Source: a virus
Strand: one strand, 5' to 3'
DNA length: 32,950 nt
IMG/VR virus record: IMGVR_UViG_3300020470_000107
Location: 1 to 32,950 of that record
Numbering within the stretch: the stretch's first letter is position 1; each line of letters opens with the position of its first letter. This document shows positions 1-32,950 of this stretch, one piece after another. The position numbers and the translations under genes are program-made. A model generated the notes under the pieces. That model had not been told where the DNA came from. It was given only the letters and a program-made list of their open reading frames with translations, and did no database searches.

Positions 1-41
1 AAAACCGGCATTTTGGTTTTCAAACGTCTAAAATCATAACA

Positions 42-1316
42 GTGGTTTTCGATTCATTGGTAGACGATCTGACACCTAATGTCTCAGTGCAAATGGCACA
101 GAGAATAGAGTTATGGCCACTAGATAGATTGAAGCCATACGAGAAAAATGCGAGGACACATAGTCCAGAGCAAGTTTCACAAATTGCAAAGTCAATCGTT
201 GAGTTTGGTTTTACCAATCCCATCCTGGTTGATAGCAGCGACGGAATTATTGCCGGGCATGGTCGTCTGACTGCTGCGTATGAACTAGATTTATCTACGG
301 TTCCAGTAGTAGTTCTCGATCATCTAAGCGAAAGGCAGAGGAAAGCTTATGTCTTAGCTGACAACCAGTTAGCTTTAAACGCTGGTTGGGACATGGAGCT
401 TCTTAGAAGCGAATTAAAAGATCTGGTTAGCGATGACTTTGATATAAGTCTGCTTGGTTTTAGCGATGAAGAATTAACTGATCTGATGCCTGAAGTATTG
501 GAGCCAGAATACGAAGGTGACGCGGATGAAATTCCTGAACCGCCAGAAGATCCAATTACTAAGCCAGGTGATTTATGGATACTCGGCGACCATCGTCTTC
601 TTTGCGGTGACTCAACCAATCTTCAACAAATAGAGAGGTTGATGGATGGCGAAAAGGCTGATCTTTGGTTGACTGATCCTCCTTACAACGTGGAGTACGA
701 GGGCAAGACAAAGGACAAGCTAGTTATTGAAAACGATTCAATGTCGCCACAGGAATTTAGACAGTTCCTTGTTGATGTTTATATAGCTGCTGATGCGGTA
801 ATGAAAGCCGGAGCAGGTTTTTATATTTGGCATGCTGATTCTGAAGGCTTGAACTTTCGAGGTGCTGCTGATGAGATGGGCTGGCGCGTAAGGCAATGTT
901 TGATTTGGGTAAAGCAGTCGATGGTTTTAGGAAGGCAGGATTATCACTGGAAGCATGAACCTTGCTTGTATGGATGGAAAGAAGGAGCAGCGCACACTTG
1001 GAATACAGATCGCAAACAGACAACGGTCCTGGAGTTTGACAGGCCCACACGAAGTACAGAGCATCCAACTATGAAACCTGTTGACCTTTTTCAATATCAA
1101 ATGTGCAATTCAAGTAAACAGGGTGCGGTTATTCTTGATTCCTTCGGCGGATCAGGGACGACAATGATCGCTGCCGAAAGGTCAAGACGTAAAGCTCGCT
1201 TAATGGAGCTAGATCCGCGTTATTGCGACGTAATAGTAAAAAGATGGGAGGAATATACGTCTAAAACCGCTATTTGTCGCTCTGCAAATGAACAAATGGA
1301 GGTGGTCGCTATATGA
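42..1316 (+). CDS. ParB-like domain fused to site-specific DNA methyltransferase
   Basis: Two domains are visible. Residues about 20-130 form a ParB/Srx-type domain (IELWPLDRLKPYEKNARTH, then IIAGHGRLTAA). Residues about 175-410 form an adenine/cytosine-N4 DNA methyltransferase, with the DPPY catalytic motif at 212-215 before the SAM-binding FGGSGTT motif at 368-374, a beta-class order. Proteins of this architecture are common beside phage terminases and are thought to methylate phage DNA, either against host restriction or to mark it for packaging; that role is inferred. Start uncertain: GTG at 42 has no clear ribosome binding site, ATG at 93 fits the domain boundary better, and the frame is open to the window edge, so the gene could begin outside. 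Its stop overlaps the small terminase start by ATGA. Confidence 0.9.
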   Translation: MVFDSLVDDLTPNVSVQMAQRIELWPLDRLKPYEKNARTHSPEQVSQIAKSIVEFGFTNPILVDSSDGIIAGHGRLTAAYELDLSTVPVVVLDHLSERQRKAYVLADNQLALNAGWDMELLRSELKDLVSDDFDISLLGFSDEELTDLMPEVLEPEYEGDADEIPEPPEDPITKPGDLWILGDHRLLCGDSTNLQQIERLMDGEKADLWLTDPPYNVEYEGKTKDKLVIENDSMSPQEFRQFLVDVYIAADAVMKAGAGFYIWHADSEGLNFRGAADEMGWRVRQCLIWVKQSMVLGRQDYHWKHEPCLYGWKEGAAHTWNTDRKQTTVLEFDRPTRSTEHPTMKPVDLFQYQMCNSSKQGAVILDSFGGSGTTMIAAERSRRKARLMELDPRYCDVIVKRWEEYTSKTAICRSANEQMEVVAI

Positions 1317-1822
1317 CTTTAAAAGAATATGCGGCAAAAGTTGATGTTCCTTATACGACCTTAATTCGATGGGCTGCTGCGGGTCGTTTGCCGAGTCTTA
1401 GGAAAAAAGGCAGGACATATATGATTTCTGACAAGGAAGCCTTGGACAGGGAGATAGAAGGCACTAAGTCGCCGGACAGAGGCGGCACAAGCGGCGCACC
1501 AGACCTAGAGGGTGCATTACGCAAACAAGAGGCAGATCAACGCGCTGTGCCTAGTTTTGCTAGGAGTCGTGCTATTCGGGAGGCTTTTACTGCTCGTTTA
1601 TGTGAGTTGGACTATCGATTGAAAAGTGAAAAGCTAGTGGATAAGGCTGAGATGAAGCTTCATTTAGCAAAGATGCACATGGGTTTAAGGGATTCTTTGA
1701 AGGCGATCCCTGATCGAGTAGCCCCAATTATTGCTGCTGAGACAGAGCAAACAAAAATCCACTCCATGCTTATGCGTGAGATTGGTTCAGCGTTGGAGAA
1801 TTTAAGTGGCAACAGCTATTGA
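1313..1822 (+). CDS. terminase small subunit, Nu1-like
   Basis: The N-terminal 45 residues (LKEYAAKVDVPYTTLIRWAAAGRLP, a MerR/Nu1-type helix-turn-helix) should bind the packaging start site. The rest is helical and charged, as expected for contact with the large subunit. At 169 aa it is close to lambda Nu1 (about 180 aa). It overlaps the methyltransferase by ATGA and the large terminase by 17 nt, which supports translational coupling. The pairing with a GpA-type large subunit suggests lambda-like packaging from a cos site, but no cos was identified. Family assignment rests on the HTH and position, not on strong motif identity. Confidence 0.75.
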   Translation: MTLKEYAAKVDVPYTTLIRWAAAGRLPSLRKKGRTYMISDKEALDREIEGTKSPDRGGTSGAPDLEGALRKQEADQRAVPSFARSRAIREAFTARLCELDYRLKSEKLVDKAEMKLHLAKMHMGLRDSLKAIPDRVAPIIAAETEQTKIHSMLMREIGSALENLSGNSY

Positions 1823-3686
1823 TGAATTAATTGACTATTCGCTTGAGTGTCTCCGTTTTGAAAAGGAGCTGACGGTAAGTCAATGGGCCGATGCTCATCG
1901 AATGCTTTCAAGTCGCGCTTCTTCAGAACCTGGATGTTGGAGAACGGAGAGAACTCCCTACCTCAGAGGAATAATGGATGCGTTGTCGGCATCAGATCCA
2001 ATTCAGCGTGTTGTCTTTATGAAAGGCGCGCAGTTGGGTGCGACAGAGGCTGGTAGCAATTGGCTTGGCTATATAATCTCCCACGCACCAGGACCTCTAC
2101 TTGCGGTTCAACCTACTGTCGAATTAAGCAAAAGATTATCGAAGCAGCGTCTTCAAAGCATGATTGATGATACTCCTTGTCTTTCAGAAAAGATTGCATC
2201 GCCAAGGTCGCGGGACTCAGGGAATACATTGTTCTCTAAAGAGTTCCCCGGTGGGATGATGCTTCTTACAGGAGCTAATAGTGCAGTTGGTCTTCGTTCT
2301 ACTCCTTGCCGTTATATTTTTCTGGACGAGGTGGATGCGTTTCCTACGGACGTGGAAGGGGAAGGCGATCCTGTAACGCTTGCTGAACGTAGATCGACAA
2401 CTTTCAGTCGCCGTAAAATCTTTATGGCAAGCACGCCGACAATAAAGGACTATTCGAGAATCGAGACGGAGTTCTTGTTAAGTGATCAAAGGTATTACCA
2501 CGTTCCTTGTCCTTCATGCGGTGCGATGGATTGGCTGAAGTGGCAGCAACTAAAAATGGAAGACGAAAAACCCTCAACTGTTAAATATGAATGTGAGCAT
2601 TGCCACGAGCGTTTTTCAGAATCGCATAAAACAGAACTTTTAAGTGCAGGACAATGGATACCAACAGCAGAAGGAGATGGCAAGACTGCAGGGTTTCATC
2701 TTTCGTCTTTATATAGTCCACTCGGTTGGAAATCATGGGAAGAGGTATGCGAGGACTTCCTGCGAAGTAAACACGATGCTCCAAGACTGAAAACTTGGGT
2801 TAATACAATCCTCGGAGAGACTTGGGAGGAGGATTATGCTTCGAAAGTTTCTGCCAATGCTCTTATGGAGCGTTGCGAGCATTACGAACCAGGCGTTATG
2901 CCAAAAGATAGTCTTGCTCTTACGGTAGGCGTTGACGTTCAGGACAATCGTTTAGCAATCTCTGTCTTTGCATGGCGTGGGCCATCAGATTGCGAGGAAG
3001 GATGGCTTCTATTTCACCAGGAAATTTATGGTGATCCTGGTAGACCCGAGATATGGAAACAGCTCGATGAAATTATTCTTCGTGAATGGCCTCATGAATC
3101 GGGTGCAAAGATAAGACCCGATGCAATAGCCATTGACTCTGGCGGACACTTTACTTCTGAGGTTTATCAGTATGCGAGACAAAGAGGTAGGCAGGGAGTT
3201 ATAGCTATTAAAGGTCAGTCGCAAAGAAACAAGCCAGCTATTGGTAGACCGACCAAAGTAGACGTTAATTACAAGGGCAGGTCGCTAAAGAAGGGTGCTC
3301 ATGTTTACCCAGTTGGGTCCGATACAATTAAAAACACTTTATTTTCTCGTTTGAAACATAACGAAGTAGGGCCAGGTTATTTGCATTTTCATATGTCTAC
3401 AACAGAGGAGTATTTCGAACAGCTGACTGCAGAGAAGCAAGTGATGCGATATAACCGAGGCGGTTTTGCACATAGGGAATGGATCAAAAAACCTAATGCT
3501 CGCAATGAGAGTCTCGATACCTTGGTATATGCGTATGCAGCCCTTTGCTCTATGTATATGCGTTATGACAGACGAACGGTATGGGATCAATTCTCTAAAA
3601 GAATATTAGAAGGGACTAATCCTAAGCAAAAGAAGCCTCTAAAATCTAAACAGCCCCTTAATAAGGGTTATATCAACCAATGGTGA
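1806..3686 (+). CDS. terminase large subunit, lambda GpA family
   Basis: This is the packaging motor ATPase and nuclease. N-terminal ATPase: Walker A-like FMKGAQLGATE around residues 71-81 and Walker B YIFLDEVD around 170-177, then the coupling motif MAST at 207-210. A zinc-finger-like pair follows, CPSC (235-238) and CEHC (263-266), typical of GpA-family proteins. The C-terminal nuclease has VGVDVQDN near 374-381 with acidic residues, then AIDSGGH, and DTLVYAYAAL near the end. Length 626 aa matches the family (lambda gpA 641 aa). It starts at GTG 1806, inside the small subunit gene, so translation is probably coupled. A short CCCTT/AAGGG inverted repeat lies in its last codons near 3655. Confidence 0.95.
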   Translation: MATAIDELIDYSLECLRFEKELTVSQWADAHRMLSSRASSEPGCWRTERTPYLRGIMDALSASDPIQRVVFMKGAQLGATEAGSNWLGYIISHAPGPLLAVQPTVELSKRLSKQRLQSMIDDTPCLSEKIASPRSRDSGNTLFSKEFPGGMMLLTGANSAVGLRSTPCRYIFLDEVDAFPTDVEGEGDPVTLAERRSTTFSRRKIFMASTPTIKDYSRIETEFLLSDQRYYHVPCPSCGAMDWLKWQQLKMEDEKPSTVKYECEHCHERFSESHKTELLSAGQWIPTAEGDGKTAGFHLSSLYSPLGWKSWEEVCEDFLRSKHDAPRLKTWVNTILGETWEEDYASKVSANALMERCEHYEPGVMPKDSLALTVGVDVQDNRLAISVFAWRGPSDCEEGWLLFHQEIYGDPGRPEIWKQLDEIILREWPHESGAKIRPDAIAIDSGGHFTSEVYQYARQRGRQGVIAIKGQSQRNKPAIGRPTKVDVNYKGRSLKKGAHVYPVGSDTIKNTLFSRLKHNEVGPGYLHFHMSTTEEYFEQLTAEKQVMRYNRGGFAHREWIKKPNARNESLDTLVYAYAALCSMYMRYDRRTVWDQFSKRILEGTNPKQKKPLKSKQPLNKGYINQW

Positions 3687-3695
3687 GGTGTAATT

Positions 3696-4259
3696 TTGCC
3701 AATACCGAGTTTATTCAGAGCAGGGGACACTATTCGATGGCGAGACCCGTCGAGTGTTAACTGGCTTAACGAATCCGTAACTAGTGCGGATTACACTTGC
3801 AAGTATTATCTTCGTGCTAATGCTTCAGGAGAAGCAAAGGAGATAATTGGTACGGCATATAACGACGGATGGGAGTTCGTCATTACGTCTGCCTCAACAT
3901 CGACTATGGATGCAGGCTTCTGGTGGTTTCAGGCGCGCGCGACTAAGACAGGTGATGAAGTAACTCTTTATGAAGGCAAGATTGAGGTTAAGGCTCAACT
4001 TACTTATGAAGGAACGCCTGGGGCTTATGACGGAAGAACACAGAACGAGATAGATCGAGACAATATCGAGGTGGCTTTAAGGAAGTTTAACGATGGAGCA
4101 CAGGAGTACAGGATAGGGAATAGGACCTTTAAACGTGTTGATATGGATAGCTTGCGGATTCGTTTAAGCGAATTAAAAGCAGCAATTGTTCGAGAACGGA
4201 AGGCCAACATGATCGCGAACGGTCTGGGTAATCCGCATAATTTATTCGTGAGGTTCTGA
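3696..4259 (+). CDS. head-tail joining protein, gpW-like with extra N-terminal beta domain
   Basis: The C-terminal third (from about residue 110: NEIDRDNIEVALRKFNDGAQ, then YRIGNRTFKRVDMDSLRIRL) resembles lambda gpW, a small helical protein between portal and tail connector. The first 100 residues are predicted beta-rich with many aromatic residues (WRDPSSVNWLN, GFWWFQARA) and look like a separate domain, perhaps Ig-like. At 187 aa it is far longer than gpW (68 aa), so it may be a fusion. TTG start with a GAGG Shine-Dalgarno sequence about 8 nt upstream. Its stop overlaps the portal start as TGATG. Its place between terminase and portal equals that of W in lambda. Confidence 0.65.
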   Translation: MPIPSLFRAGDTIRWRDPSSVNWLNESVTSADYTCKYYLRANASGEAKEIIGTAYNDGWEFVITSASTSTMDAGFWWFQARATKTGDEVTLYEGKIEVKAQLTYEGTPGAYDGRTQNEIDRDNIEVALRKFNDGAQEYRIGNRTFKRVDMDSLRIRLSELKAAIVRERKANMIANGLGNPHNLFVRF

Positions 4260-5818
4260 TGGGTTTAATTAATGCTTGGAAAGGCTTCTTCACTCCTGGT
4301 AATCAGGATGTGAAAGCTATTGCTCCTCGGCGGCGGATGTACGCAGGTGCAAACTCAGGTCGCCTGACTTCTAATTGGTTTGCTGCAGCGACGAGTGCTG
4401 ATAGCGAAATCAAGTCAAGTAATAAAAGACTTCGACAACGGACAAGGCAGACTTGCAGGGATAACGTCTACGCTCGTCAAGCTCAACGGTCTATTGTCCA
4501 GAACGTAATCGGCACTGGTGTTCGTATCCAATGCGATGTAAGAAAGCTCCGAGGAGGAAAACTTGATACAAAAATTAATGACACGATAGAAGCGGCTTGG
4601 AAGGAGTGGATTCGATACGATTCATGCTCTGCTTCAGGTCGAGATTCGTTAGACGATATGTCTCGTTTAATTGTTAAATCGTTATTTGAGTCTGGAGAAG
4701 TCTTCGTAAGGCTAATTAAGAGGCCATTTGGCAGAAGTAAGGTTCCTTTTGCGCTTGAGCTGCTGGAAAGTGATCAATTGGATGACGACTACGAAGGCAC
4801 GCCAAGTAAGACGACTAGTTGGCGAATGGGTATCGAAAGAGATGCTTTTCAGCGTGCTAAAAGATACGCCTTCTTCAAGAAACATCCTGGCGACACACCA
4901 TTCCCTACTCCTGTGGGTGAAAAACGCCACATGATACTTCCGGCTTCAGAAGTTATTCATTTGTTTATTGCCGATAGGCCTGGTCAGACTCGTGGGGTCA
5001 GTTGGTTAGCGAGTGCTTTACAGGACTTACACCACTTGTCGGGTTTTCAAGAAGCCAGTGTTATCAGGGCAAGAGCAGCCAGTAGTTTGATGGGTTTCAT
5101 TTCCTCACCCGAAGGAGAGCTTGACCCCGGTGGAGAAGTTATGGACGAGGAGCGTGTTTCTGAATTTCAGCCTGGGGTGTGGAAGTACCTCGCTCCTGGT
5201 GAGACCGCACATGTCCCGCAATTGGATGCTCCTAGCGGAGAATTTGAGCCGTTCCTTCGCGCAATGTTGCGAGGGCTCGCGAGTGGATGCGGTGTCTCTT
5301 ACGAGTCAGTTTCACGTGACTTTTCACAAACAAACTACTCATCCTCAAGGTTGAGTCTTATCGAGGATCGGGATCATTACAGAACGATCCAAGGCTTCTT
5401 ACAAGAGCGCTTCTTCCAGCCTGTCTTTGACCAATGGTTAGAGCTAGCTGTTCTTGGTAATACTCTTGACTTACCTACTTTTGAGACAGAACCAGATCGC
5501 TTTAAACGCGTAAGGTGGCTATTTAGAGGCTGGAATTATGTTGATCCTCAAAAAGAAATTCAAGCTGCAAAGGAAGCAGTTAAAGCAGGATTCAAGACCC
5601 AAGCTCAAGTAGTCGCCGAGTCAGGAGGAGACTTAGAAGAATTAATGGCGAGCAGAAAACGCGAAGTCGATCAAGCTGCTCAACTAAACTTAGCCTTTGA
5701 TACTAATCCTGCTTCAACGCCTACAAAGGAAGAAGTGAGTACAGTAGATGAGAAAGTCGAATCTGAATCCAATGGAGGAAAAAAAGCGCGACCTGGAAGC
5801 GCAGACTCAGACTCGTGA
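4259..5818 (+). CDS. portal protein, lambda gpB family
   Basis: 519 aa, matching lambda-family portal proteins (about 530 aa). Visible landmarks are an N-terminal arginine-rich stretch (SNKRLRQRTRQTCRDN), the segment ADRPGQTRGVSWLASALQDL followed by LSGFQEASVIRARAASSLMG, which is characteristic of the family, and an acidic, low-complexity C-tail. The dodecameric portal forms the vertex through which terminase pumps DNA and to which gpW/FII-like connectors bind. The start codon overlaps the previous stop (TGATG). The last 71 nt overlap the next gene in another frame if that gene starts at 5748. Confidence 0.93.
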   Translation: MGLINAWKGFFTPGNQDVKAIAPRRRMYAGANSGRLTSNWFAAATSADSEIKSSNKRLRQRTRQTCRDNVYARQAQRSIVQNVIGTGVRIQCDVRKLRGGKLDTKINDTIEAAWKEWIRYDSCSASGRDSLDDMSRLIVKSLFESGEVFVRLIKRPFGRSKVPFALELLESDQLDDDYEGTPSKTTSWRMGIERDAFQRAKRYAFFKKHPGDTPFPTPVGEKRHMILPASEVIHLFIADRPGQTRGVSWLASALQDLHHLSGFQEASVIRARAASSLMGFISSPEGELDPGGEVMDEERVSEFQPGVWKYLAPGETAHVPQLDAPSGEFEPFLRAMLRGLASGCGVSYESVSRDFSQTNYSSSRLSLIEDRDHYRTIQGFLQERFFQPVFDQWLELAVLGNTLDLPTFETEPDRFKRVRWLFRGWNYVDPQKEIQAAKEAVKAGFKTQAQVVAESGGDLEELMASRKREVDQAAQLNLAFDTNPASTPTKEEVSTVDEKVESESNGGKKARPGSADSDS

Positions 5819-7715
5819 TTTCGGTGCTGTTGAGTTTCGAAACCTCAACACAGAAGAACGCACGATTGAGTTCCCCTTTAGTTCTGAAACCCCTGTCAAC
5901 AGAGGCTATTTAGGCGATGAGGTGTTAGTACATGAGGAGGATTCTATTGACTTCTCTAGGCTAAATTCTTCAGCTCCTTTATTGCTAAATCATGATGTCG
6001 ACAAAATAGTCGGTGTTGTAGAAAAAGGCTGGTTGGATTCAGAAAAACGGCAGGGCCGAGTTAAAGTTCGCTTTGCTAAGAATGCGCTCGGAAGCGAAGC
6101 TCTCGATCTAGTTCGGGATAAGATATACCGCAATGTCTCATTTGGTTATTCTGTAAATGAAACCGAGGCTATCGATGACTCCAGTTACCGGGTGACCTCG
6201 TTCACTCCGGCGGAGGTATCTTTGGTCAGCGTGCCAGCAGATTTTTCGATTGGTTTGGGCCGAGCTATGGCTACTGACCAAGAGACATCTAATATGGCAG
6301 AAGAGCAGCGTGCAGACGCTGTAGTCGCGACTCCTGTCGCACCACCCCCTAAACCCCCTATCCAAAAAGTAGAAATGTCTACCACTCCTGATTTAGAAGT
6401 GGTGCGTGCTGAAGCAGAGAAATCTGTTCTTAGCAAGGAACGCGCCAGAGTTGCATCAATTCGTGAGCTTTGTGCAACACATAATCTTCCAGAGCTTGCA
6501 AAAGTTGCAGAAGATAATGGAATGAGCATTGAAGAGACTCGTACTAAGGCTCTTGAGGCAATTTCCAAAAAGCCAGTTGAGACTGTTGCTCCTGTAGAAC
6601 TAAACGAAAAAGAGTCTGCTGATTATCAAATAACAGCTGGACTTCGTGCTGCAATTACAGGCGATTGGTCTTCACGTGAGGCTGGATTCGTTAGAGAATT
6701 AAGCAACGAAGTTGAGCGTTCTGGTGTTAAACGAACATCCGACAGAAGCTTCCTTATTCCATACTCAGCTCTGCAAAAGAGGGCAACGTACGTGACTAGC
6801 GGAGCCACGACAGGAGGCAACTTAGTTGAGACAGAGTTAAAGGCTGAAGATTTCATTGAAGCCTTAAGAAATAACACTTTGATGATAGGAATGGGAGTCC
6901 GCACTCTCCCAGGTCTAGTAGGGGATGTGGCCATTCCTAGAAGGTCCGGTGTTAGCACAGGCTACTGGCTCTCTTCCGAAACTACTGCTATCACACAGTC
7001 CGAAAGTACCTTTGATCAGATCTCATTAAGTCCTAAAAACTATGGGGTCTTAAGTAAGTACTCTAGGCAGACACTTCTTCAGGCAACTCCTGGCATAGAA
7101 GCCCTTGTGAAGCGTGATCTAACTGACACCGTAAATGTTGGTGTAGACCTTGCAATCCTTAATGGTTCAGGTTCATCTGGTCAGCCAACAGGTATCCTTC
7201 AGACTTCTGGCATTGGTTCAGTTGCTGGTGGAACAAATGGTGCAGATATTACCTTAGAAAATATCATTAAGTTAGAAGAGGAAGTTCTTATTGATAACGC
7301 TGGTGGCGACAACATGGGTTATGTCACCAATGCAAAAGTTCTCTCTGCACTTAAGCAATTAAGGGCCGGTGGATCTGCTGCTGGTAACGGATCATTCCTT
7401 TGGAACACAGATCTTTCAGGAATTGGCCGTGGTGCTACACCAGGCGTTGTTAACGGCTATCGCATAGGCGTTTCTAATCAAGTTCCTTCTAACTTGACCA
7501 AGGGCTCCACAAGCGGAAGCTGCTCTGCTGTTCTATTCGGTGACTTCTCTCAAGCCATTGTCGGCTTCTGGGGTAACGGAATGGAGCTTGCGGTTTCTGA
7601 TTCTGATAACACAGACTTCCAGAAAGCTTTAACTAGCGTCAGGGCGATCACTACTCTTGATGTCGGCGTAAGACAAGCAAGTGCATTTTCAGCCATCTTG
7701 GATGTTACTACTTAG
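5748..7715 (+). CDS. prohead protease fused to HK97-fold major capsid protein
   Basis: One uninterrupted frame of 655 aa. Residues about 25-175 are an HK97-type U35 prohead protease: His in LLLNHD (82), Ser in NVSFGYS (131) and acidic residue in TPAEVSLVSVPA (156). Residues about 180-280 are proline-rich then helical (TPDLEVVRAEAEKSVLSKER), like a scaffold or delta domain. From about 330 on is the HK97 capsid fold (RTLPGLVGDVAIPRR; YGVLSKYSRQTLLQATPGIE; LAILNGSGSSGQPTGIL). HK97 encodes protease and capsid as separate genes, so this polyprotein must be cleaved after assembly. Start may be ATG 5748 or ATG 5772. It is followed directly by a strong terminator, consistent with high expression. Confidence 0.93.
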   Translation: MRKSNLNPMEEKKRDLEAQTQTRDFGAVEFRNLNTEERTIEFPFSSETPVNRGYLGDEVLVHEEDSIDFSRLNSSAPLLLNHDVDKIVGVVEKGWLDSEKRQGRVKVRFAKNALGSEALDLVRDKIYRNVSFGYSVNETEAIDDSSYRVTSFTPAEVSLVSVPADFSIGLGRAMATDQETSNMAEEQRADAVVATPVAPPPKPPIQKVEMSTTPDLEVVRAEAEKSVLSKERARVASIRELCATHNLPELAKVAEDNGMSIEETRTKALEAISKKPVETVAPVELNEKESADYQITAGLRAAITGDWSSREAGFVRELSNEVERSGVKRTSDRSFLIPYSALQKRATYVTSGATTGGNLVETELKAEDFIEALRNNTLMIGMGVRTLPGLVGDVAIPRRSGVSTGYWLSSETTAITQSESTFDQISLSPKNYGVLSKYSRQTLLQATPGIEALVKRDLTDTVNVGVDLAILNGSGSSGQPTGILQTSGIGSVAGGTNGADITLENIIKLEEEVLIDNAGGDNMGYVTNAKVLSALKQLRAGGSAAGNGSFLWNTDLSGIGRGATPGVVNGYRIGVSNQVPSNLTKGSTSGSCSAVLFGDFSQAIVGFWGNGMELAVSDSDNTDFQKALTSVRAITTLDVGVRQASAFSAILDVTT

Positions 7716-7720
7716 TAGTT

Positions 7721-7757
7721 AGGGAGGGGGCTTCGGCCCCCTTTTCTTTTTCTTTTT
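7721..7757 (+). terminator. rho-independent terminator after capsid gene
   Basis: A GGGGGC stem (7726-7731), UUCG loop and GCCCCC complement (7736-7741) are followed by a long T-rich run broken only by single C bases. It lies 5 nt after the capsid stop. Partial termination here would keep capsid mRNA more abundant than the tail genes downstream. Confidence 0.9.
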
Positions 7758-7763
7758 GTATCC

Positions 7764-7958
7764 ATGAAAGTACAAATTACACGAAATGTTGGTGTTAGTG
7801 GTCAACATTTAGGCAAGGGAGAAGTTCACGATCTTCCTGAAGCAGACGCTACTTATTTAATAAGACAAGGTAAGGCCACTGAAGCTATTGAGGCCCCAGC
7901 TTGTCCACCAAAGCCAAAAGCAAAGAAGCCCAAGGTAACTACTGATGGCGCTGAGTGA
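7764..7958 (+). CDS. small head-associated protein, unknown function
   Basis: 64 aa. The first 40 residues (MKVQITRNVGVSGQHLGKGE, then HDLPEADATYLIRQGKA) match a pattern often seen in small phage proteins encoded just after the capsid: a short beta strand, a loop and a helix ending in a small KA segment. The tail is Lys/Pro-rich (PPKPKAKKPK). It may be a decoration or head completion protein, but no function is established from sequence. It lies directly after the terminator and overlaps the next gene by 14 nt. Confidence 0.7.
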   Translation: MKVQITRNVGVSGQHLGKGEVHDLPEADATYLIRQGKATEAIEAPACPPKPKAKKPKVTTDGAE

Positions 7959-8232
7959 AGATTCAACAACTTTAAATGCCTACCTCGCGGACTTCGGAGT
8001 GTCTTGTACAGCCGGTTCTGTTACGGCTGACGCGATACTGGATCAGCCTTCCGAGGACTTGATAGACGGCACAATTATTTTTACTGATTATTTGTTAACA
8101 GCTCTCAACTCTTCTTTTGGTAACTTAGTCTCTGGTGATTCGATTACATGCGATAGCGTTGCTTATACCGTTAGAGAAACGCGCAAATTAGATGATGGAA
8201 CGTTTGTTGAAATCTCACTTCAGAAAACATAA
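7945..8232 (+). CDS. head-tail connector, lambda FII-like
   Basis: 95 aa with the beta-rich pattern of FII-type connectors: an internal ILDQPSEDLIDG segment, a GD turn (LVSGDSITCDSVAYTVRET) and a terminal DDGTFVEISLQKT strand, comparable to the GD....Y.V......DG...L layout of lambda gpFII. It would complete the head neck and receive the tail. Its position between capsid and U-like tail terminator is the expected one. It overlaps its neighbours by 14 nt and by ATAATG. Confidence 0.65.
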   Translation: MALSEDSTTLNAYLADFGVSCTAGSVTADAILDQPSEDLIDGTIIFTDYLLTALNSSFGNLVSGDSITCDSVAYTVRETRKLDDGTFVEISLQKT

Positions 8233-8672
8233 TGACTACAAAGAGAGAAAGTATCCTTGATGCAATTAAAACTGCCTTGGCTGGTACAGCAGGTGGTGTT
8301 GGAACAAATATCTATCGCGAACGAGTCACAGCAATTTCGCGTGGAGAATCTCCAGCAATTGTTATTGAGCCAATTAGTGATAATTCAGAGGCGAGTTTTT
8401 CTTTGCCAAAATTAGACTGGTCTCTCACTGTTCGTGTGTCGGTAATTTGTAGGGGTTCAGCAAGTACAACACCATATGAAGTTGCAGACCCAGTTATTGA
8501 GTCAATGCATAGCAAGCTTCTGGCTGATTTAACGCTTGGAGGATATGCAATAGATATTCAACCGGGCAATGTAACGTTTGATTTAGTAGATGCTGATCAA
8601 CCTAGCGCTGTCATCGGTTGTGATTATCTCGTAAGGTATAGAACTGCTGTTGCCGACCTAACAAGCTCATAA
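8232..8672 (+). CDS. tail terminator / minor tail protein, lambda gpU-like
   Basis: 146 aa. It begins with a helix (KRESILDAIKTALAG), then beta strands with SPAIVIEPISDN and LDWSLTVRVSVICRG, a helix (VADPVIESMHSKLLADLTLG) and a final strand (VIGCDYLVRYRTA). This is the organisation of gpU-type tail terminator proteins, which cap the finished tail tube and join it to the head. Its start overlaps the previous stop (TAATG). The family assignment comes from fold pattern and gene order. Confidence 0.75.
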   Translation: MTTKRESILDAIKTALAGTAGGVGTNIYRERVTAISRGESPAIVIEPISDNSEASFSLPKLDWSLTVRVSVICRGSASTTPYEVADPVIESMHSKLLADLTLGGYAIDIQPGNVTFDLVDADQPSAVIGCDYLVRYRTAVADLTSS

Positions 8673-8712
8673 CGTCTAAACTAAATTAGTTTATTAGTTA
8701 AATACGTCTAAC
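8671..8712 (+). promoter_or_regulatory. AT-rich intergenic segment with paired ACGTCTAA motifs and a palindrome
   Basis: Two copies of ACGTCTAA (8672-8679 and 8704-8711, 32 bases apart) flank the 15-base inverted repeat AAACTAAATTAGTTT (8678-8692). The same octamer occurs in the non-coding strip at 24-31, before the first gene. No clear sigma-70 box is seen. It may be a phage promoter or an operator; function is inferred only. Confidence 0.35.
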
Positions 8713-8880
8713 ATGGACGATGAAACCCTTGGACAAGGTGGTACTTACCTCCTAGATCCTAAAACTGGCAAGAGAAAGCTCATTGAGCAGACCAAGCCAG
8801 CTCCTAACCCTGAATCTTTAACTGAGGAAACTGACAATGGCTCTACTAGCAAGAAAGATAACACTGATAGGAAAGACTGA
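8713..8880 (+). CDS. 55-aa hypothetical protein overlapping tail tube gene
   Basis: ATG at 8713 opens a 55-codon frame (MDDETLGQGGTYLLDPKTGK...) ending TGA at 8878-8880. It is acidic at the start and charged/polar at the end, with no membrane segment. Its last 44 nt overlap the start of the tail tube gene in a different frame, including an AT-poor and Ser/Lys/Asp-rich stretch (SKKDNTDRKD). It fills the only gap between the tail terminator and tube genes. I do not recognise the family. The spacing, coherent N-terminus (GGTYLLDPKTGKRKLIEQT) and overlap favour a real gene. Confidence 0.6.
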   Translation: MDDETLGQGGTYLLDPKTGKRKLIEQTKPAPNPESLTEETDNGSTSKKDNTDRKD

Positions 8881-9775
8881 ATCCAGTTATGGTGTCGATT
8901 CGTCTCCTTCAGGTTCGGCGAACGCCATCTTAGTCAGAGAGCTGGAGATCACACCACTGGAAGTAGACGAGGTCGAAAGGACGCTAGTGCGTGCTTATCT
9001 CGGTAACTATGAGACATTGTTAGGCGCACAGCGTGCAACGATGACGTTCAGCATTGAGCTTGCGGGTAGTGGAGCTGCGGGTACAGCTAACCAAGGTTTG
9101 AGTGTATTCTTAAAGGCCTGTGGTTTTAGCGAGACAGTTAACTCAGGTACATCGGTTGTTTACGCACCGGTTTCTTCGGCGTTCAGTAGTGCCACGATTG
9201 GCGTGAATTTAGACGGAACCAATCACCAATTAACAGGCGCAAGAGGAACTTTCAGTATCAACTGTTCCTTGAACGAAGTGCCAACAGTCGATTTTGAATT
9301 TACAGGGAAGTACAACAACCCGGCGGCAGCAACACAACCCACTCAGACATACCAGAATCAAGCCGATCCTGTTCTCTTTAAGTCTGGTAACACTTCTGCC
9401 TTCCAATACATGGGGAACGCCGCAGCTCTTGAGGCATGGTCTCTTGATTTAAACAACGAGGTCGTTCACAGGAAGCTGGTCGGAGGGACAGAAGAAGTCA
9501 TGATTACCGACAGAAAGCCTTCAGGAACCTTGACTATTGAGGCCCCTGCTCTTGGCAGTTTCAACTACTGGACAAAAGCCACATCGGAAGTGACGGGGAA
9601 TAACACCTTCCAACACGGACAAACTGCAGGCAATATTGTCACCATATCAGCGCCATATTCCAGTATGGGTGCTCCAACCTATGGAGACTCTGATGGAGTC
9701 ATAACATTAGAGAGTTCATTTACTTGTTCTCCTAGCGGGGCTGGAAATAATGAGCTAACCCTTACCTTTACATAA
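8837..9775 (+). CDS. major tail tube protein
   Basis: 312 aa, beta-rich and Ser/Thr/Gly-rich. The N-terminus (KITLIGKTESSYGVDSSPSG, then REVLEITP-like LVRELEITPLEVDEVERT) and the segment VPTVDFEFTGKYNNP are typical of the siphovirus tail tube family that stacks as hexamers along the tape measure. The position, between a gpU-like terminator and the frameshifted assembly chaperones, equals lambda V. The C-terminal half (VITLESSFTCSPSGAGNNELTLTF) could be a surface Ig-like part. It begins inside the preceding 55-aa ORF. Confidence 0.85.
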   Translation: MALLARKITLIGKTESSYGVDSSPSGSANAILVRELEITPLEVDEVERTLVRAYLGNYETLLGAQRATMTFSIELAGSGAAGTANQGLSVFLKACGFSETVNSGTSVVYAPVSSAFSSATIGVNLDGTNHQLTGARGTFSINCSLNEVPTVDFEFTGKYNNPAAATQPTQTYQNQADPVLFKSGNTSAFQYMGNAAALEAWSLDLNNEVVHRKLVGGTEEVMITDRKPSGTLTIEAPALGSFNYWTKATSEVTGNNTFQHGQTAGNIVTISAPYSSMGAPTYGDSDGVITLESSFTCSPSGAGNNELTLTFT

Positions 9776-9818
9776 TGTGAAGATCGACTAGCCTACGTAG
9801 GACAGATATTCTTTTTAG

Positions 9819-10193
9819 ATGAGTTTCATTTTGAAGCAGTCGGCCACATTTACGTGGCCTGTATCTCTAGTCCTTCCTGCCGAGTCAGGTGGACGAAAGG
9901 AGAAACATACCTTTGAAGGTGAATTTCGTCGTCTTCCTCAAACACGTATTAACGAGATTATTCGTTTAGCAAAGCGAATTGAAGTCGGTATTGCTGATGA
10001 TGAGGAGGTATTAGAAGACCAAGCTGCTGCTCGTGAAGTTCTATGCGGCTGGTCTGGTGTTATCGATGATGACAACAAGGAAATTAAATTTAGCGATACG
10101 ACTCTTAACCAAATGTTAGAAATCCCAACTGTTGCCTCTCAAATAGTACGCACTTGGTTCGAGAGTTTGGAGACGGCTAAAAGAAAAAACTGA
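9819..10193 (+). CDS. tail assembly chaperone, gpG-like (0-frame product)
   Basis: 124 aa with a short beta start (FTWPVSLVLPAESGGRKEKH), then helices (QTRINEIIRLAKRIEVGIAD; REVLCGWSGV) and a final helix NQMLEIPTVASQIVRTWFES. It sits exactly between tube and tape measure genes, as G does in lambda, where it binds the tape measure protein during tail assembly. Its last sense codons contain the slippery heptamer A AAA AAC directly before TGA, so a minor fraction of ribosomes should make a longer G-T product. Confidence 0.88.
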   Translation: MSFILKQSATFTWPVSLVLPAESGGRKEKHTFEGEFRRLPQTRINEIIRLAKRIEVGIADDEEVLEDQAAAREVLCGWSGVIDDDNKEIKFSDTTLNQMLEIPTVASQIVRTWFESLETAKRKN

Positions 10194-10232
10194 CAGGGGC
10201 TGTTGACTATTGGTTTAAAGGAGACAGCAGCC
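10184..10232 (+). promoter_or_regulatory. programmed -1 ribosomal frameshift site
   Basis: Slippery heptamer A AAA AAC at 10184-10190 is in the 0 frame (…AGA AAA AAC TGA). After a 7-nt spacer, GGCTGTTG (10198-10205) pairs fully with CAGCAGCC (10225-10232), with one G-U pair, giving an 8-bp stem with a 19-nt loop. A shift to -1 reads CTG ACA GGG and stays open to 10564, so the G-T fusion would be 248 aa. Confidence 0.9.
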
Positions 10233-10564
10233 AGGAGACTGAACAGTTAGAGAAGGACTGCGAATTGTATGGCTTAGAGCTTCCTGATCACCTATTAAAA
10301 GTGAAGGATTACGAAGTATGGCCTGAACATGAAGAGGTAGTGAATATGTTTATGCTTTGCTCTACTCAGTGGAGGTCTGGACCTTCAGGTGTTATCGGTT
10401 TGGATTATGGGGTAGTGATTCAATTGTGCAACATCTATGATGTAAAAGACATACGTGATTTATTTGACGATCTTCAAGTTATGGAAAACAGAACGCTTGA
10501 ATTGATCGCAAAACAGCAGGAAAAAGCTGAAAAAGATGCTCAACGTAAAGCAAGGAGGAAGTAG
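10190..10564 (+). CDS. tail assembly chaperone gpT-like domain (made by -1 frameshift)
   Basis: This is the -1 frame extension, 124 codons after the slip. It has no good start of its own: the first candidate is TTG at 10265 without a Shine-Dalgarno sequence, while the frame is open back to the slippery site. The product is helical with a charged C-terminus (LELIAKQQEKAEKDAQRKAR). The conserved-looking piece is the middle, LPDHLLKVKDYEVWPEHEEV. In lambda the T domain recruits tail tube subunits to the G-coated tape measure. It ends 2 nt before the tape measure gene. Confidence 0.85.
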   Translation: MTGAVDYWFKGDSSQETEQLEKDCELYGLELPDHLLKVKDYEVWPEHEEVVNMFMLCSTQWRSGPSGVIGLDYGVVIQLCNIYDVKDIRDLFDDLQVMENRTLELIAKQQEKAEKDAQRKARRK

Positions 10565-10566
10565 TC

Positions 10567-13155
10567 ATGGCTTTTAATATGACGGCAGCCTTGAAGATTG
10601 TTGCTGACGTAAGTGGTGTTAAGGATGTTACGAAGCTAGAGAAAGCTTTACAAGGTACAGAAAAGGCTGCTGCTGGCGCGGCTTCAGCATTTAAAGGGAT
10701 GCTTAGCTCAAAGGCTTTTCAAGCGGCTGCGGTAGGGGCAGCGGCTATAGGCACGGCCATGACGATCTCAGCTAAGTCTGCTGTTGATTTTGAAGACAAG
10801 ATGGCAGGTGTCTTGAAGGTTATGGAGGATATGAATAAGAACGAGGTAGAGGGGCTTAAAAAAGAAATTATGGCTTTAGGTCGTGTCTTGCCTATTGGCC
10901 TTAAAGGGATTGCAGATATATATGCGGCAGCCGGACAAACAGGTGTGCCCAGGGAGAAGATGAGAGAGTTTGCGATTGATGTTGGCGAGGTAGCGACTGC
11001 TTTTGATATTACGGCTGAGAAAGCAGCGATTTCAATGGCAAGAATGAAGACTGCATTAGGTAAATCTCAACCTGAAGTCAAGTTATTGTTCGATGCAATG
11101 AACGAGCTTGGTAACCAGTTTGCAGCTAGTTCAGACGAGATTTTAGAGTTTATGAATAGAGCTTCTGGTACAGGTAAGGCTGCAGGTTTTACGGCTGAAC
11201 AAACAGCAGCGTTGGGAACGGCAATGATTGGCGCGGGTGTTGAAACTCGTGTGGCTGCAACTGCTTTCAGGAACTTTGCAACTGGTTTAGCAGAAGGCTC
11301 AAGCATGACTGCACAGCAGATTGATGCGTTAGTTGAGCTTGGATTTATCCAACATGATGCGGCAGGAGCTGAACAAAGGCTTACAGAAGAAGTCGAACGG
11401 CAAAGTAGTGAGCGTATTGCAATTGCCAGAAATGAAACCGATCAAATAGCAAAAGAATTAAATAGGCGTTATCAAGACCAGATGACGGCTTTAAGAGATG
11501 GAATGGATGATCAAAACGAAGCGATAACAGATGCTCTAAGGGATAGAGCAGACCAGGAGATCAAGGCTCTAAGAAGACAGATGAGGGATAGATTAAAGAT
11601 TGCTAGAGAGTCTGGAAAAGGTGACGTTGATGCAATTAGAGATTCCTTTGACGAGCGCATTGACATGGTTCGGGACGCTCTTAAACAAGACTTAAAAATC
11701 CAAAGACGCGCTGCAAGAGATAGGCTTACTAATGTTAAACGGCGTGTAGATGACGAGAAAGAAGTCGAGCTAAAGGCTATTAGAGAACGTCAAAAGGCAC
11801 GAATAGAAGCAATTAAGAAAGAAGAGGCAGAAGGCAAGGAAGCGGCAAAAGCAGCAAGCCAGAAAATAGTTGAAGATGCAAGTAAGGCGTTCTCTGCCAA
11901 ATTCCATGCGGATGCAATTGGAACAATTACAGAAGTCTTCGAAAGAATTAATCAGTTACCAGCTCCTGAACGATTGGGAATGATCACCAAGCTATTTGAT
12001 GAGCAAGCGGCGAGAGGTATTAACCAGATGATCGGAAATATGGACAATTACCATAAGGCGTTAGAACTAGTTGCAAACACAACGAATTTTGCAGGAAGTA
12101 CGAATAAGGAGTTTATGAAGCAGGTCGGCACTACTGCGTCACAAATGCAGATTGCAAAAAACGCATTTAGTGAATTGTCGATAACCTTTGGCACCTCTTT
12201 CTTACCTGCAATTAATGGCGTTATGAAAGCAATTGCTCCAATGATTCAGGGCTTCTCTTGGTTGTTGAACAAAGTTCCTGGCTTGGGATTCCTTGTCGCT
12301 GGCCTTGGGGCTGCGTTTGTAGGGATAACGGTTGCTTTGCCTGTGATTGCTTCTGTCGTAACGATTGTTTCGACTTTAGGGCTTACCTTGTCGGGAGTAT
12401 TGCCAATTATCGGAACGGTGGTTGCAGTTATAGCAGGGATTGGTGTTGCCTTTGTAGCTGTTAAAGATGTAGTTATTCCTGCGGTTCAGTGGATATGGAA
12501 TAAGTTGACTGAATTTGGATATTGGCTAGGACTTCAAATTGTTAATTGGACACAAGGGTTTGTGCAGATTGGCCCGACTGTTGTCAGTGCTTTAGGGCAA
12601 GCATTCTCACAGGTTGTTCAAATAGTAACGACTCCGTTTAAGGCTGCCATAGATGTTGTTGGTCAACTTTTCCAATCTTTAATATCGTCATTTACTTCGC
12701 GGATTAATGCCTTTTGGACATGGGCTATGGGTATATTTAAAGCAGCACAACGCTTGCTTAGTAGGAGAAAAGCATCTGGCTCAAAGAGCAAAAGCAAGGG
12801 AGGGAAAAAGAAAGGTGCTGCTGCAGGTGGTTTATTAACAGGCCCGACGAGTGTCCTTGCAGGAGAAGCAGGCGGAGAATACCTCGTACCTGCAAACAAG
12901 GCAGCGGCCTTCTCTAGAAATTACTTAGGAGGTGTTAGAGGTGCAGCTGCTGTTCCTGGCGGTCAACGATTCGCAGAGGGTGGTTTTACAGGTAATGCGA
13001 ATATCAACATAACCACGGGACCAGTCTCGCAAGTTGATGGAACAAACTTCATTACTGTTACTGATATGACAAAGGCTGTTCAACAGGGGGTTAATCAAAC
13101 ATTAGATTTATTAGCTGGAGACATGCAACTTAGACAACAATTAGGAATGAGTTAA
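10567..13155 (+). CDS. tail tape measure protein
   Basis: 862 aa. Residues about 60-265 and 445-500 make up a TP901-type tape measure core (AVDFEDKMAGVLKVM; FRNFATGLAEGSSMTAQQID; FERINQLPAPERLGMITKLF). Between them, about residues 267-445 (11365-11901), lies a highly charged coiled coil that splits the core. Residues about 555-640 are strongly hydrophobic (several candidate membrane segments), as expected for the part thought to enter the host membrane. A basic KSKSKGGKKK stretch and a Gly/Ala-rich end follow. At about 1.5 angstrom per residue the predicted tail is about 130 nm (family rule of thumb). Confidence 0.93.
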   Translation: MAFNMTAALKIVADVSGVKDVTKLEKALQGTEKAAAGAASAFKGMLSSKAFQAAAVGAAAIGTAMTISAKSAVDFEDKMAGVLKVMEDMNKNEVEGLKKEIMALGRVLPIGLKGIADIYAAAGQTGVPREKMREFAIDVGEVATAFDITAEKAAISMARMKTALGKSQPEVKLLFDAMNELGNQFAASSDEILEFMNRASGTGKAAGFTAEQTAALGTAMIGAGVETRVAATAFRNFATGLAEGSSMTAQQIDALVELGFIQHDAAGAEQRLTEEVERQSSERIAIARNETDQIAKELNRRYQDQMTALRDGMDDQNEAITDALRDRADQEIKALRRQMRDRLKIARESGKGDVDAIRDSFDERIDMVRDALKQDLKIQRRAARDRLTNVKRRVDDEKEVELKAIRERQKARIEAIKKEEAEGKEAAKAASQKIVEDASKAFSAKFHADAIGTITEVFERINQLPAPERLGMITKLFDEQAARGINQMIGNMDNYHKALELVANTTNFAGSTNKEFMKQVGTTASQMQIAKNAFSELSITFGTSFLPAINGVMKAIAPMIQGFSWLLNKVPGLGFLVAGLGAAFVGITVALPVIASVVTIVSTLGLTLSGVLPIIGTVVAVIAGIGVAFVAVKDVVIPAVQWIWNKLTEFGYWLGLQIVNWTQGFVQIGPTVVSALGQAFSQVVQIVTTPFKAAIDVVGQLFQSLISSFTSRINAFWTWAMGIFKAAQRLLSRRKASGSKSKSKGGKKKGAAAGGLLTGPTSVLAGEAGGEYLVPANKAAAFSRNYLGGVRGAAAVPGGQRFAEGGFTGNANINITTGPVSQVDGTNFITVTDMTKAVQQGVNQTLDLLAGDMQLRQQLGMS

Positions 13156-13674
13156 ATGGCTAATACTCAGAAGGATCTTTTTTGTTTTCTTGAATATTAC
13201 GCAGACAAAGCCAATGTTCTTGATGGAAGCAATAAACGTAATCCAAGTAATTCATATCAAAACTTCTATCAATCAGCGCAGTCATTAGCAGGTGTTGATA
13301 GTGATGTCGCAACTGGGATTGAATATTCTTATTTGGCTTTTGATGCTAATGGGTTTGGGTCCATACAAGCAGCAAACGTTGGCAGTCTTTCTTTGTCTCT
13401 TGCTAATACAGCGACTATTTATGATTTAACAGATACAGCTCTTACAGGTGATCGCTTAGTGATCTGTACTTTATATCAACAAAATGTAGGTCAAGACGCA
13501 GTACACGCCGCAAGTATTCAGTTAGTTTCTAGATATATTGGTACTATTGAGTCGGCATCTATGAGTGATGAGTCGGCTTCATGGAAAATTAGTCCAGCTC
13601 TTTCTAAGGGCAAAGGTCAAGTACCACCTAGAAGAGTAACCTCTGATTTGATGGGTCAATTCTTCTCGCCATGA
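13156..13674 (+). CDS. tail tip protein, gpL-like
   Basis: 172 aa. The layout matches the N-terminal domain of lambda gpL: a strand around YSYLAFDANGFGS, then a strand-loop VGSLSLSLANTATIYDL, a TALTGDRLVICTLY segment, and SRYIGTIESASMSDESASW. The proline-rich end PPRRVTSDLMGQF is also similar in spirit. The C-terminal cysteine-rich iron-sulfur part of lambda gpL is missing. It starts 1 nt after the tape measure stop and overlaps the next start by ATGA. DUF1833-like tail proteins are the alternative family. Confidence 0.55.
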   Translation: MANTQKDLFCFLEYYADKANVLDGSNKRNPSNSYQNFYQSAQSLAGVDSDVATGIEYSYLAFDANGFGSIQAANVGSLSLSLANTATIYDLTDTALTGDRLVICTLYQQNVGQDAVHAASIQLVSRYIGTIESASMSDESASWKISPALSKGKGQVPPRRVTSDLMGQFFSP

Positions 13675-13901
13675 AATTTAGAAACTGTCTTTTTGCTGCT
13701 GATTGCACTATTACCTGTGCTGATGGTACGGAAGAAAAAGAGTGCATTGGTTTTGTAGAAAATAACAAAAGAGTTTATAAAACTAAGGCAGGTGTAGAAC
13801 TGACAGGAGCAAAAAAACCGACTTCTATAAAGCTTTTAAGTATCCTTGTGCATCCGATGGAACTTGGATTTATTAATAATAATTTGGAGATTAAAGAATA
13901 A
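13671..13901 (+). CDS. small tail-tip region protein, unknown
   Basis: 76 aa with three cysteines in the first 26 residues (NCLFAADCTITCADGTEEKE, then CIGFVENN). It starts by ATGA overlap with the gpL-like gene and ends overlapping the hub gene by 1 nt. Lambda has K and I between L and J, but this protein is too short to be K and shows no peptidase motif. It may be a disulfide- or metal-holding tail tip component. I do not recognise the family. Confidence 0.65.
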   Translation: MKFRNCLFAADCTITCADGTEEKECIGFVENNKRVYKTKAGVELTGAKKPTSIKLLSILVHPMELGFINNNLEIKE

Positions 13902-15928
13902 TGAAAATACTGAGACCACAGCCAAAGAGCAAGGAGTTCACAGCGCCAGAGCAGCCTAAAAGCGCTCCAGCTCAGGCAGTAGCCACCTTTGATGCATCAG
14001 CAGCTAATGATAAAAAACCTCCTTCTGATTTAAATCAAAAGCAAAAGATCGCAACTACAGGTGAAACAATACCTTTGGTATTTGGTAAGCGTGTCTCTGA
14101 CAAAGGCGGTGTATGGGTTGCCCCAAGCCTTTTAAAGAGTGGGACAAGAATGTTTGAAGGTCGGTTTTTATATGCAATTAGCGTTGGTGAGGTTGCGAGT
14201 ACTCCAGACACTAATTTTGCTTATTCAGGCTTAAAAAACCTTAAGTTTTCATTTGATGCAACAGTAACTCTTAGCCATAAATATGCAACCGCGTCTCAAT
14301 TATCGTCTTCGCCTAATAGTTGTCCGATAGCGGGCCAGGGGCTTTTTTGCGGGATTAAAAATCTTACATATTTAGGGTCAGTACAGACCGCAACAGCTTC
14401 ATTTACTGAAAGAGAGATGATAGATGTTAGCAACGTTTGGTGGGGTATGAATTGGCGCAATATTGGGACAGGGGATTTAACTAATACAGGGTTTACAGCC
14501 CAATTAACTGGTGTGTTTGATGTTAAGACGGGTGCTGATATAACAAGCGCTTATCACTCTTGGGCTGGGTCAACAACAAGTACTGTTTTTCCATTCAACT
14601 ATAGATATAACGCTACAACAGGCGCATTAGAAGGCGGAGAGCCAGCGGGCAGTACCGAGAACTGGATTGATGATCCCGCTTTAGGATTTCAACCGCCAAT
14701 CAACCAGGCAAGTGTAGACGCTGGCTTAATAACTCAGGCTTATTTGAACGGGTTGAATGGCATTAGTAACGGTAATCATAGATGGGCTTGGAAATATACA
14801 AACAATACTATTAATACTCAAGTTGTTGCTTCTAATCCTGCGACAGATAACACTTTGGTTGGTGTGCAATATGAATGGCATGCATCAGAGACAGAAGACC
14901 CGGACTCAACTCCTACAGCCGATAATTCTAGTTATGCAGATATCACTTTCCTCCAATGTGTAGGTGCTATTAATCCTTTGCCAACTTCAGGTAGTTTTAG
15001 CACACAAACAGAGCAATTATCTATTTTTTACGAACAAGGCGCAAAGGTGAATTTATATAGTGCGGGTTTATCAGGGTCAAGTTATACCGTGGCAGCCAGC
15101 AATCAATTTGTTGATTTAACAATGCATCTATTTAAGTTATATAAGCTTTCATCTGGTAATGATACAGCGGACATTGTGCAGCCAATGAACTTAACGAATT
15201 TGCAGAATTTAGCTACATTTGCAACTACTTATAAATTGCACTTTAACGGTGTTATTTCCCAGGCGGTAAATATTATTGAATATATCTCTAAACTATCTCC
15301 ATTCTTTTTATTAGCTTTTATTTCTGACGGCGGACGTTATAAGTTTTCTCCTGTATTACCTTTGAATGGTAGTCATGCAATTGATGTAACTGCTTTAACT
15401 CCTACTCTTACATTTACTGAAGCCAATATTATTCCAGGGACTTATTCTAAGACTTATTTATCAGTAGAAGATAGAAGAGGTTTTATTGCTAATTGTGTTT
15501 ATAGAACTGATGACCCTGCCACTATAGGAGCACAGCGAACACTTTCTGTAAGGTATGGGACAACTTCTATTGATGCACCAACAGAGCAATATGATATGTC
15601 TGATTTTTGTATTGATCCAGATCATGCCATCATTTATGCAAAGTATGAATTAGCCAGGCGGAAATATTCAACTCATAATATATCTTTATCAACTCCATTA
15701 TTAACGACTGCTTTAATTCCAACTGACATCATAAAAGTTACACGTACAAGAAAATCGTCCACTGATGATGCTGACCGTACTGAGACAAATTGGTATCAAG
15801 TAAGTAGTGTTTCACATACAGCAGACGGCGAGACAAAAATAGATGCTTCACATTTTCCTGTTAATGGATCTAGTGTTTCTGAGATTTCTAATGAAGTCTT
15901 AAATGGAACTTTTACGGTGCTTCAGTAA
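13901..15928 (+). CDS. central tail hub protein, gpJ-like
   Basis: 675 aa. An Ala/Pro/Lys-rich start is followed at about residue 50 by TTGETIPLVFGKRVSDKGGVW, the IPLVYG-type strand that starts hub domains in lambda J-type proteins. The middle is beta-rich and repetitive, and the C-terminal third has ARRKYSTHNISLSTPLLTTA, then LIPTDIIKVTRTRK, resembling the hub FN3-like/OB arrangement of gpJ. It is shorter than lambda J (1132 aa), and receptor binding is probably done by the separate fibres downstream. It overlaps the neighbouring genes by 1 nt on each side. Confidence 0.65.
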   Translation: MKILRPQPKSKEFTAPEQPKSAPAQAVATFDASAANDKKPPSDLNQKQKIATTGETIPLVFGKRVSDKGGVWVAPSLLKSGTRMFEGRFLYAISVGEVASTPDTNFAYSGLKNLKFSFDATVTLSHKYATASQLSSSPNSCPIAGQGLFCGIKNLTYLGSVQTATASFTEREMIDVSNVWWGMNWRNIGTGDLTNTGFTAQLTGVFDVKTGADITSAYHSWAGSTTSTVFPFNYRYNATTGALEGGEPAGSTENWIDDPALGFQPPINQASVDAGLITQAYLNGLNGISNGNHRWAWKYTNNTINTQVVASNPATDNTLVGVQYEWHASETEDPDSTPTADNSSYADITFLQCVGAINPLPTSGSFSTQTEQLSIFYEQGAKVNLYSAGLSGSSYTVAASNQFVDLTMHLFKLYKLSSGNDTADIVQPMNLTNLQNLATFATTYKLHFNGVISQAVNIIEYISKLSPFFLLAFISDGGRYKFSPVLPLNGSHAIDVTALTPTLTFTEANIIPGTYSKTYLSVEDRRGFIANCVYRTDDPATIGAQRTLSVRYGTTSIDAPTEQYDMSDFCIDPDHAIIYAKYELARRKYSTHNISLSTPLLTTALIPTDIIKVTRTRKSSTDDADRTETNWYQVSSVSHTADGETKIDASHFPVNGSSVSEISNEVLNGTFTVLQ

Positions 15929-16302
15929 TGCCGAATTTCCCAAGCTTAGAACCACGCACAAGAGCGATTACATATGGTGATTTTCCCCAGTTGATTCATA
16001 AGGGGTTATCAGGTGGTAACGTTCGATTTTTACAAGGTACGGACAGAATTGCACAGAAATTGACGATTGCTTACGAGTACTTAACAGAAGCAGAAATGAA
16101 GTTACTTTTAGATCATTATCAAGAACAACAAGGCAGTTTAATCCCTTTTGATTTACCTTCTGCAGTTTGGGCCGGATACGCTAGCGGTGCTCCTATTAGC
16201 GCTAGTGATTATCAGTGGAGATATACAGGGGCATTTACCGTAGGCATGTCAGGACCGATTAGTTATAGCACTAGTATTGAATTAGAGAGCGTACCTATCT
16301 AA
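15928..16302 (+). CDS. minor tail protein, gpM-like, first tandem paralogue
   Basis: 124 aa. The pattern RAITYGDFPQLIHKGLSGGN, an alternating strand RIAQKLTIAYEYLTEAEMKL, LDHYQEQQGSLIPFDLPS and a final strand SYSTSIELESVPI matches lambda gpM-type distal tail proteins (...FGDGYSQ..., LLLxxxxxxGSLxPFxxP). The protein is paralogous to the next gene: GDFPQLIHKGLSG / GDFPAVVQTTLAG; AQKLTIAYEYLTEAEM / EQKLQLEYENLTEAQV; WAGY / WSGY. Its stop overlaps the next start (TAATG). Confidence 0.7.
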   Translation: MPNFPSLEPRTRAITYGDFPQLIHKGLSGGNVRFLQGTDRIAQKLTIAYEYLTEAEMKLLLDHYQEQQGSLIPFDLPSAVWAGYASGAPISASDYQWRYTGAFTVGMSGPISYSTSIELESVPI

Positions 16303-16796
16303 TGGCTATCTATCCTTCTATTATTCCATCCGCTAGGACGTATATTCCGGGCGATTTCCCTGCTGTTGTTCAAACAACATTAGCGGGATCTGTTGCAGGT
16401 TTTAGACGTGGTAATAGAAGAATCGAACAGAAATTACAACTTGAATATGAGAATTTAACAGAAGCCCAAGTTACAACTTTAAGGTCACATTTTGATGGAC
16501 AAAAAGGAAGTTATGAGATCTTTTATTTATCAGAAGCGTGTTGGTCTGGATACCTAGGTGATCCTCCCGTTGCTCTTGTTAGTGATTTTGCTTGGATATA
16601 CGCGGCCCCAATTACTATTACTGATGGTATAGCTACAAAATGGAGCGCTTCTGTAGAATTAAAGACTATCCCCATTGATATTGGTGATTTAATAGTTGAC
16701 GGACAGGATGCTTCTGACACCTGGGAGTATATCCTGGAAGCAGGGTCGGCATCGACTTCTAATCAGGATTACATCTTCGACGGCTCAGGAGCTTAA
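16302..16796 (+). CDS. minor tail protein, gpM-like, second paralogue with C-terminal extension
   Basis: 164 aa. Residues 1-124 align along their whole length with the preceding protein (GDFPAVVQTTLAG, EQKLQLEYENLTEAQ, CWSGYLGDPPVA, ATKWSASVELKTIPI). The last 40 residues (DIGDLIVDGQDASDTWEYIL, then EAGSASTSNQDYIFDGSGA) are extra, acidic and aromatic, and may dock the first fibre encoded immediately downstream. The pair reflects a tandem duplication. They probably form part of the distal tail ring and fibre attachment. Confidence 0.7.
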   Translation: MAIYPSIIPSARTYIPGDFPAVVQTTLAGSVAGFRRGNRRIEQKLQLEYENLTEAQVTTLRSHFDGQKGSYEIFYLSEACWSGYLGDPPVALVSDFAWIYAAPITITDGIATKWSASVELKTIPIDIGDLIVDGQDASDTWEYILEAGSASTSNQDYIFDGSGA

Positions 16797-16799
16797 GCA

Positions 16800-18818
16800 A
16801 TGCCTCTTACACTGACAGCAAAACAAAAACAAAGAATTGATACAGCTAGTAACTGGACAAGTGCTAACCCCGTTTTGCTTACAGGAGAAATAGGAATCGA
16901 GTCTGACACTGGGAAGGCAAAGTTAGGCGATGGGTCAACAGCTTGGAGTTCTTTAGGTTATACAGCTTTTGGCGGATTACCAAAGACCGGCGGCACAATG
17001 ACCGGCGCAATTCTTGGTGATAATTCGACAAGCGCCAGTACTCCAGGTTATGCGTTTGATGGTGATGCAAATACAGGATTATTAAGAACGGGTGCTGATG
17101 CGGTTGCTTTGGTAACAGGTGGAACGGCTGCGGTTTCTGTTGATAGCTCCCAAAACGTTGTTATAGCCGCGAACTTAACAGTTAATGGAACTACGACAAC
17201 AATTGATACTCAAAATTTAGATGTAGAAGATAAAAATATAACGATAGGAAAAGTAAGCACCCCTTCTGATACGACTGCCTCTGGAGGAGGCATTACTTTA
17301 AAAGGATCGTCAGATAAAACGATTACTTGGACAGATTCAACGGATTCATGGGATTTCAATCAGCACGTTAATATTGCAACTGGCAAAGAATACAAAGTTA
17401 ATAACGTATCAGTTTTAAGTTCAACAACTCTTGGGACTTCTGTTGTTGGCTCTTCTCTGACTTCTGTTGGAACTATTGGAACAGGAACATGGCAGGGGAC
17501 AGTAATAGCGGCTGCTTATCTTCCTGATGGGACTACAAGCGCAGAAGGTGTCGTTCAGTTAGAAGACTCAACCTCTTCGACATCTACGACTAAAGCGGCT
17601 ACTCCTGCGAGTGTTAAGGTTTCTAAGGACGCGGCGGACGCAGCGGCAACAACAGCTAATGCGGCATTGCCTAAAGCTGGCGGACAAATTTCTGGCAATA
17701 TTACTTGTGCTGGTACTGAAACTGTTGATGGAAGAGATTTATCTGTTGATGGCGCAAAACTAGACGGTATAGAAGCTAGTGCAGACGTAACAGATGCCAC
17801 TAACGTTAATGCGGCTGGCGCAATAATGGAAAGTGATGTTGATGCAAAAGGGGACATATTAGCAGGTACAGCAGATAATACCGTTTCACGTTTAGCGGTT
17901 GGTACTGATGGATATGTTTTAAAAGCTGATAGCTCAACAACGACAGGTTTAGCATGGGGTCTTGATAGCGCAACTGACTCAACAAAGCTCCCTCTTGCAG
18001 GCGGAACCCTGACGGGAAAAGTGACTCATAACTATACTTCAAGTCTAAGAATCCCCGCAGGAACTACTGCCCAACGTGACGCTTCAGCAGCAGTAGGTGA
18101 TTTTAGATGGAATACCACTCTTGAACAGTATGAAGGATATGACGGTAGTGCATGGGGTGAGATAGGAGGCTCAGGAGGAACTGGCGCAGCAGACCTTTTA
18201 GATATTGCCAGCTCTAGCGGAACAGGAGGAGGCTCTGCAACTTTCAACGGTACAGCCTACCGATTTAAGTTAGTTACTAAAGGAACGTCAACAGCCGTCA
18301 CCCCTACCTCTGCCGAAATCCTGACTGTTTCGATTAACGGGATTCTTCAAAAACCAAATGACGGTTCTGGACAAGGAGATATGACTGAGGGTTATGTCGT
18401 ATCAGGTACAGATATAATTTTTGATTCACCTCCTGCGGCTTCTTCTGATTACTTTATTGTCAATATGGGCGCGGCTGTATCGGTAGGTAATGCTTCAACA
18501 GTTACCGTTGCTGATGAGAGTTCAGACACAACTTGCTTCCCTACTTTTGTTACAGGTGCGACAGGGAACCTTGCAGCAAAGACAGGATCAAACTTAACTT
18601 TTAACTCTAGTTCTGGACAATTAGCGGCGACATCTTTTGCAGGTGATGGCTCTGCTTTAACTGGTATCGCTGGGGCTACGGCTGATGGTTGCCTATATGA
18701 AAACGATAGAACACTAAGCAACAATTACACGATAGGGTCAGGCAAAGGAGCACATTGCGTGGGACCGTTGACAATTAGTGCAACATTGACTATTAACGGT
18801 CGCTTAGTTATTAGCTAA
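16800..18818 (+). CDS. tail fibre protein
   Basis: 672 aa of Gly/Ser/Thr/Ala-rich sequence. It opens with a trimeric fibre start (GEIGIESDTGKAKLGDGSTAW) used in many phage fibres, followed by LPKTGGTMTGAILGD, LTSVGTIGTGTWQGTVI, LPKAGGQISGNI, LPLAGGTLTGKV (repeated fibre units of the GGxxTG type), GTTAQRDASAAVGDFRWNTT and, near the end, CLYENDRTLSNNYTIGSGKG. These blocks recur in marine cyanophage fibre proteins as I remember them. It likely forms a homotrimer at the tail tip and contacts the host surface. A 9-nt gap separates it from the next gene. Confidence 0.85.
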   Translation: MPLTLTAKQKQRIDTASNWTSANPVLLTGEIGIESDTGKAKLGDGSTAWSSLGYTAFGGLPKTGGTMTGAILGDNSTSASTPGYAFDGDANTGLLRTGADAVALVTGGTAAVSVDSSQNVVIAANLTVNGTTTTIDTQNLDVEDKNITIGKVSTPSDTTASGGGITLKGSSDKTITWTDSTDSWDFNQHVNIATGKEYKVNNVSVLSSTTLGTSVVGSSLTSVGTIGTGTWQGTVIAAAYLPDGTTSAEGVVQLEDSTSSTSTTKAATPASVKVSKDAADAAATTANAALPKAGGQISGNITCAGTETVDGRDLSVDGAKLDGIEASADVTDATNVNAAGAIMESDVDAKGDILAGTADNTVSRLAVGTDGYVLKADSSTTTGLAWGLDSATDSTKLPLAGGTLTGKVTHNYTSSLRIPAGTTAQRDASAAVGDFRWNTTLEQYEGYDGSAWGEIGGSGGTGAADLLDIASSSGTGGGSATFNGTAYRFKLVTKGTSTAVTPTSAEILTVSINGILQKPNDGSGQGDMTEGYVVSGTDIIFDSPPAASSDYFIVNMGAAVSVGNASTVTVADESSDTTCFPTFVTGATGNLAAKTGSNLTFNSSSGQLAATSFAGDGSALTGIAGATADGCLYENDRTLSNNYTIGSGKGAHCVGPLTISATLTINGRLVIS

Positions 18819-18827
18819 TATAAAACT

Positions 18828-19442
18828 ATGACGATTGTTCTAAACGGGGCTTCAAATACTCTTACTGGGTTGGCTACGGCTGGCGCAGGAATACCAGGGT
18901 CAGAAGTTGTCGCAGCAGGAGCACTTTCTAACGGTGGAATCATTCAAGTAAAGAGTGTGCATTTTAACAGTGGAGTTGCTAGTCAAAGTCACCCTGCACA
19001 AAACTCATCCCAAAGTTGGTGGGAATATGACAATGCAAATTTAAGAATTGGTATTACTCCAACAGCAGCGTCAAACAAAATATTAGTTATGGGTCATGTG
19101 AGCGTTGGTGCTGCTGTTAGTACAGCATTATCCTTTAGAATATATAGACGATTAGGCAGCGGTACAGGTGCAATGGTTGGCAGCAATACTGCTACAAATG
19201 GCACAGCTTATTTATGTTTTGGATCAACTCTAATAGATCAAACCAACCAAACTTACACACAACCTTTCACTTATTTAGATACTCCTGCCAATGCAAGTGA
19301 TGAACACGTTTATTATTTAGGATTTAATCATAACAGTAGTCAAACAAGAGATATTAAAATAAATACATCTGGAGATGATAGTAGTGATTATGCTTGCGAA
19401 AGAGCAACTTCTGGTATCACATTAATGGAGGTAGTAGCATGA
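18828..19442 (+). CDS. fibre / adhesin-like virion protein, copy 1
   Basis: 204 aa. A short N-terminal shaft (GASNTLTGLATAGAGIPGSE, then VVAAGALSNGGIIQVK) precedes a beta-sandwich-like head with ITPTAASNKILVMGHVS, YLDTPANASDEHVYYLGFN and C-terminal GITLMEVVA. It is paralogous in this head to the protein at 19594-20286. It is followed by a 51-aa small ORF and coupled to it by ATGA. The C-terminal LMEV codons carry GGAGG, which serves as the ribosome binding site of that ORF. Likely a receptor-binding or host-range protein. Confidence 0.7.
   Translation: MTIVLNGASNTLTGLATAGAGIPGSEVVAAGALSNGGIIQVKSVHFNSGVASQSHPAQNSSQSWWEYDNANLRIGITPTAASNKILVMGHVSVGAAVSTALSFRIYRRLGSGTGAMVGSNTATNGTAYLCFGSTLIDQTNQTYTQPFTYLDTPANASDEHVYYLGFNHNSSQTRDIKINTSGDDSSDYACERATSGITLMEVVA
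19422..19433 (+). promoter_or_regulatory. ribosome binding site embedded in LMEV codons, first copy
   Basis: The 12-base string ttaatggaggta encodes the C-terminal LMEV of the fibre at 18828 and places GGAGG at 19427-19431 about 7 nt before ATG at 19439. The identical string recurs at 20269-20280 ahead of the next small ORF. Confidence 0.75.
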
Positions 19443-19594
19443 GCAGTATTTATAAGCATGAACGTAGAGAAAACTATCCTTCTTTAGGAGATTTTGCGGA
19501 TGCTATGTACTGGAACAGTGAAGGAGATGATACGAAATTAAAAGCTTATTACGCAGCCTGTAAAAAGGTTAAATCTGACATTCCTAAATCCTAA
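19439..19594 (+). CDS. 51-aa small protein, tail fibre assembly-like
   Basis: The ATG at 19439 lies in an ATGA overlap and has GGAGG upstream, so this is preferred to a start at 19394, which would overlap the fibre coding sequence. The protein (…ENYPSLGDFADAMYW…KVKSDIPKS) matches the C-terminal half of the 96-aa protein at 20286 (…EAYPSLQEQFDLQYW…KVKSDNPKPT). YPSLxxxxDxxYW followed by a KVKxxxPK end is a pattern I know from small proteins beside cyanophage fibres, possibly assembly chaperones. Function inferred. Confidence 0.7.
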   Translation: MSSIYKHERRENYPSLGDFADAMYWNSEGDDTKLKAYYAACKKVKSDIPKS

Positions 19595-20286
19595 TGCCAG
19601 GCGAAGCACAAATAACAGCAGCATCAGGAGGCGGGTCCGCAGCATTTGTAGGGCCACCGACTAGCAGCATACATACAAAGCTCAAGCTTCCCGGTGATAC
19701 GGGTTCTGCTGGTCAAGTTCTTAAGATTAAGAGTGCTAACCATTCATCGACAAACGCGGAACTTGAATGGGCGGCTGATGCTGGCGGTAAAGTTCTTCAA
19801 ATAGTTCAATCAACTAATTCGGATGCTCGGTCATCAACAAGTACAAGTTTCGCAGATATCAGTGGCACTGATGAAACAGGAAGTGGAACAGTTTGGGAAT
19901 GTAATATCACACCATCATCGGCAAGTAATAAGGTCATAATTTTTCTAAATGCAAGAATGTCATGGAGTGGCGATGCAGGACATTTAAGATTGCAGAGAGG
20001 TAGTACTGTCATTAATGCAGGAACTTATACGGCTGCTAGAGCTGGTATAGGTGGAGGATATATGGGAGGTGCATCTTTAGGAGAAATCTATTATGGAACT
20101 TATAATATGAGTACAGCATTCATGGATGAACCTAATACGACAAGTGAAGTAACTTATAAATGTCAATGGTATGTTAATAGCGGATATGCTGTTCTTAATG
20201 GACCTTCTTCACATCTAGTTGCTGGTTACAATAACGTATATGCCAATGCCGTTGAGAGTTCAATATTGTTAATGGAGGTAAGCTGA
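19594..20286 (+). CDS. fibre / adhesin-like virion protein, copy 2
   Basis: 230 aa. N-terminal KLKLPGDTGSAGQVLKIKSA and ELEWAADAGGK is a common fibre-start block. The C-terminal 130 residues share order and motifs with the protein at 18828: NITPSSASNKVIIFLNARM, AFMDEPNTTSEVTYKCQWYV and the ending SSILLMEVS. It starts by TAATG overlap and ends by TGATG overlap with the next small ORF, whose Shine-Dalgarno sequence is again in the LMEV codons. It is probably a diverged duplicate that broadens host recognition. Confidence 0.7.
   Translation: MPGEAQITAASGGGSAAFVGPPTSSIHTKLKLPGDTGSAGQVLKIKSANHSSTNAELEWAADAGGKVLQIVQSTNSDARSSTSTSFADISGTDETGSGTVWECNITPSSASNKVIIFLNARMSWSGDAGHLRLQRGSTVINAGTYTAARAGIGGGYMGGASLGEIYYGTYNMSTAFMDEPNTTSEVTYKCQWYVNSGYAVLNGPSSHLVAGYNNVYANAVESSILLMEVS
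20269..20280 (+). promoter_or_regulatory. ribosome binding site embedded in LMEV codons, second copy
   Basis: Same 12 bases (ttaatggaggta) as at 19422-19433. GGAGG lies about 8 nt before the ATG at 20286 of the downstream small gene. Confidence 0.75.
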
Positions 20287-20576
20287 TGTTAGATTTTGCT
20301 GCAATATATAAAGCTTATCCAGAGGTCATACATCTAGGAGAAAAAGCCTTTGATAAAGATTGGAAAGAAGTAACTATTGAGCAATCTAAAATAAATGCTG
20401 CACGAACTGAATTAAACACAGAGGCCGCAAAAGTTAAATATAAAACCGATAGAGCTGAAGCTTATCCATCACTACAAGAACAATTTGATCTTCAATACTG
20501 GGACAAAGTAAATGGAACTACAAAGTGGCAAGAGGCGATCGCTAAAGTTAAATCAGATAACCCTAAGCCAACATGA
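20286..20576 (+). CDS. 96-aa tail fibre assembly-like protein
   Basis: Helical, 96 aa: FAAIYKAYPEVIHLGEKAFD, then a charged helix, then EAYPSLQEQFDLQYWDKVNG and AKVKSDNPKPT. The C-terminal 40 residues are paralogous to the 51-aa protein at 19439. This one has an extra N-terminal half, so the smaller one may be a shortened copy or this one an extended copy. A role as fibre-specific chaperone is inferred from its coupling to the fibre gene. Followed at 15 nt by the next fibre gene with a strong AAGGAGGT. Confidence 0.7.
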   Translation: MLDFAAIYKAYPEVIHLGEKAFDKDWKEVTIEQSKINAARTELNTEAAKVKYKTDRAEAYPSLQEQFDLQYWDKVNGTTKWQEAIAKVKSDNPKPT

Positions 20577-20591
20577 AGGAGGTAAATTAAA

Positions 20592-21677
20592 ATGGCTGTA
20601 GTTGACCAAGATAATATTAGTTCAAGCAGCGGCACAGGAGCGGCTATTAGTCTCACAGCGAGTAGCAATACTTGTACTGCAAATATCACTAATATTCCAG
20701 GTAGAAATTTAATAATTAATGGTTCTCAAGCTATAGATCAAAGAAATAATGGAACTGAAGTGACTCCAGTCCATGCAAAATGTGTTACTGATCGTTTTAA
20801 ATTTGATTTGTCACAAGCTTCAAAGGTCAAAGCTCAACAGGTAGCAGATGGCCCAACAGGATTTACAAAGAGTCTTAAAGTTACATCTTTAGCAGCTACA
20901 ACTCCTGGGGCTTCTGATTATTACCTACTACAACAGCATATTGAAGGTTTAAATTCAGCTCAGTTGGGATGGGGAGCTGCTGGAGCGAAAACTGTTACCT
21001 TGTCTTTCTGGGTTAAATCTAGTTTGACAGGAACTTTTGCTGCTTGTATAAGAAATGGTGCTTATGACAGAGCAAATGTTCAAACTTATGCAATTTCTGC
21101 TGCTGATACCTGGGAGAAAAAAACTATAACTTTTACAGGTGATACTAGCGGAACTTGGTTGACTACCACAGGAAAAGGTTTATCGGTGGGATGGGATTTC
21201 GGAGGTGGTACTAATTTTGACGCCGCCTCAACTGGTTCATGGTTGGCTACAAATGATTTTACTACTAGTTCTTGTACTCATTTAGTAGCTACCAATGCCG
21301 CTACATGGCAAATAACAGCCGTTCAATTAGAAGCTTCGGAATACGCCTCGGAATTTGATCATAAAAAGTATTCTGATGAATTGAAAGAGTGTCGTAGATA
21401 TTACTATCAAGCTGGTGTTAATGATGTAAACACCAGTACAGAATGGATCAAACTTCTATTGACTCGTACAGGTGGATTAAGAAACGCAAATGTTATGTTT
21501 AGAGAAACAATGAGAGCTGCGCCAACAGTTACACTTACGGGTCAATTTGATGATGGTGGAGCAACAATCGTTGCAGGTGGTATAGGTATAGAAAGATGTA
21601 CTTTTAATCAATCATCATCTTCTGCCGCTGGCGATGCTCCTTCTGTCTATTATTGGACAGCCGCTGCGGAGCTTTAA
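20592..21677 (+). CDS. putative receptor-binding fibre with carbohydrate-binding-like domain
   Basis: 361 aa, AAGGAGGT Shine-Dalgarno 8 nt upstream. Landmarks: NLIINGSQAIDQRNNG, VTDRFKFDLSQASK, a jelly-roll-like core (VTLSFWVKSSLTGTFAACIR; DTWEKKTITFTGDTSGTW), ITAVQLEASEYASEFDHKKYS and DELKECRRYYYQ. This layout is a widespread phage virion family in which a beta-sandwich resembling carbohydrate-binding modules is followed by a receptor-facing tail, known to me from cyanophage and other marine phage structural genes. It presumably binds surface polysaccharide. Its C-terminus ends just before the short gene at 21680. Confidence 0.75.
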   Translation: MAVVDQDNISSSSGTGAAISLTASSNTCTANITNIPGRNLIINGSQAIDQRNNGTEVTPVHAKCVTDRFKFDLSQASKVKAQQVADGPTGFTKSLKVTSLAATTPGASDYYLLQQHIEGLNSAQLGWGAAGAKTVTLSFWVKSSLTGTFAACIRNGAYDRANVQTYAISAADTWEKKTITFTGDTSGTWLTTTGKGLSVGWDFGGGTNFDAASTGSWLATNDFTTSSCTHLVATNAATWQITAVQLEASEYASEFDHKKYSDELKECRRYYYQAGVNDVNTSTEWIKLLLTRTGGLRNANVMFRETMRAAPTVTLTGQFDDGGATIVAGGIGIERCTFNQSSSSAAGDAPSVYYWTAAAEL

Positions 21678-21679
21678 CT

Positions 21680-21844
21680 ATGACTTATAAAAAAATAATA
21701 GATCCTTTTACAGAAAAGGAATCCACAAAGACAATCTTACGGAAAGCAGATAATGCTTGTATCCCTTTTGATGACGCAAACACTGATTATATTGAATATA
21801 AAGCCTGGTTAGAAGCAGGTAATACCCCAGAGGAGGCCGACTAA
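21680..21844 (+). CDS. 54-aa small protein beside fibre
   Basis: ATG at 21680 (MTYKKIIDPFTEKESTKTIL...) is chosen over an upstream in-frame start at 21653 that lies inside the fibre gene. The sequence has the pattern CIPFDDANTDYIEYKAWLEA, close to a small phage family in which NxDYxxYKxWLxxGNxPE is repeated (often found next to or within tail assembly proteins). It is not paralogous to the two YPSL small proteins. It overlaps the next fibre gene by TAATG. A chaperone-like role is inferred. Confidence 0.65.
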   Translation: MTYKKIIDPFTEKESTKTILRKADNACIPFDDANTDYIEYKAWLEAGNTPEEAD

Positions 21845-23160
21845 TGGGATTAACTCAAGCAGGCGAGGAAGGTCTTAAATTTTCCAATAGTGGCTCTAAC
21901 GGTCAATATATAAAGAAAGACAGCACCGCTACAGGAGGCATGAGCTGGGCCGATGCCGAGGCTGGCAAGTTCGTTACAGGTACTACGGCAGAACGTCCAG
22001 GCAGTCCAAGTATCGGAGATTGTCGAGTCAATACAACAACTAAAAGCTTTGAATATTACAACGGTCAAGATTGGGTCTTTACTCATCAAGTGCCTAGTCT
22101 TGATGGCGTTAGCGGAAATATTGAATCAGGACAAACAGGAAATTTAACTCTTACTGTTTCCAGTAATACCTCAACAATTGATGTTGTATATAAAGAGGGG
22201 AGCACAGTCCTGGCTACTGTTGCAGCTCAGGCGGTTTCCAGTGGTACGGCTACAGTTGCAACTCCTGCGGCTGTATATGGTCAATCAGTCGGCGACACTA
22301 TTGTTATTAGCATAAAAAATAACGACATTTCAGGAACACCGTCACAAAATAGCGTTAGTAAAACTGTTCAAGGTATCGCTACAGGTGGGACAGTAACGAC
22401 ATATTCAAGCGGAGGCACAAATTATAAAGTGCATAAATTTAATAGCTCAGGTGATTTAGTGGTTCCAAGTGGTCTTACTCTTTCCAACGTAACCATGATT
22501 GCCTGTGCTGGCGGCGGTTCTTCTGGTCAAGGTGGTAATGGCGGAGGAGGCGGCGGAGGCGGCGGCGGTGGTTGCTCAGGTGCGGCCACTATTTCATCTA
22601 TTGCCGCAGGTACTTATGCAATAGTTATTGGAGCGGGTGGAGCGGCTGCTAATGGTGGTGATACAACTGTTCCTGCAGGACTACAAGGAGACATAGGAGC
22701 AACTCATTTCAATAGCGGTGTCTTTAAAGGCGGTGGCCGTGGCGGTTGGGGATCAGGCGCCGCTGGAAGTTCAGGAGGTTCAGGAGGAGGAGGTAACCCA
22801 GTTAGCGGTGGAGCTGGTGGCGTATCAGTTGCAGGTCAAGGAAATGTGGGTGGTTATGTTGGAGCTTTAAACCAAGGTGACAACGGTTGTGCTGGCGGTG
22901 GCGGATACGGTGGAGCTGCACAAGATGCTGCTTGGAGAAATACAGGAAGCGCAGGCGGCGCGGGTTTAAACTCAGATATTGTTGACGGCTCAACGACTGT
23001 TGAATATTCCGCAGGTGGTAACGGAGGTAATGGGAGCTACTGGGCAAACAATGCGGTTGCAGGTGCTGCCAATACAGGAGAAGGGGCTAAAGGCCCAAGT
23101 GTTAACCGATCCGCCGCTAATGGTGGTTCAGGTGTAGTCATTTTTAGGTACGCTGTTTAA
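21844..23160 (+). CDS. glycine-rich fibre tip adhesin
   Basis: 438 aa. Residues 1-70 are a short fibre block (GTTAERPGSPSIGDCRVNTT and FEYYNGQDWVFTH), about 75-175 an Ig-like domain (SGNIESGQTGNLTLTVSSNT), and from about 215 a glycine-rich region with 11 consecutive glycines near residues 235-247 and many GGxG units, ending GGSGVVIFRYAV. Glycine-rich regions like this can fold as packed polyproline-II helices in adhesins such as the phage S16 gp38 tip, and would be the most exposed receptor-binding part. AGAGG Shine-Dalgarno upstream; overlaps previous gene by TAATG. Confidence 0.8.
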   Translation: MGLTQAGEEGLKFSNSGSNGQYIKKDSTATGGMSWADAEAGKFVTGTTAERPGSPSIGDCRVNTTTKSFEYYNGQDWVFTHQVPSLDGVSGNIESGQTGNLTLTVSSNTSTIDVVYKEGSTVLATVAAQAVSSGTATVATPAAVYGQSVGDTIVISIKNNDISGTPSQNSVSKTVQGIATGGTVTTYSSGGTNYKVHKFNSSGDLVVPSGLTLSNVTMIACAGGGSSGQGGNGGGGGGGGGGGCSGAATISSIAAGTYAIVIGAGGAAANGGDTTVPAGLQGDIGATHFNSGVFKGGGRGGWGSGAAGSSGGSGGGGNPVSGGAGGVSVAGQGNVGGYVGALNQGDNGCAGGGGYGGAAQDAAWRNTGSAGGAGLNSDIVDGSTTVEYSAGGNGGNGSYWANNAVAGAANTGEGAKGPSVNRSAANGGSGVVIFRYAV

Positions 23161-23164
23161 TCCT

Positions 23165-23569
23165 ATGTCACATTTCGCAAAAGTTGAAGACGGCAAAGTC
23201 ACCAACGTCATTGTCGCAGAACAGGAGTTTATTGATAAGCTGCCTGATAAAGACAAATGGGTTCAAACTTCATATAACACTTATGGAGGTAAACATTATG
23301 AACCTGATACTGATCCACCTAGAAAGTATATAAGTTCCGATAAAAAACCTCTTAGAAAAAACTATGCAGGTATTGGCTTTACATACGATAAAGATAAAGA
23401 TGCTTTCATCCCACCTCAACCTAATCCAAGTTGGAAATTAAACCCAGACAGTTGCTTATGGGAAGCACCTGTTCTTTTCCCTACTGATGGAAAAAACTAT
23501 TATTGGGATGAACCTTCTACATCTTGGAAAGAGATTACAGCAAATGGCTCTCTGCCACCTGAGCCTTAA
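23165..23569 (+). CDS. conserved cyanophage-type hypothetical protein
   Basis: 134 aa: MSHFAKVEDGKVTNVIVAEQ, then KWVQTSYNTYGGKHY, RKNYAGIGFTYDKDKDAFI, NPSWKLNPDSCLWEAP and YYWDEPSTSWKEI. This strand-rich W/Y-containing string is a family I recognise as common in marine T4-like cyanophages and pelagic phages, of unknown function. It lies directly after the fibre tip gene with a 4-nt gap, so a tail or virion role is likely. It may be a fibre-associated structural protein. Confidence 0.7.
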   Translation: MSHFAKVEDGKVTNVIVAEQEFIDKLPDKDKWVQTSYNTYGGKHYEPDTDPPRKYISSDKKPLRKNYAGIGFTYDKDKDAFIPPQPNPSWKLNPDSCLWEAPVLFPTDGKNYYWDEPSTSWKEITANGSLPPEP

Positions 23570-23709
23570 TTATGCTTTTGTACTTGGATTGAATAGCTAG
23601 ACCCGATTAAATATAAAGGCGTTAAACAAACTGTTAAACCTAAAACCATAAAAACCCCAACTGTTAAAGCTTTGAAGATTGCTTTTTGTACGGCGGCTTC
23701 TTCAAACAT
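23566..23709 (-). CDS. 47-aa single-pass membrane protein on opposite strand
   Basis: On the minus strand, ATG at 23709-23707 opens 47 codons ending TAA at 23568-23566. The product MFEEAAVQKAIFKALTVGVF... has one clear hydrophobic segment (about residues 13-36, LTVGVFMVLGLTVCLTPLYL) and a polar, charged end (SYSIQVQKHN). It fills the 180-base gap between the two rightward genes and its stop touches the end of the 23165 gene. It would be an unspecific small membrane protein, perhaps a holin-like or exclusion factor; no family recognised. No strong Shine-Dalgarno sequence is visible. Confidence 0.45.
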   Translation of the reverse strand: MFEEAAVQKAIFKALTVGVFMVLGLTVCLTPLYLIGSSYSIQVQKHN

Positions 23710-23748
23710 AAATTGTCTCTACTATGTAGACATATTAACTATTTTAAA

Positions 23749-23961
23749 ATGGTAAGGAAAATCTTAGACGGCGTGGCTGTTTTAGCCTTCTTACTTTCAG
23801 CAGGCTTGGCGGGCGGTTCTTACTTTGGTTATAAGTACGTGACTAGCCCACATGGTCAGGCAAAGATTAAGAAGGCTATCATGGGAGATCTTAAGAAGAT
23901 GATGCCATCGGCTATTGATAAAAAGCTCCCTAAAATGACAGGTCCGGCATTATCCCTTTAG
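23749..23961 (+). CDS. 70-aa membrane protein
   Basis: Start at ATG 23749 rather than at 23686, because the shorter form begins with a positively charged signal-anchor and one membrane helix (VAVLAFLLSAGLAGGSYFGY). The rest (VTSPHGQAKIKKAIMGDLKK, MMPSAIDKKLPKMTG) is basic and helical. The type resembles small single-pass proteins I recall from cyanophages near structural genes. The stop overlaps the next start (TAGTG). Possibly membrane-bound virion or lysis accessory protein; function unknown. Confidence 0.65.
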   Translation: MVRKILDGVAVLAFLLSAGLAGGSYFGYKYVTSPHGQAKIKKAIMGDLKKMMPSAIDKKLPKMTGPALSL

Positions 23962-24602
23962 TGGAAATACCTGAGATCAGGATTCCTGAGATAGAGGTTC
24001 CTTTTGTTTATGTTCCTTTTACCCCAACGCCTATAGATACTCCTGCTGTTATTCCTGGTTGTAGCTATCAACATAGAGATCAAAATTTAAATCCCAACCT
24101 TTTAATAGACGATCCTAATGGGGTCTATGCAACGTGTCCCGAAGGTGAGATTCCTCACTTTTGGCCTATGAATTACGATAAGGAAAACATAACAATTATA
24201 GAGGAGGAGCCGCCAACAGAACAGAAGCAGCCTCCGTTACCAGAAGCAGAAGAGCCCAAGATCCCTGATATACCAACAGAAGAAGAGGACGATCCTTTTG
24301 TTGAATGTCCTGGCGTTAACGATCAGAGGGTTGGCGACTTTCGTAACGATAAAAAACTGGAACGTGTCTCTGGACATCGCCTTTCTGAAGATGGGAAGAG
24401 ATGCATCACTGAATATGAATCAACTAACTTTGTTGAGCAGTTCATCCCTTCGGCTCCTGCTCTTGCTAATGCTGCTGCTATTGCTCTGGTTGCCGCCTCT
24501 GCTCCACTCCTACTTAATCTTGTCAAACCTATCGTGAAAAACTTAGTAAATAAGCTTACTGGGAAGAAGAAAGAGAATGACGATGAGGCAAAGTCTGATT
24601 AG
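23961..24602 (+). CDS. 213-aa Pro/Glu-rich protein with C-terminal membrane anchor
   Basis: GTG start overlapping the previous TAG. Residues 1-50 are an unusual alternating Pro/Ile/Glu/Val string (IPEIRIPEIEVPFVYVPFTP), then a compact section with PGCSYQHRDQNLNPNLLIDD, an acidic Pro/Glu linker (EEEPPTEQKQPPLPEAEEP), the segment LERVSGHRLSEDGKRCITEY, and a C-terminal hydrophobic helix (ALANAAAIALVAASAPLLLN) with a Lys-rich end. Similar domain order occurs in cyanophages as I remember. It could link membrane to virion or cell wall. Function unknown. Its last 47 nt overlap the convergent leftward gene. Confidence 0.65.
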   Translation: MEIPEIRIPEIEVPFVYVPFTPTPIDTPAVIPGCSYQHRDQNLNPNLLIDDPNGVYATCPEGEIPHFWPMNYDKENITIIEEEPPTEQKQPPLPEAEEPKIPDIPTEEEDDPFVECPGVNDQRVGDFRNDKKLERVSGHRLSEDGKRCITEYESTNFVEQFIPSAPALANAAAIALVAASAPLLLNLVKPIVKNLVNKLTGKKKENDDEAKSD

Positions 24603-25155
24603 GAGGAACAGTAACAACAACGTCTTCACAAACTACGGCATACTTGCTGCCTTTCTTGAAGGTCACGCCTAACTTGGCTTGCTTTGCACAGTGCTCCAGT
24701 AAATGAAGGGATATTTCTAGTCGAGTCTTTTTGTTTAGTAATTGTTGGTTCTCTATATTTATTCTTACAGCATCATGACAAAGATCGATGCCTCTCCCTA
24801 ATGGGATATTAAACTGCAAAGAGGCTCCGAGATTAGTTGAAAAATTCTCCTTTTCAAATCTGGGTGTTTCCTGAACATATTTAATGGCACCTGTGTCTTC
24901 GTTGTAGATATTCTGACGAGTCACATCAACTTTCGGTAAGGCATAAGTATGACCACTCGTGACGAAAGGACTGAAGGTAATACTTGGACCCACGCATTGG
25001 ATGCCTTGGGAATAACGATTAGTAGGCCAAAGACCCGGTGTAATCATTGTGGCGTTGTTATTTACAACCCCACTACTATTGCTTTGAGGAGAGGCGACAG
25101 TCGTGTTTGCATAAGCTTTTATCGGGATAAAAAATAATATTATTACTGACCAAAT
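24556..25155 (-). CDS. secreted or periplasmic protein with two-cysteine C-terminal domain (secretory island gene 4)
   Basis: Coding frame is clear; start is not. The signal peptide core SVIILFFIPIKAYA followed by NTTVASPQSN lies just after an ATT codon at 25155, and no ATG, GTG or TTG occurs in frame between 25314 and this point. The listed start is the ATT; the alternative is ATG 25314, which would put 53 hydrophilic residues before the signal peptide and overlap the previous gene by 172 nt. The mature part has QGIQCVGPSITFSPFVTSGH, LGASLQFNIPLGRGIDLCHD and LHLLEHCAKQAKLGVTFKKG, then YAVVCEDVVV. I recall this CVGPS...C...C...C family from cyanophages. Confidence 0.7.
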   Translation of the reverse strand: MWSVIILFFIPIKAYANTTVASPQSNSSGVVNNNATMITPGLWPTNRYSQGIQCVGPSITFSPFVTSGHTYALPKVDVTRQNIYNEDTGAIKYVQETPRFEKENFSTNLGASLQFNIPLGRGIDLCHDAVRINIENQQLLNKKTRLEISLHLLEHCAKQAKLGVTFKKGSKYAVVCEDVVVTVPPNQTLPHRHSLSSSQ

Positions 25156-25580
25156 ACGGAGATGCTTTCTGTAGTTGTTGTGGTAGTTATGGTTCTGGTT
25201 ACGTTTGTTATTGTCTCTAATCCTGGTGAGATCATTGTCTCTACCAGAGAGAAAGGTTGGCCTTCGTTTACAATTTCGAAACGAGGAGTTGTTTCCAATG
25301 AAGGTGAAGTCCAATTGAAGTTTACCCCATTAATTGTTTGTGTAGAGGTTGCAGTTGGAGTTGGGTTAATGTAAGTATCATTGGCTTTTATGTTATGTCC
25401 AGAAGCAGAATATGAATACCCTGTTCGATAATTATGGCTTGTAATTGTCTCATTAATTATACTTTCAGATGTAGAATTTGTGGTAAGTGTACCACTTCTG
25501 AACTGCGGAATTATAGGCGCAGCAAGGGATCTGGAACCTAATAAAGTAACTAATATCAATAGCCATTTAGTCAATTTCAA
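25143..25580 (-). CDS. secreted repeat-strand protein (secretory island gene 3)
   Basis: Start taken as TTG at 25580, because the resulting N-terminus MKLTKWLLILVTLLGSRSLA is a classical signal peptide with an SLAA cleavage site, and the longer frame from 25631 only adds hydrophobic residues read out of the previous gene. It is 145 aa with mature Thr/Ser/Asn-rich beta sequence: TTNSTSESIINETITSHNYR, TGYSYSASGHNIK, then FSLVETMISPGLETITNVTR and TTTTTTESISVFGQ. It resembles, as I remember, cyanophage proteins ending in a similar T-S-I-F string. It overlaps the upstream gene by 14 nt. Confidence 0.7.
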   Translation of the reverse strand: MKLTKWLLILVTLLGSRSLAAPIIPQFRSGTLTTNSTSESIINETITSHNYRTGYSYSASGHNIKANDTYINPTPTATSTQTINGVNFNWTSPSLETTPRFEIVNEGQPFSLVETMISPGLETITNVTRTITTTTTTESISVFGQ

Positions 25581-26085
25581 TGCTAACCGTTGTTGAACCG
25601 ATGCAGCTAGTACCACTGCCACCAGCAGCACAAGTGTGAACGCCGCTAGACAAAGAAGTCAGGGCAAGTGATCCAGCAGTTCCTCCTGATCCTAGAGTTG
25701 TCTGTCCACTAAGGACCGGCAAGGCTGCAATCCCAGAGCTAGGAGTGACAGCAGTAGGGGTAGAATCGCCTACAAATACCGATTCTGTTTTTGAAAACGC
25801 CGATCCAGCTGTAGTTATAGTTGTATCTGTCTGCAATAAGGCCGGGAGACCGTTGCTAAGCGAGCCAAGGTTCAGCCCTCCGATTTTCCCACTGGTAGTT
25901 GTGTCTCCAACGGTTACAGAAGGAGTGATGTTATTCCCTGAAAGGCTGTAGCTAGACCCTGCTCTGTTGGTCACTACATAAGGAGCCTCAATACTTATTT
26001 GAGCCGAGGTCCGATACTCAGCTCTTATATCTGCAAAGGCCGCAGGCGTTGTTAAAAATAAAGCGAATGGAAGGAGTCGTTTCAT
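25567..26085 (-). CDS. secreted Gly/Ser/Thr-rich protein (secretory island gene 2)
   Basis: 172 aa. MKRLLPFALFLTTPAAFA is a signal peptide with AFA-DI cleavage. The mature part begins RAEYRTSAQISIEAPYVVTN, RAGSSYSLSGNNITPS, then KIGGLNLGSLSNGLPALLQT and VFVGDSTPTAVTPSSG, a repetitive strand-rich sequence. It ends with a Cys-containing hairpin (VHTCAAGGSGTSCIGSTTV). ATGA overlap with the preceding holin-like gene. Similar signal peptide proteins are known to me in cyanophages. It could be periplasmic or cell-surface, with unknown function. Confidence 0.75.
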   Translation of the reverse strand: MKRLLPFALFLTTPAAFADIRAEYRTSAQISIEAPYVVTNRAGSSYSLSGNNITPSVTVGDTTTSGKIGGLNLGSLSNGLPALLQTDTTITTAGSAFSKTESVFVGDSTPTAVTPSSGIAALPVLSGQTTLGSGGTAGSLALTSLSSGVHTCAAGGSGTSCIGSTTVSIEID

Positions 26086-26522
26086 GCTTTCTTCGTGGGA
26101 GGGTTTGCAGGTGCTTCTACAATTTGTTGAATTTCTCCATCTGGTGATTGTATTTTAAGCGGAGTTTGTACACGTATAACTTGCTCACCAGCTGTTGCTT
26201 TGTTTGCAGCCATCATCTTTTCTATATCTTCTTTGGTTAGGCCTCCTCCATTTCCTTTGCCTTTGGAGGTGGTTAAGCCAAAACTGGAAAGTGCTCCAGT
26301 AAACACGCTGGCTATGAAGGTCGGGTCGAAGGTCTGCTTAGGAAAGCCTGGCAGGTCTATATACGCCAATGTGAGACAGAATCCTGACCAGATCACAATT
26401 CCCAAACGGACTGCAACACCGATGATTTGGATCTGTTCTTCCTTATCCGGTGTAATCTCCTGAAGCTTGTTTATTACACCTTTTTTCTTTTCAGGTGGCT
26501 TTTGAGGAGGCGTTTCGGTCAT
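26082..26522 (-). CDS. two-helix membrane protein, holin-like (secretory island gene 1)
   Basis: 146 aa. N-terminal soluble basic segment (PPQKPPEKKKGVINKLQEIT, PDKEEQIQ), then a membrane helix (IIGVAVRLGIVIWSGFCLTL), a loop with FPKQTFDP and a second weaker hydrophobic helix (PTFIASVFTGALSSFGLTTS), then a charged polar C-terminal tail with IQSPDGEIQQIVE. Two membrane segments with a charged tail is the class II holin pattern, but no other lysis gene is recognised. It heads the leftward operon. The GAGGAGG upstream lies about 36 nt before ATG, too far to be its ribosome binding site. Confidence 0.6.
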   Translation of the reverse strand: MTETPPQKPPEKKKGVINKLQEITPDKEEQIQIIGVAVRLGIVIWSGFCLTLAYIDLPGFPKQTFDPTFIASVFTGALSSFGLTTSKGKGNGGGLTKEDIEKMMAANKATAGEQVIRVQTPLKIQSPDGEIQQIVEAPANPPTKKA

Positions 26523-26576
26523 TATGCCTAAGTAGTAAAACTAATCTAATCTAACAACACCTCCTCTTTTCTACTA

Positions 26577-26765
26577 GTGAACGAGCTTATTGCTGCTTTA
26601 GTTTCAGGACTCTTTGTTTTTGGAGCGATGACAGTACGCAAAAACTCCGAGCTGACTAAGGAGATATTCCATCGACTGAACCGATTGGAAATAGCTCAAG
26701 CGAGACTTGAGGAGACAGTACGTCTACAAGGTCTTAATGAAAGAATCAGAAAAAGCAAAGCTTGA
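26577..26765 (+). CDS. 62-aa membrane protein
   Basis: GTG start. N-terminal membrane helix (NELIAALVSGLFVFGAMTVR) and a helical charged tail (TKEIFHRLNRLEIAQARLEE, then TVRLQGLNERIRKSK). It is divergent from the leftward holin-like gene and overlaps the following small gene by 29 nt. The topology (one N-terminal membrane helix then an amphipathic helix) resembles small phage membrane proteins such as spanin-like or holin accessory types, but no lipobox or motif supports a call. Confidence 0.55.
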   Translation: MNELIAALVSGLFVFGAMTVRKNSELTKEIFHRLNRLEIAQARLEETVRLQGLNERIRKSKA

Positions 26766-26913
26766 AATGCTGAAAGCAAAAATACTGCGGATGGAGCAAC
26801 TCTTAGTCTTGAGTGGTCGTCATAGAAAGGACCATCCTATGTTCAACAACTATGAAGGATTAGAAGAGATGGCTGATGAGCTTCTTGACGACCTAAAGGA
26901 GGAGAAAAGCTAA
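26737..26913 (+). CDS. 58-aa charged helical protein
   Basis: ATG at 26737 chosen over TTG 26707 because the shorter form starts with a clean amphipathic helix: MKESEKAKLEMLKAKILRME, then LSGRHRKDHPMFNNYEGLEE and ADELLDDLKEEKS. Acidic C-terminus, leucine zipper-like spacing. Soluble, no recognised family. It shares the transcript with the 62-aa membrane protein. Confidence 0.55.
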   Translation: MKESEKAKLEMLKAKILRMEQLLVLSGRHRKDHPMFNNYEGLEEMADELLDDLKEEKS

Positions 26914-26940
26914 TTGTTTCTTATTATGTCGCCATAGTAA

Positions 26941-26993
26941 AAGGGGCTACCCCTTGAGCTACATTGTGATTGCCGAGAGGCACTACCAATCAC
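26941..26993 (+). promoter_or_regulatory. tandem hairpins in the leader of the 27003 gene
   Basis: AAGGGG-CTA-CCCCTT at 26941-26955 is a 6-bp stem. It is followed by GTGATTG (26966-26972) pairing with CAATCAC (26987-26993), with an inner GCC-GAGA-GGC tetraloop hairpin at 26972-26981. The two sit 9 nt before the start of the 27003 gene. The first hairpin lacks a T run, so a terminator is unlikely; attenuation or mRNA stability is possible. Confidence 0.5.
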
Positions 26994-27002
26994 GAGTTTT
27001 AA

Positions 27003-27233
27003 ATGGCTTACGATTTCGCTAAGAAGTACGAAAACGAAACTAAGACGATTGTCTTTGCTTCAATCACTCCAAGAGGAAACCGGATCTTAAATGACTTACT
27101 TGGTCACCAGATCAAAAAGGTAAACGTAACAAGAGGATCTGCTGCTGAAATGTTCGAGGAGGAGCTAAAGCGCCAACCTCCTTATGACATCGAAGTATTA
27201 GACCTTGACCTTGTAGAGGTACTTGGTAAATGA
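27003..27233 (+). CDS. 76-aa protein of unknown function
   Basis: ATG at 27003 with only weak Shine-Dalgarno. Compact alpha/beta-looking sequence: AYDFAKKYENETKTIVFASI, TPRGNRILNDLLGHQIKKVN, RGSAAEMFEEELKRQPPYDI and EVLDLDLVEVLGK. No membrane segment. The next gene overlaps by ATGA. I do not recognise a family. It follows a structured leader. Confidence 0.7.
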   Translation: MAYDFAKKYENETKTIVFASITPRGNRILNDLLGHQIKKVNVTRGSAAEMFEEELKRQPPYDIEVLDLDLVEVLGK

Positions 27234-27352
27234 AAATCACTTCACGCACCAACAAGCCTGAGCTTTACCAGGCTTACAAAAACAGCAAAGAAGAATTTCA
27301 ATCTCTGTTAATCGCATCATTAGCAGCTATTGTATTTTTCGCTTTAACTTAA
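27230..27352 (+). CDS. 40-aa tail-anchored membrane peptide
   Basis: ATG at 27230 (ATGA overlap) gives 40 residues: MKITSRTNKPELYQAYKNSK, then EEFQSLLIASLAAIVFFALT. The last 16 residues are a membrane helix and the first 24 are hydrophilic and basic, so it would be a small C-terminally anchored protein. A terminator stem begins 4 nt after the stop. Too short to assign; the coupled start, composition and terminator support reality. Confidence 0.65.
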   Translation: MKITSRTNKPELYQAYKNSKEEFQSLLIASLAAIVFFALT

Positions 27353-27355
27353 ACC

Positions 27356-27378
27356 AGGCCCTTCGGGGCCTTTTCTTA
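27356..27378 (+). terminator. rho-independent terminator
   Basis: AGGCCC (27356-27361), UUCG loop, GGGCCT (27366-27371), then TTTCTT. It closes the transcript that includes 26577 to 27352. Confidence 0.85.
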
Positions 27379-27400
27379 TCTATCCGAGAGGAATCCAATC

Positions 27401-27832
27401 ATGTCAACCCAAAAAGCAACCAAGCCAAAGTTCAGGAAAGACGCTCCCCCTGTATTAGGACCAAATGTAAAACAGTTCTCAGACTACATAGACCTTGGTT
27501 TTGAGGTCGCTGGTCTTGACCTAGCTGATTACAGAGCAGTCATTGTAGAAGACAAGAAATTTGGGATTGGCTTTTGTATGGGTCAGGTCAATATGCACGA
27601 CCATGACGCTGAATGTTTTTACAGCACAGCGGTTGCCATCTTTGAAGATGGTATTCACTGGATGCAGGATTTAGCTGACGTAGAAGGAGAAGAAAGTGAT
27701 CATGGGGTCACGATGCTTTTTAATAACGAGCAAACCGGCGGCAAAGCAGCGATGATGATTATGACTTGTATCTTGCAGGAGAAGCCTATGCACCCGCCTA
27801 CGTGCCCTTGTTGCGAAGAAGAGGAAGGATAA
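27401..27832 (+). CDS. 143-aa protein of unknown function with C-terminal cysteine cluster
   Basis: GAGAGG ribosome binding site 10 nt before ATG. Residues 40-120 look alpha/beta: FEVAGLDLADYRAVIVEDKK, GFCMGQVNMHDHDAECFYST, AVAIFEDGIHWMQDLADVEG and KAAMMIMTCILQEK. The end is HPPTCPCCEEEEG with the CPCC pair and two further Cys, His and many acidic residues; metal binding is possible. No family recognised. Bounded by the terminator on the left and the convergent RusA gene on the right. Confidence 0.7.
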   Translation: MSTQKATKPKFRKDAPPVLGPNVKQFSDYIDLGFEVAGLDLADYRAVIVEDKKFGIGFCMGQVNMHDHDAECFYSTAVAIFEDGIHWMQDLADVEGEESDHGVTMLFNNEQTGGKAAMMIMTCILQEKPMHPPTCPCCEEEEG

Positions 27833-27919
27833 CCCCCTCGCCGAGGAGCAGCCGAATACAAAAGCGATTGATGGTCGTAAATAAGGCGGGTCCAGATTGG
27901 GGCTATCTATCCCTCGGCA

Positions 27920-28354
27920 CTAAACCAAAGGAGTAATTGTAATAGCAACGCCAGGTGGTTCTTGATCTTCGGACCACCTTTTACATACTTGCCACATCAC
28001 AACTTGACTATCGTTACGACTAACACCGGACTGTTCGATGCAGTCGCCTATAGCCCTGACCGTTTTATCTAGGTCGGGCTTTGTCGTTTTATGCCTTGGG
28101 GCTGAAGGTTTAACTCCTTTTGCACCAATATGCGCTTTAGGTCTAACAAATCTAAACTGAGCACTTACTTTCATAGCAGCATCAATATTCCAGTCGGGAG
28201 GCATAGCTGTCGCAAGAGCATCGATAACTTTCCCTCTCCACTCTTTCAGAATTTTGTCATTGCTATATCGAAGACCACCAAAGCGAGGGTTACCCACCAG
28301 GCTCCCTTGTGCTATCGGAGCTCCCACTATGTTCACATTGATGGGCTTCGTCAT
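27920..28354 (-). CDS. RusA-like Holliday junction resolvase
   Basis: 144 aa, close to RusA (120 aa). Early basic strands (LRYSNDKILKEWRGKVIDAL), then KVSAQFRFVRPKAH, the diagnostic KPDLDKTVRAIGDCIEQ (RusA motif: KPDxDNxxKxxxDxL) and SGVSRNDSQVVMWQVCKRW, with acidic residues that bind metal. It resolves four-way DNA junctions from phage recombination or replication. Last of the leftward operon. Its end is 87 nt from the convergent 27401 gene, with no evident terminator. Confidence 0.85.
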   Translation of the reverse strand: MTKPINVNIVGAPIAQGSLVGNPRFGGLRYSNDKILKEWRGKVIDALATAMPPDWNIDAAMKVSAQFRFVRPKAHIGAKGVKPSAPRHKTTKPDLDKTVRAIGDCIEQSGVSRNDSQVVMWQVCKRWSEDQEPPGVAITITPLV

Positions 28355-28433
28355 GTTCTTTCCAGTGGGAGATAAGGAGCTTTAGTTCTTCGATTCGTTT
28401 GGCGGCATTTTCGATGCGCTGCTGTGTATTCAT
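28290..28433 (-). CDS. 47-aa small helical protein overlapping RusA gene
   Basis: ATG at 28433-28431, ATGA overlap with the 117-aa gene upstream; stop TAA at 28292-28290. Product MNTQQRIENAAKRIEELKLL..., amphipathic helix followed by HWKEHDEAHQCEHSGSSDST. Its 3' part overlaps the RusA gene start by 65 nt in another frame. Coupled start and helix support a real small gene, but it is unrecognised. Confidence 0.5.
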   Translation of the reverse strand: MNTQQRIENAAKRIEELKLLISHWKEHDEAHQCEHSGSSDSTREPGG

Positions 28434-28783
28434 TTCTTGCTAACTCGAACTTCCCAGGAGTAAGTACGTGGGAGTTCAGTCGCAATGTCATCTTCTATCT
28501 CCAGCTCCTTGCGGAGTTTTAGCTTTTCCTTTAGCTCGGAGACCTTGTCGGTGAATTTGTACTTGCTTGGATTTTTTTTACGCGTGACCGTTACGCCTTC
28601 AAAGGAATATTTATTGTCTTTGATATTGCCGTAATAACGATGGTCTTCTAGATCCAGCTTTAATTCCTCTATCTGGTTTTCTTTTGCTGCTATGTCAGCT
28701 TTAATCCTTCTAATTTCAGTAAGGATACGAGGCAGGGAATTAAGCAGGTCTTCTGAATGGCGGGGTTGGTGCTTAGGCATCAT
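28430..28783 (-). CDS. 117-aa coiled-coil protein, unknown
   Basis: Two adjacent ATG codons at 28783 and 28780. Residues 15-50 form an amphipathic helix (SLPRILTEIRRIKADIAAKE, then NQIEELKLDLEDH), the middle RYYGNIKDNKYSFEGVTVTR is beta-like, and KVSELKEKLKLRKELEIEDD is helical again. The layout helix-hairpin-helix could be a DNA- or protein-binding accessory in replication. Overlaps the gene before by 11 nt and the small gene after by ATGA. Confidence 0.7.
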   Translation of the reverse strand: MMPKHQPRHSEDLLNSLPRILTEIRRIKADIAAKENQIEELKLDLEDHRYYGNIKDNKYSFEGVTVTRKKNPSKYKFTDKVSELKEKLKLRKELEIEDDIATELPRTYSWEVRVSKK

Positions 28784-29027
28784 CTAAAAAACAAATTTCA
28801 AGGTGGTTTCGCATTAGCTCACGTGTCCTTACGTCTTCGAGGAGAATGTCCCATGAATCAACCTCTTGACCTTCCGTTAGTAAGTCGTTGTATTCATCAG
28901 GAGGAACTGGGCTCTTCTTCTTATTCTTCGGAATAGAAGGGGCCACGGTGAAGGAGATGGGAGGCTCCTTCTTTTTCTTCTCGGCTTGAAGTAGGAATAG
29001 TAAGCGAAGACGATTTAATAAGCTCAT
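28773..29027 (-). CDS. 84-aa charged protein, unknown
   Basis: Start ATG at 29027 (MSLLNRLRLLFLLQAEKKKK). The frame stays open upstream to 29135. Sequence is basic then acidic: PPISFTVAPSIPKNKKKSPV, then PPDEYNDLLTEGQEVDSWDI and LEDVRTRELMRNHLEICFLD. It overlaps the 69-aa gene by 107 nt and the 117-aa gene by 11 nt. No recognised family; probably a small partner of replication proteins. Confidence 0.55.
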   Translation of the reverse strand: MSLLNRLRLLFLLQAEKKKKEPPISFTVAPSIPKNKKKSPVPPDEYNDLLTEGQEVDSWDILLEDVRTRELMRNHLEICFLDDA

Positions 29028-29130
29028 GGTGAGATAACTCGTGAGGATCATGCTCCAAATAGGCAGAAAGCCCATATACAGCAAGGCACAAAGGGGCCCA
29101 TATAAAGATTGTTTTTCGTAGTTCGTGCAT
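28921..29130 (-). CDS. 69-aa single-pass membrane protein
   Basis: ATG at 29130: MHELRKTIFIWAPLCLAVYG gives a charged start and one membrane helix, followed by SAYLEHDPHELSHHELIKSS and SREEKEGASHLLHRGPFYSE. Stop at 28921. The first 35 residues look genuine; the C-terminal two thirds overlap the 84-aa gene in another frame, so either only the N-terminus is conserved or this is a spurious extension. No Shine-Dalgarno sequence is seen. Confidence 0.45.
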   Translation of the reverse strand: MHELRKTIFIWAPLCLAVYGLSAYLEHDPHELSHHELIKSSSLTIPTSSREEKEGASHLLHRGPFYSEE

Positions 29131-29158
29131 TGCATTGTGGTTACGGTTTGATCATGCC

Positions 29159-29173
29159 TTGGGGCTGCCCCTT
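29159..29173 (-). repeat. inverted repeat hairpin, second member of the AAGGGG family
   Basis: TT-GGGG-CTG-CCCC-TT on the plus strand; on the minus strand it reads AAGGGGCAGCCCCAA. It lies between two leftward genes at 29130 and 29181. A 4-bp GGGG stem plus flanking matches, without a T run, so not a typical terminator. Confidence 0.6.
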
Positions 29174-29180
29174 GTCAAGC

Positions 29181-29543
29181 CTAAGTAGGCATAGCAGGGT
29201 TATACAAAAGAGAACGCCATACTCTTACATCACCAGCGTGACGAGTTTCGCGGTTGCTTTGGATCGTTTGATTTGTCTTTTCGATCCATTTATTCTTGGC
29301 TGCTTTCAGGAATAAAGACCCAAGCGCTCTGTTGTCATGCGTCGTAATTCCAAGAGTATCGAGGGTGTCCCATACATCGTTAGCGGTAACAAACTCCTTA
29401 CTCTTTGCATAGGTATGGATGGCCTTTGTAGCAACGCGCTTGAAGTCTTCGTCAGAGTTTTTGTTGCCTTGTTCCATTCCTTTCTCTTTGGCTTGCTTGC
29501 CTGGGAACAGAGGACGTTGTTGGTAGTGAATGTCGGAGATCAT
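29181..29543 (-). CDS. 120-aa putative winged-helix protein
   Basis: Contains DFKRVATKAIHTYAKSKEFV, TANDVWDTLDTLGITTHDNR, then ALGSLFLKAAKNKWIEKTNQ and RHAGDVRVWRSLLY. The order helix-helix-recognition helix (TxxDVWxxLxxLGxxxxxxRALGxxFxxAxxxxxI) is a phage winged-helix pattern that I have seen in many replication regions (VTSDDVWxxL..xxNALGxxxRxxA). It may be a DNA-binding regulator or replication accessory. It is 3 nt after the nuclease gene. Confidence 0.6.
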   Translation of the reverse strand: MISDIHYQQRPLFPGKQAKEKGMEQGNKNSDEDFKRVATKAIHTYAKSKEFVTANDVWDTLDTLGITTHDNRALGSLFLKAAKNKWIEKTNQTIQSNRETRHAGDVRVWRSLLYNPAMPT

Positions 29544-29546
29544 TTT

Positions 29547-30164
29547 TTAAATTTGTGGTTGTTGTTTTAAGAAATAATGCCTTTGCCTGTCGTATATATC
29601 TCGACAGTCGATAGGGTCATAACGAGTCGTGAATGTTTCGTTGGGTTTAGCCCATATTCCAAAGCATTTAGAGATTTGAATCTCTGGTTTGCATTGGCTT
29701 AAAAGTGAAAGGTATCCACCAAGTTGGGCAGAGATGTCACGTTTCCTTCCTGACTTACTAAGCGTTTTTAAATCAGCTAATGCGTACTTGCCATTTTCTT
29801 TATGGCGAAGAATGCAATCGGCTGACCCTGCGATGCAGTAACGCGTATCGGCCATTCTAAATTCAACAGCGACTGGTTCCCATCGGTTCCATAGGTCATA
29901 AGCCAGGAGGGGCTCGACCCATTCTTTGTAAGCACCAGGATCGTAAGGAAGACCCAAAAGAAAAGCTTCCAAACAAGCATGAACGGTGTTTCCTCTGGGC
30001 TCCCATTCAGATCGGGTTTTCTCCATCTCTCTCTTCGCAATATCGGATCTCAGGTCGACCACTTGAGTCACGTTGTATGCCATCCATGTCTCCTTCATTC
30101 GGTAACGGTGAATCGATTGAAAGTACTGGAGTCCCTCTATCGGGCTCCACATCTGTTGTGTCAT
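29547..30164 (-). CDS. RecB/Cas4-like PD-(D/E)XK nuclease
   Basis: Motifs, numbered from an upstream ATG at 30206: SIHRYRMKETWMAYNVTQVV (N-terminal pattern), Glu in HACLEAFLLG (80), GSADCIL with Asp 130, DLK with Asp 145 and Lys 147, and QLGGYLSLL (Gln 161, Tyr 165). This is the RecB/Cas4 exonuclease set, expected to process linear DNA for recombination or repair, or degrade host DNA. Start placed at ATG 30164 because the HRYR segment must be included; 30152 and 30206 are alternatives. Overlaps the helicase gene by 158 nt. Confidence 0.82.
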   Translation of the reverse strand: MTQQMWSPIEGLQYFQSIHRYRMKETWMAYNVTQVVDLRSDIAKREMEKTRSEWEPRGNTVHACLEAFLLGLPYDPGAYKEWVEPLLAYDLWNRWEPVAVEFRMADTRYCIAGSADCILRHKENGKYALADLKTLSKSGRKRDISAQLGGYLSLLSQCKPEIQISKCFGIWAKPNETFTTRYDPIDCRDIYDRQRHYFLKQQPQI

Positions 30165-31722
30165 TTTTTGGGAAAGGTGAAGAACAAAACCGCAAGTCCA
30201 CATCAAGACGCATATTGCGGATGCGGAGCTTGGTGTTTCCTAATTGGGTAATAGTGATGGCATGTGGATTTTTGCCATCTTGTATGAGCCATCCAGACTC
30301 CCATTTGTCGTTTACTAAACGTTCAACAGGAGTCCCAGGGGTGGGTGTGACATACCCCCCTCCTTCAGAAACATGTATATAACGTGAAAAAGGTGACAAA
30401 CTACTTATTTCGTATGCGCGTGAGGGGTTTGTCACGTTAGGTACGTTTTTCATAGGGTTTTCTGGGAGGGGTATATTTGGTCGATATAGGGACGCAGGTC
30501 GTCCACCATCGAGCGTCGATTCAGCTTCTCCACAGCGAACAATTAGAGCTTTCTTTACTAGCTGCCCAAGTGTTCTATTTGCTTTGTTTCTTTCAAGACT
30601 GAATTGCGCGCATATCTCATTAGCTGTTACAGGAAACTCGCCAACGTCCCATCGATCATTAACGTAATCAAAAACGTCTGCTTGTCGGCCCGTTAGTTCA
30701 AGCTCTGCCTCTGCTCTTGCTTCTTGAGCCATTGCTTGTTCGCCATCACCATGAGTAATCCATCCGTCGTCTAATAGTTCAGCGACCATTGTTGTTCCCT
30801 TAGCTCTTCCTTGCGTTTTAAGAACCACGCGATAATCGGTTTGTGTTTGACCCTCAGTTGGTTGTCTCAACCAGTTCATGAGGATCGTCAAGCTTGCGGC
30901 TGCAGGGAGCGCGTTGCTCCCTCTGCTTGCGTTTGTTGCGTTACCTCCTGCGACGCTTTTATTTGTGTGATGGATCATTACTAAGGTTGCTTGCGAAGGA
31001 GCCAAGGCAGAACCGAGCGCTCTTGCCGGGCCATCAAATGCGCTTGTTGCTTCGTCTATCCCAAGAGGACTCACGCAGGCGTGGTAGCTGTCGAGTATGA
31101 ATAAAGCGCCTGGATTATCGTTTGCTATTTGCTCTAGTTCTGCGATTCCTTTTTCGTTTAGGTGTAATGGAGATCCTGTATGCCAAAGCATCTCGATGGG
31201 ATCTTTTAATCCACCATCACTTGAAACTAAACCTTCTCGTTTTAAAAGAGTAAACCAATCATTCTCTGGTTGGTCTGTTCCTACGATAAAAACCGGTGGG
31301 CATTCGCCATGTAATTTATGACCTAGGTAGGAGCCCCTTCCATGCCACCAAGCAGCAACCATTCCAATCATCAGAGCAGACTTTCCTACTTTGGGAGGTG
31401 CAACTAAAAGGTTGGTGGTCCCTGCCATAACGATGCCTTGCCATACCCAGGGTGTCGGAGTCGTATCCATACGTTCTCCTTTCATCCGAGGACGAGCAGC
31501 ACCAGAGAGATTGTTTCTAGCTTCTATTAATAGGCCTTGAATTTCTTTGTCCCTAAGAGGGCAATTGATATCCTGCGTGTAAAGGCGTAAAAGGTAGAAT
31601 TGCTGTTGGTGCTCAGACTCCGAAGAAGCCAAGAATGCGGCGCGATCTTTTACGTTTTGCAGCGCCTCTCGGTGTTCTTGATCCAGCAGGGCGCTTTCGG
31701 ATAGTTCTTCGCTTGAGTTCAC
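30007..31722 (-). CDS. RepA-like replicative helicase/ATPase (AAA_25 type)
   Basis: 571 aa, GTG start. Helical N-terminus, then RecA-type ATPase: Walker A APPKVGKSA (108-116), FIVGTDQPENDW with the conserved acid near 150-155, Walker B ALFILDSYHA (206-215) and MIHHTNKS (249-256). A winged helix follows at about 345-400 (FPVTANEICAQFSLERNKAN, then RTLGQLVKKALI). A small beta domain at about 458-512 (GTPVERLVNDKWESGWLIQD, NPHAITITQLGN, IRNMRLDVDLRFC) resembles SH3-like domains of phage proteins. The last 60 residues lie in the nuclease overlap and look non-conserved. Unwinds origin DNA; primase not seen. Confidence 0.85.
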   Translation of the reverse strand: MNSSEELSESALLDQEHREALQNVKDRAAFLASSESEHQQQFYLLRLYTQDINCPLRDKEIQGLLIEARNNLSGAARPRMKGERMDTTPTPWVWQGIVMAGTTNLLVAPPKVGKSALMIGMVAAWWHGRGSYLGHKLHGECPPVFIVGTDQPENDWFTLLKREGLVSSDGGLKDPIEMLWHTGSPLHLNEKGIAELEQIANDNPGALFILDSYHACVSPLGIDEATSAFDGPARALGSALAPSQATLVMIHHTNKSVAGGNATNASRGSNALPAAASLTILMNWLRQPTEGQTQTDYRVVLKTQGRAKGTTMVAELLDDGWITHGDGEQAMAQEARAEAELELTGRQADVFDYVNDRWDVGEFPVTANEICAQFSLERNKANRTLGQLVKKALIVRCGEAESTLDGGRPASLYRPNIPLPENPMKNVPNVTNPSRAYEISSLSPFSRYIHVSEGGGYVTPTPGTPVERLVNDKWESGWLIQDGKNPHAITITQLGNTKLRIRNMRLDVDLRFCSSPFPKNDTTDVEPDRGTPVLSIDSPLPNEGDMDGIQRDSSGRPEIRYCEERDGENPI

Positions 31723-32011
31723 GTGTGTAATAACTTTCTTTTGCTTTTATTGGTGAGTAGCCATCTTCTTGGGTGTAGACCCCCATGTCTTCTAAGGCCC
31801 TAAAAGCTGCAAGCTCAGGACTAGTTTCATAAGGGCGTGCTAAGTCGTCTGCATCTAAAGCGGCATCGCTGCGTCTCTTTTGATGCGTGGTATAGAAACC
31901 ACTCTCAGCTAGGTGAAGGTCGAAAGGGGCCTCGGAACTTATGACGCGGTCATGTTCATGAGCCCATCGGAGCATTTCGTATGCAGCCCTTTCCTTTTTT
32001 AAATCAATCAA
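31613..32011 (-). CDS. 132-aa basic hypothetical protein, first gene of the replication operon
   Basis: TTG start at 32011 gives MIDLKKERAAYEMLRWAHEH; ATG 31975 is the alternative. The middle is acidic (DAALDADDLARPYETSPELA, AFRALEDMGVYTQEDGYSPI) and the last 37 residues are very basic (KRRTIRKRPAGSRTPRGAAK, RKRSRR). The basic tail lies in a 110-nt overlap with the helicase gene. Possibly a DNA-binding initiator or helicase loader, but unrecognised. Confidence 0.6.
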   Translation of the reverse strand: MIDLKKERAAYEMLRWAHEHDRVISSEAPFDLHLAESGFYTTHQKRRSDAALDADDLARPYETSPELAAFRALEDMGVYTQEDGYSPIKAKESYYTRELKRRTIRKRPAGSRTPRGAAKRKRSRRILGFFGV

Positions 32012-32200
32012 AGGGGTAACCCTACTCCGGCTTAGTAAACCTCACATGCGCGCATAGTGCAACTTAAGAAAAATACCTATGACAAATTGATATTTGCTAC
32101 TTGCTAATATTGCATCCTGTGTGCTACGCATGGCACTTTCGTAAAAAGGCGGTTATATTTAAACCATCCAAGGGGCTGCCCCTTAATACGACTTAGACTC
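32012..32200. promoter_or_regulatory. 189-base divergent control region
   Basis: It separates the leftward replication operon from the rightward HTH gene. It contains GGGTAACCC near the left end, TTGATA (32087-32092) and several AT-rich stretches, TATATT (32154-32159), and an AAGGGGCTGCCCCTT hairpin near its right end. No convincing -35/-10 pair with 16-18 nt spacing was found. Divergent promoters and operators are expected here by position. Confidence 0.5.
32170..32184 (+). repeat. AAGGGGCTGCCCCTT hairpin, third member
   Basis: A 6-bp stem AAGGGG/CCCCTT with loop CTG, 16 nt before the ATG of the HTH gene. Differs by one base from the copy at 26941-26955. No T run. Confidence 0.7.
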
Positions 32201-32950
32201 ATGGCTGACAAACAAACTCGGCCCACCTTCGCTGAAAGGCAGGCTAAGCGATTAAACGCTCGCATAGCAATAGGGAAGGCAGATAAAAACTGGCGGGTTC
32301 AACAAAACTTATCTCAGCAGAACGGACACGATTGGGCTAAAGGCTGGAGAATCCCATATCACAACTCTCAAATTGCTTATTGGGAGAAGGGCATACTTAA
32401 TCCCAAGGACGAGTTCTGGTATGCAAGAGAGGAATATAACTGGTCAATTGCAAATAATATCTTTCCTCCTTCTCTTAGCAGGACTCTTCTGGATAAACTA
32501 AAGGTTGCAAAACCATTTCTTACTGAGGATGGAAAGGTGGCTTTAGCAGCAGACTTTCATGCCATGTTTGGAGGCACGCAAGAGATCAGAGAGGAATATC
32601 TGGCCAAGGGAGAACTTACTGATGATTTCTGTAAAGAGTACAGCCATGTCCTTGAGAGGGCTTTTGCCAAGATTGCACGAGAACGAATGCTTAGCCCTGA
32701 AAAAGCATGGGCAGAACTAAAGAAGACCCAAGGCTTCCCAACAGATGAGACATATTTGGACACTTGCGCGGATATCTTAAGAGGCGCGCATGAGTTAACG
32801 GTTGACGAAGTTTACTGGTGTTTAGAGATGGTTGGCGGTAAGTATTGTGCTTGTCATCGAGGCCTAGGATTACTGGCTAAAACCGAGGACGGTTCTGTTG
32901 ATATTCCTGAATTAGATCGCGAAAATAAAACACTCCTAGCCCTAGCGTCT
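32201..32950 (+). CDS. HTH-like protein, cut by the window edge
   Basis: ATG at 32201 opens a frame of at least 250 codons with no stop before the window end; it is a partial gene. Residues 30-75 look helix-turn-helix: RVQQNLSQQNGHDWAKGWRI, then PYHNSQIAYWEKGILNPKDE, FWYAREEYNWSIANNIFP, with the SQIAYWEKGxxxP pattern of XRE-type repressors. The rest is helical (ELTDDFCKEYSHVLERAFAK; KAWAELKKTQGFPTDETYLD; HELTVDEVYWCLEMVGGKYC) and does not match a family I know. It is divergent from the replication operon, which suits a transcription regulator. Confidence 0.6.
   Translation, partial: MADKQTRPTFAERQAKRLNARIAIGKADKNWRVQQNLSQQNGHDWAKGWRIPYHNSQIAYWEKGILNPKDEFWYAREEYNWSIANNIFPPSLSRTLLDKLKVAKPFLTEDGKVALAADFHAMFGGTQEIREEYLAKGELTDDFCKEYSHVLERAFAKIARERMLSPEKAWAELKKTQGFPTDETYLDTCADILRGAHELTVDEVYWCLEMVGGKYCACHRGLGLLAKTEDGSVDIPELDRENKTLLALAS

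Follow-up and report, generated by a model that had tools for sequence, protein, structure and literature searches.

Few viruses in the ocean are as numerous as the cyanophages that infect Prochlorococcus and Synechococcus, yet most of their lysis genes lack an assignment and the step by which they leave the host is largely unexplained. In phage T7 the lysis locus comprises the holin gene 17.5, the small terminase gene 18 and the Rz/Rz1 genes 18.5/18.7. In a spanin survey that covered 677 phages, about 20 picocyanobacterial phages appear as spanin-less, and many phages with the cassette described here are among them. The closest described relative of this cassette is the T4-GC 218/219/234/235/237 cluster of T4-like cyanophages, which Sullivan et al. 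(2010, PMC3037559) termed "mobile hypothetical".

The window analysed here is the 32,950-nucleotide stretch at positions 1-32,950 of IMGVR_UViG_3300020470_000107, and the island lies at 23566-26522 within it. All ORFs of the island described in the initial annotation are present at the coordinates given there, and the relatives in T4-like cyanophages that it had mentioned proved to be the members of the 2010 cluster. PHROG and tblastn matches to T4-GC 218, 234, 235 and 237 occur in the same order, and the island is therefore a member of that cluster. Both are laid out convergently and contain DUF6450 (218), phrog_570 (234), phrog_1755 (235), phrog_650 (236) and phrog_564 (237) as well as the plasmid-stability gene (414), whereas T4-GC 219 was not found in the window. 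The siphovirus version differs from that of the cyanomyoviruses in that DUF6450 heads the leftward operon and a 47-aa ORF is added.

Since six of the island ORFs match PHROG families (E 5e-10 to 3e-57), two match Pfam DUFs and the 47-aa ORF has homologues, we regard them as genes rather than chance ORFs. The 47-aa single-TM protein (23566..23709, minus strand) belongs to a subset of siphovirus cassettes; its 13 homologues in related contigs are weak (E about 4e-4 to 8e-4), and there the ORF adjoins phrog_568 in the same layout. The plus strand carries phrog_568 (23749..23961; PHROG E 5e-10), the gene 414 labelled 'plasmid stability', with an N-terminal TM and a short tail, followed by phrog_570 (23961..24602; PHROG E 2e-35), whose GTG start overlaps the 568 stop (TAGTG). 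Homologues of 568 have one TM in 144 of 148 cases, and the protein is 70-90 aa long, with this single TM by hydropathy and no maintenance domain by Pfam; we propose that it is an inner-membrane component. The 570 protein is Pro-rich (13%), contains four Cys and ends in a TM (residues 161-179 of 213) and a Lys-rich tail, and a podovirus relative was recognised by profile comparison (probability 98.3%). It is proposed to be an inner-membrane component that reaches into the periplasm.

The remaining island genes lie on the minus strand. The product of phrog_1755/848 (24556..25173; T4-GC 235, Syn9 gp165; PHROG E 3e-57) has a signal peptide, a beta-rich part, a 40-residue helix and four invariant Cys (60, 132, 162 and 182), and is proposed to be a periplasmic or outer-membrane component; its AF2 model has a pLDDT of 74.7 and a pTM of 0.43. 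Next is phrog_650, or DUF6322 (25143 to about 25574; PHROG E 2e-37, Pfam E 1e-27), which probably starts at a TTG codon and has a signal peptide and 32% Ser+Thr. Its AF2 model (pLDDT 84.8, pTM 0.48) predicts a long beta-hairpin formed by strands 26-48 and 116-139. The Ser/Thr/Gly-rich phrog_564 (25567..26085; PHROG E 7e-34; MKRLLPFALFLTTPAAFA) is a paralogue of 650, as iterated HMMs of each recover the other. DUF6450 (26082..26522; T4-GC 218, phrog_2714/721; Pfam E 9e-28) has one strong hydrophobic helix at 33-51 and a weaker second one in the window copy, and two TM segments in P-SSP7 and Syn9. By a simple rule, 165 of its 279 homologues have two segments and 112 have one. The earlier statement that all seven island proteins carry a membrane segment or signal peptide holds for six by a single hydropathy rule, against 6 of the 32 other genes of the window; the seventh, 564, falls below the rule and its short signal peptide was recognised by eye. 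The other window genes that pass the rule mostly do so through segments within large proteins.

The marker gene of the cassette occurs in at least 454 cyanophage records, and matches to the cassette were confined to cyanophages. As had been suggested, myoviruses and siphoviruses carry the genes together and in one order, which is conserved across the siphoviruses, two lineages of myoviruses and the T7-like podoviruses; in the podovirus version the genes are co-directional. Ocean cyanophages of three unrelated kinds thus encode these small membrane and secreted proteins in near-identical succession, and the transfer of the cassette between unrelated phages, also foreseen in the initial annotation, is real. 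The T4-like part was already known, while the siphovirus and podovirus occurrences lie outside the T4-like set of PMC3037559. A near-identity search of the window against phages gave no match. When 84,980 genomes were scanned with one pattern only, 15 matches were obtained in marine MAGs, single cells and one isolate assembly, nearly all with the phage-like cassette order; this one-pattern scan gave no sign of a host gene from which the cassette could have originated.

We consider it likely, with a probability of roughly 60%, that the cassette is a late-expressed module for host lysis and egress in marine picocyanobacterial phages. Several observations on genomic position lead to this reading. 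In P-SSP7 and in 52 of 54 podovirus contigs the cassette sits between the tail fibre and small terminase genes, which is the T7 lysis slot, and the cassette-less P60 has an annotated endolysin there. As in the T7 locus, a two-TM protein comes first in the P-SSP7-like cassette and exported proteins follow, although no sequence similarity to that locus was found and the cassette lacks a lipobox o-spanin. The window is collinear with S-CBS3, a structural relative without the cassette, which has small TM proteins and a GH24 endolysin in its place. Endolysin modules stand where S-CBS3 (gp20-23) and P60 (gp37-39) would have the cassette, and in S-PM2 (p157) and ACG-2014f they substitute for it in terms of gene content; they encode a peptidoglycan hydrolase, whereas no such enzyme can be recognised in the cassette. 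GH24 lysin is present in the cassette-less S-PM2, ACG-2014f, S-SRM01 and S-CREM1, a contrast that is biased because several cassette-less phages came from a lysin search. DUF6450 and 1755 were both present in 10 of 18 records and both absent in 7.

The lysis reading also draws on endolysin proximity in some phages, on the spanin-less entries of the survey and on myovirus late promoters. In DSL-LC03 the full cassette lies about 2 kb from endolysins, and a GH24 endolysin is found downstream of the cassette in 9 of 33 podovirus contigs. A late-promoter motif, calibrated on S-PM2, stands upstream of both myovirus operons (56 of 62 and 49 of 55 loci, against 2.5 and 1.6 expected), marking these as late phage genes. 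Late expression is also compatible with virion proteins. Counting against a lysis module, DUF6450 adjoins an endolysin in DSL-LC03 and part of the podoviruses but not in most cassette phages, no endolysin domain was recognised by Pfam in P-SSP7 and P-HS2, and the proteins have neither a known fold nor a lipobox. A strict either/or relationship between cassette and GH24 endolysin was rejected, as DSL-LC02 and DSL-LC03 carry both and Syn5 carries neither.

The sequences directly show which genes the cassette contains, how they are ordered and distributed, their signal and TM segments, the paralogy of two of them, the late-promoter motifs in myoviruses, the occupied endolysin slots and, in some phages, the linkage to endolysins, whereas the biochemical roles, topology and assembly of the proteins are inferred. 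DUF6450, with two TM helices, would be the holin that ends infection and frees endolysin where an endolysin gene is present. The 570 and 568 proteins would reside in the inner membrane, and the exported trio of 564, 650 and 1755 would end up in the periplasm or the outer membrane. There, long beta-hairpins may allow 650 and 564 to assemble, and 1755 may be stabilised by disulphides. Together, 570 and the trio would breach the outer membrane, the task performed by spanins (Rz/Rz1 and the unimolecular T1 gp11). The C-terminal TM of 570 resembles that of u-spanins and the N-terminal TM of 568 may correspond to that of i-spanins, but spanins rely on one lipoprotein and the cassette has three exported non-lipoproteins. 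No cassette member has the lipobox of o-spanins and u-spanins: in each family (120-494 homologues), between 0 and 3 sequences matched a lipobox with an N-terminal lipidated Cys, a number expected by chance. It is possible, and we suggest it tentatively, that these phages lyse their hosts without lipobox spanins and in some cases without a recognisable endolysin, by means of an envelope-spanning exit apparatus that is specific to the envelope of picocyanobacteria and common to siphoviruses, myoviruses and podoviruses. It would be built from two or three proteins of the inner membrane, a pair of exported paralogues that form hairpins, and one protein with disulphides. If the cassette is an exit system, it closes the gap for three phage morphotypes together, provides named genes for testing and corrects the 'plasmid stability' label behind ideas on gene mobility and pseudolysogeny.

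That label belongs to the proposal, made in PMC3037559 and repeated in PMC9602691, of a mobile cassette kept via the 'plasmid stability' gene. Horizontal spread is indeed real, but 568, a small single-TM protein with no maintenance domain, was not recognised in the podovirus cassettes, and retention by this gene in the place of a joint envelope function is very improbable. A more serious contender, though still a doubtful one, is that an exported protein, most likely 1755, attacks peptidoglycan or its synthesis, in which case the cassette would be a lysis system complete in itself and not a holin with an outer-membrane disruptor. This would suit P-SSP7 and P-HS2, cassette phages in which no endolysin domain was recognised, and the cassette-less relatives that have an endolysin instead, but DSL-LC02, DSL-LC03 and some podoviruses have both. 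No cassette member matched a peptidoglycan-hydrolase family in Pfam, and 1755 and 650 gave no significant match to PDB folds; in BFVD, the significant named matches of 1755 belonged to its own family of phage proteins. Nor did the cassette show clear homology to a spanin, an endolysin or a tail fibre, which the initial annotation had set against its own reading.

The initial annotation is partly supported overall: among the roles it offered (envelope modification, superinfection exclusion or lysis), lysis is now favoured and superinfection exclusion disfavoured, since both myovirus operons have late-type promoters and the cassette fills endolysin slots. Genes for exclusion, T4 imm for one, belong to the early class. 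It is for these reasons, and for the linkage to endolysins, rather unlikely that the exported proteins serve to coat or remodel the envelope of the host at a late stage, perhaps to block re-adsorption or superinfection by sibling phages, and do not cause lysis. Signal peptides, Ser/Thr-rich mature parts and membrane anchors would nevertheless fit an envelope role, and the limitation to picocyanobacterial phages a host-surface target. It is also unlikely that the secreted-looking proteins are tail or head decorations whose N-terminal segments are not export signals. Late promoters and the siphovirus and podovirus positions directly after the tail fibres agree with virion parts, as does a weak likeness in shape between 650 and the collar proteins of phages, which with pore stems fill the top rows of its fold comparison at Z 3.0 or less and rmsd 4.9-7.5 (best Foldseek E 0.005). 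The inner-membrane partners 570, 568 and DUF6450 would however be left unexplained, the myovirus cassettes sit among replication genes outside the structural region, and the S-TIM5 record marks other genes, not those of the cassette, as virion proteins. The S-SM1 GenBank virion labels were uninformative, since even a gene whose product was detected by mass spectrometry is listed as hypothetical in that record.

Beyond DUF6450, a divergent gene on the plus strand (26577..26765) starts with GTG and encodes a 62-aa protein with an N-terminal TM and a charged helix. It may belong to the family of P60 gp38, from the P60 lysis slot, although the profile probability is only 26%. It is a regular neighbour in related contigs, with homologues in 60 loci that mostly adjoin DUF6450.

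We propose, with a probability of about 0.6, that marine cyanophages use the cassette at 23566-26522 for lysis and egress. All seven ORFs placed there by the initial annotation were found at their coordinates. Six match PHROG families (568, 570, 1755/848, 650, 564 and 2714/721) whose function is unknown or whose name is doubtful, two match Pfam families (DUF6322 and DUF6450), and the 47-aa ORF has 13 homologues that are weak but consistently placed. A membrane segment or signal peptide had been claimed for all seven; one hydropathy rule detected it in six, and for the seventh a short signal peptide was seen by eye only. The same rule was passed by 6/32 other window genes, most of them via segments within large proteins. 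Protein 570 has a C-terminal TMD, and the iterated HMMs of 650 and 564 each recover the other, making the two paralogues by sequence. The small single-TM protein of phrog_568 (23749-23961) carries a "plasmid stability" label that is without domain support here, and from this label papers have developed ideas about pseudolysogeny and the mobility of genes. In the window, 570 and 1755 converge with overlapping 3' ends (24556-24602), as in 76 of 77 myovirus loci (L164-L243; median 104 nt) and 35 of 86 siphovirus-type loci; with two late operons, their transcripts would be complementary.

Hypothetical T4-GCs 218, 219, 234, 235 and 237 have been reported to cluster, frequently joined by a "plasmid stability" gene, in 15/16 T4-like cyanophages, S-PM2 being the sole exception, and the cluster was termed a cassette bearing mobility signatures, its function not given (Sullivan et al. 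2010, PMC3037559). Since S-SM1 genes 163-169, which bear these numbers, correspond to DUF6450, 568, T4-GC 219, 570, 1755, 650 and 564, the T4-like part of our finding was already known; the range found here is wider than in the literature searched. The extra myovirus member, T4-GC 219, has in Syn9 gp163 (locus L004, 10846-11481) an N-terminal TM and a hydrophobic Gly/Ala-rich C-terminus ending in Cys. By tblastn, 1755 was found in 410 to 454 phage records, varying with the query, 650 in 407 and DUF6450 in 429, the matched records being named as cyanophages or unnamed marine viruses. T4-like cyanophages do have related proteins, as anticipated, and T4-like myoviruses and siphoviruses share the set in order, the convergent layout occurring in Syn9, S-SM1, MED4-184/P-HS2 and MED4-117. 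It is also present in the myovirus S-TIM5, with DUF6450 elsewhere in the genome; in P-SSM2 the core is still convergent and DUF6450 lies ~5 kb off. In 45/45 siphovirus-type contigs with enough flank, 1755 has DUF6450 and the 564/650 pair upstream. Podoviruses have a co-directional form, 570p-6450-650-1755 and then the small terminase, in which 570p is related to 570 by profile comparison (probability 98.3%); 1755 has its podovirus neighbours in 64/64 contigs with enough flank, and the small terminase follows the cassette within 1.5 kb in 52/54. Among 18 chosen records, DUF6450 and 1755 were both present in 10 and both absent in 7, and S-CAM7 had only a divergent 1755-like gene.

The suggestion that the set moves across unrelated phages was borne out by protein comparison, in which the window phage is structurally kin to the cassette-less S-CBS3 and not to the cassette-bearing MED4-184, with which its cassette proteins share 29-70% identity. 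S-TIM5 is not assigned to Kyanoviridae, and its 1755 groups in one clade with Syn9 (support 0.91). Exchange of parts takes place within the cassette too, since in contig L090 DUF6450 is 85% identical to that of the window and 1755 only 36%; across L090, L093 and L106 the ranges are 76-85% and 34-39%. A one-pattern scan covering 84,980 genomes of bacteria and archaea yielded 15 matches, nearly all in phage-like cassette order, and nothing to suggest a version resident in hosts. Within the phage collection, the large terminase of the window (1806-3686) most resembles Wolbachia WO and Rhodobacter phage terminases (47-49% identity), unlike the head and tail genes, which are collinear with S-CBS3.

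Position, linkage to endolysins, replacement by them and timing speak for lysis. In T7, holin 17.5 lies between the tail fibre and small terminase genes, with Rz/Rz1 just past gene 18. P-SSP7 has four cassette genes in this same interval, which in the cassette-less P60 holds an annotated endolysin and small TM proteins, and in Syn5 two small proteins. Collinearity of the window with S-CBS3 runs from TerS through a tail-fibre gene, and rusA, an exonuclease and an ATPase gene are common to both; between these shared blocks, where the window carries additional tail-fibre genes and the cassette, S-CBS3 encodes a GH24 endolysin and small TM proteins. Linkage is seen in DSL-LC03, where a pair of annotated endolysins, one being GH24, lies ~2 kb from the cassette, and in podoviruses, where 9 of the 33 contigs that extend 3 kb downstream have a GH24 endolysin past the small terminase. 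HMMs detected no cassette in S-PM2, the one T4-like exception, which has a GH24 lysin, and ACG-2014f, S-SRM01 and S-CREM1 are likewise cassette-less with a GH24 lysin, a contrast that is biased because these three came from a lysin search. Against strict replacement, cassette and endolysin are both present in DSL-LC02 and DSL-LC03. No Pfam endolysin was found among the matches listed for the 63 proteins of P-HS2, four weak Pfam families aside, or in the 41 proteins of P-SSP7 scanned (a set that omits several of the named genes for replication, capsid and metabolism), so that the enzyme is either hidden or provided by a protein of the cassette. A peptidoglycan-active cassette would itself be a form of lysis, and confidence in this alternative therefore partly overlaps that in our main reading.

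In myoviruses the cassette is located amid replication genes. The motif TAAATA nevertheless occurs at -50 to -18 of 564 in 56/62 loci (expected 2.5, simulated maximum 9) and of DUF6450 in 49/55 (expected 1.6, simulated maximum 6), and is rare ahead of the internal genes 570 (2/72) and 568 (3/63) and absent ahead of regA (0/13). Of the S-PM2 structural genes, 11/14 have the motif in the 60 bases upstream, versus 1/16 other genes. On this pattern, both myovirus operons look late. Late expression by itself is what virion structural proteins would show, too.

In a lysis and egress module, DUF6450 would be the holin, 570 and 568 inner-membrane parts, and 564, 650 and 1755 exported. As modelled by AF2, 650 is a long beta-hairpin made of strands 26-48 and 116-139 (pLDDT 84.8, pTM 0.48), and the solved structures closest to it in shape are those of pore stems and phage collars (Z ≤3.0, not significant). 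Four cysteines are invariant in 1755, for which a beta-rich structure including a 40-residue helix is predicted; comparison with solved structures gave no known fold. These models are suggestive only. The cassette proteins lack the lipobox, a hallmark of o- and u-spanins, which makes it less likely that any is a spanin and does not lower the chance that one does a spanin's job. A spanin survey of 677 phages enters about 20 phages of Prochlorococcus and Synechococcus as having no spanin, a gap that the cassette could fill; its authors also suggested that the outer membrane of the host may be fragile (PMC6139136).

In S-PM2, a GH24 lysin, an RlpA-like protein and one bearing a lipobox-like sequence lie close together (116286-118229; locus L153), possibly a classical lysis set. 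A recurrent pair of small membrane proteins, one with a TM and charged helix and the other a TM protein with an ASEVIG-LKxN-like motif, adjoins cyanophage endolysins or cassettes in P60 (gp38-39, L150), Syn5 (gp47-48, L149), S-CBS3 (gp20-21, L160) and loci L334, L335 and L325, and may be another holin-type pair.
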